The translations under genes and the position numbers were made by a program. From Bacteroidales bacterium (GTDB lineage: Bacteria; Bacteroidota; Bacteroidia; Bacteroidales; UBA932), in contig JAFSQE010000011.1 of NCBI GenBank assembly GCA_017446775.1, positions 1-55,489 of the forward strand: DNA of 55,489 nucleotides. The letters run 5' to 3'. The notes under the pieces are model-generated. The model saw only the letters and a program-made list of their open reading frames with translations. It was not told the DNA's origin and did no database searches. Each line of letters starts with the position of its first letter. Position 1 is the first letter of the stretch. This document shows positions 1 through 55,489 of this stretch, one piece after another.

Positions 1-46
1 CCAGCAGTAACATTAGCACGGAGAGTATGGTTGCAGCATTCTTCAT
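1..46 (-). CDS. Start of a probable SusC/TonB-dependent receptor gene (partial, cut by window edge)
   Basis: An ATG on the minus strand at 46 is preceded by a strong GGAGG at 56-60, inside the end of the FecR gene, and begins one base after the FecR stop codon. Fifteen codons are visible, reading MKNAATILSVLMLLL, the start of a signal peptide. In Bacteroidota a gene directly downstream of a FecR anti-sigma gene is usually a TonB-dependent receptor with an N-terminal signalling domain. That identity comes from position only, since none of the mature protein is in the window. Confidence 0.5.
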   Translation of the reverse strand, partial: MKNAATILSVLMLLL

Positions 47-47
47 A

Positions 48-1058
48 TCAATAGACCTCCATTATTTTGCGGCCGCTGCCGTCATTATTTTCCAGAGTCT
101 TGAAGCGTATCCCGTCGGCAAGTTCAAAGTCCTGCAGGATGGTCTGCAGGCTCTCGCTGCCCAGATTGCCGGTATAGCATTTGCCCGCAATGGCCTTGTT
201 CTTGACAGTGAAGCTCACGCAGAACCGGTTTCCTATCTGCCTCAGGGCCTCTTCCAGCGGAGTGTCGCAGAATGCGAATCCTCCTTCTTTCCAGGCCAGG
301 GCCCCGTTGATGTCTGCCTGAGCGATTTCCACGGCTCTTGTCCCGGGCGCAAGGGTGGCGCACTGGCCCGGCAGCACCGTCGCCGTCTTGCTCTGCCCGG
401 AAGCATCCGTCCAATGCAGATTGATCCCGCCCTCTTCGAGCCAGGCGCGCACTTTGCGGCCCGGCATATTGTAGGCATCCACATTGAAGCGGGTGCCGGT
501 CACTTGTATGTCCATCTCGTGGGTGTGCACGATAAACGGGTGCTGCTTGTCGTGCGCTATGTCGAAGAAAGCTTCGCCGTCCAGCTCTACTTCCCGCTTG
601 CTTTTGCCAAAGCTGCCCGGATAGGAGAGTGTGCTGCCTGCATTCAGTTGCACGGTGCTTCCGTCAGGCAGAGTGATGAAAGAAAGCATACCTGTGACGG
701 TGCGCAGTTGCACCGTTGCCGGTTCGCTTTCCTTCTGGCCGGACAGCCTGTGCAAGAGCATTCCGGCGGCCAGTACTACCGGGATAAGCAGGGCTGCAGC
801 CACGTTGCGCGCAAGCATCAGTGTTTTTTTGTTCCAGGCTGCGGCAATCCTGGACTGCGTCTTTTTCAGGGCAGCCTCTGCGTCGAAGCGCTTTGGGGCC
901 CCGGCAGTGTCGGCGGCAAAGCAGATGTTGTAAATCTCCTGGGCGTGCAGCCTGTTTTCCTCGGCCTCACGCAGCCAGGCGGCCAGGGTGTCTATCTCGT
1001 CTGCAGATAGTTCTCCGTTGTACCATCGGACAAGCATCGTGTCGTAATCGCGAGTCAT
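48..1058 (-). CDS. FecR-family anti-sigma factor
   Basis: 336 residues. This type of protein spans the inner membrane, holds an ECF sigma factor inactive and relays a signal from an outer-membrane receptor. The N-terminal cytoplasmic part (about 1-83) resembles anti-sigma domains, with DTLAAWLREAEENR near residues 24-37. One membrane segment lies near 85-103 (AAALLIPVVLAAGML). The periplasmic FecR domain follows (LPDGSTVQLNAGSTLSYPG; LDGEAFFDI; FIVHT; VTGTRFNVDAY), and the C terminus has the usual domain after FTVKNKAIAGKCYTGNL. The next gene downstream begins a secreted protein, probably the partner receptor. The candidate sigma factor is divergent at 1144, whereas sigma and anti-sigma are more often collinear. 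Family assignment is firm; the glycan sensed is unknown. Confidence 0.93.
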   Translation of the reverse strand: MTRDYDTMLVRWYNGELSADEIDTLAAWLREAEENRLHAQEIYNICFAADTAGAPKRFDAEAALKKTQSRIAAAWNKKTLMLARNVAAALLIPVVLAAGMLLHRLSGQKESEPATVQLRTVTGMLSFITLPDGSTVQLNAGSTLSYPGSFGKSKREVELDGEAFFDIAHDKQHPFIVHTHEMDIQVTGTRFNVDAYNMPGRKVRAWLEEGGINLHWTDASGQSKTATVLPGQCATLAPGTRAVEIAQADINGALAWKEGGFAFCDTPLEEALRQIGNRFCVSFTVKNKAIAGKCYTGNLGSESLQTILQDFELADGIRFKTLENNDGSGRKIMEVY

Positions 1059-1095
1059 CGAATCCTATTTTTGTTTTATTATTTAGACATTTAAT

Positions 1096-1110
1096 GGGGA
1101 AAAATTCCCC
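1096..1110. promoter_or_regulatory. Inverted repeat between anti-sigma and sigma genes
   Basis: GGGGAA-AAA-TTCCCC is a perfect 6-bp inverted repeat in the 85-bp gap between the divergent fecR-like and sigma genes. A near-consensus -7 box for the sigma gene (CATTTTTG, one mismatch to TAnnTTTG) follows at about 1119-1127. The repeat could be an operator. It is short, so chance is possible. Confidence 0.3.
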
Positions 1111-1143
1111 GAAAATTGTCATTTTTGTATAGACTGATTATTT

Positions 1144-1695
1144 ATGGAAACATCCGACCGGGAAGCATTATTGCTCAAAAGGCTCCGCAAGGGCAGCAGG
1201 GACGCATTCGAGACCCTGTTCCGCTTGTACTATGCCCCTTTGTGCGTGCACGCTTCTCACTATGTCGGAGACCAGGATGCAGAAAACATCGTGCAGGACC
1301 TGATGGCGCATCTGTGGGAAAACCGTCGCCGCCTGGAGATCAGCACTTCGCTTCGTGCATATCTATACAAGGCAGTGCGCAACCGTGCGCTCACGCTGCT
1401 GGCCCGCAGCAAGACTGCCGGCAAGGTGCTGGACAACATAGGCCGCTCCATGGATTTTTATTTCCTGCCACCGTCCTGCCCGTTTGACGAGCTTATGTCA
1501 ATGTTTGAAAAGGCAATGAGTAAACTGCCCGAAGAAGTGCGCGAAGCCTTCTTGCAAAGCCGATTCGAAGGCAAGACCTATAAAGAAATAGCCGCAGAAG
1601 CCAATGTGAGCGTCAAGATTATCGACCACCGCATCCAGAAGGCCGTGACCCACCTGCGGCGCCAGATGGCCTTCCTGCTTCCCAATCCGGCCTGA
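1144..1695 (+). CDS. RNA polymerase sigma-70 factor, ECF subfamily
   Basis: 183 residues. An ECF sigma factor recruits RNA polymerase to a small regulon, here probably the polysaccharide locus running off the left edge. Region 2 covers roughly residues 17-85 (DAFETLFRLYYAPLCVHA, then DAENIVQDLMAHLWENR and SLRAYLYKAVRNRAL). Region 4 covers about 118-175 (LPEEVREAFLQSRFEGKTY, KEIAAEANVSVKIIDHRIQK), the helix-turn-helix. The length is typical for Bacteroidota FecI-like sigma factors. It is divergent from the FecR gene, its likely anti-sigma, and converges on the GH88 gene with a 5-bp gap. Confidence 0.95.
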   Translation: METSDREALLLKRLRKGSRDAFETLFRLYYAPLCVHASHYVGDQDAENIVQDLMAHLWENRRRLEISTSLRAYLYKAVRNRALTLLARSKTAGKVLDNIGRSMDFYFLPPSCPFDELMSMFEKAMSKLPEEVREAFLQSRFEGKTYKEIAAEANVSVKIIDHRIQKAVTHLRRQMAFLLPNPA

Positions 1696-1700
1696 CGAAT

Positions 1701-2867
1701 TTATCTGCCAAGGCGAATCAGGGCTTCCAGAAAATAATAATCGGCATAGCTGAGCGGGACATCCACTTCTCCGCCGCCAGGCAGGTTGCCCACGCTGTGA
1801 CGCAGCAGAAAGTTGCCGTTGCCCTCTGTGGCAAAGTATTCTTCAGAAGCAAGGGTGCGTACCTGGTGCAGTGCCATCCTGTGGCATCTGCGGGCCAGTT
1901 TGCTGTCTGCAGTCAGACCCGAAAGTTCTGCAAAGGCAGAGGCCATAATAGCCCCGGCGGAGGCATCGCGATATGTGTCTGGTATGCCTGGGTCGTCAAA
2001 GTCCCAGTATGGGACGCCGTCTTTGGGCAGGCGTTTCAGCAGCATCTCTGCGATGTTTTCTGCCCGGGTTAGAAACGCTGTCTGCCCAGTCTCCCTATAC
2101 ATCATTGTGTAGCCGTAAAGCGCCCAGGCTTGCCCCCGGGCCCAGGCGGAGTCGTCGCTGTAGCCCTGGCGGGTGCACTTGAAGTCCACATCGCCGCTCT
2201 GAGGGTCATAGGCCACCACGTGCCAGGTGGTGTAGTCATTCCTGAAATGATTTTTCATTGTGGTATTCGCGTGGCACACAGCAATATCTTTCAACGAGTC
2301 GGCACCAAAAAGCTTTGCTGCAGTAGTCAGAAGTTCCAGATTCATCATATTGTCTATAATGACCGTGAATTTTGACTCCCTGAACTCGCCCCAGCTCAGG
2401 GTGCAGCCCACCTGCGGGTTAAACCTTGCCGCAAGATTTTCGGCACCGGCCTTTATTGCAGGCAGGAAGCAACTGTCGCGGGTTATTCTCCAGGCATTGC
2501 CAAAGCTGCAGCCAATCATAAAGCCTATGTCGTGGCCCACATTGTACTGCGGCAGAGAGGTGAGTTCCAGCGTGCGCCGGCTGGCAATCTCCAGCAGTTT
2601 TTCATTTCCGGTGTACTCATACGCCTGCCAGGCTGTGCCGGCAAAAAAGCCGCTGGTCCAAGCCCTTATGCCGGCGTCCTTCACCTGCTCGTGTTCAAAG
2701 GTGCGGGGTGACATGCCTTGTGCGACCCGGGCGTCCATATCTATGATTTGCTGCACCGCAATGGGAAAGACCCTTTTGGAAATATGCTCTGCACTCTCGC
2801 TGCAGGAAAGTGTTACGGTCGCTGTAATGAAAAGCAGAATAAAGAAAACAAATGTCTTGTCAGTCAT
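1701..2867 (-). CDS. Glycoside hydrolase family 88 (unsaturated glucuronyl hydrolase-like) lipoprotein
   Basis: 388 residues. GH88 enzymes hydrate and open the 4,5-unsaturated uronic acid left at the non-reducing end of oligosaccharides by polysaccharide lyases (glycosaminoglycans, gellan, ulvan, pectins). The N terminus is a hydrophobic signal ending at TVTLSC, a loose lipobox, so surface or periplasmic anchoring is likely. The two conserved Asp positions of the family are visible in NVGHDIGFM and in IIDNMMNLELL. YSDDSAWARGQAWALYGYT is the other diagnostic block. The (alpha/alpha)6 barrel is complete. It sits next to the sigma/anti-sigma pair, so it probably belongs to the same locus. Substrate cannot be told. 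Confidence 0.92.
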   Translation of the reverse strand: MTDKTFVFFILLFITATVTLSCSESAEHISKRVFPIAVQQIIDMDARVAQGMSPRTFEHEQVKDAGIRAWTSGFFAGTAWQAYEYTGNEKLLEIASRRTLELTSLPQYNVGHDIGFMIGCSFGNAWRITRDSCFLPAIKAGAENLAARFNPQVGCTLSWGEFRESKFTVIIDNMMNLELLTTAAKLFGADSLKDIAVCHANTTMKNHFRNDYTTWHVVAYDPQSGDVDFKCTRQGYSDDSAWARGQAWALYGYTMMYRETGQTAFLTRAENIAEMLLKRLPKDGVPYWDFDDPGIPDTYRDASAGAIMASAFAELSGLTADSKLARRCHRMALHQVRTLASEEYFATEGNGNFLLRHSVGNLPGGGEVDVPLSYADYYFLEALIRLGR

Positions 2868-2974
2868 AGCCGGATATGTATTTCGATATAAAGACTGTCA
2901 AAACACATATTTTCCCCATAAAAAACCTCCCCGCAATTCGAAGCAGCGGATAGGTTTTGTATTAAGGCTAAACC

Positions 2975-4279
2975 TTATTTCACCAGCTGGTAGTGCGGGC
3001 CGAAGCGCTCGAAGGCGGCGCGGTCCAGAGCCTCGCGGTGGTCGGGATGTGCAACGGAAATGATGGCCTTTGCACGCTCCTGGAGCGATTTGCCGTAAAG
3101 ATCCACTGCACCGTATTCAGTAACCAGGTAGTGGATATGCGCGCGTGTGGTCACTACGCCAGCACCCTCGGTGAGCACCGGAGCAATCTTGCTGATGCCC
3201 TTGTTGGTTACAGAAGGCATGGCGATGATGGCCTTGCCGCCCTGGGAAAGCGATGCACCATAGGTGAAATCGATCTGTCCGCCTACGCCGCTGTAGAACT
3301 TGGTGCCCAGGGAATCGGCGCAAACCTGGCCGGTAAGGTCAACCTGCAGAGCAGAGTTGATGGCGGTCATCTTGGGGTTCTTGGCAATAACGAACGGGTC
3401 GTTGGTGTAGCCCACGTCCATCATGGCCACCATGGGGTTGTCGTCTATAAAGTCGTAAACTTCCTGACTTCCCATCAGGAAGGTAGATACCATCTTGCCG
3501 GGGTCGGTGGCCTTGTTGGCACCGGTAATCACCCCCTTCTCTACCAGCGGCAGAACGCCGTCGGCAAACATCTCGGTGTGGATACCAAGGTCTTTGTGGT
3601 CGCCCAGCTGTGCCAGCACGGCGTTGGGGATGGCACCGATGCCCATCTGCAGGCAGGCGCCGTCCTCTACCAGAGCCGCGCAGTTCTTTCCGATAGCGGT
3701 CTCGATTTCGTTAGGCTGGGTGAAGGTGGCGGGTTCCAGCGGAGTGTTGTCCTCTACAAACAAGTCAATCTTGCTCAGCGGGATGATTGCCTGACCCCAT
3801 GAACGGGGAACGTGCCTGTTGACCACTGCAATCACGGTTTTGGCGCATTCGATAGCTGCCAGGGTGGCATCTACGCTGGTTCCCAGCGACACGAATCCGT
3901 GCTTGTCGGGGGGACACACCTGAATCATTGCCACGTCGCAGGGGAGCGCGCCGCAGCGGTACAGTTTCTGGGTTTCGCTCAGGTGTACGGGAATGTAGTC
4001 TGCATATCCGGCCTGGACACCCTTGCGCACGTTTGCGCCCACGAAGAAAGCCTGGTGGAAGAAGATTCCGGAGTACTTCTCGTCTGTGTAGGGGGCGGGA
4101 CCCTCGGTGTGGAGGTGGTGGATAAACACATTCTTGATTTCACCTGCATCCGCACGGCGGCAAAGAGCCTGGATGAGTACCTGCGGAGCGCTTGCTACAG
4201 AACTGAAATGGACATGGTCGCCGCTCTTGACAACCTTGACGGCCTCGTCTGCGCTGATAAACTTGATATTATTGTTCAT
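2975..4279 (-). CDS. Acetyl-CoA hydrolase/transferase family CoA-transferase (4-hydroxybutyrate/acetate type)
   Basis: 434 residues. It belongs to the family of butyryl-CoA:acetate, 4-hydroxybutyrate and succinate/acetate CoA-transferases, cytoplasmic enzymes that swap CoA between acyl groups at the end of fermentation. The N-terminal half carries VHFSSVASAPQVLIQALCRR. The C-terminal half carries GIHTEMFADG, whose Glu aligns with the known catalytic glutamate of the 4-hydroxybutyrate enzyme, and GVGGQIDFTYGAS, the oxyanion/CoA-binding signature. ITEYG-type VTEYGAVDL is near the end. The gene is monocistronic and divergent from mazG. The acyl substrate cannot be decided from sequence; acetate, propionate, butyrate or 4-hydroxybutyrate are all possible. 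Confidence 0.9.
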   Translation of the reverse strand: MNNNIKFISADEAVKVVKSGDHVHFSSVASAPQVLIQALCRRADAGEIKNVFIHHLHTEGPAPYTDEKYSGIFFHQAFFVGANVRKGVQAGYADYIPVHLSETQKLYRCGALPCDVAMIQVCPPDKHGFVSLGTSVDATLAAIECAKTVIAVVNRHVPRSWGQAIIPLSKIDLFVEDNTPLEPATFTQPNEIETAIGKNCAALVEDGACLQMGIGAIPNAVLAQLGDHKDLGIHTEMFADGVLPLVEKGVITGANKATDPGKMVSTFLMGSQEVYDFIDDNPMVAMMDVGYTNDPFVIAKNPKMTAINSALQVDLTGQVCADSLGTKFYSGVGGQIDFTYGASLSQGGKAIIAMPSVTNKGISKIAPVLTEGAGVVTTRAHIHYLVTEYGAVDLYGKSLQERAKAIISVAHPDHREALDRAAFERFGPHYQLVK

Positions 4280-4297
4280 CTATAAAATGATTATGAT

Positions 4298-4305
4298 TAA
4301 TTTTG
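4298..4305 (+). promoter_or_regulatory. -7 promoter box for mazG operon
   Basis: TAATTTTG matches the Bacteroidota -7 consensus TAnnTTTG exactly. It predicts a transcript starting near 4309-4312, leaving about 17-20 nt before the ATG at 4329. That argues against the longer in-frame starts upstream. A TTG at 4272-4274 lies 23 nt away, slightly too far for a good -33. Confidence 0.6.
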
Positions 4306-4328
4306 CGCGCGAAGTTACAAAATTTACG

Positions 4329-5156
4329 ATGAACAGAGAAAAACAATTGGAGGCCTTCAACCGCCTGCTGGATGTGATGGATACCTTGCGCGAGAAGTGC
4401 CCCTGGGATCGCAAACAGACCATAGATTCGCTCCGCCCGAACACGATAGAAGAGGTTTACGAACTCTCCGACGCCATACTTGCCCACGATATGCACAATA
4501 TCTCCAAGGAGTTGGGCGACGTGCTGCTGCACATTGTGTTCTACTCCAAGATCGGGAGCGAGCAGGGCGCGTTTGATATCGGCGATGTGTGCAACCAGAT
4601 TTGCGACAAGCTGATATACCGCCATCCGCACGTTTATCCACCTAAGGAAGATGGCAGCCAGCTGGCTAAGGATTCCTCCGGTGCCACCAATGCAGACCAG
4701 GTGATCAAGAACTGGGAGCAGCTCAAACGCCAGGAGAAAGATGGCAACAAGACCGTCTTGAGCGGCGTTCCCGGCGGCCTGCCCCCGCTTATCAAGGCTT
4801 ACCGCATGCAGGACAAGGCGCGCGCCGTGGGCTTTGACTGGGAGAAGAAAGAGGAGGTTTGGGATAAGGTGGAAGAGGAGATCGGCGAGCTGCGCGAGGC
4901 TCTGGCGGCCGTTGGCGAGGACGGAGAAGGCCGCGACAATGCGCAGGGCGAACTGGGCGACCTTCTGTTCGCGATAGTGAATGCTTCCCGCCTTTACAAG
5001 CTTAACCCCGATACGGCGCTTGAAACCACCTGCAACAAGTTCCGCAGCCGCTTCACTTATGTGGAGCTCAAGGCGCGCGAGATGGGGCGCGACCTCAAGG
5101 ATATGACCCTGGCAGAGATGGACGCTCTCTGGGAAGAGGCCAAGAAATCAGAATGA
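4329..5156 (+). CDS. mazG: Nucleoside triphosphate pyrophosphohydrolase MazG
   Basis: 275 residues from ATG 4329. MazG hydrolyses (d)NTPs to monophosphates and pyrophosphate and cleans the nucleotide pool. Two tandem MazG domains are visible. The first has CPWDRKQTIDSLRPNTIEE, then EVYELSDAI and ELGDVLLHIVFYSKIG, with the EExxE/ExxD metal-binding helices. The second has VGFDWEKKEEVWDKVEEE and ELGDLLFAIVNASRLY. The frame is open upstream to 4107, but this start matches family N termini (MNREKQLEAFNRLLDVM) and sits just behind the -7 box. Its last four bases overlap tcdA. Confidence 0.95.
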   Translation: MNREKQLEAFNRLLDVMDTLREKCPWDRKQTIDSLRPNTIEEVYELSDAILAHDMHNISKELGDVLLHIVFYSKIGSEQGAFDIGDVCNQICDKLIYRHPHVYPPKEDGSQLAKDSSGATNADQVIKNWEQLKRQEKDGNKTVLSGVPGGLPPLIKAYRMQDKARAVGFDWEKKEEVWDKVEEEIGELREALAAVGEDGEGRDNAQGELGDLLFAIVNASRLYKLNPDTALETTCNKFRSRFTYVELKAREMGRDLKDMTLAEMDALWEEAKKSE

Positions 5157-5881
5157 CTATGGCAGAGTCCTGGCAGCAGCGTACGGCCCTTCTGATGGGG
5201 GAGGATGCCCTGGCCCGCCTGGCGTCGGGCACGGTGGCGGTTGTGGGCGTCGGTGGCGTAGGTGCCTATGCCGCAGAGATGATTGTGCGCGCGGGTATCG
5301 GCCACATCGTGCTGCTGGATTGCGACATCGTTAGCCCTTCCGACAAGAACCGGCAGTTGCTGGCCACAGATTCCGCTATGGGCCGCGTCAAGGTTGAGGT
5401 GATGGGTGCCCGGCTTAAGGATATCAATCCAGCACTTCAAATCGATATTGTTGCCGATTATCTTACAGAGGATAATGTAGCGCAGTGCCTGGGCGGTTTC
5501 AAGATAGATTTTCTGGTCGATGCCATCGATACTCTTGCACCCAAGCTTGCGCTTATCGAGTATTGCGTTAAAAGCGGCATCCCCCACGTCAGCTCTATGG
5601 GCAGCGGTGCAAAGTTCGACGCCACAAAGGTGCGGCTGGTAGATCTTTCAAAGAGTTACAACTGCCCGCTGGCATATATCGTCCGCAAAAAGCTTCGCAA
5701 AAAAGGCATCGAGAAGGGGTTCAAGGTGGTCTTCAGCGAAGAGCTGCCGCAGCGCGAGGCAATCGTAGAGGATGCCGGCCGCAACAAAAAATCCCAGGTA
5801 GGCACCATATCCTACATGCCGGCGGTGTTCGGCTGCGTGTGCGCGCAGGCCGCGATTGATTTCTTCAGGAATAATTACTAA
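5153..5881 (+). CDS. tcdA: tRNA threonylcarbamoyladenosine dehydratase (ThiF/E1-like)
   Basis: 242 residues. TcdA (CsdL) uses ATP to dehydrate t6A37 of tRNA to its cyclic form. The E1-like Rossmann fold shows VVGVGGVGAYAAEMIVRAG at the nucleotide site and LLDCDIVSPSDKNRQLLA, with the arginine and lysine that bind ATP phosphates. DFLVDAIDTLAPKLALIEYC and the length match TcdA rather than ThiF or MoeB. ATG 5153 overlaps the mazG stop in an ATGA arrangement, suggesting translational coupling; ATG 5159 is an alternative. A 60-bp gap with a small hairpin (CGATTG-TAGAG-CAATCG) separates it from prfA. Confidence 0.93.
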   Translation: MTMAESWQQRTALLMGEDALARLASGTVAVVGVGGVGAYAAEMIVRAGIGHIVLLDCDIVSPSDKNRQLLATDSAMGRVKVEVMGARLKDINPALQIDIVADYLTEDNVAQCLGGFKIDFLVDAIDTLAPKLALIEYCVKSGIPHVSSMGSGAKFDATKVRLVDLSKSYNCPLAYIVRKKLRKKGIEKGFKVVFSEELPQREAIVEDAGRNKKSQVGTISYMPAVFGCVCAQAAIDFFRNNY

Positions 5882-5941
5882 CTTGGCACGATTGTAGAGC
5901 AATCGGCTAATCCAACCGTATTATACAACTATACAGACAGA

Positions 5942-7033
5942 ATGGCAGAGAACAAGTTATTGGAGAAACTCGAAGACCTCAAGGTAAAGTACGCTTCGTT
6001 GCAGAATCAGCTCGCCGATCCGGAACTGATCAGCGATATGAAGCGCTTTGTGCAGGTCAATAAGGAATATAAGGAACTGGAGCCGATTATTGCGGCAGGG
6101 GCGGAGTATCGCCGTCAGGTAGAGAGCCTGGATATCGCCAAGGATATCCTTCTTAACGAGAAGGACCCTGATCTGCGCGAGATGGCCAAGGCTGAGGCTG
6201 CAGAGATAGAGGAGCGCCTCCCCAAGATGGAGGAGGATATCAAGCTGCTGCTTATCCCTGCCGACCCCGAAGACGACAAGAACGCCATCCTTGAGATCCG
6301 CGGCGGCACCGGTGGCGACGAGGCTGCCATTTTTGCCGGCGACCTGTTCCGCATGTACACCAAATACTGCGAGAAGAAGGGCTGGAGGCTGGAGGTAAAC
6401 AGTTTCAGCGAAGGGGCCATGGGCGGCTACAAAGAGATTGTCTGCAAGATATCCGGAGAAAAGGTCTACGGCACCCTTAAATACGAGAGTGGCGTACACC
6501 GCGTGCAGCGCGTTCCGCAAACCGAGACGCAGGGTCGTGTGCACACTTCCGCAGCGTCGGTGGCAGTGCTTCCCGAGGCAGATGAGTTTGATGTCGACCT
6601 TAATATGAACGATGTCCGCAAGGACACTTACTGCGCGTCGGGTCCCGGCGGACAGTGTGTCAACACAACTTATTCCGCAGTGCGCCTGACCCATATCCCC
6701 ACCGGTCTGGTAGTGCAGTGCCAGGATCAGAAATCCCAGATCAAGAACTTTGAAAAGGCCCTGGAAGAACTCCGTACCCGTCTCTACAATTTCGAGTACC
6801 AGAAATACATGAGCGAGATCTCGGCCAAGCGCAAGACCCTTGTCTCCACGGGCGACCGAAGCGCCAAGATCCGTACCTACAACTATCCCCAGAGCCGTGT
6901 CACCGACCACCGCATCGGCTACACCATGTACAACCTGCCCGTCTTTATGGACGGAGAAATCCAGGAACTCATAGACCAGTTGCAAATCGCAGAGAACGCA
7001 GAACGTCTGAAAGCCGCAGGCGAAGAGGAATAA
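5942..7033 (+). CDS. prfA: Peptide chain release factor 1
   Basis: 363 residues, full length. RF1 reads UAA and UAG in the ribosomal A site and triggers peptide release. The GGQ motif is at residues 236-238 (SGPGGQCVNTTYSAVRLTH), followed by the conserved QSQIKN-like stretch. The C-terminal IRTYNYPQSRVTDHRIG is characteristic of RF1. The N-terminal coiled-coil domain and the GGTGGDEAAIFAGDLFRMY block are intact. It probably belongs to the mazG-tcdA transcription unit and abuts the next gene with no gap. Confidence 0.98.
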   Translation: MAENKLLEKLEDLKVKYASLQNQLADPELISDMKRFVQVNKEYKELEPIIAAGAEYRRQVESLDIAKDILLNEKDPDLREMAKAEAAEIEERLPKMEEDIKLLLIPADPEDDKNAILEIRGGTGGDEAAIFAGDLFRMYTKYCEKKGWRLEVNSFSEGAMGGYKEIVCKISGEKVYGTLKYESGVHRVQRVPQTETQGRVHTSAASVAVLPEADEFDVDLNMNDVRKDTYCASGPGGQCVNTTYSAVRLTHIPTGLVVQCQDQKSQIKNFEKALEELRTRLYNFEYQKYMSEISAKRKTLVSTGDRSAKIRTYNYPQSRVTDHRIGYTMYNLPVFMDGEIQELIDQLQIAENAERLKAAGEEE

Positions 7034-7678
7034 ATGCGCAAATACGGTACCTGTTTCTTCGAGCAGTATGCTCAGATTGCCCTGGCCACACTGCTGGGGG
7101 AGGAGTTTGATTGCCTGGAGAACAAAGACCGGCCAGATCTTCAGAGCGCCGACGGACACACTCTGGGCATAGAAGTTACCCGCGCTATGGACGAGAGCAA
7201 GAAGGCAGAAGACGAACTGCTTCTGGATATGGCTGGCGTCACCGCCTGCCGCAGGGACAGGGCGGCGTTGGAGGAGATCCTGCAGAGCGGATATGCCTTC
7301 GGCCTGGAAGAAAGCGGCGTTATCGGCATCAAGGAGATGCTCTACTGGAAGATGGCACTCCCCATGCAGCGCATTCTGGAGAGCAAGGTAGCCAAGGTCG
7401 GCAATGGATTCTACGGCCACTTTGACAAAATGGGGCTATTTGTGTTCAGCAAAGATGACCTGGAAGAGGTGGACGCCATCAAAACCATGAATTATATCAT
7501 CGGCCTTCAGAAGTACCAGCTCAACCGCTACAACCGCCTCTATCTGGCCGATGTCAACGATCTGTTTGTCTGCAATCTGGACGACGGCCTGCAAGCCACC
7601 TCCCGCCTTAGCCGCTATCCCATCTCCCAGGCCCAGCGCACCTACTTCTACCACCAGGCCCTCTCCCGCCAGGAGTAA
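7034..7678 (+). CDS. Uncharacterised protein, possibly PD-(D/E)xK-fold nuclease-like
   Basis: 214 residues, starting at the base after the prfA stop, so it is surely co-expressed. I do not recognise a named family. The N-terminal third contains RPDLQSADGHTLGIEVTRA: a PD pair followed by a glycine-containing hairpin and GIEVT. This is the pattern of restriction-endonuclease-like folds (PD...ExK) with Thr in place of the usual Lys. Later parts are alpha-helical with many aromatic residues (MNYIIGLQKYQLNRYNRLYL). There is no signal peptide or membrane segment. Base composition is like prfA, so this is probably an old neighbour rather than part of the AT-rich islet. Nuclease activity is only a guess. 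Confidence 0.6.
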   Translation: MRKYGTCFFEQYAQIALATLLGEEFDCLENKDRPDLQSADGHTLGIEVTRAMDESKKAEDELLLDMAGVTACRRDRAALEEILQSGYAFGLEESGVIGIKEMLYWKMALPMQRILESKVAKVGNGFYGHFDKMGLFVFSKDDLEEVDAIKTMNYIIGLQKYQLNRYNRLYLADVNDLFVCNLDDGLQATSRLSRYPISQAQRTYFYHQALSRQE

Positions 7679-7693
7679 AGTCCTATTCATCCC

Positions 7694-7706
7694 GCTGCCA
7701 ACGGAG
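7694..7706 (+). repeat. 13-bp direct repeat, left copy
   Basis: GCTGCCAACGGAG occurs here and again at 8229-8241, on either side of the Xre-type gene. It may mark the ends of a mobile segment or be a remnant of duplication. Confidence 0.45.
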
Positions 7707-7840
7707 CGGAGCTGCCACAAAAACGTACATCCGTTTTTAAAAACAGAAATAATTCGGTCGTTCGTCACAATTTGAGATTATGTCCCTTCATTGACGTTTG
7801 GTTGTCTTAGTTTTGAGGCTGATAGAATATGTCGGTTTTC

Positions 7841-7882
7841 ATACAACTGACAGTTGTATAAGTAAACTATTTGCTATATTTG
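7841..7882 (+). promoter_or_regulatory. Promoter with palindromic operator for the Xre-type gene
   Basis: A perfect palindrome ATACAACTG-A-CAGTTGTAT lies at 7841-7859. Its right arm contains TTG (7854-7856), which with an 18-nt gap precedes a perfect -7 box TATATTTG at 7875-7882. A DNA-binding protein on the palindrome would block the promoter, so autoregulation by the downstream Xre-type protein is the simplest reading. Confidence 0.7.
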
Positions 7883-7919
7883 CAGCGGTATATCTAAGAA
7901 CTGCTATTAGACAGGTATT

Positions 7920-8210
7920 ATGGATAACCCAATTGAAAGACTCAAAAAATATCAGTCAGATGAGCCTTCGAAGTGGCGAGATGAGGCAGAATGGAGACGG
8001 GCCAACCGGGCCTGGCTTCGTCGTTCTCAGAAAGTAGCCATGAAATTGCTGGATAAAATGGAAGAGATGAACTGGACACAACAGCAGGTTGCGGAGAGAT
8101 TGGGATGCAGTCAACAGTATGTGTCCAGAATGGTTAAGGGTGGCGAGAATCTCACCCTCGAGATACTATCTAATATTGAAGATGCTCTGGGCATCGTTAT
8201 TTTCGAATAA
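7920..8210 (+). CDS. Xre-family helix-turn-helix regulator (antitoxin-like)
   Basis: 96 residues. The C-terminal half is a Cro/C1-type helix-turn-helix: MNWTQQQVAERLGCSQQYVS, then RMVKGGENLTLEILSNIEDAL. The N-terminal half is charged and helical (ERLKKYQSDEPSKWRDEAEW). Size and architecture resemble HigA/Xre antitoxins, but no HigB-like toxin precedes or follows it. The next gene is a Fic protein 122 bp downstream with its own promoter. Base composition is AT-richer than the flanking core genes. It could be an orphan antitoxin or the regulator of the Fic gene. Confidence 0.85.
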   Translation: MDNPIERLKKYQSDEPSKWRDEAEWRRANRAWLRRSQKVAMKLLDKMEEMNWTQQQVAERLGCSQQYVSRMVKGGENLTLEILSNIEDALGIVIFE

Positions 8211-8228
8211 ACGATTGCCAGAAGCATT

Positions 8229-8241
8229 GCTGCCAACGGAG
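8229..8241 (+). repeat. 13-bp direct repeat, right copy
   Basis: Second copy of GCTGCCAACGGAG, identical to 7694-7706 and 535 bp away, in the gap between the Xre-type and Fic genes. Confidence 0.45.
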
Positions 8242-8281
8242 TTATCTGAACCTTTTTGATGAAAACTCTTGACAAAAAGGC

Positions 8282-8312
8282 TTGTTATTAAGAAGATAAT
8301 TTCTTAACTTTA
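8282..8312 (+). promoter_or_regulatory. Promoter and inverted repeat upstream of the Fic gene
   Basis: TTG (8282-8284), a 20-nt gap and TAACTTTA (8305-8312, last base off consensus) form a credible promoter. Within it, TTAAGAA-GATAAT-TTCTTAA (8288-8307) is a 7-bp inverted repeat overlapping the -7 box, so it is a candidate operator. Confidence 0.5.
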
Positions 8313-8332
8313 AGGTACTTAAAACTTGGAAC

Positions 8333-9391
8333 ATGAGCGAATTTGATGAATATATCCGGCAGGGAGAACCAGGGCGAAAGGAAAAAGCAGCTGCTTGGCA
8401 AACGGCCATCGGACTTCAGGATGTAGATGGTTTGAAACCATCTGCATACTTGATTGATACAGCCAGGAAACATATTGAGGGTGACATCACCATTGATGAT
8501 GTCAAACAAATGCTGGACTCCTATTATAAGTCTAAAACAGCAAGAACAGAACTGGAGGATGAAAGGACAGAGGAGGCAGATAAGGTGTCGGCCCGTATTG
8601 AAGAACTTCTAACAGAGAAATCCTATTCGTTCACCCCCGAGTATTTGGCAAGACTTCATCGTCATTTATTCCAGGGAATATTCAAGTTCGCCGGCCGTTA
8701 TCGTGATTATGATATCACCAAACGCGAATGGGTATTAGGTGGCGCTACTGTCTTGTATGCCAGCGCGTCAATGATTTCAGAAACGTTGAACTATGACTTT
8801 TCCCAGGAGCGACAGGTTAATTATGCTTTACTTAACACGGACAAAGCCATTCAACATATAGTCAAGTTTATTTCTGGTATTTGGCAAATCCATCCTTTTG
8901 GTGAAGGGAATACGCGTACTACAGCCGTGTTTGCTATGAAGTACCTTCAATCGTTTGGGTTTGAAGTGAAGAATGACATGTTCAAAGATCACTCTTGGTA
9001 TTTCCGGAATGCCTTGGTCCGTGCTAATTATAATAATTATCCCCAAGGAATCCAGGCAACTGATGAGTATCTGATTCTTTTCTTCCGAAATCTCATTCTT
9101 GACGAAAAGAATGAATTAAGGAACCGGAACCTATTGGTCGCATCAAGCCAAAGTGCCAAGAGCCCTGCCCCAAAGTGCCAAAATGGCACTTTGAATTGCA
9201 CTTTAGAGGAGCTCGCTATTGCTAAGCTCTTGAATGAGAACGGAAAAGCAAAGCAGGTAGATATAGCCTCGCATATTGGCAAATCCATCCGAACGGTCAA
9301 GAGGATTATGTCTGCCATGTCAGAAAAAGGGATGATTTCTCGTGAAAATGGCAAGAGAAACGGTATCTGGGTTGTCAGAATGGATCTCTGA
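8333..9391 (+). CDS. Fic-domain protein with built-in inhibitory helix and C-terminal winged helix
   Basis: 352 residues. Fic enzymes transfer AMP or other nucleotide-derived groups to target proteins. The motif HPFGEGNTRTT starts at His187. Compared with canonical HPFx(D/E)GNGRxxR, the second Gly and last Arg are Thr. Near residues 40-70 lies AYLIDTARKHIEGDITIDDV, like the VbhA-type inhibitory segment. It keeps the Glu-Gly, but the usual Ser/Thr four residues earlier is Arg. After a linker (about 270-290), a winged helix follows (KQVDIASHIGKSIRTVKRIM), so the protein may bind DNA. The gene is AT-richer than its surroundings and accessory. Toxin-antitoxin, regulator or defence roles are all open. 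Confidence 0.9.
   Translation: MSEFDEYIRQGEPGRKEKAAAWQTAIGLQDVDGLKPSAYLIDTARKHIEGDITIDDVKQMLDSYYKSKTARTELEDERTEEADKVSARIEELLTEKSYSFTPEYLARLHRHLFQGIFKFAGRYRDYDITKREWVLGGATVLYASASMISETLNYDFSQERQVNYALLNTDKAIQHIVKFISGIWQIHPFGEGNTRTTAVFAMKYLQSFGFEVKNDMFKDHSWYFRNALVRANYNNYPQGIQATDEYLILFFRNLILDEKNELRNRNLLVASSQSAKSPAPKCQNGTLNCTLEELAIAKLLNENGKAKQVDIASHIGKSIRTVKRIMSAMSEKGMISRENGKRNGIWVVRMDL
9149..9204 (+). repeat. Palindromic repeat cluster inside the Fic coding sequence
   Basis: CAAAGTGCCA occurs at 9149-9158 and, 22 bp on, at 9171-9180. The latter is followed after AAA by its exact inverse TGGCACTTTG (9184-9193), then a partial inverse GCACTTTA near 9197-9204. These lie in the linker between the Fic and winged-helix domains. 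The roughly two-turn spacing suggests a protein-binding site rather than coding constraint. Confidence 0.55.
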
Positions 9392-9405
9392 TTGTCTGGT
9401 ATTTG

Positions 9406-9531
9406 TTACTTGCGGGCGGCGCGTACAAGTTCCAGATCAAAGGTCTGGATAAGGGAGGTGAGTTCCAGGCGGGAGTCGGGGAAGAGGGTCTGGAGGGAAT
9501 CTTTAAGAGTCGATTTCAGATTTGTTTTCAT
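9406..9531 (-). CDS. Short unknown ORF (41 codons), possible remnant gene
   Basis: ATG 9531 on the minus strand gives MKTNLKSTLKDSLQTLFPDS and ends 14 bp from the convergent Fic stop. I do not recognise the family. It lies behind a perfect -7 box and an operator-like palindrome, so this region is or was a transcription unit. The product is helical with alternating charges and has no signal peptide. It may be the surviving front end of a longer regulator or antitoxin cut short when the islet formed. Confidence 0.35.
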   Translation of the reverse strand: MKTNLKSTLKDSLQTLFPDSRLELTSLIQTFDLELVRAARK

Positions 9532-9553
9532 GGTTACCTGTTTTTGTTTGATG

Positions 9554-9593
9554 CAAAGATATGGCACCATGTGTGTCAAATTGCGACACACAT
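9554..9593 (-). promoter_or_regulatory. Promoter with operator-like inverted repeat (minus strand)
   Basis: TATCTTTG on the minus strand (9561 to 9554) is a perfect -7 box for the 41-codon ORF. Just upstream, ATGTGTGTC-AAATTGC-GACACACAT (9569-9593) is a perfect 9-bp inverted repeat with a 7-nt spacer, placed where a -33 element would be. Confidence 0.55.
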
Positions 9594-9634
9594 AAAACAA
9601 ATCTGCACAAATAAGAATATTTTACTGCAAAATT

Positions 9635-10912
9635 TTACTCTTCTGGAGATATCTCCTCGAACTGAGTGTTGACAATCAGATCGTCGCCCGGTTCGGGGAG
9701 GGCTTTCTTGCCGGGAACCCCGAGTTTGCGGACCTGGTGGGCAGATACAAGTATGCTGTTGCCGCTCTCGCCCAGCTTGGCGCGTCCGTCGGCGAAGGCC
9801 TTCTGGGCCTCGTCCAGCTTGCGCCCGACGATTTCGTAATACTTTGTGAAATCTGCCACGCGGTCTATCATTCGGCTTGCGGCATCGATAATCTTTTGCT
9901 GGTTGCGGACCTGCTCTACGTTGCGCCAGCCCAGCACGATCATCCTTACAAACGGGAGGATTGTCTCTTCGCTGGTGAGCAGCACCTTTTTGTCGTAGGC
10001 ATCGCGCCATATCTTAGGGTCTTGCTCGTAAGCCAGCTGCAGTGCGGAATAGCTTGGTATGAACATTATCACAAAGTCGGTCATCCGGTGGCCGGGCTTT
10101 AAGTAGCGGCTGTAATCTTTGCCGCTTAGCATCTTGACCTGGTTGCGGATGGCCTCCACGTTGCGGCGGCGGGCATCCATGCGCTCGGCATCGGTCTTTG
10201 CCTCAAGGTAGTCGGAATAGGCAGCCAGGGAGACCTTGGCATCTACGACAATATCCTGATTGTCTGCAAAGTGCAGGATAAAGTCGGGCCGCATCGCCTT
10301 GGCGGTGTCCTCGTTCTTGATCACGAACCCCAGCTCGTCGCGAAGCGTCTCTTCCTTGTCAAAATCGCGCCCTTCTGCCATCCCTTCGCCCGTGAGCAGG
10401 TTCAAGAGGATGGTTTCGCCCCAGCAGCCCTGGTATTTCTTGTTGCCGCGCATCGCCTCGGCCAGGTTGTCGGCCTTGTCGCCAATCGATTTGGTCTGGT
10501 CTTCAAGCTGCTTTACCGCCTTCTCAAAGTTCTCCTTAAGGGTGGCGCTGGTTTCTGTCTGCGTCTTCTTGTTGGCTTCAAAGGCGCTTTTCATATCGGT
10601 TATATCCTTTCCCAGGCTCTTGGTGATGCTCTCGAAGTTCTCCCGGGCCCGCTTGTCCAGCTCCGCCTCGCGCTGTTTGAGCAGCTGCTCTGTCTGGGCG
10701 GTGAGCTCTGCCTTAAGGCTCTCTGCCTGCGCCTTGAGCGCCTCTTTGTGGCCGGTGCGCATATCGGCAAGGGTCTTCTCGTAGTTCTCCTTGAGCTGGG
10801 ATATCAGCTCGTCCTTGGCCGACAGCTGGTGCCCTTTGGCAATAAGGGCGGTGATAAGGGCCGCGATGATTGCGGCTGCGACAACGATAATGATGGTAAG
10901 ATATACGGGCAT
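9635..10912 (-). CDS. rmuC: DNA recombination protein RmuC
   Basis: 425 residues. RmuC proteins limit inversions at short inverted repeats and carry a nuclease-like core. An N-terminal membrane segment (TIIIVVAAAIIAALITALI, about 5-23) is followed by a long coiled coil (about 30-170). The RmuC domain then shows NKKYQGCWGETILLNLL, MRPDFILHFADNQDIVVDAK, KVSLAAYSDYLEA and FVIMFIPSYSALQLAYEQD. It begins 12 bp downstream of the DUF4293-like gene and is probably co-transcribed with it. Confidence 0.95.
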   Translation of the reverse strand: MPVYLTIIIVVAAAIIAALITALIAKGHQLSAKDELISQLKENYEKTLADMRTGHKEALKAQAESLKAELTAQTEQLLKQREAELDKRARENFESITKSLGKDITDMKSAFEANKKTQTETSATLKENFEKAVKQLEDQTKSIGDKADNLAEAMRGNKKYQGCWGETILLNLLTGEGMAEGRDFDKEETLRDELGFVIKNEDTAKAMRPDFILHFADNQDIVVDAKVSLAAYSDYLEAKTDAERMDARRRNVEAIRNQVKMLSGKDYSRYLKPGHRMTDFVIMFIPSYSALQLAYEQDPKIWRDAYDKKVLLTSEETILPFVRMIVLGWRNVEQVRNQQKIIDAASRMIDRVADFTKYYEIVGRKLDEAQKAFADGRAKLGESGNSILVSAHQVRKLGVPGKKALPEPGDDLIVNTQFEEISPEE

Positions 10913-10924
10913 TGCTGTTTCGGT

Positions 10925-11365
10925 TTACTTCTTTTGCTTTTTACCCATCTTGCGGTGCAGGTCGCTGGCAATCACGTCGGTGGCGTCGCGCCAGCTATAG
11001 CGTATGGCAAGAAAGTGCAGCGTGATAGCCACAAACGGAACAAGCGTATAGATGGTGAAGGTGTAGGCGCTTTTAAGCTGGAAGAACGCCACCATGAGCC
11101 ATATCTGGTAGCCCAGCAGGATAAGCATGTTAATTATGCAGACCCTTACCTGCAGGATATATTGCTTACGATAGCAGATGGCGGTGATGGCGAGCGCAGT
11201 GCACACAAAGTTGAAGATCAGAAACTGGATGTGCTCTGTGAACTTTATGCTGTAGCGCATCCCCTCTGCGTCGAAGCCGTAGCACATTTCCGACCAGAAA
11301 AGCGTGACGATAACAAAGGCGCTTATGCCAAGCAGTACATTCTGCATCCGGGGCCAGACTATCAT
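10925..11365 (-). CDS. DUF4293-like four-helix membrane protein
   Basis: 146 residues with four hydrophobic segments (about 8-25, 45-65, 75-95, 100-120) and a basic C terminus (RKMGKKQKK). Size, topology and the neighbouring rmuC resemble the DUF4293 family seen in Bacteroidota; its function is unknown. The gene starts at ATG 11365, about 20 nt after the start expected from the minus-strand -7 box TACATTTG. Confidence 0.65.
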   Translation of the reverse strand: MIVWPRMQNVLLGISAFVIVTLFWSEMCYGFDAEGMRYSIKFTEHIQFLIFNFVCTALAITAICYRKQYILQVRVCIINMLILLGYQIWLMVAFFQLKSAYTFTIYTLVPFVAITLHFLAIRYSWRDATDVIASDLHRKMGKKQKK

Positions 11366-11385
11366 AGGCGTAGAGTTTAATGCGT

Positions 11386-11417
11386 TTTGACAAATGTAGT
11401 AAAATAAATTATATTTG
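11386..11417. promoter_or_regulatory. Interleaved divergent promoters
   Basis: Plus strand: TTTG (11386-11389), 20 nt, TATATTTG (11410-11417), a full consensus promoter for the SirB1-like gene. Minus strand: TACATTTG (11398 to 11391), a perfect -7 box for the DUF4293-like gene, lies in the spacer of the plus-strand promoter. Both polymerases cannot sit here at once. Confidence 0.75.
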
Positions 11418-11430
11418 GGATGTGGAACAG

Positions 11431-12312
11431 ATGCAGTATATAATTGACCTTTATCGCGATTCGGACCCGGCGGTGGTGTCTGCGCTGGAGAGTTATTTTC
11501 TGGACAACGGCTCTGCAGCGCTCGACGGTTTGAAGCTCAGCTACCGCGACGAACTTGACCCCGGGCGCAAGTCGCTGCTAAAGGATATGCTCTGCCGGTA
11601 CAACAAGAAATCGGTGATACGAGCCCTTAAAGAGATGGCGGGGCAGAGTAAAGACGATGAGTGCTGCATGCTGGAGGCGGGCTACCAGGTGGCATCGCTC
11701 ACCGACCCGGCGTTGCGGCGGGACGATTACATGGCGGCGATAATGCCTATGGCGATGGCGGTTATCTCCGAGGTCTCCGATGCCAGAACGGCGATAGAGA
11801 ACGTGAACCTGCTCAACCACGTCTTTTACAACCGCTACAGCTTCTCTGCCGCCAATCCGTTTGACATGTCTCTGGACGGGTCGCTGCTTATGAACGTTAT
11901 AAAGATGCGGAAGGGGAGCCCGTTTGCAATATCCCTGATCTATTTCATAATAGCCCAGGTCGCCGCACTGCCGGTGTATCCCCTCTGTTTTACCGGCGGC
12001 TTCGTGCCGGTTTATATGGAGAACGGCAAGATACTGTTCAACATAAATGTCTTTCACAAGGGGGAGATATTCATAGAGAACAACATCAGCAATATGGTCA
12101 AGAACCAGGCCTCTGCCCTGGGCGTGAGCGTGGATATCGGCGAAGCGACCGTGCGAAAGGACACCTCCATAGTGGTGATGTACCTGGAGTTTTTGCAGAT
12201 GCTCTATTCCAATGCCGGCGATTCCGTAACGCAGATGGATATAGACGATGCGATAGAGGCGCTTGGCGGCAGGCGCTTCCTTACCATAGAAGAGGACGAC
12301 GACAACTGGTAG
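11431..12312 (+). CDS. SirB1/transglutaminase-like core-2 family protein
   Basis: 293 residues from ATG 11431. The core resembles the SirB1 N-terminal transglutaminase-like domain: AIENVNLLNHVFYNRYSFSA, MNVIKMRKGSPFAISLIYFI and LPVYPLCFTGGFVPVYM. The usual catalytic Cys-His-Asp set is not evident, so it is probably non-enzymatic. The frame is open back to 11380, but a consensus promoter ends at 11417, so the downstream ATG (MQYIIDLYRD) is preferred. The C terminus is very acidic (EEDDDNW). Role unknown. Confidence 0.75.
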   Translation: MQYIIDLYRDSDPAVVSALESYFLDNGSAALDGLKLSYRDELDPGRKSLLKDMLCRYNKKSVIRALKEMAGQSKDDECCMLEAGYQVASLTDPALRRDDYMAAIMPMAMAVISEVSDARTAIENVNLLNHVFYNRYSFSAANPFDMSLDGSLLMNVIKMRKGSPFAISLIYFIIAQVAALPVYPLCFTGGFVPVYMENGKILFNINVFHKGEIFIENNISNMVKNQASALGVSVDIGEATVRKDTSIVVMYLEFLQMLYSNAGDSVTQMDIDDAIEALGGRRFLTIEEDDDNW

Positions 12313-12315
12313 CCG

Positions 12316-14322
12316 CTACTGCCGTGGCTCTTCAGAGCAGTATTTCTTGATTACGCTGTAGGCATCGGCAATGCCCAGCTCGCCCGCCTTGCTGATATCG
12401 ATGCACCCCTTCTCCTTGTCCTTGAGAAAAATCTGCACCAGACCCCGGTTGTAATATGCTTCGCCGATGTAGGGGAACAGCTCCAGAGCCCGGGTATAGT
12501 TGACTACTGCTGCCGGCAAATCGTCGGAGAGGCAGTAGAGATTGCCAAGATTATAATAGACGTACGGGAAGTCGGCAGCCAGCGACGCGGCGTGCAGCAT
12601 ATCGTCTATGGCTGCGCTGTAGTCGTAGGTGGTGCCGGCCCGGTCTTTGACCACCGTTTTTGTGGTATTGCCGGTGTTGTCCATGGTAAGCGTCTGCACG
12701 CTGTTCTCCATGCTGGATATGAAATCTGTCATCTCTGCCTGCAGGACTCCGCGGTTAATGTACAGGAAGGGGTTGGACTCATCCATGTCTATCGCGACGC
12801 TGTAGCTCTCCATGGCGTTGTTGAAGCGGCTGGCCTGGGTCTCAAGCAAGGCCTTGGCAAACCGGGCATGCTGGGTCCCCTTGCCATGGCGTATCTGCTC
12901 CGAGAACGGTTCGAGCCGCTTTGCCGCATCGTCTTTTGCGGCCGACCTGGCAGAGATAAACTGCGTTGCGACGGGGAGCGCTGCCATAAAGTTGTCCAGC
13001 TTGTCGTAGAGCAGCTTGCCCTTGATGGTGGAGATGCGCTCAGAGGCGTCGGAGTTCTCCCGCGGCACAAACTGATACATAGGCTTTAGCTTGATGTCCA
13101 CGTCGCGGTATTGCAGCAGCTCGTTGTTGAAATTCTTTTTGGCGAAATCGGCATCCAGCGCCAGCAGCGAATCAAACTTGCGGGTGGTGTCGGCAAATGC
13201 CTCGTAGCCATCTGTGGTGGATGTCTTGGCCTGATACTCCCGCACCTTTTTCTGGGCTGTCTCCCAGTCGCGCCTGGAATCTGAGAGCTGCCCCAGCATC
13301 GATTTGGCGTAGGAACGGTTCATGTATGCCTTTGCAAAATCTGGATAAAGCTCGATCGCCCGGTCGTAATCCCGTATCGCCTGGGCATACTTGCCCTGCT
13401 CTATGAACATCGCGGCACGGTTAAAGTAGGCCAGCACGTTGTCCGGATTGATGTTTATCACGCGGTCCAGATCGTCCACCGCCTTGTCTGTCTCGCCAAC
13501 CTGGGCATATATCAGGGCACGGTTATACAGGGTGAGGGCGTTGCCCGGCTCCTCCTTAAGCACCGCGTTGAGGTCGGCGATGGCGCTTGTCCACTCCTTC
13601 TTCTCGTATTTGAGGATGGCGCGGTTGAAATAGGCGTAGGTGTTGGTGGTGTCCAGGGCGATGGCGCGGTTAAGGTCGGATATGGCGTCGTCGTAGCGCT
13701 CCTGCAGGGCAAAGATGCGCGAGCGGCGCACAAACCCTTCCGGATCCTGATTGTTAAGCTCTATGGCTTTGTTGTAGTCGGCAAAAGCTTTGGTGGTATC
13801 GCCCAGGAACAGGTACGACGCCCCGCGGTTGAGGTATGCGCTGCTCTCTTCGGGCTCCTTACGGATAAAGCTGTTGAAATCTTCCACCGCCTTGTCGAAC
13901 TGCTGCGACAGGAAATATGTCACACCGCGGCTGAAATAGATGCCGGTGTTGCCGGGGCGCAGGTCCACCGCCTCCTGAAGGTCTTCCAGCGCCTCTTCGT
14001 ACCGCCCAAGGCGGCTGCGGGTGATGGCGCGGTAGTGGTATGCGTAGGTGTAGAGCGGGTTGCGCTTAAGGCTCGCATCAAAGTCGCGCTCCGCCCCGTT
14101 CAGATCGCCCAGGTTATACTTGGCGATGCCGCGAAAGAAGAATGCCTCCGGGCCTACGGTGTCCAGGCGCGAAAGGATATTGAAGTTCTCTATGGCGAGA
14201 GAATATTTGCCGTCGCTTAGAGCCTGCCGCCCGGCGTAGTAGAAGTGCGACGGGTCGTATTGCGCCCAAAGGCAGGTGCACTGCAACGCAAGGGCGATGG
14301 CTATGGCGATGCGGCGTTTCAT
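12316..14322 (-). CDS. Exported tetratricopeptide-repeat protein
   Basis: 668 residues. A signal peptide (RIAIAIALALQCTCLWAQ) is followed by about nine to ten TPR units between residues 25 and 340, such as AYHYRAITRSRLGRYEEALE and AYLNRGASYLFLGDTTKAFA. A less regular middle and more TPRs follow (about 455-500 and 590-650). Such proteins act as periplasmic or outer-membrane scaffolds. Its start codon overlaps the stop of the M23 peptidase gene by one base (TAATG), so the two are translationally linked and the TPR protein may help cell-wall remodelling. It converges on the SirB1-like gene with a 3-bp gap. Confidence 0.9.
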   Translation of the reverse strand: MKRRIAIAIALALQCTCLWAQYDPSHFYYAGRQALSDGKYSLAIENFNILSRLDTVGPEAFFFRGIAKYNLGDLNGAERDFDASLKRNPLYTYAYHYRAITRSRLGRYEEALEDLQEAVDLRPGNTGIYFSRGVTYFLSQQFDKAVEDFNSFIRKEPEESSAYLNRGASYLFLGDTTKAFADYNKAIELNNQDPEGFVRRSRIFALQERYDDAISDLNRAIALDTTNTYAYFNRAILKYEKKEWTSAIADLNAVLKEEPGNALTLYNRALIYAQVGETDKAVDDLDRVININPDNVLAYFNRAAMFIEQGKYAQAIRDYDRAIELYPDFAKAYMNRSYAKSMLGQLSDSRRDWETAQKKVREYQAKTSTTDGYEAFADTTRKFDSLLALDADFAKKNFNNELLQYRDVDIKLKPMYQFVPRENSDASERISTIKGKLLYDKLDNFMAALPVATQFISARSAAKDDAAKRLEPFSEQIRHGKGTQHARFAKALLETQASRFNNAMESYSVAIDMDESNPFLYINRGVLQAEMTDFISSMENSVQTLTMDNTGNTTKTVVKDRAGTTYDYSAAIDDMLHAASLAADFPYVYYNLGNLYCLSDDLPAAVVNYTRALELFPYIGEAYYNRGLVQIFLKDKEKGCIDISKAGELGIADAYSVIKKYCSEEPRQ

Positions 14323-15272
14323 TACCTCACGCGCAGGGTCTCGCCAATGCGCAGCGTCTTGGTGGATTTGATGCCGTTAAGCTTGCATATCTTGGTTACG
14401 GTGGTGCCGTATTTGATGGCTATCCGGCCCAGGGTGTCGCCTTTGCGGACTTTATAGTACTGTGCCTCGCTGGCCGCCTTGGATTCGCTGTCGGTCTGGC
14501 CGTAGTGCGAGTAGATGCTGAAATAATCCTTCCTCAGGCAGAACAAAGAAGAGCGCAGGGCGCCGTTCTCAAAATCGATTATCCGTTCCGGATCGAACGC
14601 CTTCCCTTTGTAGCGCGCCTCAAAATGCAGATGGGGCCCGGTGCTGCGGCCGGTGCTGCCGCCAAGGCCGATGGCTTCGCCCGCCTTTACCGGCTCGCCG
14701 GCCTCTACAAGGCGCTTTGAAAGATGCCCGTAATAGGTTTCAAGGCCGTTTGAATGGCGCAGGATCACCAGATTCCCGTATCCTCCGGTCCTGGAGCCGG
14801 TAGAGATGCGTACAACCCCGTCGAACGCAGCCCTTATGGTGTCGCCCCTGTCCAGCGGAATGTCCACACCTCTGTGGGGGCGCGAACGGCGCATCTTGTA
14901 TTTGGAGCGGACCTTGCCCTGGAAGGGGATACAGAAGCCGTGGGTTTCGTCTACCAGGCAAAGGTCCACCTCTGCGGGGATGCTCTCCTCTGGATAGTGT
15001 GCGTGCAGCGCCTCATAATCGAAATAATCGTCGTACACGGCGGTGCTGTCTATCCCTGGGCTGCCGTAAGAGAGATACTCCCATGTCTGGTTGTCATACA
15101 AAACGATATCCACATACTTGTCGCTGGTATGCACGGTGTCTATCGGGACCTTAATCTCCCGTGTGCAGCGTTTTATTTCATAAGGCACCAGCTGGTAGCG
15201 GTAGCCGGGCAGCTGCGCCACAGCGGGGCAGGCCATCGCCAGAAGTATCAGTATTATATATGCTTTTTTCAT
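14322..15272 (-). CDS. M23 zinc metallopeptidase with C-terminal LysM (murein endopeptidase)
   Basis: 316 residues from ATG 15272, which begins a clean signal peptide (MKKAYIILILLAMACPAVAQ). An in-frame ATG at 15299 lies inside the tRNA terminator hairpin and is unlikely. M23 zinc ligands are visible: HRGVDIPLDRGD (HxxxD), then YYGHLSKRL and TGPHLHFEARYKG (HxH). The C-terminal LysM is YKVRKGDTLGRIAIKYGTTV. The protein should cleave peptidoglycan cross-links in the periplasm. No clear promoter of its own was found (TTGTTTTG near 15288-15296 is a weak -7), so read-through from the tRNA unit is possible. Confidence 0.92.
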   Translation of the reverse strand: MKKAYIILILLAMACPAVAQLPGYRYQLVPYEIKRCTREIKVPIDTVHTSDKYVDIVLYDNQTWEYLSYGSPGIDSTAVYDDYFDYEALHAHYPEESIPAEVDLCLVDETHGFCIPFQGKVRSKYKMRRSRPHRGVDIPLDRGDTIRAAFDGVVRISTGSRTGGYGNLVILRHSNGLETYYGHLSKRLVEAGEPVKAGEAIGLGGSTGRSTGPHLHFEARYKGKAFDPERIIDFENGALRSSLFCLRKDYFSIYSHYGQTDSESKAASEAQYYKVRKGDTLGRIAIKYGTTVTKICKLNGIKSTKTLRIGETLRVR

Positions 15273-15290
15273 AGGAAGTGCCGTATTCAG

Positions 15291-15322
15291 ACAAAACAAG
15301 TCCGTTGCCGTGGACGGACTTG
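15291..15322 (-). terminator. Intrinsic terminator after tRNA-Gly
   Basis: CAAGTCCGT (15297-15305) pairs perfectly with ACGGACTTG (15314-15322) across an 8-nt loop. On the minus strand the stem is followed by TTTTG. It sits 7 bp beyond the tRNA 3' end, as expected for the end of a tRNA transcript. Confidence 0.8.
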
Positions 15323-15329
15323 CATTTAT

Positions 15330-15405
15330 TGGAGCGGAAAACGGGTCTCGAACCCGCGACCTTCGGCTTGGGAAGCCAACGCTCTACCAACTGAGCTATT
15401 TCCGC
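15330..15405 (-). tRNA. tRNA-Gly (anticodon CCC), CCA encoded
   Basis: The minus strand folds into a complete cloverleaf. The acceptor stem pairs GCGGAAA with TTTCCGC. The D-arm is GCTC-AGTTGGTA-GAGC. The anticodon arm is TTGGC-TTCCCAA-GCCGA, with CCC in the anticodon position. The T-arm is GCGGG-TTCGAGA-CCCGT. Discriminator T and a genomic CCA follow. It decodes GGG. A possible -7 (TTTATTTG, one mismatch) lies at 15447-15454 on the minus strand. Confidence 0.97.
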
Positions 15406-15426
15406 GGATTTCTCCGAAATCCGCGG
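15402..15426 (-). repeat. Hairpin in the tRNA-Gly 5' leader overlapping the mature end
   Basis: CCGCGGATTT (15402-15411) and AAATCCGCGG (15417-15426) are perfect 10-bp inverse copies around a 5-nt loop. The last four paired bases on the minus strand are the first four of the mature tRNA, so the precursor can form a stem competing with the acceptor stem. Confidence 0.6.
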
Positions 15427-15534
15427 CGTTATCGGCTGCGCTTCGGCAAATAAAGCAAGCTTTCTCTGCTCTCGGCTTGCACGATAACTCCGCAAAATCT
15501 CTGCGAGTATTTCTGTGACAAAAGTAATACCATT

Positions 15535-15565
15535 TTTGAAAAAATCAAAGTATTTGATACCTTTA
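15535..15565 (+). promoter_or_regulatory. galK promoter with inverted repeats
   Basis: TTTG (15535-15538), 19 nt, TACCTTTA (15558-15565, last base off consensus). ATCAAA-GTA-TTTGAT (about 15543-15557) is a perfect inverted repeat in the spacer and may be an operator. Confidence 0.6.
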
Positions 15566-15611
15566 CAAGACGTATTCAATATAAGACAAACAACAATAAA
15601 ACAACAGCGAT

Positions 15612-16784
15612 ATGTTAAAACCTAAAAAAGTCATTGACGCTTTCAAGAAGAATTTCCCCGGCGCCAAATTCAGTTATTTCACATCTCCCGGCCGTATCAA
15701 CCTCATTGGAGAGCATACCGACTATAACGGCGGATTCGTGCTCCCCGCAGCGGTGGACAAAGGCATCAGCCTGGCTATCGCCCCCAACGGCACCACAAAG
15801 GTGAACGCTTTCTCCATGGATTATGGCGAGAAGCTCTCCTTTGATATAAACGACCCCGTAAAGCCGGCCCAGCAGTGGGCATGCTACATCTACGGCGTGA
15901 TCCAGGAGATGAAAGAGCGCGGCGCCGCTCCCGGCGGTTTTGACTGCGCGTTTGGCGGTGATGTCCCCCTGGGTGCGGGCATGTCCTCTTCCGCAGCACT
16001 GGAGAGCGTGTTTGGCTATGCAATCAATTCGCTGTTCAAGCTCGGTTTCAAGCGCGAGCAGCTGGCAAAGATCGGCCAGATGACAGAACACCACTACGTG
16101 GGTGTAAACTGCGGCATCATGGACCAGTTCGCATCCCTGATGGGCAAGGAGGGTAAGGTGATCCGCCTGGACTGCCGTTCGCTTAACTACAAGCGCGTCC
16201 CGTTCAACCCCAAGGGCTACAAGATCGTCTTGATCGATACCATGGTCAAGCATAACCTCGCTTCCGGCGAGTACAACATCCGCCGTGCACAGTGCGAGGC
16301 CGGCGTTGCAGCCATAAAGAAAGACCATCCCGAGGTAGAGTTGCTGCGAGACGTATCTCCCGCGCTGCTGGAGCAGTACAAAGAGAAGCTGGACCCGATG
16401 GTTTACAAGCGCTGCTCTTTCGTGGTGAAGGAGTCCCCGCGTCTGCTGGCCGGCTGCCGCGACCTTGCAAAGAACGATATCCCTGCATTCGGCAAGAAGA
16501 TGTTCGCAACCCACGACGGCCTTTCCAAGGATTATGGCGTGAGCTGCGAAGAGCTTGACTTTATCGTTGACGTTGCCCGCAAGTGCGACGGCGTGGTGGG
16601 TGCCCGCATGATGGGTGGCGGCTTTGGCGGCTGTGTTATCGCAATCGTGCGCAGCGGCGCAGCCAAAGCTTACATCGAGGCTGTCCAGAAGGCATATAAG
16701 AAGCAGTTCAACCTTGATCCGCGCGTTATAAACGTTGCGATTTCAGACGGAGCCAAGAGATGGAACGTGCGCAAGCTCAAATAA
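15612..16784 (+). CDS. galK: Galactokinase
   Basis: 390 residues. GalK phosphorylates alpha-D-galactose at C1 with ATP, the first committed Leloir step. GHMP-kinase motifs are clear: SPGRINLIGEHTDYNGGFVL near residue 24 (galactokinase signature), PLGAGMSSSAALES (phosphate loop, about 118-131), and ARMMGGGFGGCVIAI near 330 (motif 3). The gene begins about 40 nt after its promoter and overlaps galM by 25 bp. No galT, galE or sugar transporter is adjacent. Confidence 0.97.
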   Translation: MLKPKKVIDAFKKNFPGAKFSYFTSPGRINLIGEHTDYNGGFVLPAAVDKGISLAIAPNGTTKVNAFSMDYGEKLSFDINDPVKPAQQWACYIYGVIQEMKERGAAPGGFDCAFGGDVPLGAGMSSSAALESVFGYAINSLFKLGFKREQLAKIGQMTEHHYVGVNCGIMDQFASLMGKEGKVIRLDCRSLNYKRVPFNPKGYKIVLIDTMVKHNLASGEYNIRRAQCEAGVAAIKKDHPEVELLRDVSPALLEQYKEKLDPMVYKRCSFVVKESPRLLAGCRDLAKNDIPAFGKKMFATHDGLSKDYGVSCEELDFIVDVARKCDGVVGARMMGGGFGGCVIAIVRSGAAKAYIEAVQKAYKKQFNLDPRVINVAISDGAKRWNVRKLK

Positions 16785-17782
16785 AACACTTCGAGATAGT
16801 TAACGCTGCCGGCAACCGGGTTGTACTTAGCAACCTTGGTGCCGGCATCGTTGCCATAGAGGTGCCCGATGCCGATGGCGTGCGGGACAATATCGTGCTC
16901 ACCTACGCTAAGCCAGAGGATTGGTATGTCGACGGCCCCTGCGCCGGAAAGATCCCCGGCCGGTACGCAAACCGCATTGCGGCGGGCAAGTTCTCCCTGG
17001 GCGGCAAGGAGTATTCTCTGGCAATAAACAACGGCCCCAACCACCTGCACGGCGGCCCCGGAGAGCAGTGCTTTGCCAACCGCATTTGGGATGCAGAGCC
17101 CTTTGAGAGCGGTGTACGATTCAAATTACACAGCCCCGACGGCGATGCCGGATACCCCGGTGCGCTGGATATCCAGGCCGTATATACCTTCGACGATGAC
17201 AACGTGCTGCGGCTGGAGATCTCTGCCACAACCGATGCCCCCACGGTGGTGAATCTTACCAACCATGCATATTTCAACCTCCGCGGCGGGAAACATTTCT
17301 GCGGCGACGGCATCCGCAGCCACCTTCTGAAACTCTATGCATCGCGATTCCTTCCCGGCGACGCTACTCTGATACCTTATGGCGACATGGCCCCCGTGGC
17401 CGGCACGCCTATGGATTTTACCACCGCGAAGCCCATCGGGCGCGACCTTGATGCCGATTTTGAACCCTTGAAATTCGGCAAGGGATACGACCACTGCTGG
17501 TGCATAGACGGCTACGACGGCAGCCTGCGTCCTGCTGCAGAACTATCCTGCGCCGGCCGCAAGGTGGCGATGTTCACCAACCAGCCCGGCGTACAGGTTT
17601 ACACCGGCAACTGGCTGGACGGATGTCCCGATGCCCCCGACGGCTATAAGTACAGGGACTACGACTGCGTGGCGATGGAGTGTCAGGCATTCCCCGACAG
17701 CCCCAACAAGCTGCAGTTCCCCTTCCGCCCGCTCCTTCCGGGCGAAACCTACCTGAACATCATCGAGTGGAGGTTTAGCTAA
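16760..17782 (+). CDS. galM: Aldose 1-epimerase (galactose mutarotase)
   Basis: 340 residues. GalM interconverts alpha and beta anomers of galactose and supplies alpha-galactose to GalK. Conserved parts are GRYANRIAAGKFSLGGKEYS, NNGPNHLHGGPG (first catalytic His), VVNLTNHAYFNLRG (second His) and FPDSPNKLQFPFRPLLPGE, with the general-base Glu in the C-terminal block. ATG 16760 lies inside galK and is the only good start, so the genes are translationally coupled. Its stop overlaps the stop of the convergent methyltransferase by 4 bp. Confidence 0.95.
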   Translation: MERAQAQIKHFEIVNAAGNRVVLSNLGAGIVAIEVPDADGVRDNIVLTYAKPEDWYVDGPCAGKIPGRYANRIAAGKFSLGGKEYSLAINNGPNHLHGGPGEQCFANRIWDAEPFESGVRFKLHSPDGDAGYPGALDIQAVYTFDDDNVLRLEISATTDAPTVVNLTNHAYFNLRGGKHFCGDGIRSHLLKLYASRFLPGDATLIPYGDMAPVAGTPMDFTTAKPIGRDLDADFEPLKFGKGYDHCWCIDGYDGSLRPAAELSCAGRKVAMFTNQPGVQVYTGNWLDGCPDAPDGYKYRDYDCVAMECQAFPDSPNKLQFPFRPLLPGETYLNIIEWRFS

Positions 17783-18402
17783 TTCTTAACGACAATAGTG
17801 AGACCGTCGCGCAAGGGGAGCATCAGGCACTCTGCGCGGCGGTCGGCTTTTACCGCATCGTTAAAGGCCTGTATGCCGCGGCTCTGGGGGTCGTGCGAGC
17901 CGTCGGTTACCTTGCCGTCCCAAAGGGTATTGTCGGCAATGATGACTCCGCCGGGGCGCACCTTGTCTATGATCATCTCCCAGAACTGCGGATAAAACCG
18001 CTTGTTGGCATCGATATACACCATATCGTAAGTCGCAGTAAGGGTGGGGATTATCTCCAGCGCATCGCCCAGCAGAAGATTTACCTTATCGGAGATGCCG
18101 GCGCGGGAGTACCCCTCGCGGATTATATCCTCCAGCTCGTCGTTTATCTCTATGGCATCGATGCTGCCGCCGGCGGCCAGCCCCTCTGCAAGGCATACGG
18201 TAGAATAGCCGGTAAAGACCCCGACCTCCAGTATGCGCTGCGGCGCCATCATCCTGGAGATTGCGCTCAGCAGCCCGCCCACGTCGCGTCCCGACAGCAT
18301 CCGGGCGTGGTTTGTGCGCAGGTGTGTGGTGCGCTCAATCCACTCCAGGGCTTCGCTTTGCGGCAGGGAAGAGTGTTCCTGGCAATAATCTTCAAGGGTC
18401 AT
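17779..18402 (-). CDS. SAM-dependent O-methyltransferase (family 3, caffeoyl-CoA OMT-like)
   Basis: 207 residues. Motif I is LEVGVFTGYSTVCLAEGL (about 58-75), then IDAIEINDELE, YDMVYIDANKRFYPQFWEMI and GGVIIADNTLWDGKV, giving the metal-binding Asp, Asp and Asn of this family. Bacterial members methylate catechols, and some modify tRNA; the substrate here is unknown. It starts 2 bp downstream of the M16 protease gene and is probably co-transcribed with it. Confidence 0.9.
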   Translation of the reverse strand: MTLEDYCQEHSSLPQSEALEWIERTTHLRTNHARMLSGRDVGGLLSAISRMMAPQRILEVGVFTGYSTVCLAEGLAAGGSIDAIEINDELEDIIREGYSRAGISDKVNLLLGDALEIIPTLTATYDMVYIDANKRFYPQFWEMIIDKVRPGGVIIADNTLWDGKVTDGSHDPQSRGIQAFNDAVKADRRAECLMLPLRDGLTIVVKN

Positions 18403-18404
18403 GG

Positions 18405-19637
18405 CTACCGGTATATCAGTTTACAGAGTTTTTTCTCGTCAAAGATCTCCTGTGCAACCCGTTGCAGCTGTTCTTTTGTAACCGACTCCAGTTTCCTGCG
18501 GAACAGTTCCGGGGTAGGGTATTCTCCGCCGCGAAGGATGCTGCGGGAGATAGAGAGCGCCTGGGCCTCTCCATATTCGCTTGCAATGGCGTTCTGGGCC
18601 AGTATCTGCTTCTTGGCCGCCTTGAGGGCGGCATCGCTTAGCGGCACCTCGCGCACCTTCTTGAGTTCCTTGAGCACCAGGGATATGCATTTATCCACAT
18701 TGCTCTTGTCGCATCCAAAATAGATAATCGCCACGCCGACGGTTGAATAACGTACATAAGAGGCGTCGATATGATATACCAGCGCCTTCTTCTCGCGGAG
18801 CGAATTGTTCAGCCTGGAGTTGCTGGCCGGCCCGCCAAGGATGTTTATCAGCAGCGACAGGGCAATCCTGTCTGGATGGCCAAAGGGGTATGCCCGGGTG
18901 CCGATAATGCAGTTGGCCTGGTGGAACTTGCGGGCCCTGTCTACATAGAAATGGTTCTCTGCAGGCTTCTTTACAAGCTGCGCAGGGCTCTTGCTCCCGC
19001 TGAAATAGGGGGTATATTTATCCAGCAGCTTCTCTACCAGGGCCAGCACCGCCTCCTTGTCAAGGTCTCCGACAACGGTAAAGCTCATGTTCTGCGGTAC
19101 GTAGCGCTCCTTTACAAAGGCACGGATATCGTCCGACGTTATCTTCTTAAGGGAAGCGGCGGTGCCAAGGATGGTGCGGGAGAGGGGATTGCCCTTGAAA
19201 AGCATCTTCTCGTAGTCCTCGAAAATAAAGTCTGCGGGGTTGTCCAGGCACATGTTTATCTCGTCCGCCACCACATTCTTCTCTTTCTCCAGCTCGTCCT
19301 CGTCGAATACAGAGGTGAAAACTATCTCGAAAGAGAGGTCTATCGCCTTGGCTATATCCTCTTTGAGCACGGTGCAGTAAACCACCGTCTCCTCTTTGGC
19401 GGTGTAGGCGTTCATGTCGCCGCCCAGTTTCTCCAGCCGGTCGTTTATGCTCTGGGCAGAGCGCTTCTCTGTCCCGCGGAATATCATATGCTCTGTAAGG
19501 TGCGCCAGGCCGTGCTTGCCGGCAGGTTCGTTGGCGGTGCCGGCCTTTATGCAAAGGGCGCAATAAGCCACTGCAGAGGAGGTCTTTTTAAAGGCGACCT
19601 TCATCCCGCTGGCGAGGGTGAAAATCTGTTTTTCCAT
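18405..19637 (-). CDS. M16 (pitrilysin/insulinase) family zinc protease
   Basis: 410 residues. The inverted zinc motif HxxEH is HLTEH within GLAHLTEHMIFRGTEKRSAQ (about 43-62), with the third ligand Glu in the helix around TVVYCTVLKEDIAKAIDLSF. The second, inactive M16 domain runs from about 180 to the end (YFGCDKSNVDKCISLVLKEL). Length is that of single-chain processing-peptidase-like members. No signal peptide is seen, so it may act in the cytoplasm. It is divergent from dnaX across a 54-bp bidirectional promoter region. Confidence 0.93.
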   Translation of the reverse strand: MEKQIFTLASGMKVAFKKTSSAVAYCALCIKAGTANEPAGKHGLAHLTEHMIFRGTEKRSAQSINDRLEKLGGDMNAYTAKEETVVYCTVLKEDIAKAIDLSFEIVFTSVFDEDELEKEKNVVADEINMCLDNPADFIFEDYEKMLFKGNPLSRTILGTAASLKKITSDDIRAFVKERYVPQNMSFTVVGDLDKEAVLALVEKLLDKYTPYFSGSKSPAQLVKKPAENHFYVDRARKFHQANCIIGTRAYPFGHPDRIALSLLINILGGPASNSRLNNSLREKKALVYHIDASYVRYSTVGVAIIYFGCDKSNVDKCISLVLKELKKVREVPLSDAALKAAKKQILAQNAIASEYGEAQALSISRSILRGGEYPTPELFRRKLESVTKEQLQRVAQEIFDEKKLCKLIYR

Positions 19638-19656
19638 ATTCTGGATTTAAGGAGTG

Positions 19657-19685
19657 CAAAAATACTTAAATAATTCTTACTTTTG
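19657..19685. promoter_or_regulatory. Bidirectional promoter between M16 protease and dnaX
   Basis: Minus strand: TATTTTTG (19664 to 19657) for the protease, 20 nt before its ATG. Plus strand: TACTTTTG (19678-19685) for dnaX, only 6 nt before the ATG at 19692. Both match TAnnTTTG exactly within 30 bp. Confidence 0.7.
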
Positions 19686-19691
19686 TATGAT

Positions 19692-21500
19692 ATGGGACAA
19701 TTCATAGTATCTGCACGGAAATACAGGCCGGCTACATTTGAGAAGCTGATAGGCCAGGAGAACATCGCCCGCACCCTCAAGAACTCTATCCTGAGCGGCC
19801 AGCTGGCGCACGCATACCTGTTCTGCGGCCCCCGCGGCGTGGGCAAGACCAGCTGCGCCCGCATTTTTGCAAAGACCATCAACTGCAGCAACCCCGGCCC
19901 CGACATGGAGCCTTGCGGCGAGTGCGAGTCGTGCCGCTCTTTTGCCGAGGGGCGCTCTTACTGCATCCACGAACTGGATGCCGCCAGCAACAACTCGGTG
20001 GAGGATATCCGCACACTTACAGATCAGGTGCGTATCCCGCCGCAGATCGGCCGCTACAGCGTCTATATCATAGATGAGGTGCACATGCTCTCCCAGGCCG
20101 CCTTCAACGCCTTTCTCAAGACCCTCGAGGAGCCGCCGGAGTATGCAATCTTTATCCTCGCCACCACAGAGAAGCACAAGATTCTGCCCACCATCCTCTC
20201 CCGCTGCCAGACCTACGATTTCAACCGCATCCGGGTAGAGGACATCGTCCGCAACCTCAAGGATATCGCGGAAAAGGAGAGTGTCACTATAAGCGACGAT
20301 GCCCTGCACATCATAGCGCAGAAGGCCGACGGCGCCATGCGCGACGCCCTCACGCTGTTCGACCAGACGGTGGCGTTCTGCGGTGCGGAGATAACGTACG
20401 AGCAGGTTATCGGCATACTCAACGTGCTGGACTATGACTATTACTTCCGCCTTACCGACATGCTGCTTGAGGGCGATTTCGCCTCTGCGCTGGTGCTGTT
20501 CGACGAGATTCTTTCTAAAGGGTTCAACGCCCTGCACTTCATATCGGGACTAAGCTCCCACCTGCGCGATTTGATTGTCTGCAAGGTGGCGACCTCCCGC
20601 GGCCTGCTGGAGATGGCGCCCACCATCGCTGCCAGATACGACCAGTACAGCGCCCGCTGCCCGATGGGCTTCCTGTACCAGGCGCTGGATGTCTCTACTG
20701 CCTGCGAGGCGCAGTACAAGGCCTCCGGCAATCCGCGTCTGCTGATAGAATTTGCCCTGATAAAGATAGCCAGGCTGAACGTTAAACAGGATGCCCAGCC
20801 CGCATTGCAGCAGCCCCCGGTGACAGTGCCCAGGCCGGCACAGCAACCGGCGCAGCCGGCAACCAGGCCGGTGGCCAAGCCCGCAGCTCCGGCAGCAGAA
20901 CCCGCACCGCAACCGGTATCGCAGCCTGCAGCTCCGGCAGCAGAGCCCGCACACCAGCCTGTGGCAGAACCGGCACCGGCAAAGGATGCAGCTGCAGCAG
21001 AAGCCCCCGCACCAAAAATGCCCAAAGCCCCCGGCATCTCCATAAAAGACCTGCTCTCGCAGGCATCAGCACCCCAGTCGGCAAAGAGCTCTCCCGCGGC
21101 GCAGGAGCCTCAGGCAGAGAAAAAGCCCGCCGACATTACTGCTGAAGTGCTGAAAGAAGCGTGGGGAGAGTTCCTGCAGCAGATAGACCGCCCCAACCTG
21201 AGGGCGGCCCTGGCGGTCAATACCCCCAGCTACGACCCTGAAGATAACTCCGTGACGCAACTTGTGGCAAGCGAGTTGCAGAAGAACTGGATCATCGAGA
21301 AGCAGTTGTTTGACCTGCAGGCCAAACTGCAGAAGGCGATGGGCCTGGGCGGAGTGAGGTTGAAGATAGAGGTGCTGCCCCAGGCGCAGGACAACGGCAA
21401 ATCGGGGCCATATATGCCCACAGAGACGGCCAAGGCAATGATCAAGGATTCACCCGAGATGGAGAACTTTAGCCGCGAATTTCAACTGGAAGTATCGTAA
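19692..21500 (+). CDS. dnaX: DNA polymerase III subunit gamma/tau
   Basis: 602 residues from ATG 19692. DnaX is the clamp-loader ATPase that ties the replicase together. Walker A is GPRGVGKTSCARIFAKT near residue 44. The zinc module is CGECESC with an upstream Cys. Walker B is YIIDEVHMLSQAAFNAFLKT, and the SRC motif is ILSRCQTYDF. Domain III ends near 370, followed by a Pro/Ala/Gln-rich linker (about 375-450) and a C-terminal tau-like domain. Family members start MxxFIVSARKYRPxTF, which fits 19692 and not the TTG at 19683. With the -7 box ending at 19685 the message would be almost leaderless. Confidence 0.96.
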   Translation: MGQFIVSARKYRPATFEKLIGQENIARTLKNSILSGQLAHAYLFCGPRGVGKTSCARIFAKTINCSNPGPDMEPCGECESCRSFAEGRSYCIHELDAASNNSVEDIRTLTDQVRIPPQIGRYSVYIIDEVHMLSQAAFNAFLKTLEEPPEYAIFILATTEKHKILPTILSRCQTYDFNRIRVEDIVRNLKDIAEKESVTISDDALHIIAQKADGAMRDALTLFDQTVAFCGAEITYEQVIGILNVLDYDYYFRLTDMLLEGDFASALVLFDEILSKGFNALHFISGLSSHLRDLIVCKVATSRGLLEMAPTIAARYDQYSARCPMGFLYQALDVSTACEAQYKASGNPRLLIEFALIKIARLNVKQDAQPALQQPPVTVPRPAQQPAQPATRPVAKPAAPAAEPAPQPVSQPAAPAAEPAHQPVAEPAPAKDAAAAEAPAPKMPKAPGISIKDLLSQASAPQSAKSSPAAQEPQAEKKPADITAEVLKEAWGEFLQQIDRPNLRAALAVNTPSYDPEDNSVTQLVASELQKNWIIEKQLFDLQAKLQKAMGLGGVRLKIEVLPQAQDNGKSGPYMPTETAKAMIKDSPEMENFSREFQLEVS

Positions 21501-21512
21501 AAAACGCACATC

Positions 21513-22271
21513 ATGAAGCTATATACAGAGAATCTTGTCAAGAAATACGGCATGCGGACCGTGGTAAAAGGGGCCTCGATAGAGGTAGAGCAGGGGGAGA
21601 TTGTGGGTCTGCTTGGGCCCAACGGTGCCGGTAAGACCACCAGCTTCTATATGATGACCGGTCTGGTAAAACCCAATGCCGGCAAGATATTCCTCGGAGA
21701 CGAAGAGATTACCCACCTGCCCATGTACCGACGAGCCCAGAAGGGGCTTGGATACCTGGCGCAGGAGGCGTCGGTGTTCCGCCGCATGAGCGTAGAAGAC
21801 AATATCCGCTCTGTGATGGAGATGAACCACATCCCCAGGGCAAAGCAGATGGAACGGCTGGAAGAACTTATCAAGGAGTTCGGTCTGGGCAAGGTACGCA
21901 AGAGTCTCGGTATCCAGCTCTCCGGCGGCGAGAGGCGCCGTTGCGAAATCGCCCGTGCGCTGGCCACCAGCCCCAAGTTTATCCTTCTGGACGAACCGTT
22001 CGCCGGGGTTGACCCGATTGCGGTAGAGGACATCCAGCATATAATCGCCCATCTTAAAACGCGCAATATCGGCATCGTGATCACCGACCACAATGTGCAC
22101 GAGACGCTGGCCATCACAGACCGCGCATATCTGCTGTACGATGGAGAAATTCTCGAGAGCGGCACCCCGGAGCAGCTCGCCTCCAACCCCGACGTCCGCC
22201 GCAAATACCTCGGCCAGAACTTCGAACTCCGCAAAGCCGTCCTCCACAAACGTCCCGGGGAAGAGCTGTAG
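21513..22271 (+). CDS. lptB: LPS export ABC transporter ATP-binding protein
   Basis: 252 residues. LptB powers extraction of lipopolysaccharide from the inner membrane with LptFG. Walker A is GPNGAGKTTSFYMMTGL, the Q-loop region is GYLAQEASVFRRMSVEDN, the signature is LSGGERRRCEIARAL, and Walker B is FILLDEPFAGVDPI with the switch His in VITDHNVHET. The C terminus has the usual short LptB tail. It starts 12 bp after dnaX and likely shares its transcript. A hairpin begins at its stop codon. Confidence 0.96.
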   Translation: MKLYTENLVKKYGMRTVVKGASIEVEQGEIVGLLGPNGAGKTTSFYMMTGLVKPNAGKIFLGDEEITHLPMYRRAQKGLGYLAQEASVFRRMSVEDNIRSVMEMNHIPRAKQMERLEELIKEFGLGKVRKSLGIQLSGGERRRCEIARALATSPKFILLDEPFAGVDPIAVEDIQHIIAHLKTRNIGIVITDHNVHETLAITDRAYLLYDGEILESGTPEQLASNPDVRRKYLGQNFELRKAVLHKRPGEEL

Positions 22272-22387
22272 CGAAGGGCATACTCCTTCGCTTGAAAGTT
22301 TTGCTCCCTGACGTTCAGTCAGTCCCCTCCTTCACTAGCGCCGGTCGTAAATCCTTTAAGCTTCTGGCTTAAGTATGCCCTCCGCTA
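22269..22387. repeat. Nested inverted-repeat element between convergent genes
   Basis: Outer arms 22269-22284 and 22372-22387 are 16-bp inverse copies with one mismatch. Inside are AGCGAAGG/CCTTCGCT (22270-22277 with 22285-22292), CTGAC/GTCAG near 22310-22322 and a TTAAGC/GCTTAA hairpin near 22357-22372. It fills the gap between lptB and the convergent small gene. It may serve as a two-way terminator or be a small repeated element; only a genome-wide copy count can tell. Confidence 0.6.
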
Positions 22388-22394
22388 TCTAAGA

Positions 22395-22667
22395 CTACTT
22401 ATCGGGAGATGTTGTAGTGTTAGAGGCTTCGCAGCCGTGGCAGGCGGAGCAGCCAATATCGGCGCAATCCGCCCTGGCCTTGCCATGCTTCTTGCCCCAA
22501 AGGCGCAGCTCCTCTTCTTTGGCGCATACGATGCCCCGTTTGCGCAGCTCCTTGTTGTGGGCAATCTCTCCGTCGGGGAATTTGCCATTCTTGCGGAAGA
22601 TGATGTTGAAACACATCCCCAGCACGCACAGCGCCACTATGGCTATGGCCAGCAGAAAGGTCTTCAT
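22395..22667 (-). CDS. Small membrane-anchored protein with cysteine-rich tail
   Basis: 90 residues. One N-terminal membrane segment (LLAIAIVALCVLGMCFNIIF, about 4-23) is followed by a basic region with KFPDGEIAHNKELRKRGIVC. The tail is rich in Cys (CADIGCSACHGC), giving a Cys-x4-Cys-x2-Cys-x2-Cys spacing that could bind metal or a cluster. I recall short proteins of this kind in other Bacteroidota but no established function. It begins 4 bp downstream of nadE. Confidence 0.75.
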   Translation of the reverse strand: MKTFLLAIAIVALCVLGMCFNIIFRKNGKFPDGEIAHNKELRKRGIVCAKEEELRLWGKKHGKARADCADIGCSACHGCEASNTTTSPDK

Positions 22668-22671
22668 CGCC

Positions 22672-23511
22672 TTAAATGCATTTGAACGCCGGAGCGAGCG
22701 GATGGTTCCCCACGGTAAGCATGGGGGGAATCTGCATCACCTTGAAGCTGGCAGAGCGGCGGAGCTTTATCGCACGCGCTGCGGCCTCACGGTCAGGGAA
22801 CGATGCCAGCACATCTTCTTCTGTCAGACCCTCCTCGTTTAGGGCGTGCAGCACGCGGTCCAGAACCTCATATTTGGGCAGCGAATCACTGTCTTTCTGG
22901 CCGGGACGCAGCTCTGCAGAGGGGGCTTTGGTGATGATATGCTCCGGGATGCGCTCCCCGTCGCGGTTGATATAGCGGCAGAGCTCGTAGACCTGCAGCT
23001 TGTAGAGGTCGGCAATCACCATTATCGCACCGGCGAGGTCGCCGTAAAGGGTGCCGTATCCGGTAGAGAGCTCGCTCTTGTTGGAGGTGTTCAGCACCAG
23101 GGCGCCGTAGCGGTTGGAGTAGGCCATAAGTATCAGCGCACGGATGCGGGCCTGCAGGTTCTCCTGTGTGGTGTCCCAGCGGCCGTCGGCAAAATAGTGC
23201 TCCATAGCCCCGATTGCGCTGTTGTAAATCGCACCGATGGGGATGGTCTCGCTGCTTATGCCAAGGCTGGCCGCCAACCGTTCGGAATCGGACACAGAGT
23301 GGCCGGTAGAGAACTCGCTGGGCATCATGATCCCGTGCACGTTCTCCGGAGAGAGGGCATCGGCAGCAAGGGCCGCCACAAGGGCAGAATCCACGCCGCC
23401 GGAAAGGCCAAGGACAGCCTTCGACATCCCGGCGTTTTTGAAATAACTCCGGATTTTGCCCACAAGGGTGTCGTAGACCTGGGCGATGGTTATGCCTGGC
23501 TCGAGTATCAT
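22672..23511 (-). CDS. nadE: NAD+ synthase (ammonia-dependent type)
   Basis: 279 residues. NadE converts deamido-NAD, ATP and an amino donor to NAD+. The PP-loop is LGLSGGVDSALVAALAAD near 34. Other conserved parts are TTQENLQARIRALILM, LVLNTSNKSELSTGYGTLYG and KAPSAELRPGQKDSDSLPKY. No N-terminal glutaminase domain is present, so ammonia is the likely donor. Its ATG overlaps the prs stop by one base (TGATG). Grouping with prs makes sense because PRPP feeds NAD synthesis. Confidence 0.96.
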   Translation of the reverse strand: MILEPGITIAQVYDTLVGKIRSYFKNAGMSKAVLGLSGGVDSALVAALAADALSPENVHGIMMPSEFSTGHSVSDSERLAASLGISSETIPIGAIYNSAIGAMEHYFADGRWDTTQENLQARIRALILMAYSNRYGALVLNTSNKSELSTGYGTLYGDLAGAIMVIADLYKLQVYELCRYINRDGERIPEHIITKAPSAELRPGQKDSDSLPKYEVLDRVLHALNEEGLTEEDVLASFPDREAAARAIKLRRSASFKVMQIPPMLTVGNHPLAPAFKCI

Positions 23512-24461
23512 CAGAATACGAATGTGTCGCTTATCGGGCGGTTGTTGTATACCTTGGTGATGATGTCTGCAAAGATGTTGGATACGGTGAGTACCGTGAT
23601 CTTGGAGGTGTCGTCACCCTCCTTGGGCCGCAGCGGGATGGTGTCGGAGACGATGAACTCCTCTATCGCAGAAGAGCTGATGCGCTCGTACGCATTGCCC
23701 GAGAGTACGGGGTGGGTGCATACGGCACGCACGCTAAGCGCCCCCTTCTCCTTGAGCATGTCGGCACATTTGGTAATGGTGCCGGCGGTGTCCACCATGT
23801 CGTCTACAATAACCACGTTGCGCCCCTCAACATCGCCGATGGCGGTCATGGAACCCACCACGTTTGGCTTTTCACGCGATTTGTGGCAGATAATCATGGG
23901 CACGCCAAGTATGCGGGAGTATGCGTTGGCACGTTTTGCACCGCCCATGTCGGGCGAAGCTATGGAAAGATTGTCCAGCTTGAGGTCCCTGAGGTAGGGG
24001 AGGAATATGCTGCTGGCGTATATGTGGTCTACCGGAACGTCGAAGAAACCCTGGATCTGGTCGGCATGCAGGTCGCAGGTCATGACCCTGTCGCACCCCG
24101 CAGCCACCAGCAGGTTTGCCACCATCTTGGCGCCGATGCTCACGCGGGGGCGGTCCTTACGGTCCTGACGGGCCCATCCGAAATATGGAATCACCGCAAT
24201 CACCTTGTGTGCAGATGCCCTGTGTGCGGCATCTATCATCAGCAGCAGTTCAAAGATATTCTCTGTCGGGGGGAAGGTGGATTGCACGATGAAAACCGTC
24301 GCTCCGCGGACACTCTCGTCAAAGGCGGGCTGGAACTCGCCGTCGCTGAAAGTTGTCACCTTGGAATTGCCGAGCTCCACCCCCAGGTTGAGGGCGATTT
24401 TTTCTGCAAGGTACTTGCTGCTGCGGCAAGAGAAGATCTTTAACTTGTGGTCGTATTCCAT
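23511..24461 (-). CDS. prs: Ribose-phosphate pyrophosphokinase
   Basis: 316 residues. Prs makes PRPP from ribose 5-phosphate and ATP for nucleotide, His, Trp and NAD synthesis. The ATP-binding part includes YFGWARQDRKDRPRVSIGAK and the signature CDLHADQIQGFFDVPVDH. The PRPP-binding loop is VVIVDDMVDTAGTI. Length is standard. It lies 12 bp downstream of engB and overlaps nadE. Confidence 0.97.
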   Translation of the reverse strand: MEYDHKLKIFSCRSSKYLAEKIALNLGVELGNSKVTTFSDGEFQPAFDESVRGATVFIVQSTFPPTENIFELLLMIDAAHRASAHKVIAVIPYFGWARQDRKDRPRVSIGAKMVANLLVAAGCDRVMTCDLHADQIQGFFDVPVDHIYASSIFLPYLRDLKLDNLSIASPDMGGAKRANAYSRILGVPMIICHKSREKPNVVGSMTAIGDVEGRNVVIVDDMVDTAGTITKCADMLKEKGALSVRAVCTHPVLSGNAYERISSSAIEEFIVSDTIPLRPKEGDDTSKITVLTVSNIFADIITKVYNNRPISDTFVF

Positions 24462-24473
24462 GATTGAATTTTA

Positions 24474-25085
24474 TTATGAAGGTTTATTGTCAAGGTCTTT
24501 AAGTATCTGCCCGATATAATCCAGAAGCTGCTCTTTGCCGGTTCCGTTCTCTGCGGAGGTGGCAAATATCTCCGGCAGCGGCTCCCAGTATTTGCCTATG
24601 GCCGCCTTCATTGCGGCGATGCGGCTTAAGAGCGCATTTATGCCCAGCTTGTCGCACTTGGTGAGCACGATGGCAAACGGCACCCCTTTCTCTCCCAGCG
24701 AAAGCAGAAACTCCAGGTCATTCTTAAGCAGGTCGTGCCGGCTGTCAAGCAGCACAAACAGCAGCGCCAGATCGGAACTGTTGTCTATATAGTCGGATAT
24801 CATCGCCGCCAGCCTGTCCCTGTGCGCTTTTGAAACCTGGGCGTATCCATATCCGGGCAAATCTACCAGATACCAGCTGTCGTTGATTAAAAAGTGGTTG
24901 ATGCACTGGGTCTTGCCAGGTTTGGAAGAGGTGTGGGCTAGAGAAGAATTGCCTGTGAGGCAATTGATTAGCGAAGATTTACCGACGTTAGAGCGGCCGA
25001 TAAAGGCAAATTCTATTCTTGCGGGGGTCGGCCTGCTGGCAGCTGAAACACAGCTTGCGACATATATTGCCTTTGTGATTTTCAT
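24474..25085 (-). CDS. engB: Ribosome biogenesis GTP-binding protein YihA/YsxC
   Basis: 203 residues from ATG 25085. This GTPase helps assemble the large ribosomal subunit. G1 is FIGRSNVGKSSLINCLTG, G3 is VDLPGYGYAQVSK, G4 is LTKCDKLG and G5 is FATSAENGTG. An in-frame ATG at 25097 exists, but the -7 box TATTTTTG ends at 25105, leaving no room for a leader. Family members start MxIxxAxF, matching MKITKAIYVASC. It is the first gene of engB-prs-nadE plus the small Cys-rich gene. Confidence 0.95.
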   Translation of the reverse strand: MKITKAIYVASCVSAASRPTPARIEFAFIGRSNVGKSSLINCLTGNSSLAHTSSKPGKTQCINHFLINDSWYLVDLPGYGYAQVSKAHRDRLAAMISDYIDNSSDLALLFVLLDSRHDLLKNDLEFLLSLGEKGVPFAIVLTKCDKLGINALLSRIAAMKAAIGKYWEPLPEIFATSAENGTGKEQLLDYIGQILKDLDNKPS

Positions 25086-25104
25086 ATTGCCGCTCATAAC
25101 TATG

Positions 25105-25133
25105 CAAAAATATAAAAAAATGTTTTATCTTTA
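25105..25133. promoter_or_regulatory. Divergent promoters for engB and xseA
   Basis: Minus strand: TATTTTTG (25112 to 25105), a perfect -7 box for engB. Plus strand: TATCTTTA (25126-25133), a near-perfect -7 box for xseA, 17 nt before its ATG. Confidence 0.65.
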
Positions 25134-25149
25134 TTAGGTTCAAAAAATA

Positions 25150-26319
25150 ATGGAAGGAACAATTTATACACTGCAGCAGCTGCTGTTGGGAGTGAGGGAT
25201 GCGATAGATAATGCCTTCCCCGTTTCTGTGTGGGTGAAAGGGGAGATTGCATCCTGCAGCGTGAACCGCAGCGGCCACTGCTACATGAACCTGATAGAGA
25301 AGAATATCCTCACCGGGGCGCTTTTGGCAGAGGTCCGGGCGATAATCTGGAGCTCCCGATACCGCTCCCTGGCCACCCGCTTCGCTTCGGAGACCGGGCG
25401 CAACATAGAGGACGGGATGAATATCCTTGCCCTGGCCACCGTGCAGTATTCGGAGCTGTACGGACTCTCGCTGATTATTGAGGACATAGACCCCTCGTTC
25501 ACCGCCGGAGAAGCGTTTTTGGAGCGGCAGCGTACCATCGACCGCCTTACAGAAGAGGGGATGATGGATCTCAATGCGCAGCATCAGATGCCCGCTTTGC
25601 CCAGGCGGCTGGCGGTGATATCTGCAGCGACTGCGGCCGGCTACGGCGACTTTATGGAGCATCTGCACGGCAACCCCTACGGATTCCGCTTTTACAGCGA
25701 GCTGTTCACCGCCCCCATGCAGGGGGCAGAGGCGCCGGCGGGGATAATCGCTGCCTTGGAAAAGGTTGCAGAGCGTGCCGGCGATTTTGACGCGGTGCTT
25801 TTGTTGCGCGGCGGCGGTTCGGCAACCGACCTGGCCTGCTTCGACAACTACGAGCTGGCGCTCAACATCGCCCAGTTCCCGATGCCGGTGTTAACCGCGA
25901 TAGGTCACGAACGGGATCTCCATGTGGCCGATATGGTGGCCTTTGAACACCTCAAGACCCCCACTGCACTTGCAGATTATTTCGTGGATATCTTTGCAAC
26001 GGAAGATTATGCCCTGCAGACCCTGTTCGGCAGGCTATCGCTGGCGGTGCGCACCAAAGCGGGGGAGCAGCGGCAGCGGCTGGCAAACTGCGTGGCCCGT
26101 GTCCGCGGGGCGGTTAACCTGCACCTGGCATCGGAGCGGCAGCGCCTGGATATGATCCAGTACCGCATCGGGGCGCTCAATCCCGCGTCGATACTTGCAA
26201 AGGGGTTCTCGCTCACCTTGAAAGATGGCCGCAGGGTCACCTCTACCACACAACTCAGCGCCGGGGATGATATCACAATAATCCTGGCCGACGGCAATGC
26301 AAAAGGAAAAGTATTATAG
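25150..26319 (+). CDS. xseA: Exodeoxyribonuclease VII large subunit
   Basis: 389 residues. XseA is the catalytic subunit of exonuclease VII, which degrades single-stranded DNA in both directions. The N-terminal OB fold covers about 1-110 (VSVWVKGEIASCSVNRSGHC). The catalytic domain has LPRRLAVISAATAAGYGDFM, VLLLRGGGSATDLACFDNYE, VLTAIGHERDLHVADMVAFE and KTPTALADYFVDIF. The coiled-coil stretch is shorter than in E. coli, as is common in this phylum. The stop is followed 2 bp later by xseB. Confidence 0.95.
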   Translation: MEGTIYTLQQLLLGVRDAIDNAFPVSVWVKGEIASCSVNRSGHCYMNLIEKNILTGALLAEVRAIIWSSRYRSLATRFASETGRNIEDGMNILALATVQYSELYGLSLIIEDIDPSFTAGEAFLERQRTIDRLTEEGMMDLNAQHQMPALPRRLAVISAATAAGYGDFMEHLHGNPYGFRFYSELFTAPMQGAEAPAGIIAALEKVAERAGDFDAVLLLRGGGSATDLACFDNYELALNIAQFPMPVLTAIGHERDLHVADMVAFEHLKTPTALADYFVDIFATEDYALQTLFGRLSLAVRTKAGEQRQRLANCVARVRGAVNLHLASERQRLDMIQYRIGALNPASILAKGFSLTLKDGRRVTSTTQLSAGDDITIILADGNAKGKVL

Positions 26320-26321
26320 AT

Positions 26322-26513
26322 ATGGCAGAAAAACTCACATACAAACAGGCTCTTGAAAAGCTCGAGGCGCTGGTGGCGGTTATAGAGGATCCCGACCATC
26401 CGCTGGATAAGATCCAGGGAGAGGTGGAGCAGGCAATGCGCCTTGTGGAGTATTGCAAGCAGTGCCTTGCAGGTACAGAGAAAGAACTGATGGACATAAT
26501 AGACAACAAGTAG
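26322..26513 (+). CDS. xseB: Exodeoxyribonuclease VII small subunit
   Basis: 63 residues, typical for XseB, which wraps around XseA in the active complex. The family pattern is visible in LTYKQALEKLEALVAVIED and the acidic helical hairpin GEVEQAMRLVEYCKQCL. It sits between xseA and glgB with gaps of 2 and 4 bp. Confidence 0.93.
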   Translation: MAEKLTYKQALEKLEALVAVIEDPDHPLDKIQGEVEQAMRLVEYCKQCLAGTEKELMDIIDNK

Positions 26514-26517
26514 CCGT

Positions 26518-28500
26518 ATGAAGATGTTATACGATAACGACCCCTGGCTTAACCCGTTCAAAGGGGCGATAGAAGCCCGCAAAAGGCGGATACTTGCGGC
26601 CAAGAGGGCGATTGCCGGAGAAAAAGGGAGGCTTTACGATGCGGTGAACAACCACCTCTACTATACGCTGCACACAGAAGGCGGCTGCCGCGTCTTCCGC
26701 GAATGGGCCCCGACTGCATCCAGGATATACCTTATCGGCGATTTCAACGGCTGGAAAAAGACGGAACGATACGCACTGCAGCCCACCGGCGGCGGGAATT
26801 GGGAGATACGTGTGCCGGTGGACGAGATTGCCCACGGCAGCCTTTACAAGTGGTATGTAGAGTGGCCCGGCGGGGGAGGGGAACGGATCCCGGCCTACGC
26901 CACCCGTTGCGTGCAGGATCCCGTAACAAAGGTCTTCTCTGCGCAGGTGTGGGAGCCGCAGCAACCATACGCGTGGCGCAACGATGGCCGCATCAAGGTA
27001 GAGAATCCCCTGATATACGAGACCCACATCGGAATGAGCGGCGAGCAGGAGGGGGTAGCCACCTTTGTAAGCTTCAGGGAGAACGTGCTGCCGCGCATCG
27101 CCGACCTTGGATACAACACCATCCAGATAATGGCCCTGCAGGAGCATCCGTACTACGGCTCGTTCGGCTATCAGGTCTCCAACTTCTTTGCCCTCTCCAG
27201 CCGCTATGGCACCCCGGAAGAGTTCAAAGAGCTGGTAGATGCCGCTCACGGCTGTGGCATTGCGGTTATCATGGATATCGTCCACTCGCACGCCGTAAAG
27301 AACGAGGCCGAGGGGCTAAGCCGCCTCGACGGCTCCTATACGACCTATTTCCACGAAGGGGCAAGGGGCAATCACCCCGCATGGGATTCCCGCTGCTTTG
27401 ACTATGGCAAGGGCCAGACGCAGTATTTTCTGCTGGCCAACTGCAAATACTGGATGGAGGAATATCACCTGGACGGGTTCCGCTTCGACGGCGTTACCAG
27501 CATGCTCTATCTGGACCACGGCCTGGGGCGCGACTTCAGTGGCTACGGGCAATATTTTGACTCTGGCGTAGACGAAGATGCGGTTACATACCTGGCCCTG
27601 GCTAACATCCTGATAAAGGAGATAAATCCCGACTCCATCACCATTGCAGAGGATATGAGCGGGATGGCGGGGCTGGCGGCACCCGTCGCCTGCGGCGGTG
27701 TGGGCTTTGACTACCGCATGAGCATGGGCGTGCCAGACATGTGGATCAAGATAATAAAGGAGACCGACGACCACGACTGGAGCATGGGCAACCTGTGGTA
27801 CGAACTCACAAACAAGCGTGCCGACGAGCGCACGGTGAGCTATGCCGAATGTCACGACCAGGCGCTGGTAGGCGATAAGACCATCATCTTCCGCCTGATA
27901 GACAAGCAGATGTACTATTCGATGGACAAGGCCTCCCAAAGCCAGATTGTAGATCGCGGGCTGGCGCTGCACAAGATGATCCGCCTGGTTACGCTGGCCA
28001 CCGCGGGCGACGGCTACCTGAACTTCATGGGCAACGAATTCGGCCATCCGGAGTGGATAGATTTCCCCCGCGAGGGGAATGGATGGTCCTATGCCCACGC
28101 CCGCCGGCTGTGGAGCATAAGCGACCGCGACGACTTGCACTACAAGGCGCTGCGGGAGTTTGACAAGGACATGATACACCTCTTTGCAAAAGAGAAACTG
28201 CTCCAGAAGGGGCACTACTGCTGGTGCGCAGACGATGCTGCCAAGATTCTGGCCTTTACCCGCGGCGACTATCTGTTTGTGTTCAACTTCAATCCGGAGC
28301 AATCTTTTGCCGATTATGCTTTCAAGGCGCCCCAGGGGAGCTGGCAGATTGTGCTGGACAGCGACAGCGCCCGCTACGACGGCTTCTGCCGCAACGACAG
28401 CAGCGTGGTTCACACAACCCTTACAAACAGAAAGGGAGACCAGATGCTGATGCTCTATCTCCCTTCCAGAACGGTTATCGTCTTAAAAAAGATCTCTTAA
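26518..28500 (+). CDS. glgB: 1,4-alpha-glucan branching enzyme (GH13, eukaryote-like)
   Basis: 660 residues. It introduces alpha-1,6 branches into glycogen. An N-terminal CBM48 (FREWAPTASRIYLIGDFNGW, about 60-80) leads into the GH13 barrel: VIMDIVHSHAVKN, YHLDGFRFDGVTSMLYLDHG (nucleophile Asp), SITIAEDMSGM (acid/base Glu) and VSYAECHDQALVGD. MGNEFGHPEWIDFPREGNGW is the hallmark of the eukaryotic-type branch. It follows xseB by 4 bp, and its stop overlaps the convergent lipoprotein stop by 4 bp. The other glycogen genes lie 3-12 kb further on the opposite strand. Confidence 0.96.
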   Translation: MKMLYDNDPWLNPFKGAIEARKRRILAAKRAIAGEKGRLYDAVNNHLYYTLHTEGGCRVFREWAPTASRIYLIGDFNGWKKTERYALQPTGGGNWEIRVPVDEIAHGSLYKWYVEWPGGGGERIPAYATRCVQDPVTKVFSAQVWEPQQPYAWRNDGRIKVENPLIYETHIGMSGEQEGVATFVSFRENVLPRIADLGYNTIQIMALQEHPYYGSFGYQVSNFFALSSRYGTPEEFKELVDAAHGCGIAVIMDIVHSHAVKNEAEGLSRLDGSYTTYFHEGARGNHPAWDSRCFDYGKGQTQYFLLANCKYWMEEYHLDGFRFDGVTSMLYLDHGLGRDFSGYGQYFDSGVDEDAVTYLALANILIKEINPDSITIAEDMSGMAGLAAPVACGGVGFDYRMSMGVPDMWIKIIKETDDHDWSMGNLWYELTNKRADERTVSYAECHDQALVGDKTIIFRLIDKQMYYSMDKASQSQIVDRGLALHKMIRLVTLATAGDGYLNFMGNEFGHPEWIDFPREGNGWSYAHARRLWSISDRDDLHYKALREFDKDMIHLFAKEKLLQKGHYCWCADDAAKILAFTRGDYLFVFNFNPEQSFADYAFKAPQGSWQIVLDSDSARYDGFCRNDSSVVHTTLTNRKGDQMLMLYLPSRTVIVLKKIS

Positions 28501-29618
28501 AGATTGTCGGCAACGATTTTTGCCACCTCGGCCGGGTCGTAAACATCCTTGGCCAGGATGTCGCAGTCACGGCTGATTATGAACATGGTGGGAATAGAGT
28601 TCAGGTTGTATGCCGCAACTGCCGGTGATGCGAGCCCCAGCCCGTCGTTGACGCATGTCCAGGGAAGCTTCTGATTGCGGACAGATGTCGCCCAGGCGGT
28701 CTTGTCGCTGTCTACGCAGACCTGGTAGATCTCAAACCCGCGGCTGTGGTATTTCTCGTATACCGGCACCATCTCCAGGTTGAACACCTTGTGCTCGTCC
28801 TGAGCAATGCTCCAGAAAGAGAGCAGGATAACCTTGCCGAACATTTCGCTAAGGGCATGCTCCTTGCCGTCAAAGTCGGTCATCTTTATCTCGGGCACCC
28901 CGTAGGTGGCTTCGCTTAACTTCTTCGCCATCTGGTCGGCGTTGTCACGGGCTTCGATGGCCTTTGTGATAGCCTTCACATAATCGTTGGAAGGATATTT
29001 CTGGGCCAGGGAGTCGCGTATAGCGGTGAAGATATACACATCCGTGGGCTCCTGGAATACGTACAGCTGGTCGTTGAACTTCTGGAACAGGGCGGCGGCC
29101 GATGTTATCGAGAAGGGGTTCTCCACCACCTGGCGCAGCAGGGCGCGCTTGTGCTGGATATAGATTCTGGATAGCTGGACATTCTCGTCGGCGGGGGCCT
29201 CTGCAAGCACCTTCTCCATCGCGGCAGTGCTCTGGGCCATCAGGTTGTCCATCTGCAGCAGCAGGCGGCTGTCCTCAGACCCCTCTACCTGGTAGCATCC
29301 AAGGGTATCGGCAATCACGCCGATGCGGTCTTTATCGGCAGCCACGACTCCGGCCAGCTTGGTGTCGTTGTGGTAGAAGTAGTAGAATACCGGGTTCTCT
29401 GCATCGGGCAGATCGACCTTACAGGTCAGATGCCCCTTGGCGTCGGTTGCAAGGCTGTCTACGAAAGAAAGCTTGTTGTAATCGAGCCGGTACAGCTCAA
29501 CATTGGTGGCGGCGCCCTCTTTTAAATCCAGAGTCACCGTCGCTGCCGGTTTGCTGCAGGATGCTGCAAGCAGCAGCACAACCAGCGGGAGGAGATATCT
29601 TTTCATACGTAATGTCAT
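28497..29618 (-). CDS. Thioredoxin-like (AhpC/TSA) lipoprotein lacking the CxxC motif
   Basis: 373 residues. A lipoprotein signal (RYLLPLVVLLLAASC) precedes an N-terminal beta domain like DUF4369 (TVTLDLKEGAATNVELYRLD) and a helical linker. The C-terminal thioredoxin fold shows FDGKEHALSEMFGKVILLSF. Where redox members have WCxxC, this has SFWSIAQDEHKVF at Trp269, so both active-site cysteines are gone. It keeps NSIPTMFIISRDCDILAKDV with the cis-Pro. It should be an envelope protein without disulfide exchange. ATG 29618 overlaps the HIT stop (ATGA); ATG 29606 is an equally plausible start. Confidence 0.88.
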   Translation of the reverse strand: MTLRMKRYLLPLVVLLLAASCSKPAATVTLDLKEGAATNVELYRLDYNKLSFVDSLATDAKGHLTCKVDLPDAENPVFYYFYHNDTKLAGVVAADKDRIGVIADTLGCYQVEGSEDSRLLLQMDNLMAQSTAAMEKVLAEAPADENVQLSRIYIQHKRALLRQVVENPFSITSAAALFQKFNDQLYVFQEPTDVYIFTAIRDSLAQKYPSNDYVKAITKAIEARDNADQMAKKLSEATYGVPEIKMTDFDGKEHALSEMFGKVILLSFWSIAQDEHKVFNLEMVPVYEKYHSRGFEIYQVCVDSDKTAWATSVRNQKLPWTCVNDGLGLASPAVAAYNLNSIPTMFIISRDCDILAKDVYDPAEVAKIVADNL

Positions 29619-30013
29619 TTGTTGAATTCTGCTGCGATGGCTGCGGCAATCTCTTTGAACCGCTCCGGGGAGAGGGATTTCTTCTCGCCGCGGAAGTCCA
29701 TGTCGCTCTCTTTCTGCAGGGGGACCAGGTGGATGTGGGCGTGGGGAACCTCCATGCCCAGCACTGCTACGCCGACCCTTTTGCAGGGGATGGCCCGCCC
29801 TATTGCCTCTGCCACCTTCTTGGCAAATGCGGTGAGCCCGGCATAGGTCTCTTCGTCCAGGTCAAAGATATAGTCAACCTCCTTTTTGGGGATAACCAGG
29901 GTGTGCCCCTCTACCATGGGGTTGATGTCCAGAAATGCGAAGTAGTTCTCGCTCTCTGCAACTTTATACGAGGGGATTTCGCCCGCTGCGATTTTGGAGA
30001 AAATGGTTGCCAT
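29615..30013 (-). CDS. HIT-family nucleotide hydrolase/transferase
   Basis: 132 residues. The histidine triad is HAHIHLVPLQ near residue 98. TIFSKIAAGEIPSYKVAESE and GHTLVIPKKEVDYIFDL match Hint-type purine phosphoramidases. It lies 3 bp after greA and overlaps the thioredoxin-like gene by 4 bp, so the three form one operon. Confidence 0.93.
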   Translation of the reverse strand: MATIFSKIAAGEIPSYKVAESENYFAFLDINPMVEGHTLVIPKKEVDYIFDLDEETYAGLTAFAKKVAEAIGRAIPCKRVGVAVLGMEVPHAHIHLVPLQKESDMDFRGEKKSLSPERFKEIAAAIAAEFNK

Positions 30014-30016
30014 GGC

Positions 30017-30487
30017 TTATATGCTTATGTCAAGGATTTCAAACTGCATAAGTCCGGAAGGGACCTGCACATCCACGGTTTCGCCCTTGCCGTGGCCCAG
30101 CAGAGCCTTAGCGATGGGTGTGCCCACCGCCAGCTTGCCCTCGCGGAAGTTGGCCTCTGTCTCGCCCACGATGGTATATTCCATAACGGCGCCGTTCTTG
30201 GTATTCTTGATTTTGACCTTGTTGAGCATCTGCACCTTATCGGTGTTGAGCTTGCTCTCGTCTATTACCCTTGCGTTGGCAAGCATATCCTGCAGCTTGC
30301 TTATCTTGAGCTCCAGCAGCCCCTGGGCCTCGCGGGCTGCATCGTATTCTGCATTCTCGCTCAGATCGCCCTTGTCGCGGGCCTCTGCAATAGCCTTTGA
30401 TATCACCGGACGCTCTGCAATCGCCTCTGCCAATTGTTGTTTGAGGTCGTCAAGACCTTTTTGTGTCAAATAATGTATTTCTGCCAT
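30017..30487 (-). CDS. greA: Transcription elongation factor GreA
   Basis: 156 residues. GreA enters the RNA polymerase secondary channel and stimulates cleavage of backtracked RNA. The N-terminal coiled coil (about 1-75) has the acidic tip DKGDLSENAEYDAAREAQ. The C-terminal FKBP-like domain has YTIVGETEANFREGKLAVGT and IAKALLGHGKGETVDVQVPS. It is preceded by an unusual leader with an intrinsic-terminator structure between promoter and start codon. Confidence 0.96.
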   Translation of the reverse strand: MAEIHYLTQKGLDDLKQQLAEAIAERPVISKAIAEARDKGDLSENAEYDAAREAQGLLELKISKLQDMLANARVIDESKLNTDKVQMLNKVKIKNTKNGAVMEYTIVGETEANFREGKLAVGTPIAKALLGHGKGETVDVQVPSGLMQFEILDISI

Positions 30488-30491
30488 ATCG

Positions 30492-30559
30492 ATAAAAAAT
30501 TAAAGAATCCCCTTTGCCGGGGACCCTTCTTTCTCAAGTCCTAATTATGTACAAATGTA
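30492..30559 (-). promoter_or_regulatory. greA leader: promoter followed by terminator/attenuator hairpin
   Basis: Minus strand: -7 box TACATTTG (30559 to 30552). Then, within the predicted leader, AAAGAA-GGG-TCCCC, loop GGCAAA, GGGGA-TTCTTT (30532 to 30502), followed by AA and six T (30499-30494). That is a textbook intrinsic terminator lying after the promoter and 5 bp before the ATG. It could end transcripts from the upstream gene, attenuate greA, or both. Confidence 0.7.
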
Positions 30560-30581
30560 TAAATAATTTTGGAATATCCTG

Positions 30582-30947
30582 CTAATATTTTTCGTAGCCG
30601 GGGGACATGATCTCTGAATAGACCACCAGTTTCACCGGGTCGATCTCCATCCCGGAGTCTTTGCCGGCAGCTTTCGGTGTCTTTGCGGGCGCTGCCTCTT
30701 CCTTTGCTTCGGCGGTTTCGGCAGCCTCGGCAACTTCGGTGGCCCGCTCCCCCTCTGCGAACGGCTGCTGATTAGCCTCCGGGGCGGGGGCGACGTCCGG
30801 CTCTGAAGCAAACTGCAGTATATCATCCAGTGCGGTTTTGCCGACAGCCGGACTGGGATGTGCGCTGGCTTTCCTGGCGGCCTTGGCAATAACGACGATA
30901 ACGGTGATTATAAGCCAGAACAGAAATATAAACAGAGATGATTCCAT
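30582..30947 (-). CDS. Unknown single-pass membrane protein with acidic Ala/Glu-rich tail
   Basis: 121 residues. One N-terminal membrane segment (LFIFLFWLIITVIVVIA, about 5-21) is followed by a basic stretch, then a low-complexity Ala/Glu/Pro/Lys region (about 50-95). It ends in a conserved-looking VKLVVYSEIMSPGYEKY. I recall short Bacteroidota proteins ending in YSEI-x-Y but no function. It begins 11 bp downstream of ribF. Confidence 0.7.
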   Translation of the reverse strand: MESSLFIFLFWLIITVIVVIAKAARKASAHPSPAVGKTALDDILQFASEPDVAPAPEANQQPFAEGERATEVAEAAETAEAKEEAAPAKTPKAAGKDSGMEIDPVKLVVYSEIMSPGYEKY

Positions 30948-30958
30948 ACCGGTTGGTT

Positions 30959-31843
30959 TTATATGCCGAATAAATCCCGTGTCTGTCTGATATCAACCGC
31001 AAGCTGCTTGACCAGCATATCCACAGAGGCGAACTTTTGCTCGTCGCGCAGTTTGGCGCAAAAGTCACACTTGATGCCGAGGCCGTAAATCTCTTCGTCA
31101 AAATCGAGGATGTGGGTCTCTATCACCAGCGCCTTATCGTTGCACACCGTGGGGCGGAAGCCGATGTTGCAAACGCCGTAGTAGCTGCCCCCCTCAACAA
31201 AGACCTTCACGGCATACACGCCGCGCTCCGGTATCACTTTGAGCGGTTCGTAGAGCTGCATGTTGGCGGTGGGGAAGCCTATCTTGTGGCCGATGCCGTT
31301 GCCGGCGACAACCGCACCCTCCAGCCGGTATTCGTAACCCAGCAGCCTGTTTGCCCGCTCTATCCCTCCGGTAGCAACCAGATTGCGGATATAGGTAGAG
31401 CTGATGGTGTTGTACTGGTCGGATACGCTGCCCGCCTTTATGGTCATCAGCCCCAGGTCCTGCGCCACTGCTGTGACGTCGGTATTGAACTGGGTATTGC
31501 CCAGCCGGTGGTCGTATCCCACAATCAGCGCAGAGGCGCCTATTCTGCCGATGATATACTCCCGGATGAACTGCTCGCAGCTGACGCGGCTCAGTTCCCG
31601 GGTGAAGTCTATCACATGCACCTGGTCTACGCCGCACGCTTTCAGCCGCTCTTTTTTCTCTTCCAGGGAGTTGAGCAGCCGCAACTCGCGGGCATCCTGA
31701 CGGAGAACCCCACGCGGATGGGGCCAGAAAGTGACCACCGCACTCTCCGCCCCGCGCGCTTTTGCCGTCTGGCAGAGAGTGTCGATCACTTTGCGGTGGC
31801 CCAGGTGGACCCCGTCAAAGAAGCCTGTAGTCGCTATAACCAT
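30959..31843 (-). CDS. ribF: Bifunctional riboflavin kinase/FAD synthetase
   Basis: 294 residues. RibF makes FMN and then FAD. The N-terminal nucleotidyltransferase shows TTGFFDGVHLGHRKVIDTLC, GYDHRLGN and ISSTYIRNLV. The C-terminal kinase shows GNGIGHKIGFPTANMQL and YYGVCNIGFRPTV with ETHILDFDEEIYG. Its start overlaps the end of the glycogen fusion gene by 10 bp, so it is translated from the glycogen transcript. Confidence 0.95.
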   Translation of the reverse strand: MVIATTGFFDGVHLGHRKVIDTLCQTAKARGAESAVVTFWPHPRGVLRQDARELRLLNSLEEKKERLKACGVDQVHVIDFTRELSRVSCEQFIREYIIGRIGASALIVGYDHRLGNTQFNTDVTAVAQDLGLMTIKAGSVSDQYNTISSTYIRNLVATGGIERANRLLGYEYRLEGAVVAGNGIGHKIGFPTANMQLYEPLKVIPERGVYAVKVFVEGGSYYGVCNIGFRPTVCNDKALVIETHILDFDEEIYGLGIKCDFCAKLRDEQKFASVDMLVKQLAVDIRQTRDLFGI

Positions 31844-34800
31844 TTTACAAGTTCAAAGTCCTGGCGGTGAGCCATATCGGGGCTCTTTGCAAACATACGT
31901 GTCGCATACTGGTAGGTACCCACCTTGACCGGAGTGATGTCGGTGCGGTAGGTAGCCACGCAGTCTTCAAATTTAACAACTTCGTAGGGATGAACCTCGC
32001 GGATGTGGTATGCCCCCTTGCTGTCCTGCTCTGTGATAACGCATTCGATGCCGATCTCGTCCGGAGTAAGGCCTGCCAGATAGACTTCTGCCTCTGAGTA
32101 GTGCTGGTCGCCCAGTGCAAAACGCACTGCGCTGCCGTTGAGGTTGTCAAAGCGGCGGATCTCGATATCGGGCCATGCGCGGTACATACGCTTCTTCCAC
32201 TGCGCAATCTCGCGCGCCTTGAGAAAGTCTTTGTCGGTCATCCGTGCATAACGCTTGGCCAGAGGACGGTAATACTTCTCAAGATAGTCCTCCATCATGC
32301 GGTTGGTGGTAAAGTTGCATGCCACCTGTGCGATGGTGTTCTTGATATATTTGATCCACTCCGGCGAGTAATCCTTGTCCCAGTCCTTCTTGTAGAAGGC
32401 GGGTGCGATGTCGCCGGCGATGATGCTGTAGAGCATTGCAGAATCCAGGTCGTCCTGGAACTCCTGGTTCTCGTATGTGCGCTCCATGGGGAGAGCCCAG
32501 CCGGCCCCCTCCTTGTACCCTTCTACCCACCAGCCGTCAAGCACAGAGAAGTGCATCACACCGTTCATAACAGCCTTCTCGCCGCTGGTGCCGGAGGCCT
32601 CCTGGCGGCGGGTAGGGTTGTTCATCCAGATGTCCACGCCCTGTACCAGCAGCTTGGCCACGGTGATGTCGTAGTTGGGCACGAACACAATCTTGCCAAT
32701 GAACTGCGGCATCTTGGATATCTCCACGATATGCTTGATAAAGTCGCTGCCGGCCTTGTCGGCGGGGTGCGCCTTGCCTGCAAACAGGAACTGTACCGGA
32801 TGGTCGGGGTTGTTTACCAGCTTGTCCAGACGCTCCAGGTTGCGGAACAGCAGGGTGGCGCGCTTGTAGGTCGCAAAGCGGCGGGCAAAACCGATGGTGA
32901 GCACGTCGTTGCGCAGCGTAGATTTGATCTTGACAATCTGGCTGGGAGAGTAGTGCGCCGTGGATTTGGTGTCGGATATAGTCTTCTTGACATAGTCGAT
33001 AAGGCGTTTGCGCAGCACGCTGCGGACGTTCCATATCTCCTTGTCTGCAATCTTGTATATGTTGGAGAAGCACGATTTGTCATAGTGGTGGGTGGCGAAA
33101 GCCTTGCCAAACACCCTTGCGTGGATTGCTTTCCACTCAGGAGCGGTCCAGGTGGGGTAGTGGACGCCGTTGGTCACGTAACCCACGTTGACCTCCTCCG
33201 GCAGGTAGCCGGGCCACATTCCGGCCAGAATCTCCTGGCTCACCTTGCCGTGCAGCCAGCTTACACCGTTGATCCCCTGGGACATGTTGGCAGCCAGCAC
33301 GCTCATGCTGAACTTCTCGCCGCCATCGTTGATATTGTAGCGGCCCAGCCCCATAAAGGTATGCCAGTCAATCTTGATGCGGGCGGGGAACTGCCCGAAG
33401 TAGACGCGCATCATATCCTCGCTAAAGAAGTCGTGGCCTGCCGGCACGGGGGTGTGGGTGGTGAACAGCGACGAGCTGCGTACCACCTCCAGCGCCTCTG
33501 CAAAGGTGAGGTTGTCGTTCTCTACATACATGCGGATACGCTCTATGCCGGTGAATGCGGCGTGCCCCTCGTTGCAGTGGTAGACCTCGGCCTGGATGTT
33601 CATCGCCTTGAGGGCGCGGATACCGCCGATGCCCAGCAGGATCTCCTGCTTGAGTCGGTTCTCCCAGTCGCCGCCGTAGAGCTGGTGGGTGATGGGACGG
33701 TCTTCAGGCATGTTCTCGTCAAAGTCGGTGTCCAGCAGATAGAGGTCGGTGCGGCCAACCTCCACCTTCCAGATGCGGATGTTGAGGTTGCGTCCCGGCA
33801 TCGGAACAGATACCGTTAGCCACTTGCCATCCTTGTCCAGGACGGGCTGGGCCGGCGATTCGCGGAAGTTCTGCGGGTCGTACGATGCTATCTGGTCGCC
33901 GTCGCCGGACAGATACTGGGTGAAATAACCGTATTTGTAAAGCAGACCCACGGCGGTGAGGTTTACCCCCATGTCGCTGGCCTCTTTAAGGTAGTCGCCG
34001 GCCAGGATACCCAGACCGCCGGAGTAAATCTTGAGCGATGTGTCAAGGCCGTATTCCATGCAGAAGTAGGCAATCTTTGGCGACTTGCGCTGTGCCTTGC
34101 CCTTCATGTACTCTGTAAAGTGGCCGTGTACGGCTTTCAGACGGGCCATAAAGTCCTTGTCCTGCTCCAGCACCTTGTACTGTTCCAGCGAGATGCTGTC
34201 CAGCATCACAATGGGGTTGCCCTTGCTCTCCTCCCAGAGAGCGGCATCTATCGATTTGAAAAGGTTAATAGCCTCGTCGTTCCAGCACCACCATAGGTTT
34301 TTGGAGATATCCTCCAGCGCACTCAGGCGGCGGGGAAGGGAGCGGTTTACTACTATGCTGTTCCAGTTGGGGCGGTTTGCTATCTGCTTGCGGTAACCCT
34401 GGTCGCCGTCCTCCTGCAGGAGGGGGTAGGGTCCGAATTTCTCTATCACTTTATTTATTGCCATATCGTAGGCCGATTTGTAGAATGAAATGTTGTTTTC
34501 CCAAAGCGCAAGGAGCGATACCTCCTTTGCATTTGCGCTGCACTCGGCAGCCTCGTCGCCACTCATAGAGCCAAAGCTCTTGACAGCGGCGGCAACTGCG
34601 TCCACCACGTCGTTGTAGTTGAAGTCGTTGCGCTCTACGATGGTGACGCCCTTAAGCGGCTTGTTGCCGCTGTAACGCTCCTTTATCCAGAGGCCAAAGC
34701 CGGCCAGGGTGGTGGTCACCGTGGGGACGGAGAACGCCAGCGACTCCAGCGGGGTGTACCCCCAGGGCTCGTAGTAAGAGGGGAAAACCGTGAGGTCGGC

Positions 34801-36072
34801 TCCGGAAAGCAGAGTGATATAGCTCTGGTTAAAGATGCCGTCGTTGCCGTTCAGGTAGCTGGGCACAAAGAAAACGTCCACCTTGCGCTCCGGAGCGTTG
34901 TCCAGCCCCACATCGGAAAGATGACGGCGGACGCAGTCAAAATCGTCGGTAAGATAGTGGGTGACGTTGGTGGTATGCTTGTGTGCGGGGTTGGCGAGCT
35001 TCTCTACCAGATCCTTGTCGGGGCCGTTGTTGCCGCTGGGTACCATTATGAATGCCGCAACCGGCCGGGCGGGATTCTCGCGTGCAACCTTTGCCAGGGC
35101 GTCGATAAATACGTTGATACCCTTGGTCTCATATTCGTAACGGCCGCCTATCCACACAATCTCCGTTGCAGCCTCGTCGTATTTCTTGCCGCTCATCGCC
35201 GCAGCCACCTTGAGCAGGTTCTTGCGTGCGGCGGTGCGCATCTTTGCAAGCGCTTTCTTGTCGGGAGCAAAACTGCCGGCGATGCCGTTGGGGGTCACCA
35301 CGTCGGGCTCGCGTTCCAGCAGTATCTTGCACTCGTATGCGGTAAGGTCGCTAACCGTGGTGAATACATCGGCATTGTGTGCGGCCGCCTTCTCTACGGA
35401 ATGACGGTCGCTGACGCCGTATTCGCGGGCCATCGTGTCGCCGTTCATGGCGGGCAGCTCCTTGTAGAAGGGGATATGCTTGCTGGCCATGCAGCGCCCC
35501 ACGACGGTGGCGTGGGTGGTGAACACGGTGCCGATGGGCAGGCCGGTGCTCTTGAGATAGAGGATGCCGGCGCCCGCCATCCACTCGTGGAACTGTGCCA
35601 CGATTTTGCTGGAAGAGCGGATATAATAGCGGGAGAAGCTCTCTATCACCTTGCCGGAGGCGTATCCGAACAGGAACGACTCTATGTATTCCCAGTTGCC
35701 GTTGAGCGAATCAACGCCGTATTGCTCCCACGCCTTGGCGAATATCTGGTCTTTGCTGGTGATAAAGGTCTTGAAATCGACCAGTATCGCAATGGGCTTG
35801 CCGGGGATGTTCCAATGCCCTACGCGTACGCGCAACCCTTCGTGTGCGGCAAGCTCCCTCCAGGACTTGAAGAGGTCGTTGTCTACCGTGAATTCAGGAT
35901 TCTGACGGGTGTGCATCCACACGTCGGGTCCGATATGTATATGTCTGTCCTTTAATTCTTCGCTGAGATTAAGTGCTTTTGTGGCAAGTACAGTGTGAAT
36001 GCCGCCTACCTTGTTGCAAACTTCCCAGCTGACCTCAAACAGATAGTCCGGCATCGTCTTGTTGTCTTTCAT
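31834..36072 (-). CDS. Fusion of GT3 glycogen synthase and GT35 alpha-glucan phosphorylase
   Basis: 1412 residues. The N-terminal half (about 1-560) is a eukaryote-like GT3 glycogen synthase: LFEVSWEVCNKVGGIHTVLA at the start, ISRYYIRSSSKIVAQFHEW-like middle, and PSYYEPWGYTPLESLAFSVP with the catalytic Glu pair. The C-terminal part starts near 575 with a DUF3417 module (ISKNLWWCWNDEAINLFKSI) and continues as a short-type phosphorylase: IYSGGLGILAGDYLKEASDM, AEVYHCNEGHAAF and RRQEASGTSGEKAVMNGVMH. Lys1166 in that last block is the expected PLP lysine. So chain extension and phosphorolytic shortening share one polypeptide. Both halves look complete. It is 5 bp after the GH57 gene and overlaps ribF by 10 bp. 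Confidence 0.94.
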   Translation of the reverse strand: MKDNKTMPDYLFEVSWEVCNKVGGIHTVLATKALNLSEELKDRHIHIGPDVWMHTRQNPEFTVDNDLFKSWRELAAHEGLRVRVGHWNIPGKPIAILVDFKTFITSKDQIFAKAWEQYGVDSLNGNWEYIESFLFGYASGKVIESFSRYYIRSSSKIVAQFHEWMAGAGILYLKSTGLPIGTVFTTHATVVGRCMASKHIPFYKELPAMNGDTMAREYGVSDRHSVEKAAAHNADVFTTVSDLTAYECKILLEREPDVVTPNGIAGSFAPDKKALAKMRTAARKNLLKVAAAMSGKKYDEAATEIVWIGGRYEYETKGINVFIDALAKVARENPARPVAAFIMVPSGNNGPDKDLVEKLANPAHKHTTNVTHYLTDDFDCVRRHLSDVGLDNAPERKVDVFFVPSYLNGNDGIFNQSYITLLSGADLTVFPSYYEPWGYTPLESLAFSVPTVTTTLAGFGLWIKERYSGNKPLKGVTIVERNDFNYNDVVDAVAAAVKSFGSMSGDEAAECSANAKEVSLLALWENNISFYKSAYDMAINKVIEKFGPYPLLQEDGDQGYRKQIANRPNWNSIVVNRSLPRRLSALEDISKNLWWCWNDEAINLFKSIDAALWEESKGNPIVMLDSISLEQYKVLEQDKDFMARLKAVHGHFTEYMKGKAQRKSPKIAYFCMEYGLDTSLKIYSGGLGILAGDYLKEASDMGVNLTAVGLLYKYGYFTQYLSGDGDQIASYDPQNFRESPAQPVLDKDGKWLTVSVPMPGRNLNIRIWKVEVGRTDLYLLDTDFDENMPEDRPITHQLYGGDWENRLKQEILLGIGGIRALKAMNIQAEVYHCNEGHAAFTGIERIRMYVENDNLTFAEALEVVRSSSLFTTHTPVPAGHDFFSEDMMRVYFGQFPARIKIDWHTFMGLGRYNINDGGEKFSMSVLAANMSQGINGVSWLHGKVSQEILAGMWPGYLPEEVNVGYVTNGVHYPTWTAPEWKAIHARVFGKAFATHHYDKSCFSNIYKIADKEIWNVRSVLRKRLIDYVKKTISDTKSTAHYSPSQIVKIKSTLRNDVLTIGFARRFATYKRATLLFRNLERLDKLVNNPDHPVQFLFAGKAHPADKAGSDFIKHIVEISKMPQFIGKIVFVPNYDITVAKLLVQGVDIWMNNPTRRQEASGTSGEKAVMNGVMHFSVLDGWWVEGYKEGAGWALPMERTYENQEFQDDLDSAMLYSIIAGDIAPAFYKKDWDKDYSPEWIKYIKNTIAQVACNFTTNRMMEDYLEKYYRPLAKRYARMTDKDFLKAREIAQWKKRMYRAWPDIEIRRFDNLNGSAVRFALGDQHYSEAEVYLAGLTPDEIGIECVITEQDSKGAYHIREVHPYEVVKFEDCVATYRTDITPVKVGTYQYATRMFAKSPDMAHRQDFELVKWL

Positions 36073-36077
36073 CGGTT

Positions 36078-37280
36078 TTATTTCTTTTTAGTGTGGCCGG
36101 CGACCCTTATCTCAAAGTCGCTGAGCACGTTCATATAGTTTATGAAGGCCTCGTAGGGTGTGTCGTACGGATTGAAATAGCTGTGTACGGCGCCGTCGGA
36201 GAAGAATTTGGTGCACATGTAATACAGATGGTCACTCTCCTGCAGACGGCGGAACACCTTGAGCAGATGCTCGTCGCCGCAGCGGCGCACCTTTGCTTCC
36301 AGGGCGTAGAGCTTGTTGAAAGCCTCGCGCTGCAGCTCGTTACCCAGCCATGCCGATGTGTCGCGCTCTTCGTCTGCCCACGAAATGGGGAAGGGGACGT
36401 TGAGCTCCGCCACCGGCTCGTGCTTCTTCGCCGCCTCGCTGGCGGTGACAAAGCCGATATCCTTGCGTTTGAACACCTCTGCGGGGAGCGCCTTGAAGAA
36501 GTCGAAAATGCCGCTGGCCGCCTTCTGGTGCTCTCCAAAGGTCTCATAGTCCATGAACAGGTTCACGATATCGTCGCCTGCAAGGGCCTCTGCCAGCCAT
36601 CCGGTATACTTCTCTGCCGTAAGGGGCCATTCGCTCCAGGCGGTGTTGGAGAAGCGGAACGCGATGTCGTCGGACAGTGCCGAGTTCTTGAGCAGCAGGC
36701 GCAGCTTGGGGTTAAGCGGGTTGGTGTAGACGTAGTTGGGACTCTTCCAGCCCAGCACGTGCTTTGCCCCCTCTGTGAGCATGGTGCGATAGCCCATCGC
36801 AGCCACCATCTCGCCGATTTCGTCGGAATAGATAAGTTCTGTGTTGCGGAAAGCCTTGGGCTTGACGCCAAACTCGCTCTCTATCGTCTGGGCGTGCAGC
36901 CTTACCTGGTCCTTGAATTCTGCGGCAGATGCAAGCGATGCGAGCGAGTGCGAATAGGTCTCTGCCAGAAACTCTGCGCACCCGGTTGCGGCAAGCGCCT
37001 TGAAGCTCTCCAGAACCTCGGGCGCATAGAGCCTGAACTGCTCTATCGCGGTGCCGGAGACAGAGAATGTGACTTTGAAATTCTTGCCGTTGGCCTTGAT
37101 CAGATCCAGCAGGAGCCGGTTCATGGGCAGGTAGCACTTGGCAGCGACGCGGCGCACGATGGCGCTGTTGTCGAAATCGTCAAAATAGTGGTCGTCCGCC
37201 CCGATGTCAAAAAACCGGAAAAGGCGGAGCCTGTCGGGCTGGTGAACCTGGAAGTACAGGCAAATACTTTTTGTAGCCAT
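36078..37280 (-). CDS. GH57 alpha-amylase/4-alpha-glucanotransferase-like enzyme
   Basis: 400 residues. GH57 motifs in order: YFQVHQPDRLRLF (motif 1, about 9-21), GCAEFLAETYSHSLASL (motif 2), FRNTELIYSDE with nucleophile Glu148 (motif 3), LFMDYETFGEH with acid/base Asp244 (motif 4), and a late tryptophan motif around DTSAWLGNELQ. The enzyme is cytoplasmic (no signal) and acts on alpha-1,4 glucans. It lies 15 bp after the GT4 gene and 5 bp before the fusion gene. Confidence 0.92.
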   Translation of the reverse strand: MATKSICLYFQVHQPDRLRLFRFFDIGADDHYFDDFDNSAIVRRVAAKCYLPMNRLLLDLIKANGKNFKVTFSVSGTAIEQFRLYAPEVLESFKALAATGCAEFLAETYSHSLASLASAAEFKDQVRLHAQTIESEFGVKPKAFRNTELIYSDEIGEMVAAMGYRTMLTEGAKHVLGWKSPNYVYTNPLNPKLRLLLKNSALSDDIAFRFSNTAWSEWPLTAEKYTGWLAEALAGDDIVNLFMDYETFGEHQKAASGIFDFFKALPAEVFKRKDIGFVTASEAAKKHEPVAELNVPFPISWADEERDTSAWLGNELQREAFNKLYALEAKVRRCGDEHLLKVFRRLQESDHLYYMCTKFFSDGAVHSYFNPYDTPYEAFINYMNVLSDFEIRVAGHTKKK

Positions 37281-37295
37281 ATCTGTAATATTTGA

Positions 37296-38582
37296 TTATT
37301 CTTTGTTGATGGCGTCGGTGTACACCGCCTTCATCTTTGCGGCGGCGTTGTTCCACTTGAGCGTGCTGACCTCTTCGTACCCCTTTTCGCTGGCGACCTT
37401 GGCTATCGAAGGATAGGTGACAAGGGCGTAGATGGAATCTGCCAGGGCATCGATATCCCAGAAGTCGACCTTGATGGCGTGCCGCAGCACCTCTGCCACA
37501 CCGGACTGCTTTGAGATGATGGTGGGTACGTTGCTTATCATCGCCTCCAGCGGCGAGATGCCGAACGGTTCCGATACCGAAGGCATCACATACACATCGG
37601 AATAGGCGAACATCCGCTGCACGTCGGCCCCGCGCAGGAAGCCGGTAAAGTGAAACTTGTCTGCCATGCCCAGCTGCGCCACGCGGCGTACGCTGCGGTT
37701 AAGCAGATCGCCGCTGCCCGCCATCACGAAGCGGACATTGTCGCAGCGGTCAAGCACCTTGCGGGCGGCCTCGATAAAATACTCGGGACCTTTCTGCAGG
37801 GTGACGCGCCCCAGGAAGGTGACGACCTTCTCCTTTACGGTGCGGTTTACCTTGATGTCGTCGCGGCCGGAGAAATCCACCGCATTGTGCACGGTGACCA
37901 CCTTGGAGGCGTCTATGCCGTAGCGGTTGATAACTATGTTGCGGGTCCAGTCGCTCACGGTGATGACCTTGTCGGCCTCGCGCATGCCCCGCTGCTCTAT
38001 GTCGTACACCACGGTGTTGTAGTTCTCGCCGTCGCGGTCAAACTCGGTTGCATGCACGTGCACTACCAGCGGCTTGCCGCTGACACGCTTGGCGGCGATG
38101 CCGGCCAGGTATGTGAGCCAGTCGTGGGCGTGTATCACGTCAAAGTCGTTTTCTGCAGCAATCGCGCCGCCCACCATCGCGTAGCGGGAGACCTCTTCCA
38201 TGAGGTTGGCGCCGTACTTGCCGGAGAATTTATATTTGCTGCGGAAGTGGGTGGAGAACTCCATCGTCTGGAAGTGACGCTCCTCTTCGCTTAGCAGGGA
38301 ATAATCTTCTGGCGATATGTAGGGCATGATGTTGCTCCCCACACGCAGGAACTGTACCTTGCCCAGATACTCGTCTATGTTGGTAAATGTGTCGTATACG
38401 GCCACGTCGCTGGCGTTTATGATCTTTGCCGAGCTCTGGTCCTCGTCGCCGCTGGCAGATGGCATTACGAACAGCACATCCACGCCGTTGGCGGCAAGAC
38501 CCTTGGTGATACCGTAGCAGGCGGTGCCCAGGCCGCCGGAAATGTGAGGGGGAAACTCCCAGCCGAACATCAGGACTTTCAT
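37296..38582 (-). CDS. GT4 glycosyltransferase, glycogen-operon type
   Basis: 428 residues. A GT-B fold with a glycogen-synthase-like N terminus (MFGWEFPPHISGGLGTACYG) and the GT4 C-terminal domain: VTFLGRVTLQKGPEYFIEAA, FTGFLRGADVQRMFAYSDVY and the E-x7-E motif PSVSEPFGISPLEAMIS. It has IHAHDWLTYLAGIAAKR typical of glucan synthases. It may use ADP- or UDP-glucose, or make maltose 1-phosphate; the donor cannot be read. It is 2 bp after the debranching gene. Confidence 0.9.
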   Translation of the reverse strand: MKVLMFGWEFPPHISGGLGTACYGITKGLAANGVDVLFVMPSASGDEDQSSAKIINASDVAVYDTFTNIDEYLGKVQFLRVGSNIMPYISPEDYSLLSEEERHFQTMEFSTHFRSKYKFSGKYGANLMEEVSRYAMVGGAIAAENDFDVIHAHDWLTYLAGIAAKRVSGKPLVVHVHATEFDRDGENYNTVVYDIEQRGMREADKVITVSDWTRNIVINRYGIDASKVVTVHNAVDFSGRDDIKVNRTVKEKVVTFLGRVTLQKGPEYFIEAARKVLDRCDNVRFVMAGSGDLLNRSVRRVAQLGMADKFHFTGFLRGADVQRMFAYSDVYVMPSVSEPFGISPLEAMISNVPTIISKQSGVAEVLRHAIKVDFWDIDALADSIYALVTYPSIAKVASEKGYEEVSTLKWNNAAAKMKAVYTDAINKE

Positions 38583-38584
38583 GG

Positions 38585-40516
38585 TTAAACCTCCTCTTTA
38601 TATTTGTTGATAAGATACTCTACAGTAAGGATGGCGCCGGTGGCAGTCGCCGAGTTTATGGCGCCGTGGGGGTTGTGGGGCGGGTTGCCGTCGTAGAGCT
38701 CTGCAACGGCGCCGATGCCGTGGACGGTCATGTCCTCTGCAAACCCCTTTATCATCTCGCGGGCTTCGCGCAGGAATGCGCTGTCGTAGAGTTTGAACCC
38801 CGCCATAGCATAGTATTTGAGCAGCCAGGGGCGGGTGCTACCGTTGTGGTATGCAAGGTCGCGGTCGTGCTGGTTGCCGTCGTAAATCCCCTTGAACAGC
38901 GGGTTCTTGGGGCTCAGGGTGCGGATGCCGCGCGATGTGAGCAGGTCCTGACGGACAGAGCGGAACACCATGTCCTGAACCTCTTCGCTAAGCGGGCTGT
39001 ATGGGAGTGCCACCGCAAACAGCTGGTTGGGGCGGGTGGATTTCTCCTGGCCGTCGGAGCCGATATAGTCGGCCAGATGGCCACGCTCTTCGCACCAGAA
39101 CATGTCGTAGAAGTTGCGGTCTATCTTATCGGCGATATCCTCGTAACGGGATGCCTTCTCGATATTCTTGGCGTGCTTGCGCTCCATGTTGGCGGCAAAG
39201 CGCAGTGCGTTGTACCAAAGGGCGTTGGTCTCTACCTGATAGCCGGCCCGTTCTGTAACGGGGTGCCCTTCTGTGTATGCGTTCATCCAGCTCAGGGCCG
39301 TGCCGCCGACAGATGCCCAGAGCATGCCGTTGTCGTGCAGGCGGGCTTCCGGACGACCCCCGGCCATATAACTGCCAAGGATTGCATTCACCGTTGCGCC
39401 GTATTTATCCCAAACCGCCTTGCCGCGGCCGGTAAACGCTGCCAGCTCCTGGATCAGGGTGATGAAGCCCAGCGGAGCCTCGACATCGTTGCAGGAACTC
39501 ATCAGGGCGGTGTTCCACTTCTCTGCCTGACCGTCAACTACCGCCATGAAATCCTTCACGCTGCCGGTGTTGTGCAGGATGATGCCCGGTGCGGAGATAT
39601 AAGTCGCACGCAGATCGCCCACGCCAAGCCAGGTGAAGCCGCTGCTTATCTCAAGCCACTGGCGGTGGAACAGCAGGCGCGAAGCGGCAAAGCGCAGGGT
39701 GGAGTCAAAATCTTCGTGGGTGCCGATGGCCGCAACCTCCCTTGCAAACTGCCGCTTGAAGGCGGCGGGGTCGCAGGCTGCGGTGGAGGCAGAGAAGATT
39801 ATGCTCTCGCCCTTGCGGATGGGCATCTCAAAATATCCGGGATTGAAAAGGTCCTCTGTGCAGTCAAAGCCGCGGCGGTACTCTTCCGGATAGGTGACAC
39901 CGTTGTACCACGATGCATCGGCGGTAAAAGCAGCTTTCTTGCTGAGCTGCATGTACAGCGGGGGGAGTACCTGGTAGAGCTTGTACTCCATGCCGTTTTC
40001 CACCTCGCGGCCGCGGGTGTCGGCCACGTCGTTGCGGCTTGTAAGGGCGTGGATGCTGCGGAAAGAGAGCAGCGGACGCAACCTTAATGTGGTTTGCGAG
40101 TGCGCATCCAGCAGGGTGTACTTAATCAGCACACGGTCTTCGTTCTCTACCATCAGTAGCTGCTTCTGCAGCTTGATGCCGCCGATGTGATAGGTGATGG
40201 TGGGGATGGGCTCGTTCTCGTAATCCACGATATACTTGTGGCCGCGCGGCTCAAAGATTTTCCCGTAGCAGTGGATACCCAGGTTAAACTCTTTGCCGTG
40301 CTGGATAAGGGTCTCGTCCAGGCTGGAGAGTAGGATGTGCCTGCGCCAGTTCATCTCCTCTATCGGGACCGCCAGCAAGCAGTGGTATTTGCGTGTGTTG
40401 CAGCAAACTATGGTGGTGTTCGCGTATGCGCCGGTGCGGTTGGTGGCTATCAGCTCCCGTTTAAGGGAGTATTCCAGATTTACCAGTTCCGCCTTGTTGA
40501 ATTTGAGATACGCCAT
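38585..40516 (-). CDS. Glycogen debranching enzyme (amylo-alpha-1,6-glucosidase, GH133)
   Basis: 643 residues. The N-terminal domain has LKRELIATNRTGAYANTTIV and CCNTRKYHCLLAVPI, typical of bacterial and archaeal debranching enzymes. The C-terminal (alpha/alpha)6 domain has GEPWFxxD-like DLRATYISAPGIILHNTGSV, GNQHDRDLAYHNGSTRPWLL and GAVAELYDGNPPHNPHGAIN. It removes alpha-1,6-linked glucose at branch points. It is the first gene of the minus-strand glycogen operon and has its own promoter. Confidence 0.94.
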   Translation of the reverse strand: MAYLKFNKAELVNLEYSLKRELIATNRTGAYANTTIVCCNTRKYHCLLAVPIEEMNWRRHILLSSLDETLIQHGKEFNLGIHCYGKIFEPRGHKYIVDYENEPIPTITYHIGGIKLQKQLLMVENEDRVLIKYTLLDAHSQTTLRLRPLLSFRSIHALTSRNDVADTRGREVENGMEYKLYQVLPPLYMQLSKKAAFTADASWYNGVTYPEEYRRGFDCTEDLFNPGYFEMPIRKGESIIFSASTAACDPAAFKRQFAREVAAIGTHEDFDSTLRFAASRLLFHRQWLEISSGFTWLGVGDLRATYISAPGIILHNTGSVKDFMAVVDGQAEKWNTALMSSCNDVEAPLGFITLIQELAAFTGRGKAVWDKYGATVNAILGSYMAGGRPEARLHDNGMLWASVGGTALSWMNAYTEGHPVTERAGYQVETNALWYNALRFAANMERKHAKNIEKASRYEDIADKIDRNFYDMFWCEERGHLADYIGSDGQEKSTRPNQLFAVALPYSPLSEEVQDMVFRSVRQDLLTSRGIRTLSPKNPLFKGIYDGNQHDRDLAYHNGSTRPWLLKYYAMAGFKLYDSAFLREAREMIKGFAEDMTVHGIGAVAELYDGNPPHNPHGAINSATATGAILTVEYLINKYKEEV

Positions 40517-40545
40517 ATTTATTTTTAACTTGCAGTTTTAAACCG

Positions 40546-40575
40546 CAAAGTTAAAAAAATCAGCGTCTAACCCAA
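40546..40575 (-). promoter_or_regulatory. Glycogen operon promoter
   Basis: Minus strand: TTG (40575 to 40573) inside the end of tsaB, 19 nt, TAACTTTG (40553 to 40546). This is a consensus match, 30 nt before the debranching-enzyme ATG. Confidence 0.75.
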
Positions 40576-41280
40576 GATTTTTTTCTTGCTTTTTCCGATT
40601 TCGAACTCCTTGAGATAGAATGGCTCCATATAGGCCACATCTTCAAACTCCCCGGCAAGGAATTTTCTGTATGCGAGCGGCGCCATAAACTCTGCCAGCG
40701 GGTTGCAGGGGGCAAAAAATGCGTTGCCGCCGCCAAGGATTCCGGCCGCTTTTTCGCAGCCGTTGCCGCAGAACAGCACGGACCCTTTTTGCAGCAGTCC
40801 GGCATAGGATTCGCCGTCGATAATCAGCGGGGCAATCTCGCCGCAGCGGGTGCCGCTACCATCGTACACGGCCTGGTAAACCTCCATCCGCCGGGCATCT
40901 ATCATCGGGACCACAAACATGGGGGAGGGGGCGCTTTCGCCCTGTTGGCAGATCCCTTGTGCCGCCAGCAAATCCAGGGTGCCGACCCCAATCAGGGGGA
41001 TGCCCGCCCCGAAGCACAGCCCCTTGGCCATGGAAACGCCTACCCTTAGTCCGGTATATGAGCCGGGGCCGCTGCTCACCGCCACCGCCGCGCAGTCTTT
41101 GACACACAGGCCGTTACGCTTTAAAATCTCCTCTGCCATAGGGGCCAGACGGGAGGTTTGCATTCGGGCTTGATCGGTAACTATGCTGTCCAGGGTGCTG
41201 GCGCCGCTGGCAAGCGCTACAGAGCAGATATCGGTGCTGGTTTCAAGGCACAGTATCAGGGGGTCTCTATTTGGGTCCAT
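40567..41280 (-). CDS. tsaB: tRNA t6A biosynthesis protein TsaB
   Basis: 237 residues. TsaB partners TsaD and TsaE in making threonylcarbamoyladenosine at tRNA position 37. The ASKHA N-terminal half shows LILCLETSTDICSVAL, AVAVSSGPGSYTGLRVGVSM and AKGLCFGAGIPLIGVGTLDL; VPMIDARRMEVYQAVYDGSG follows. Its ATG lies 14 bp inside the adaptor gene, so this housekeeping gene rides on the peptide-export operon. Confidence 0.94.
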   Translation of the reverse strand: MDPNRDPLILCLETSTDICSVALASGASTLDSIVTDQARMQTSRLAPMAEEILKRNGLCVKDCAAVAVSSGPGSYTGLRVGVSMAKGLCFGAGIPLIGVGTLDLLAAQGICQQGESAPSPMFVVPMIDARRMEVYQAVYDGSGTRCGEIAPLIIDGESYAGLLQKGSVLFCGNGCEKAAGILGGGNAFFAPCNPLAEFMAPLAYRKFLAGEFEDVAYMEPFYLKEFEIGKSKKKILG

Positions 41281-42430
41281 CTTTGATTCTTATTTTGTCC
41301 CCTTCTGCAAGGGTCTTGGTTATGAGCTGGTACGGCCCCGAAACAATCCGCTCGTCTGGCTCCACTCCGCCGGTAATCTCTATCCTGCTGAAGTCCTGGA
41401 TTCCGCAACTCACTTTTCTTAGGTGCACCCGCTGCTGCGGGTCAACAACCCAGAGTGTCTCGCTCCCGTCCCGGATCACAACCGCCTGCAAAGGTACAGT
41501 TAAAATATCATTTTTGGAACCGGTAGATATAACTGCCGATGCCGACATGCCCGGCAGCAGTCGCGCCGTGCCGCACGAGTCGATGCCAAGGCGCACCTCA
41601 AAGTCGGTCGTGGCCCCGTTAAGGTCGCCTCCGGAGGCCTTGAGCGCCATCTTGCTCACATGCCCCGCTATCGTCTCCGCAGGGAAGGCATCGGCTTTGA
41701 TGCGGGCCTTGTCGCCGGCGCTGATGCTGCCTATGTCGTGCTCGCCAACCTTTACCACCAGCTCCATCTGCTGCAGGTCGGATATGGTCATCATCTCCGT
41801 CCCGGCCATTGTGGCGGTGCCCACGACCCGCTCTCCTCCCTTTACCCCGATGTGGGTCACCGTGCCGCTTATCGGGGCGTATACCAGGGTCTTTTCCAGC
41901 TCGCTGCGGGCAGCCCTTAGCGAGGCCTCGGCCGCGGCAATCTGACATTCGCACTCCATGGCGCGGGCGAAAGCCGCCTCCAGCTCCAGGCGCGCCTGCT
42001 CTTTTTTTGCGGCAGGGGCGGCATCGCTCTCGCACAGTTGTTGCAAGCGGTTGTATTCCAGCTCTTTGAGCCTGACCTCGGAGCGCTGTGCATCCCTGGC
42101 CCGCGTGGCGCTGCCCAGGCTCGCCCGGCAGCGGGCGATGGAGAGCAGATAGCTCTCCTGCCTGATTTTTATCAGCAGATCCCCCTTTTGCACCGTATCG
42201 CCCTCCTCTACGCAAATCTCCACAATCTCTCCCGACACGTCGGGAGAGATTTTAACCTCCTTTACCGGACGGATCCTCCCGAAGACCGATGCGCTCTGTT
42301 TTATCTCGCCCCTTTGCGGGCATACCACCTCCGCCTCTGCCGGCTTCTCCCCGTTGGAGAGCAGCACAACCGCCACCAGAACCGAGGCGAGCACGATTCC
42401 CCACCATATCTTTTTACCTCTGCCAGCCAT
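41267..42430 (-). CDS. Periplasmic adaptor (HlyD/MacA/RND-MFP family)
   Basis: 387 residues. One N-terminal membrane anchor (IVLASVLVAVVLL, about 12-24). The lipoyl half-motifs are IKISPDVSGEIVEICVEEGD-like (about 60-80) and ELEKTLVYAPISGTVTHIGV (about 190-210), with a coiled-coil hairpin between them rich in Glu, Arg and Ala. A beta-barrel domain and MacA-like C terminus follow (DGSETLWVVDPQQRVHLRKV). Such adaptors bridge an inner-membrane transporter and a TolC channel. It overlaps the TolC-like gene by 17 bp and tsaB by 14 bp. With the C39 transporter in the same run, peptide export is the likely job. Confidence 0.92.
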   Translation of the reverse strand: MAGRGKKIWWGIVLASVLVAVVLLSNGEKPAEAEVVCPQRGEIKQSASVFGRIRPVKEVKISPDVSGEIVEICVEEGDTVQKGDLLIKIRQESYLLSIARCRASLGSATRARDAQRSEVRLKELEYNRLQQLCESDAAPAAKKEQARLELEAAFARAMECECQIAAAEASLRAARSELEKTLVYAPISGTVTHIGVKGGERVVGTATMAGTEMMTISDLQQMELVVKVGEHDIGSISAGDKARIKADAFPAETIAGHVSKMALKASGGDLNGATTDFEVRLGIDSCGTARLLPGMSASAVISTGSKNDILTVPLQAVVIRDGSETLWVVDPQQRVHLRKVSCGIQDFSRIEITGGVEPDERIVSGPYQLITKTLAEGDKIRIKDGPK

Positions 42431-43814
42431 CGTAGTAAAATTGAAGTAATTTCAGTTGGAAAAGATATTTGCAGCGGCACTGGATTCTCTCCAACTCGCT
42501 CTGTGCAAGATTGTCCGATGCCTCGAGCCATTCGAAAGACGATATCGTGCCAAGCTCGTACTCCTTGTCGCACAGGTGCATCCGCTCCCTGCACAGATCT
42601 TCCCGGGCGCAGAATGTCCGCTCCTGCTCCAAAAGCAGCCGGCACTGCCGCTGCATCTGCTCCAGCTCCATAAACGTCTCTTCTTCTGCCTGGCGCAGCC
42701 TGATCTCCGATAGCTCTTTCTCTGCCCTGGCCTGCGCCACCTTTGCCGCCGCCCGGCCACCGTCAAATACCGGAATCACCAGGCTCAGGGTGACGGAGGG
42801 GTTGCGGTTGCCATCTATCTGCTCTTTGAACGCCCCCGCGGCGGCATCGCTGTAGTAGCTGCCATAGGCGGCCGATATGCTCAAGGAGGGCATCATCGCC
42901 CCCCTGGCCGCTTTCAGGGCATATCCGGCTGCTTTTGCCGCTTCCCTGGCCGCCGCCACTTTGGGGGAGAGATATCCGGCGTCCGTTCCGGCGTCCGTGC
43001 CTACTGCCATGCCCGTCCCGTCCCCAGTCCAGGTGCCCGTTACGACCCCAGTCCCGCCGTCCTCCACTGTCAGAAGGCCCCGGTCGGAAGCTTCAAAACT
43101 CTCCGATGCCACCGCGCTGCAATCGCACCGGAACTCCTGCCCGCTCCCCGTAGGCTGCCGCAGCCGGCTCATCTGCGACGCCGCCTCTGCCTCTGCCTCC
43201 GCAATCTGGCTGCGGATGTCGGCAGCCTTGGCCTCCATCTCCAGGATGTCGGCCTGGGTACGCTCCCCGAGGCGCTGCTGCACCCTGGTCCGCTCTGTCT
43301 GCAGCACGATTGATGCATGCCGCTCTTTGAGCCGTTGGCAGCTCAGGGTAGATAGCACGCAGCCCAGGTAAGCCCTTGCTATATCGGCCTTTACCTCAAG
43401 GACGGCCTGCTTGAGATTGTCCTTTGCCGCCGATGCCAGGGCACGGTTCGCAGCCACAGTGTTGAGCCTTGCAAAACCGTCGAATATTGAAAACGATGCG
43501 CCGACAGAGGCGCTTGTCTGCCGCGTAAGCCTGTTTCTGACAATTACAAGTTCCTGCATATCGACGCTTCGTCCCCAATTGTAGTATTGATTGGCATACA
43601 GGCTAAGGCTGGGGAGCAGTTCCGAAACCGACTGCGCAAGCTGCGCCCGGCTCTTTTTAAGCTGAGCGGCGGCCAAAAGGACGCTTGCAGAGTGGCTGCA
43701 GGCATAATCTATGCACTGCTCCAGACTCCATACAGCATCCTGCCCGGCGGCGCCCACACAGCAGAATAACGCCAGAAATATCGTTGCAATCCGTTTCAAA
43801 TCCCCTTTGCCCAT
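42414..43814 (-). CDS. TolC-family outer-membrane efflux protein
   Basis: 466 residues. A signal peptide (IATIFLALFCCVGAAGQ) is followed by WSLEQCIDYACSHSASVLLA, the standard first TolC repeat, and LPSLSLYANQYYNWGRSVDM. The second repeat has AMMPSLSISAAYGSYYSDAA, PVFDGGRAAAKVAQARAEKE and a long coiled coil. Between the repeats (about residues 248-282) lies a Gly/Thr-rich insert such as GTGVVTGTWTGDGTGMAVG, not usual for TolC. The start is 17 bp after the second GG-peptide gene. Confidence 0.92.
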   Translation of the reverse strand: MGKGDLKRIATIFLALFCCVGAAGQDAVWSLEQCIDYACSHSASVLLAAAQLKKSRAQLAQSVSELLPSLSLYANQYYNWGRSVDMQELVIVRNRLTRQTSASVGASFSIFDGFARLNTVAANRALASAAKDNLKQAVLEVKADIARAYLGCVLSTLSCQRLKERHASIVLQTERTRVQQRLGERTQADILEMEAKAADIRSQIAEAEAEAASQMSRLRQPTGSGQEFRCDCSAVASESFEASDRGLLTVEDGGTGVVTGTWTGDGTGMAVGTDAGTDAGYLSPKVAAAREAAKAAGYALKAARGAMMPSLSISAAYGSYYSDAAAGAFKEQIDGNRNPSVTLSLVIPVFDGGRAAAKVAQARAEKELSEIRLRQAEEETFMELEQMQRQCRLLLEQERTFCAREDLCRERMHLCDKEYELGTISSFEWLEASDNLAQSELERIQCRCKYLFQLKLLQFYYDGWQR

Positions 43815-43831
43815 GCCGGTGCCAATGCCGG

Positions 43832-44008
43832 TTATTGCCCCTCAAATGCCTGGCGCCCCTTGAAAGAGAGCACTGCGATAATGCATTTCACCAGGAATCC
43901 GACTGCATAACCGATGTAGTACAGCGCATTCTGCGCATTCTTGTCTACGCCGCCCGTAACCAGGCAGCACTCTTGGATGGAAACAGGTTCCAGTACGATT
44001 GTTTTCAT
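43832..44008 (-). CDS. Short peptide with double-glycine leader (candidate bacteriocin/signal peptide B)
   Basis: 58 residues, read directly from the sequence. ATG 44008 is preceded by a strong GGGAGGAGGAACC ribosome-binding site. Residues 1-20 (MKTIVLEPVSIQECCLVTGG) resemble a C39 leader ending in GG, though only loosely. Cleavage there gives a 38-residue mature peptide starting VDKNAQNALYYIGYAVGFLV. It is hydrophobic with a GxxxG (GYAVG), one Cys, and about two net positive charges. GxxxG helix contacts are a feature of class IIb two-peptide bacteriocins. It lies 18 bp after peptide A and 17 bp before the TolC gene. Expression and activity are inference. Confidence 0.75.
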   Translation of the reverse strand: MKTIVLEPVSIQECCLVTGGVDKNAQNALYYIGYAVGFLVKCIIAVLSFKGRQAFEGQ

Positions 44009-44026
44009 GGTTCCTCCTCCCGCATC

Positions 44027-44218
44027 TTAAAACAAACTAAATCCGTCTTTGATCCCTTTGAGCAGGTGGGGAACATAATCGTCCAAAAAGTCGACGACCT
44101 TGCGGATTATGGCCAGAATGCCGCCCAGACTGAACTCGGCGGCGATGCCTCCGCAAATGCACAGCTCGGAAGAATTCAATCCCTCCAGAGCTAAGCCACA
44201 AATTCTTTCTTCTTCCAT
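44027..44218 (-). CDS. Short peptide with double-glycine leader (candidate bacteriocin/signal peptide A)
   Basis: 63 residues. The N-terminal 24 contain LNSSELCICGG, a good match to the double-glycine leader pattern (LSxxELxxIxGG) recognised by C39 peptidases. Cleavage gives a 39-residue peptide starting IAAEFSLGGILAIIRKVVDF. It is a long amphipathic helix (IIRKVVDFLDDYVPHLLKGI) with near-neutral charge and no Cys. A second GG occurs at residues 32-33. It is 65 bp after the C39 transporter gene. It may be a bacteriocin component, an intercellular signal or a precursor modified elsewhere. No homologue is claimed. Confidence 0.78.
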   Translation of the reverse strand: MEEERICGLALEGLNSSELCICGGIAAEFSLGGILAIIRKVVDFLDDYVPHLLKGIKDGFSLF

Positions 44219-44237
44219 AGTAATTTAGTTTAAAACC

Positions 44238-44287
44238 GTCTGCAAATAAGGGGTGTGCAGACTTCACCTCAGTGAATGCGCATTCAC
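44238..44287 (-). promoter_or_regulatory. Palindrome and hairpin between transporter and peptide genes
   Basis: GTGAATGC/GCATTCAC (44272-44287) is a perfect 16-bp palindrome across the transporter stop codon. Next on the minus strand, GTCTGCA and TGCAGAC (44262-44256 with 44244-44238) form a 7-bp stem with an 11-nt loop, followed by GGTTTTAAA. It could be a weak terminator, an RNA-processing site or an operator that separates peptide from transporter expression. Confidence 0.5.
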
Positions 44288-46350
44288 ATCTCTATGATAT
44301 TGTCCGCAATGGGAATCTCGTCTGCCTTGTGGGTAATCATCAGCACGGTCACATTGCGCTCTGTATTCTCTTTTTTTATCGCCGCCAGCATCTTCTCTCT
44401 GGAGACGGCATCCAGCGAATTGGTGGCTTCGTCGAGTATAAGTATGTCGGGGCGTCGGTAGAGCGCGGCGGCGATTGCGATGCGCTGTTTCTGCCCGCCC
44501 GAGAGCCGGCACCCGGCCTCCCCGGCAATGGTCAGCAGCCCCCGCGGCAGCTCGCCCAGCAGGCTCTCCAGCCCAAGGTCCACCAGCAGCCTGGCCACCC
44601 GCTCGGCATCGTAATCATCGCGGCTGCCGGTAATGTTGTAAAGTATCGTGTCGTCGAAAAGCCGCACATCCTGCGCCACTATCGTTATCTTTTGCCGCCA
44701 CTTCTTTAGGTCAAACAGCGCGATGTCCATCCCGCCCAGGGTAATCGACCCCTTTGCGGGGGTGTAAAGACGCATCGCCAGGGCTGCCAGGGAGCTTTTC
44801 CCGCACCCGCTGCGCCCCCTTATGGCGGTTATCTTCCCCGCCGGGACCGTGGCGCAGAAATTCTCCAGAATGTTCAGCGCGCCCGGATAAGAGAATGTGA
44901 TGTTGTTGAACACCAGATCGCCCGTCGCCGCAGCAGGGTCGCACCCCCTGACCGGTTCCTCTTCCAGGTCCATCACCTCGAACAGGCGGGCTGCAGAGAT
45001 CCGGGTCTGCGATATCAGGGAGGCGGCGCCGACCAGCTGTGCGAGCGGTGCAGAAAAAAACGATGTTATAGTGTAGAACCCGACCAGCGTGCCGACGCTC
45101 AACTCCCCCTCAAGTATGATTAAAGAGCCTGCCGACAGAAGCACCACGGCCAGTATCTTGGAGACTGTCTCGGCCGCAACGGAGAATGTCCCGGCGCTGC
45201 CGTTGCCCTTTACAACCCGCTCGCAAAGCGCGGTGTATTGCGCCTCGATACCTCTGGCGGCAGCTTGCTCCAGACCGGCATATTTGATGCTTTTTACCGA
45301 CGATATGCTCTCTATGCACCGTTGCTCGAACAGCGTCCCCTGGGCGATTATCTCCCGGTTGTACCGGTTGCCGGCCCTGGCTGCAAAGATGTAGATAAGG
45401 GTGTACACCGGTACAAACAGAAATGTGAGCAGCGCAAGATGGCTGTGGAAGGCGAACATGAGGCAAAAGGCGGCCAAAAGGGTAAAAACGCTTATGGCTA
45501 TGGACGATATCCCCTCGGTTATAAACCGGCGAACCGTATATGCATCGCCGATGCGGGAGTTTATCTCCCCGGCGCTTCTGGTGCTGAAGAAAGCCACAGG
45601 CAGTCTGAACAGGTGAGAAATGTAGGAACTGATAACCTTCAGATCGATACCTGTGGCTGCGGCCAACAGAGTGTTGACCCTTAATTTACCGATTAGGAAA
45701 GCAAGAATAGAAAGAAACGCCATTGCCGCGGCCGGCCACGCTATGCGCGAGGCGTCGCCCGCGGGAATGACTTTGTCTATGAAGTATTGCAGAAACAGCG
45801 AGAAGCTGATTCCGACAAGTATGTAAAGCAGCGATAAGAGGATAGAAGATACGATCTGTGCGCGGTACAGGCTGAACAGCCTGTGCAGACGTGCGGCGGT
45901 GGATAGGGTGTTGTCGCCCGGGGCGAATCCCTTGCCGGGGGTTATCACCACCAGATATCCGCTCCAGAGCTGTTTCAAACGCTCCTTGTCCATCTTTATT
46001 ATTTTGCCCCTGGCCGGATCCATTACCGTTGCCTGCTTCTTGGATACCGTGCACAGCACCACAAAGTGCAGTTCGCCCTCTTCTGTGGTGATATGCAGTA
46101 TTGCCGGCAACTGCTCAATCGATATCGCGTCCAGATCTTTGCCCTTTGATTTATATGGGGAAGCATCCAGGTTCACCGCCCGGCAGCCGTCTATTATCCC
46201 TTTTATAGTGGTGCCGCTCACAGAGGCGCCGCACTCCTGGCGTATGGCGGCCAGGGGCAGCGCAAGCCCATAATATCGCGCGATGGCGGCGATGCATGCC
46301 ACCGCACAGTCGCTGCGGTCGTGTTGCTTTATCGCTTTTAGTCTTGACAT
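44284..46350 (-). CDS. Peptidase-containing (C39) ABC transporter
   Basis: 688 residues. The N-terminal C39 protease (about 1-135) shows IKQHDRSDCAVACIAAIARY with catalytic Cys15, HFVVLCTVSKKQATVMDPA with His95 and Asp111, so the triad is intact. A transmembrane domain covers about 160-430 (VSSILLSLLYILVGISFSLF). The ATPase has Walker A IRGRSGCGKSSLAALAM, signature LSGGQKQRIAIAAAL and Walker B DILILDEATNSLD. Such proteins cut double-glycine leaders and export the mature peptide. The two short GG-leader genes follow directly. It is 260 bp downstream of cvpA with a highly structured leader. Confidence 0.96.
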   Translation of the reverse strand: MSRLKAIKQHDRSDCAVACIAAIARYYGLALPLAAIRQECGASVSGTTIKGIIDGCRAVNLDASPYKSKGKDLDAISIEQLPAILHITTEEGELHFVVLCTVSKKQATVMDPARGKIIKMDKERLKQLWSGYLVVITPGKGFAPGDNTLSTAARLHRLFSLYRAQIVSSILLSLLYILVGISFSLFLQYFIDKVIPAGDASRIAWPAAAMAFLSILAFLIGKLRVNTLLAAATGIDLKVISSYISHLFRLPVAFFSTRSAGEINSRIGDAYTVRRFITEGISSIAISVFTLLAAFCLMFAFHSHLALLTFLFVPVYTLIYIFAARAGNRYNREIIAQGTLFEQRCIESISSVKSIKYAGLEQAAARGIEAQYTALCERVVKGNGSAGTFSVAAETVSKILAVVLLSAGSLIILEGELSVGTLVGFYTITSFFSAPLAQLVGAASLISQTRISAARLFEVMDLEEEPVRGCDPAAATGDLVFNNITFSYPGALNILENFCATVPAGKITAIRGRSGCGKSSLAALAMRLYTPAKGSITLGGMDIALFDLKKWRQKITIVAQDVRLFDDTILYNITGSRDDYDAERVARLLVDLGLESLLGELPRGLLTIAGEAGCRLSGGQKQRIAIAAALYRRPDILILDEATNSLDAVSREKMLAAIKKENTERNVTVLMITHKADEIPIADNIIEM

Positions 46351-46376
46351 AGTCGCAAATAATCCTCACAAGTAAT

Positions 46377-46535
46377 GACGGAACTTGGGAGAGCGGCCGC
46401 AGAGTCCGTGGGCGGCAGTGCAAACAAGCTTATCCCCACGATCGGCTTTATCGGCCCGGCTCCCCCGGGACTTTACCGGGCCGCTCTCCGCAATTTCCGT
46501 CCGCACAAATCTCCCCTTCGTCAAAGGCAAAGATG
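46377..46535 (-). promoter_or_regulatory. Candidate structured RNA leader of the C39 transporter gene
   Basis: On the minus strand, TTCCGTC (46495-46501) pairs with GACGGAA (46377-46383). Inside, an 11-bp perfect stem pairs 46388-46398 (GGAGAGCGGCC) with 46479-46489. Further hairpins lie within it (CCCGG with CCGGG near 46455-46470; CGTGGG with CCCACG near 46408-46440), giving a multi-branched fold of 125 nt. A near-consensus -7 box CATCTTTG lies at 46535-46528. The fold ends 26 bp before the transporter ATG. I could not match it to a known riboswitch, RNase P, tmRNA or SRP RNA. Confidence 0.55.
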
Positions 46536-46610
46536 GCCTACTTCGCAGCGATACGTGCGACATTTTCTCAAATCTTTCAAATTTGAGAGCGCAAAACAGA
46601 AAAACTTTTT

Positions 46611-47096
46611 TTAGAAAAGCGACTTCAAATACGGAAACGCAAATTTTACCAGGTCAAGAAGCGGTTTCCAGAAGCGGGATTCGGCGATTTTATCCTCCGG
46701 GATGAAATTCAGCAGGTCGTTGGCAGAAGTCAGTATGAATATCAGCGTGCCGATGATAAGTGAGGCGGTTGCGATTGCCACCACCATCCCAAGCAGGCGG
46801 TTGAGCCAGCCCAGCATCGCGACCTTGAGCACCTTCTCTACAATCTTGCCAATCAGGCTTAACCCCAGCGCCACGGCGATAAAGATAACGGAGAACGATA
46901 TGGCCTTGACCCAGAACGGCTCCAGAGCCCATTTTTCTGTTATCCATTGCCCCACCGGGGCAGAGAAGCGGATACTCAGGGCCAGCCCCAGCGCTATCAC
47001 GCCAAAGGCCACCAGCTGCTTTACGAATCCGTTCTTTAGTCCGAACACGATTGCGGGCAGAAAACAAGCCAGAATGATGAGGTCTATCGTTCCCAT
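46611..47096 (-). CDS. cvpA: CvpA-family membrane protein
   Basis: 161 residues with four hydrophobic segments (LIILACFLPAIVFGLKNGFV; LVAFGVIALGLALSI; AISFSVIFIAVALGLSLI; MVVAIATASLIIGTLIFIL). GLKNGFVKQLVAFG is the family signature. CvpA was first linked to colicin V production and is widely conserved with an unclear envelope role. An 8-bp stem (TCTCAAAT/ATTTGAGA, about 46566-46588) lies after its stop. It is divergent from ileS. Confidence 0.9.
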   Translation of the reverse strand: MGTIDLIILACFLPAIVFGLKNGFVKQLVAFGVIALGLALSIRFSAPVGQWITEKWALEPFWVKAISFSVIFIAVALGLSLIGKIVEKVLKVAMLGWLNRLLGMVVAIATASLIIGTLIFILTSANDLLNFIPEDKIAESRFWKPLLDLVKFAFPYLKSLF

Positions 47097-47117
47097 TCAA
47101 TGAGATTTGACATGACG

Positions 47118-47144
47118 CAAATTTAGCAAATAATATTATCTTTG
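47118..47144. promoter_or_regulatory. Divergent -7 boxes for cvpA and ileS
   Basis: Minus strand: TAAATTTG (47125 to 47118), 22 nt before the cvpA ATG. Plus strand: TATCTTTG (47137-47144), 23 nt before the ileS ATG. Both are exact matches to TAnnTTTG; no good -33 elements are apparent. Confidence 0.65.
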
Positions 47145-47166
47145 CCGTTCATTAATCGTTTAAAAT

Positions 47167-50100
47167 ATGAGTTTTACCGAGTATAAGAGTCTGGATTTGG
47201 TTGAGGTTAACCGGTCGGTGCTGGATAAGTGGCGCAAAGAGGATGCTTTCAAGAAGGTTTTGAAGCTGCGCGAAGGGGCGCCGAAGTTCATATTTTTCGA
47301 AGGGCCGCCGTCGGCCAACGGTATGCCGGGCATCCACCACGTCATGGCCCGTTCCATCAAGGACGCCATCTGCCGCTACAAGACCCAGAGCGGTTTTCTG
47401 GTAGAGCGCAAGGCTGGCTGGGACACCCACGGGCTTCCGGTAGAGCTGGGCGTAGAGAAGATGCTGGGCATCACCAAAGAGGATATCGGTAAAAAGATAT
47501 CTGTAGACGAATACAACCACGCCTGCCGCAGGGAGGTGATGAAATACACCGCAGAGTGGGTCAACCTCACAGAGCGCATCGGCTACTGGGTGGATATGGA
47601 CAACCCGTATATCACATACGACAACGCCTATATCGAGACCCTGTGGTACCTGCTCAAGGATATCTATAAGAAGGGATATCTCTACAAGGGATACTCCATT
47701 CAGCCCTATTCGCCCGCTGCGGGTACCGGTCTGAGCACCCACGAGCTCAACCAGCCCGGTTGCTACCGTGACGTTAAGGACACCACCGTTACGGCGCAGT
47801 TCGGGGTGGTACGCAATGCGGTATCCGAAAAGCTGTTTGCGGATACTTCTCTGCCGGTTTACTTTCTGGCATGGACCACGACCCCCTGGACGCTCCCTTC
47901 CAACACGGCGCTCTGCGTTGGGCCCAATATCGATTATGTGCGGGTGGAGAGCGTGAATCCATACACCAAGGCCCCCGCGGTGTATGTGCTGGCAAAGGCG
48001 CTTGTCGCTGCCCACTTTAACGACAAGAACCCCTTCCGCGTGCTGGACGGCGAGTTCAAGGGGCGCGAGCTGGCAGGCATCGCATACACCCAGCTCTTCC
48101 CCTGGGTCAACCCCGGCGAAGGCGCTTTCCGCGTGATTACGGGCGATTACGTTACCGTAGAAGACGGTACCGGCATCGTGCACATCGCCCCCACGTTTGG
48201 TGCCGACGACGACAAGGTGGCAAAGATTGCCGGCGTCCCGCCCATGCAGATGGTAGATGCTGCCGGCAACCGGATGCCTATGGTAGACCGCACCGGCAAG
48301 TTCTTCCGCCTGGAAGACCTCGACCCCGCCTTCGTGGCTGCCAACGTCAATGCCGACCTTTACGGCGTATATGCCGGCCGCTACGTCAAGAATGCATACG
48401 ACGCGACCCTCGGTCCCGACGACGCCACCCTTGATATCGACCTTTGCGTAGACCTCAAGCAGCAGGGCAAGGCCTTCAGGATAGAGAAGCACGTCCACTC
48501 TTACCCCCACTGCTGGCGTACCGACAAGCCGGTGCTCTATTACCCGCTGGATTCCTGGTTCATCAAGACCACGGCGGTGCAGGAGCAGATGGTGGCGCTT
48601 AACAAGACCATTACCTGGAAGCCCGAATCCACCGGGAGCGGCCGCTTTGGCAAGTGGCTGGAGAACATCCAGGACTGGAACCTCAGCCGCAGCCGCTACT
48701 GGGGCACTCCGCTCCCTGTCTGGCGCACAGAAGACGGCCGCCAGACCAGATGCATCGGCAGCGTAGAGGAGCTTTACAACGAGCTTGACAAGGCCGTGGC
48801 AGCCGGCGTGATGCCCAGCAACCCGCTGCGCGACAAGGGCTTTGTGCCGGGCGACTATTCAAAGGAGAATTACGACCGCATCGACCTCCACCGCCCCTAT
48901 GTGGACAGCTACTATCTGGTAAGCGACGACGGGCAGAAGATGACCCGCGAGACCGACCTTATAGATGTCTGGTTCGATTCCGGATCGATGCCCTACGCCC
49001 AGGAAGGTCTCAGGAATATCGGCAAGCCGCAGTTCACCCAGTCTGCAGACTTTATCGCAGAGGGTGTCGACCAGACCCGCGGCTGGTTCTACACGCTGCA
49101 CGCAATCCACACCATGGTTAGCGGCACTTGCGCCTTTAAGAATGTCATCTCCAACGGCCTGGTGCTGGACAAGAACGGCAACAAGATGAGCAAGCGCCTG
49201 GGCAACGCCGTGGACCCGTTCAAGGCTCTGGACAACTATGGCGCCGACGCCCTGCGCTGGTATATGCTCACCAACGCGCAGCCCTGGGACAATCTCCGCT
49301 TCGACGAGTCGGGGGTAGACGAAATCCGCCGCAAATACTTCGGGACGCTCTACAATACATATTCGTTCTTCGCGCTCTACGCCAATGTAGACAAGTTCGA
49401 TCCAAGTGCGCCCAAGGCGCCGCAAAGCGCCCTGCGCGAGATAGACCGCTGGCTGATATCGCTGCTCAACACCCTTATCAAGGATGTTACGGCTGCATAC
49501 GAAGATTACGATATCACCACCGCCGGCCGCCTTATCCAGGACTTTGTGTGCGACAACCTTAGCAACTGGTATGTCCGCCTCAACCGCAAGCGTTTCTGGG
49601 GTGGTACAATGGGCAGCGACAAGCAGGCCGCATATCAGACATTGTACCAGGCACTCAAGGTGGTAGCGCAGCTCTCTGCGCCCATCTCCCCGTTCTACAG
49701 CGACCAGCTCTGGCGCGACCTCGACCCCCAGGCAGGCAGCGTCCATCTTACCATGATGCCCAGGGCAGATGAAAGCCTGATAGATGCCGATCTCCAGGAG
49801 CGGATGCAGCTCGCGCAGCAGAGCACCTCCATGGTGCTGGCACTCCGCCGCAAGGTGGGCATCAAGGTTCGCCAGCCGCTTGCAAAACTGGTGATTCCGG
49901 TGCTCAATGCCCATCTCCGCAGCCAGTTCGAGCAGGTAGAGCAGCTGGTTCTGGGCGAGGTCAATGTAAAGCAGGCAGAGTATATCACAGACACCACCGG
50001 CCTGATTACCAAGAAAATCAAGCCCAACTTCAAGACCCTGGGCAAGAGATACGGCAAGCAGATGAAAGAGATTGCCGCATTCTTTGCCGCTATGGACCAG

Positions 50101-50532
50101 CCAACCATCGCCGCAATCGAGAGGGCAGGGGAGTATACCCTTGGCCTGCCGTCCGGCGATGTGCTTCTCACCGCAGAGGATTACACCGTATCTTCAGAGG
50201 ATATGGAGGGGTGGCTGGTAGCTTCCGAGGGACAGCTCACCGTGGCGCTGGATGTCACCATCACAGATCAGCTGCGCCGCGAGGGCGTTGCCCGCGAACT
50301 GGTAAACCGCATCCAGAACCTGCGCAAGGAGAGCGGTTTCGACGTTACCGACCGCATCAATGTAACTATAGAGAATCTGCCGGAGGTGGCCGATTCGCTC
50401 TCTTCGTTTGCCGATTATCTCAAAGACCAGACCCTGGCCAAGAATATCACCCTTGGCAGCGGTTTTGGCGGCGAAAAGGTAGAGTGGGGCGACGACTCCG
50501 CCATAGAGATTAAGGTAGAGAAAGTTGCTTGA
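47167..50532 (+). CDS. ileS: Isoleucyl-tRNA synthetase
   Basis: 1121 residues, full length. The ATP-site HIGH-like motif is PPSANGMPGIHHVMARSIKD, preceded by FIFFEG. The KMSKS motif is NGNKMSKRLGNAVDPFKALD. The CP1 editing domain includes LAWTTTPWTLPSNTALCVGP and GTGIVHIAPTFGADD. GVDQTRGWFYTLHAIHTMVS and the long C-terminal region place it in the eukaryote-like IleRS group common in Bacteroidota, which tends to be less sensitive to mupirocin. It is followed by a DksA-like gene with its own promoter. Confidence 0.98.
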   Translation: MSFTEYKSLDLVEVNRSVLDKWRKEDAFKKVLKLREGAPKFIFFEGPPSANGMPGIHHVMARSIKDAICRYKTQSGFLVERKAGWDTHGLPVELGVEKMLGITKEDIGKKISVDEYNHACRREVMKYTAEWVNLTERIGYWVDMDNPYITYDNAYIETLWYLLKDIYKKGYLYKGYSIQPYSPAAGTGLSTHELNQPGCYRDVKDTTVTAQFGVVRNAVSEKLFADTSLPVYFLAWTTTPWTLPSNTALCVGPNIDYVRVESVNPYTKAPAVYVLAKALVAAHFNDKNPFRVLDGEFKGRELAGIAYTQLFPWVNPGEGAFRVITGDYVTVEDGTGIVHIAPTFGADDDKVAKIAGVPPMQMVDAAGNRMPMVDRTGKFFRLEDLDPAFVAANVNADLYGVYAGRYVKNAYDATLGPDDATLDIDLCVDLKQQGKAFRIEKHVHSYPHCWRTDKPVLYYPLDSWFIKTTAVQEQMVALNKTITWKPESTGSGRFGKWLENIQDWNLSRSRYWGTPLPVWRTEDGRQTRCIGSVEELYNELDKAVAAGVMPSNPLRDKGFVPGDYSKENYDRIDLHRPYVDSYYLVSDDGQKMTRETDLIDVWFDSGSMPYAQEGLRNIGKPQFTQSADFIAEGVDQTRGWFYTLHAIHTMVSGTCAFKNVISNGLVLDKNGNKMSKRLGNAVDPFKALDNYGADALRWYMLTNAQPWDNLRFDESGVDEIRRKYFGTLYNTYSFFALYANVDKFDPSAPKAPQSALREIDRWLISLLNTLIKDVTAAYEDYDITTAGRLIQDFVCDNLSNWYVRLNRKRFWGGTMGSDKQAAYQTLYQALKVVAQLSAPISPFYSDQLWRDLDPQAGSVHLTMMPRADESLIDADLQERMQLAQQSTSMVLALRRKVGIKVRQPLAKLVIPVLNAHLRSQFEQVEQLVLGEVNVKQAEYITDTTGLITKKIKPNFKTLGKRYGKQMKEIAAFFAAMDQPTIAAIERAGEYTLGLPSGDVLLTAEDYTVSSEDMEGWLVASEGQLTVALDVTITDQLRREGVARELVNRIQNLRKESGFDVTDRINVTIENLPEVADSLSSFADYLKDQTLAKNITLGSGFGGEKVEWGDDSAIEIKVEKVA

Positions 50533-50555
50533 TAACAAAAACTTGAGTATATTTA
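50525..50555 (+). promoter_or_regulatory. Promoter for the dksA-like/lspA pair
   Basis: TTG (50525-50527) in the last codons of ileS, 20 nt, TATATTTA (50548-50555, last base off consensus). ATG follows at 50577. Confidence 0.55.
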
Positions 50556-50576
50556 CACAGTTAACACATAGTCATT

Positions 50577-50969
50577 ATGGCAGACAATACAGAAAACAAA
50601 GAGAAAGTCAGGTATAGCGACGAGGAGTTGCAAGAGTTCAAGGAGATGATTCTCGAGAAGCTTGCAAAGGCAAAAGAAGAGTACGCGATACTCAAGGCCA
50701 GCGTAGATCACAGCTCCAGCAACGACACCGAGGATACCTCCCCCTCTTTCAAGGCTCTTGAAGACGGGGTGTCTTCTTCTGCAAAAGAAGAGCTCGGCCA
50801 GCTTGCTGCACGCCAGTACAAGTTTATCCAGAACCTGGAGGCTGCCCTGGTGCGCATAGAGAACAAGACCTACGGCATTTGCCGCGAGACTGGCAAGTTG
50901 ATACCGAAAGAGCGCCTGAGACTGGTGCCGCACGCAACCCTTTCGGTAGAGGCTAAAAACAAGCGCTGA
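50577..50969 (+). CDS. TraR/DksA-family regulator without the zinc cysteines
   Basis: 130 residues. DksA-type proteins enter the RNA polymerase secondary channel and work with ppGpp. The helical hairpin (about 10-80) contains YSDEELQEFKEMILEKLAKA. The C-terminal module YGICRETGKLIPKERLRLVP then HATLSVEAKNKR follows the zinc-finger outline but has one Cys instead of four, so zinc is probably not bound. Such forms are common in Bacteroidota. The stop overlaps the lspA start by one base (TGATG). Confidence 0.9.
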   Translation: MADNTENKEKVRYSDEELQEFKEMILEKLAKAKEEYAILKASVDHSSSNDTEDTSPSFKALEDGVSSSAKEELGQLAARQYKFIQNLEAALVRIENKTYGICRETGKLIPKERLRLVPHATLSVEAKNKR

Positions 50970-51610
50970 TGAAGCTCTCCAAAGGGACCCGTCTCACGAT
51001 ATTCGTGGTCGCCCTGCTGGTGGTAGATCAGGTCATCAAGATCCTGGTCAAAACCAATATGACCCTTGGCCAGAGCATCCCGGTGTTCGGGAGCTGGTTC
51101 AGGATACACTTCATAGAGAATATGGGGATGGCCTTCGGGATGAGTTTCGGGGGCGGAATCGGCAAGCTGCTGCTCACCATATTCCGGATAGTTCTGGGCA
51201 TTGCCATTATTATATATATACGCCGGCTCCTCAAAAAGCCCGACACCCCGAACGGGGTGCTTTACGGCCTGGCCGCCATCATGTGCGGGGCCTTTGGCAA
51301 TATAATAGATTCCCTGTTCTACGGGCTGATATTCACAGAGAGCACATTCTCCCAGGTAGCGACGATGTTCCCTCAGGGGGGCGGATACGCCGGCCTGTTC
51401 TACGGCAAGGTGGTGGATATGTTCTACTTCCCCATCATAGATACCACATTCCCCGATTGGATGCCCCTTGTTGGAGGCAAGCCCTTCCGCTTCTTTGATG
51501 CAATATTCAACTTCGCCGACTCCTGCATCACGGTCGGCGCAATCTACCTGCTGATATTCCAGTGGAAGTTCTTTAGCAAGGGCGAGAAGGCAGAGGTGAA
51601 GAAAAAGTAA
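50969..51610 (+). CDS. lspA: Lipoprotein signal peptidase (SPase II)
   Basis: 213 residues. LspA cleaves prolipoproteins after lipidation. Four membrane segments are visible. Conserved blocks are VVALLVVDQVIKILVKTNM, FIENMGMAFGM, AFGNIIDSLFYG (first catalytic Asp) and FNFADSCITVGAIYLL (second catalytic Asp). A longer periplasmic loop between them is typical of Bacteroidota. It converges on tRNA-Ser. Confidence 0.96.
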   Translation: MKLSKGTRLTIFVVALLVVDQVIKILVKTNMTLGQSIPVFGSWFRIHFIENMGMAFGMSFGGGIGKLLLTIFRIVLGIAIIIYIRRLLKKPDTPNGVLYGLAAIMCGAFGNIIDSLFYGLIFTESTFSQVATMFPQGGGYAGLFYGKVVDMFYFPIIDTTFPDWMPLVGGKPFRFFDAIFNFADSCITVGAIYLLIFQWKFFSKGEKAEVKKK

Positions 51611-51648
51611 ACCGGCTTGCTTGAGCGCTGATTTTTCTTTCGCAGATG

Positions 51649-51733
51649 CGGAGGCGGAGGGATTCGAACCCCCGGAACGTTGCCGTTCAACAGTTTTCAA
51701 GACTGCCGCCATCGACCACTCGGCCACACCTCC
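51649..51733 (-). tRNA. tRNA-Ser (anticodon UGA)
   Basis: The minus strand gives acceptor GGAGGTG with CGCCTCC (one G-T pair), discriminator G, anticodon arm GCAGT-CTTGAAA-ACTGT with TGA, a long variable arm (GAACGGCAACGTTC) and T-arm GGGGG-TTCGAAT-CCCTC. CCA is not encoded. It decodes UCA-type serine codons. Confidence 0.97.
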
Positions 51734-51745
51734 ATTTTCGGCCTG

Positions 51746-51753
51746 CAAATATA
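51746..51753 (-). promoter_or_regulatory. tRNA-Ser -7 box
   Basis: TATATTTG on the minus strand (51753 to 51746), an exact consensus match 13 nt before the tRNA 5' end. Confidence 0.65.
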
Positions 51754-51812
51754 GTTATTTTTTTGGATTCCCGCGTTTATGTTTATTTTCACTGTGCGGG
51801 GCCTTACATATA

Positions 51813-52244
51813 TTATAGGTGTAGCTTAAGTTTGTAGACATTAGTGTCGTAGCGGTGCATGCCCACTGCCTGGTAAAGGCGGTTGGCGGCTTCGCGTGCG
51901 GGGCGCGATGTCAGATGCAGTACGATGGGGGAGTGCTTCTGCCTGGCATATTCAATGATATGCTCCATCATCATTCGGCCAAGCCCCCGGCCGCGGAAAG
52001 CGCTTCCCACCACCACATCTTCAATTGCCCCCTTCCTGCCGGTTGGCGACTGCGAGATGCAAAGTGTTGCGCAGGCGGCGATGTGCCCGCTCTCTACCGC
52101 AGCAAACAGATGGGTCGCCGGGTCCGCGGCCGCTGCCCGCAGCATATCGGGCGACACCGCAATTTCGGGGTCCAGCTCTGCCATAAGCGCCAGCAGGTCG
52201 GCTATCTGGGCGTCGGATAAATTGTTCAGTTCCTTAATATCCAT
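51813..52244 (-). CDS. GNAT-family N-acetyltransferase
   Basis: 143 residues. The acetyl-CoA site is VVGSAFRGRGLGRMMMEHII (about 77-96), preceded by AACATLCISQSPTGRKGAIE and followed by LHLTSRPAREAANRLYQAVG. It resembles small bacterial GNATs acting on amines or protein N termini; the substrate is unknown. The only credible start is ATG 52244, yet the -7 box TATATTTG ends at 52249, so its mRNA may be leaderless. Confidence 0.92.
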   Translation of the reverse strand: MDIKELNNLSDAQIADLLALMAELDPEIAVSPDMLRAAAADPATHLFAAVESGHIAACATLCISQSPTGRKGAIEDVVVGSAFRGRGLGRMMMEHIIEYARQKHSPIVLHLTSRPAREAANRLYQAVGMHRYDTNVYKLKLHL

Positions 52245-52248
52245 ACAG

Positions 52249-52295
52249 CAAATATAGTTAATCCTGACAAATCAAAATGGAATTGCTTATCTTTG
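52249..52295. promoter_or_regulatory. Divergent -7 boxes for the GNAT and MMPL genes
   Basis: Minus strand: TATATTTG (52256 to 52249), 4 bp from the GNAT ATG. Plus strand: TATCTTTG (52288-52295), 15 nt before the MMPL ATG at 52311. Confidence 0.65.
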
Positions 52296-52310
52296 TAACA
52301 AAGGGTTCCG

Positions 52311-55232
52311 ATGTCAGCTTTTTCCCGGTTTCTGGCGCGATGGCGCGTGGTGATGTTTGTTCTGACGCTCTGCCTGGTTGTGGGCGGAGCATTTCTTGTG
52401 CCGCACCTTAACGTCAATACAGATATGACGAGCTATCTGCCGGACGACTACCCTATGAAACAGGGGCTTGACATTATCCGCGAGCAGGTGCCCGACATGG
52501 AAGAGCAGATACACAACCTGGGCTCTACCTTCGGCAACGGGATGGACCTTATGCCCACCAACCTGCCCCAGACCCTGGCCATAGGCGTCGCGCTGCTATT
52601 TGTGGTGCTGCTTATAATGTGCTCTTCTGTGGCAGAGGTGCTCCTCTTCCTTTTAACGGCGCTATGTGCCGTGGCGCTCAACATGGGCACAAACGCCCTG
52701 CGCCCCAGCGTCTCCATGGTCACCAACACCCTTGCCCCGGTGCTGCAGATGGTGCTCTCCATGGACTATTGCATCATTCTGATGAACCGCTACCGGCAAG
52801 AGCGCACTGCGGGCTGCGAACCGCTGCCGGCGATGTCCCGCTCGATTGCTTCCAGCGCCCCGGCCGTGCTCAGCAGCGCCTTTACCACCATCTCCAGCCT
52901 GTTGATGCTGTTGTTTATCAAGATCAAGATCGGTCCCGATTTCGGATTTGTCCTGGCCAAGGGCGTCTCCTTCTCGCTGCTGTGCAACTTTACGGTGCTG
53001 CCGGCCCTGATGGTCTGGGCCGACAAGCAGGTCATATACAAGGTCAAGAAGACCCCGCGCTTCCCCGCCGGGGCGATGGCCCGTTTCCAGATGAAGTTCC
53101 GCATCCCCATCACCCTGTTTTTTGTGGTGCTGACGGTTGCGGCGGCGATACTCCAGTCGCGCACGCGCATCAGCTTCGCCCCGGACTGGCACAGCAAGGC
53201 CTCGGAACACATGCGTGCCGACAATCCCCTTATGCTGCTCTATTCCACTGCCGACGAGGCGGCGATTCCGGAGTTGATGCAGCTGTTGGAGCGCGACACA
53301 AACGTGCTGCAGACGATAAGTTACCCCACGACCCTGGGGTGCAAACGTACCGCCGCGCAGATGCGGCAGGTGATGTCGGGCTTTGCGCAGGACACCCTGC
53401 CGGAGGAGTTGCTGCAGATGGTTTACTATGCCCGCTCGCACCCCGATTTGGACGGCCGGCTCTCGTTTGCAGAGATAGAAGATGCCGTGCAGAGCCTCTC
53501 GCAGGCCGGACTTCTGCCCTCGGAGTTCAACTTCGACAACATGGTCGCCGACCTTATGGAGCAGATGCGGCTGGAAAATATGCCGGACGAAACGGATACT
53601 GTAGCTGCTGCTGATACTGTGCTGGAAGCGCTCCCTCCGGCTGTGGATGATACCACACCGCCGGCCGAAGCGGCGCCCGTGGCAGAAGCGACTTCCACGC
53701 TGGAATCGCAGCCCGCGTCCGAACCGCAACCCGTGGCAGAGGCGACTCCGCCGGCCGAGCCGCAGCCCGTTGAAGAAACCCCGGCAGAAACCCCGGCCGA
53801 GCCGCAGCCCGTCGTGGCCGACACTCTGCTGCCGCAGTTTACCTATGAGGATGTCACCCGCCAGCTCACCGCGGCGCAGGTCGCCCAGCTGGCCGGGGTA
53901 GAAGCCTGGCAGGCAAACATGTTATTCCGCATGGCAGGTAAGGCCGGCGCCACCATGAGCCTGGCAGAGCTGTGCGCCTTTGTGCAGGACCATATCCTCA
54001 CCAACCGCCGCTATGCCTCCATGGTGCCAAAGGAGTTTGCCGCAGCCTCAGAGCAGCTGGAGCAGATATTGGCGGCAGGCCCGACGGCGAAACCCGATGC
54101 AGAGGCGACCCCTGCGGCTATTCCCGACTCGGAAACTGCACCCGCAGCCGATACCCAGGCACTGGCCCTTGCCCCTGCGGCAGACACCCCCGAACCCGCC
54201 CCTGTCCCGGCCCAGATATCAGTCCCGGAAACCGTCCAGGCGCCCGCCCCCGTGCCGGTCGTTGCAAAAGAACCGTCGCCCCTGGAGAAACTTATCGACA
54301 TGATGCTCTCCGGGTGGCGCTATTCCGCCTCCAGAGTCCACTCCGCCCTCAGCGCCGCCGGAGTCCCGGTGTCGCGGGTCGATATCGATATGCTCTATCT
54401 CTACGCCTTGAGCCGTCGCGACTTCGATCCTGCGCAGACCATGACCCCGCAGGAGTTGGTTTACTACGTGTCGGATACCCTGCTGCAGATGCCCTCGCTG
54501 CAGCGGATGGTTCCCGACCAGACCCGCCATGCGGTAGACAGTGCCCGGGCGGTGATTGCCTCCAGCGTAGATATGCTGCGTACGCCAAACTATTCGTTTG
54601 CCATAGTCAGCACATCCTATCCGCAGGAGTCCGATGCCACGTTTGGCTTTGTAGAACAGGCCCGTGCATCGGCCGACAGCCTGCTTGCTTCAGAGCACTA
54701 CTGGATAGGGGAGTCGGAGATGTATAAGGAGCTCAAGGACGCATTCCCCTCCGAATTGCTCCTGCTCTCAATCCTCACAATACTTGCGATTTACCTTATT
54801 GTTGCATTCACCTTCCGCTCTGTGCTGCTGCCGCTGCCGCTGGTACTCTCTGTGCTCACCGGAGTGTATGTCAACGTGATAGTGAGCGGCATCGGAGGGC
54901 ACACCATGTATTTTCTGGCATACCTCATTATCCAGGGCATCCTTATGGGTGCGGCCATAGACTATTCGATACTATACACCTCTTATTACCGCGCCGCCCG
55001 CAAGAGTGTGGGCAAGGCAGAGGCCATCAGGGCTGCGTACGAGGGGACGTCGCACTCTGTTCTCACCTCCGGGCTGATTCTGATAATTGTGCCCATGGTG
55101 ATGTCGTTCACCATGCAAGATCCCATGATAGCCGGGATACTCAAAAGCCTCAGCATCGGGGCGTTGGCCGCGGTGGTGATAATCCTCTTTTTGCTCCCGG
55201 CAGTCGTCGCCGTGCTCGACAGAAAGAAATAA
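52311..55232 (+). CDS. MMPL/RND-superfamily membrane protein with enlarged second loop
   Basis: 973 residues. MMPL proteins are proton-driven exporters of lipids and other hydrophobic molecules. The N-terminal bundle (about 12-260) has MVLSMDYCIILMNRYRQER, and the C-terminal bundle (about 820-973) has GAAIDYSILYTSYYRAARK; both are the conserved helix-4 type motifs. The first periplasmic loop is only about 55 residues, while the second is near 480. That loop holds two Pro/Ala/Glu-rich linkers (about 425-505 and 595-665) and repeated helical modules, one resembling an EF-hand loop (HPDLDGRLSFAE, residues 377-388). Substrate unknown. It stands alone behind its own promoter. Confidence 0.88.
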   Translation: MSAFSRFLARWRVVMFVLTLCLVVGGAFLVPHLNVNTDMTSYLPDDYPMKQGLDIIREQVPDMEEQIHNLGSTFGNGMDLMPTNLPQTLAIGVALLFVVLLIMCSSVAEVLLFLLTALCAVALNMGTNALRPSVSMVTNTLAPVLQMVLSMDYCIILMNRYRQERTAGCEPLPAMSRSIASSAPAVLSSAFTTISSLLMLLFIKIKIGPDFGFVLAKGVSFSLLCNFTVLPALMVWADKQVIYKVKKTPRFPAGAMARFQMKFRIPITLFFVVLTVAAAILQSRTRISFAPDWHSKASEHMRADNPLMLLYSTADEAAIPELMQLLERDTNVLQTISYPTTLGCKRTAAQMRQVMSGFAQDTLPEELLQMVYYARSHPDLDGRLSFAEIEDAVQSLSQAGLLPSEFNFDNMVADLMEQMRLENMPDETDTVAAADTVLEALPPAVDDTTPPAEAAPVAEATSTLESQPASEPQPVAEATPPAEPQPVEETPAETPAEPQPVVADTLLPQFTYEDVTRQLTAAQVAQLAGVEAWQANMLFRMAGKAGATMSLAELCAFVQDHILTNRRYASMVPKEFAAASEQLEQILAAGPTAKPDAEATPAAIPDSETAPAADTQALALAPAADTPEPAPVPAQISVPETVQAPAPVPVVAKEPSPLEKLIDMMLSGWRYSASRVHSALSAAGVPVSRVDIDMLYLYALSRRDFDPAQTMTPQELVYYVSDTLLQMPSLQRMVPDQTRHAVDSARAVIASSVDMLRTPNYSFAIVSTSYPQESDATFGFVEQARASADSLLASEHYWIGESEMYKELKDAFPSELLLLSILTILAIYLIVAFTFRSVLLPLPLVLSVLTGVYVNVIVSGIGGHTMYFLAYLIIQGILMGAAIDYSILYTSYYRAARKSVGKAEAIRAAYEGTSHSVLTSGLILIIVPMVMSFTMQDPMIAGILKSLSIGALAAVVIILFLLPAVVAVLDRKK

Positions 55233-55284
55233 ACGCCGTTAAATGCTGATGTTCAAGCGATTATCCGACCAAAATTTCCGGCTC

Positions 55285-55293
55285 GGGGGGGGG
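55285..55293. repeat. Poly-G tract (9 G)
   Basis: Nine consecutive G in the gap between the MMPL gene and the right-edge gene. Such tracts can slip in length; this could be biological or an assembly artefact. Confidence 0.6.
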
Positions 55294-55320
55294 CGCTACA
55301 CATACATATTTATAATAAAC

Positions 55321-55351
55321 TTTGCTATTCTGAGAAAAATGATTACCTTTG
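55321..55351 (+). promoter_or_regulatory. Perfect consensus promoter for the right-edge gene
   Basis: TTTG (55321-55324), exactly 19 nt, TACCTTTG (55344-55351). The ATG follows 36 nt later. Confidence 0.8.
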
Positions 55352-55387
55352 GCGATAAAATCTGAATCAATATAAGATACAAAAAAT

Positions 55388-55489
55388 ATGAAGACAAACA
55401 AAAAACAAACGCTTGATTATCAGGCTCCGACAACGGAGGTGGTAGTGCTGGTTAGTGAAAGCGTCATACTAAACAGCAGTACCATCGGC
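55388..55489 (+). CDS. Start of a small YxxP-type Bacteroidales protein (partial, cut by window edge)
   Basis: 34 codons are visible: MKTNKKQTLDYQAPTTEVVV, then a stretch ending SVILNSSTIG. The pattern Y-x-A/x-P-x-x-E-V-x-x-x-V followed by a small polar turn is seen in many short (50-100 residue) Bacteroidales proteins of unknown function, often encoded near export or surface loci. It has a perfect promoter, so it is likely well expressed. The rest lies outside the window. Confidence 0.6.
   Translation, partial: MKTNKKQTLDYQAPTTEVVVLVSESVILNSSTIG

Follow-up and report, generated by a model that had tools for sequence, protein, structure and literature searches.

The locus studied here raises the question of whether two short genes lying next to a C39 peptidase-ABC transporter encode its substrates, and of what such peptides would do in a Gram-negative bacterium. 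The window, i.e. the whole stretch of DNA that was analysed, comprises 55,489 nt of contig JAFSQE010000011.1 (assembly GCA_017446775.1) from a Bacteroidales bacterium (GTDB UBA932); all coordinates are those of the forward strand. A first-pass annotation of the same DNA had described a self-contained system for the maturation and export of two double-glycine (GG) peptides, read as a two-peptide bacteriocin or a signalling system.

Layout of the locus

The features of the locus are the following:

46611-47096, minus strand: cvpA homologue, 5' boundary of the cassette (profile match and gene order across loci)
46351-46526, minus strand: putative structured leader in the cvpA-transporter interval (folding analyses; no Rfam match)
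44284-46350, minus strand: C39 peptidase-ABC transporter, 688 aa (Pfam C39, ABC membrane and ABC ATPase)
44027-44218, minus strand: pepA precursor, 63 aa (24-aa leader ending CGG, 39-aa core)
43832-44008, minus strand: pepB precursor, 58 aa (20-aa leader ending TGG, 38-aa core)
42414-43814, minus strand: TolC-type outer-membrane channel, 466 aa (OEP, PF02321)
41267-42430, minus strand: periplasmic adaptor, 387 aa (above the cut-off of RND_mfp TIGR01730, below that of type I HlyD TIGR01843)
40567-41280, minus strand: tsaB, housekeeping neighbour and 3' boundary of the cassette (TIGR03725)

The five genes that the first-pass annotation had placed on the minus strand (C39-ABC transporter, two GG-leader ORFs of 63 and 58 codons, TolC and adaptor) are all confirmed. 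The transporter and pepA are separated by 65 bp, pepA and pepB by 18 bp, and pepB and TolC by 17 bp; overlaps of 17 bp (TolC/adaptor) and 14 bp (adaptor/TsaB) follow, in agreement with the peptide-to-TolC gaps of 17-18 bp and subsequent overlaps reported before. The annotated span started at 40567 because tsaB, which had gone unmentioned, falls inside it. An antisense ORF is present at 43685-44194.

The residues C15, H95 and D111, previously noted as an intact triad, are invariant across 19 aligned transporters, and the window transporter is the sole Pfam C39 match of the genome at E<=0.001. It would be expected to cut after the GG and to export the peptides, and it forms with the adaptor and TolC a tripartite set in one operon. 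Judged by its genes, the locus contains everything needed to mature and export peptides, along with two genuine substrates. The term self-contained holds with reservations: no gene for immunity or sensing was recognised in the window operon, and in a sub-clade of the window's genus (L043-L046, L048-L050 and L023) TolC and the adaptor are missing at the locus and the transporter and both peptides are kept. No further same-strand ORF of at least 35 aa fits between the transporter, the peptides and TolC in the window. The tripartite set in one operon is also absent from L183. Adaptors of 28-29% identity were detected in six of seven genomes of the sub-clade and in none of three controls, and TolC adjoins these candidate replacements in both loci opened (L251 and L252).

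The leader at 46351-46526 has no match in Rfam, and RF01693 was not found in the genome. Its consensus fold comprises 6 pairs, 2 of them with compensatory changes; 10 leaders out of 20 have a folding z below -2, the median being -1.95. A simple scan of two loci gave no terminator on the transcribed strand. This putative structure upstream of the transporter could make expression conditional.

Conservation of the peptide pair and of its chromosomal site

Both peptides are present, in fixed order, in all 29 orthologous loci where the 3' end of the transporter gene is intact; these loci were chosen by the transporter alone, and the figure is free of bias from peptide matches. The first-pass annotation had proposed to look for the same gene order in related genomes, and had named as signs against its reading the loss of the short ORFs where the transporter is kept and the breakage of frames or GG in relatives. 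The ORFs, their order and their frames are conserved, as is the GG, except in L204 and L205 where the pepB leader ends in AG. Profile HMMs of pepA and pepB both recognise one set of 112 genomes among the 199 of the family, distributed in 11 genera; as a rule, a genome yields a single match to each HMM. In a sample of the order taken beyond the family, only one match appeared, a weak one, and no record of the plasmid collection matches either window peptide.

A tandem-ORF rule (two ORFs that begin with ATG, encode 40-95 aa, carry GG at residues 8-45 and start within 600 bp) recovered a pair in 88 of 92 family loci, a set that includes duplicates and 39 loci picked by their pepA match. Of 48 C39-ABC loci from other Bacteroidota, a single one satisfied the rule, as did 6 of 3438 random windows. 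Before counting, 4 of 96 family loci were dropped (L214, without transporter; L053, L054 and L085, with less than 500 bp after it), as were 6 of 54 other Bacteroidota loci with less than 500 bp after the transporter. The rule missed L204 and L205 (pepB leader ending in AG) and, through its choice of start codon, L084 and L189, where the pair was found by another pass. In the cores, dN is lower than dS in 36 of 42 comparisons (21 locus pairs, not independent), dS being saturated in the other 6. For these comparisons the leader was taken to end at whichever GG or AG came first beyond residue 8, a choice that puts the leader/core border in the wrong place in pepA of L085-L087; the ORF picked as pepA in L190 was a wrong one and was left out of later work. 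The evolution of the cores is purifying and conservative, without signs of an arms race. The idea that the two small reading frames are fortuitous or decayed, and that the transporter has another substrate, is hardly tenable: nothing was found in its favour, and the conservation of the pair in the 29 loci, dN<dS and the contrast between family loci and random windows led to its rejection.

Loci from 11 genera have the cassette flanked by cvpA and tsaB, with exceptions: tsaB follows in most loci, and cvpA is on the far side in L058, L059 and L207. Among seven peptide-less family genomes inspected, cvpA directly precedes tsaB in four. It therefore looks like a neighbour and was rejected as a dedicated part, also in view of its far-side position in the three loci above. 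The cassette tracks the chromosome, the C39 distances being correlated with those of IleRS (r = 0.78; 0.76 for cvpA). It occupies one fixed chromosomal site and is not a local accessory cluster. The reading of the first-pass annotation stands as regards the export set and its substrates; it had missed this site, as well as a second GxxxG and a CPBP/Abi gene in genus g45, both described below.

Peptide cores and candidate immunity genes

Both window cores contain GxxxG (G55/G59 in pepA, G33/G37 in pepB), a motif previously seen in only one of them; that of pepA includes charged residues (GIKDG). The motif was counted in 77 cores of each peptide, picked mechanically, two picks being a wrong ORF (pepB of L058 and pepA of L181). 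Strict GxxxG is found in 75 of 77 pepA cores (shuffle mean 18.2, maximum 31) and in 61 of 77 pepB cores (15.9 and 26), and [GA]xxxG anywhere in the core is found in 77/77 pepA (30.7 and 45) and 76/77 pepB (33.9 and 49); the shuffles yield no probability because the core sequences are related. At the conserved motif place, pepA of L187 and L215 has GxxxA. A second GG of pepA (residues 32-33) was rejected as cleavage site, as it is not conserved in the alignment. The window cores contain no cysteine (pepA) and one cysteine (pepB). Both are modelled as helices by AlphaFold2 with modest confidence, over residues 31-62 in pepA (mean pLDDT only 65.7) and 23-55 in pepB (mean pLDDT 74.6, with the block 31-40 at 96).

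The window peptides and 42 members each gave no match over cut-off in Pfam and NCBIfam. Below threshold, the lactococcin G-beta model matches 3 of 42 pepA members (best E 0.0012) and 1 of 42 pepB members, and the lactococcin G-alpha model 1 of 42 pepA members. Members of both families also match unrelated families weakly, some at E-values similar to those of the class IIb models. The best NCBIfam match of pepB, at E 0.0055 to a model of heptaprenyl diphosphate synthase and seen again in the PDB search, was discarded as biologically implausible. Profile searches of the PDB gave nothing convincing: the best match is a TetR regulator (E 0.0068), and plantaricin J appears at E 0.98 over the GxxxG region. 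The leader check suggested by the first-pass annotation was negative: the GG-Bacteroidales natural product precursor model, which we take to be TIGR04149 of NCBIfam, was not among the matches listed for the window peptides (E<=10) or for the 42 members each (E<=1).

In genus g45, a PF02517 (CPBP/Abi) gene follows pepB in 4/4 inspected loci (E 5e-18 to 1.5e-14) and is present at the locus in 7/7 genomes searched, as opposed to 0/13 genomes searched from eight other genera. The CPBP/Abi family is known for immunity to class IIb bacteriocins. The g45 protein carries ExxxR, FxxxH and further-H motifs, which the available text of PMC6957408 gives as motifs of Abi immunity proteins. This protein may protect the producer in g45. 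G019 and G008 each have a PF02517 gene farther away, roughly 9 kb downstream and in the same orientation.

Possible functions and relation to known systems

We consider it reasonably probable that the locus encodes a two-peptide bacteriocin of a class IIb-like type, vertically inherited within Gram-negative Bacteroidales. In favour of this reading are the two different GG peptides in fixed order, the GxxxG of their cores, the modelled helices and the g45 CPBP/Abi gene; the lactococcin G and plantaricin J matches are weak pointers in this direction. PepA and PepB would be synthesised with GG leaders, the C39 domain would cut after the GG (residue 24 of pepA, residue 20 of pepB), and the ABC transporter, adaptor and TolC would export mature peptides of 39 and 38 residues, with calculated monoisotopic masses of 4289.39 and 4193.21 Da. 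Outside the cell, each peptide would form one helix, and the two would pair via their GxxxG faces in the envelope of the target, probably a related Bacteroidales. Bacteriocins are usually patchy and mobile, and against this reading stand the near-core cassette that tracks the chromosome, the lack of a plasmid-collection match, the conservative cores, the failure to recognise an immunity gene in the window operon, the lack of PF02517 at the locus in the 13 genomes searched outside g45, the isolated and sub-threshold nature of the class IIb model matches and the modest AlphaFold confidence. A more elaborate version, in which an ancestral class IIb-like weapon turned into a near-core trait at cvpA-tsaB in 11 genera, in most of them without a dedicated immunity gene (self-protection being built into the target or envelope), and in which a structured RNA leader of undescribed type controls expression, is put forward as a tentative proposal.

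The alternative of a two-part signal, retained from the first-pass annotation as plausible, supposes pheromones sensed by the producer's own kind, whose divergence between species sets specificity. Vertical inheritance, purifying selection and the usual single match per genome suit it, as does a leader that could make expression conditional; however, the window operon contains no sensor kinase or regulator, and a pair of long hydrophobic helices with GxxxG is unusual for pheromones, which makes a signal rather unlikely. A surface role, in which the peptides remain attached or close to the producing cell as components of a matrix, an adhesin or an envelope layer, is given the same low probability. 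The near-core distribution and the absence of a recognised immunity gene fit such a housekeeping role, for which EbfG1-4 of Synechococcus, GG microproteins exported by the C39 transporter PteB and needed for biofilm (PMC4997328, available text), provide a likeness by description; they differ, again by description, in being four in number and in serving biofilm formation. A paired membrane-active toxin accounts better for two dissimilar peptides that have each retained a GxxxG position in a helix, and for the g45 CPBP/Abi gene.

Still less probable is a contact-dependent two-protein toxin kept on the producer's surface. Its model, CdzC/CdzD of Caulobacter (system CdzABCDI), shares with our locus a Gram-negative host, type I export and two small GxxxG proteins. 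As described in the available text of PMC5380434, it has extended GxxxGxxxG zippers composed of small hydrophobic residues, along with CdzI, an immunity protein with 3 TM segments, and such systems are often horizontally acquired and patchy. Here, in contrast, the window peptides and the alignments display one GxxxG, with charged residues in pepA, and not an extended zipper; no CdzI-like ORF was recognised and inheritance is vertical.

If the bacteriocin reading is true, a second, two-peptide architecture is kept by whole genera of gut bacteria, the two-peptide logic is not confined to Gram-positives, and some 75 distinct natural pairs are on hand. One would then have to ask how cells live with a toxin pair that is near-core and has no evident immunity gene. 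If the peptides are not a toxin, they represent a conserved export-dependent trait. The carriers are uncultured gut bacteria, and the pair resembles the two-part antibacterial peptides of lactic acid bacteria. No earlier description of a pepA/pepB system was found in a literature search confined largely to openly accessible journal articles.

In the available text of PMC10352776 and PMC6671954, bacteroidetocins, related to single-peptide class IIa, are the class II bacteriocins described for Bacteroidales. They share with our locus the host order, an ABC transporter with a double-glycine peptidase and a GG leader; the available text of PMC6671954 describes a single peptide with cysteines, a 5-TM protein, usually a thiol oxidoreductase, and no known immunity protein. 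In contrast, the window operon encodes two peptides without a cysteine pair and contains neither a thiol oxidoreductase nor a 5-TM protein. A bacteroidetocin identity was thus rejected, in line with the first-pass annotation.

Colicin V is exported by CvaA-CvaB-TolC. The present locus likewise combines a C39-ABC transporter, a periplasmic adaptor and TolC, with a cvpA homologue next door, whereas its adaptor matches RND_mfp and not the type I HlyD model, and its cvpA adjoins tsaB in cassette-free genomes. Export of colicin V and class II microcins is described in PMC10352776 (available text).

Known class IIb peptide cores are about 40 residues long. The systems of Gram-positives (lactococcin G, plantaricin JK, carnobacteriocin XY) differ from ours, which has Gram-negative tripartite export with TolC, a vertical and near-core distribution, no immunity gene recognised in the window cluster, and family-model matches below threshold only (42 members each). 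The likeness lies in two different adjacent peptides with GG-type leaders, in a dedicated exporter (here C39) with an accessory protein, in the CPBP/Abi gene, here in one genus, and in the presence of GxxxG or a variant in both cores, class IIb peptides being described with leaders and GXXXG or A/S variants in the available text of PMC6957408.

Organization of the two-peptide locus

The first-pass annotation described, on the minus strand, a C39 peptidase-ABC transporter with an intact Cys15/His95/Asp111 triad, two genes with double-glycine (GG) leaders, a TolC-type channel and a periplasmic adaptor. This description holds: the six reading frames from the transporter to tsaB are all intact in the window, and C15, H95 and D111 are invariant among 19 aligned transporters. 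At E<=0.001, a Pfam search of the genome (2.0 Mb) gave no C39 match other than the window transporter.

Genes of the locus in the window (the slash marks the expected cut)
from 47167, opposite to the cassette: isoleucyl-tRNA synthetase (IleRS) gene, named from sequence
46611-47096, minus: cvpA
44284-46350, minus: C39 peptidase-ABC transporter
44027-44218, minus: pepA, precursor MEEERICGLALEGLNSSELCICGG / IAAEFSLGGILAIIRKVVDFLDDYVPHLLKGIKDGFSLF
43832-44008, minus: pepB, precursor MKTIVLEPVSIQECCLVTGG / VDKNAQNALYYIGYAVGFLVKCIIAVLSFKGRQAFEGQ
42414-43814, minus: TolC-type channel
41267-42430, minus: periplasmic adaptor
40567-41280, minus: tsaB

Shine-Dalgarno-like sites are rarely used by Bacteroidota; the purine-rich GGGAGGAGG ahead of pepB (44009-44026) is such a site, and the region upstream of pepA is A/T-rich only. 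The window also contains an open reading frame of 1412 aa (31834-36072, minus).

A promoter-like CATCTTTGC is conserved between cvpA and the transporter. The -7 consensus of Bacteroidota is TAnnTTTG, and an exact match to it was not found in nine loci. Downstream of CATCTTTGC, twelve loci of the window's genus display a leader of 154-196 nt (window 46351-46526, minus; equivalents in loci L032-L041 and L053) that combines a long hairpin with a conserved block, ACGAAGGGA...GACGGA. Its folding beats shuffled sequences in part (z below -2 in 10 of 20 leaders, median -1.95), with thin alignment support for the fold, and no Rfam family matches it. This leader may be a regulatory RNA.

Conservation and history of the cassette

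All 60 relatives searched contain a transporter match of some kind, and 36 loci from 35 of them, chiefly the best transporter matches, were examined along with the window. Two GG open reading frames follow the transporter in the same order in 29 of the 29 orthologous loci having the transporter 3' end on the contig (window included; L053 and L054, whose contigs end inside the transporter, are outside this count). Loss of the peptides from relatives keeping the transporter had been set beforehand as the refutation test, and these relatives keep both. The observation of two GG peptide genes beside the transporter is confirmed, and is stronger than first claimed. The loci L061-L066 encode other C39 transporters (26-34% identical) without the two-peptide arrangement.

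In an alignment of 28 members, M1, G23, G24, G55 and G59 are kept in pepA and G19, G20, D22 and G37 in pepB; 42 more diverse members keep G24, G55 and G59 in pepA and G20 and G37 in pepB. Because some of these 42 were picked by a rule requiring GxxxG, a mechanical count is fairer: among 77 distinct pairs for which GG was the sole selection criterion, two of them including a wrong reading frame, GxxxG is present in 75 pepA and 61 pepB cores (the part after the leader), and [GA]xxxG in 77 and 76, respectively. At the conserved position, L187 and L215 have GxxxA in pepA, and AxxxG is seen in several groups of pepB sequences. dN is lower than dS in 36 of 42 core comparisons, dS being saturated in the remaining six.

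The order IleRS<, >CvpA, >C39, >pepA, >pepB, >TolC, >adaptor, >TsaB, sought in related genomes as the first-pass annotation had proposed, was found in loci of all 11 genera. The departures that contig ends do not account for are the following. L058, L059 and L207 have CvpA and IleRS on the far side of TsaB; CvpA was not found in L060, L080, L083 and L196, nor TsaB in L187. A sub-clade of the window's genus (L043-L046, L048-L050 and L023; L070 and L078 repeat two of its loci) has the transporter and both peptides without TolC and adaptor at the locus, and two of its genomes carry adaptor-TolC pairs elsewhere (L251, L252). L183 (genome G170, genus g4) has the transporter and both peptides; the 8.2 kb past its transporter lack TolC, adaptor and TsaB alike.

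The surroundings of tsaB were inspected in seven peptide-less genomes of the family and in three from other families. Of the seven, four have CvpA followed directly by TsaB (L255, L256, L259, L264), and in L260 the two lie about 300 bp apart. In L258 (7602-11691, genome G032) the series CvpA-TolC-adaptor-TsaB remains, with transporter and peptides missing; L257 is arranged differently. CvpA was not near tsaB in the three other genomes. Over 63 loci, C39 distances track IleRS distances (r = 0.78; cvpA 0.76), indicating that the transporter was inherited with the chromosome. Correlations are weaker for TsaB (0.64), adaptor (0.41) and TolC (0.38), none of the r values being equalled in 999 permutations; from these comparisons, TolC and adaptor appear to have undergone occasional replacement or loss.

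Distribution in the family and beyond

Among the 199 family genomes, the pepA HMM matches 114 and the pepB HMM 113 (E<=0.01). Both peptides occur in 112 genomes from 11 genera: g11 (19 genomes), g39, g6 and g1 (18 each), g4 (17), g45 (13), g36 (3), g2 and g42 (2 each), g37 and g5 (1 each), presence in the last five being thinly based given the few genomes per genus. G100 and G175 have a pepA match only and G111 a pepB match only, within a 422-aa frame; setting these three apart, about 85 genomes matched neither HMM at this threshold. In G100 (genus g41; L285 1-6241), a cvpA end, an adaptor-like gene, an orthologous C39-ABC transporter and pepA precede TolC at the contig end.

An order-wide sample of 393 genomes gave four pepA matches (E<=0.001): three came from the window's family and the fourth, a weak one at E 6.5e-4, from a 133-aa frame in a different family. 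G030 carries the locus (L060) yet was missed, so divergent members can escape this search. Three named relatives have the arrangement: Candidatus Equibacterium (L069), taken to belong to the window's genus since its peptides agree with those of L042; Ca. Cacconaster (L072); and Ca. Coprenecus (L084-L088, L091), probably of the same family, judging from the likeness of its peptides to those of g6. Relatives were sampled from sheep, goat and deer gut and, as their names suggest, from horse and chicken. A tandem GG pair was also seen in one of 48 other C39-ABC loci from Bacteroidota (L097, from a roe-deer Bacteroidales MAG); it differs from pepA-pepB and has GFIVGLIAGALL in its first frame.

Comparison with two-peptide bacteriocins

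PepA and pepB would be exported together as two helical peptides, each about 40 residues long and conserved at a GxxxG position, which is the pattern of class IIb (PMC6957408). AlphaFold2 predicts a single helix for each core, at 31-62 in pepA with modest confidence and at 23-55 in pepB, confident at 31-40. Weak profile matches to lactococcin G models and plantaricin J lean toward class IIb as well but carry little weight, since unrelated families reach similar E-values.

The strongest functional pointer, though from one genus, is a CPBP/Abi (PF02517) gene of g45, encoding 235-246 aa and starting about 40-60 bp past pepB in all four g45 loci inspected.

CPBP/Abi genes between pepB and TolC in g45
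L203 6716-7456
L204 7073-7792
L205 8216-8935
L206 7158-7865

PF02517 genes exist somewhere in all 20 genomes searched, and at the locus in 7/7 g45 genomes versus 0/13 others (G019 and G008 have one about 9 kb downstream). The g45 proteins contain ELLFR or ELIFR (ExxxR), FSLCH (FxxxH) and a later H, corresponding to the Abi motifs named in PMC6957408; bacteriocin immunity has been proposed for Abi proteins (PMC6422914).

Vertical, near-core inheritance and conservative evolution argue against a bacteriocin, as does the lack of a recognised immunity gene in the window operon. This lack is not fatal to the bacteriocin reading because bacteroidetocin producers likewise have none identified and show self-inhibition (PMC6671954). 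A class IIb-like bacteriocin, its function inferred, is the most likely identity of this conserved two-peptide export system, which, within the libraries searched, represents a new family for Bacteroidales. As a dedicated immunity gene, a defining feature of class IIb bacteriocins, was not recognised in the window operon, we name the system class IIb-like and not a member of class IIb.
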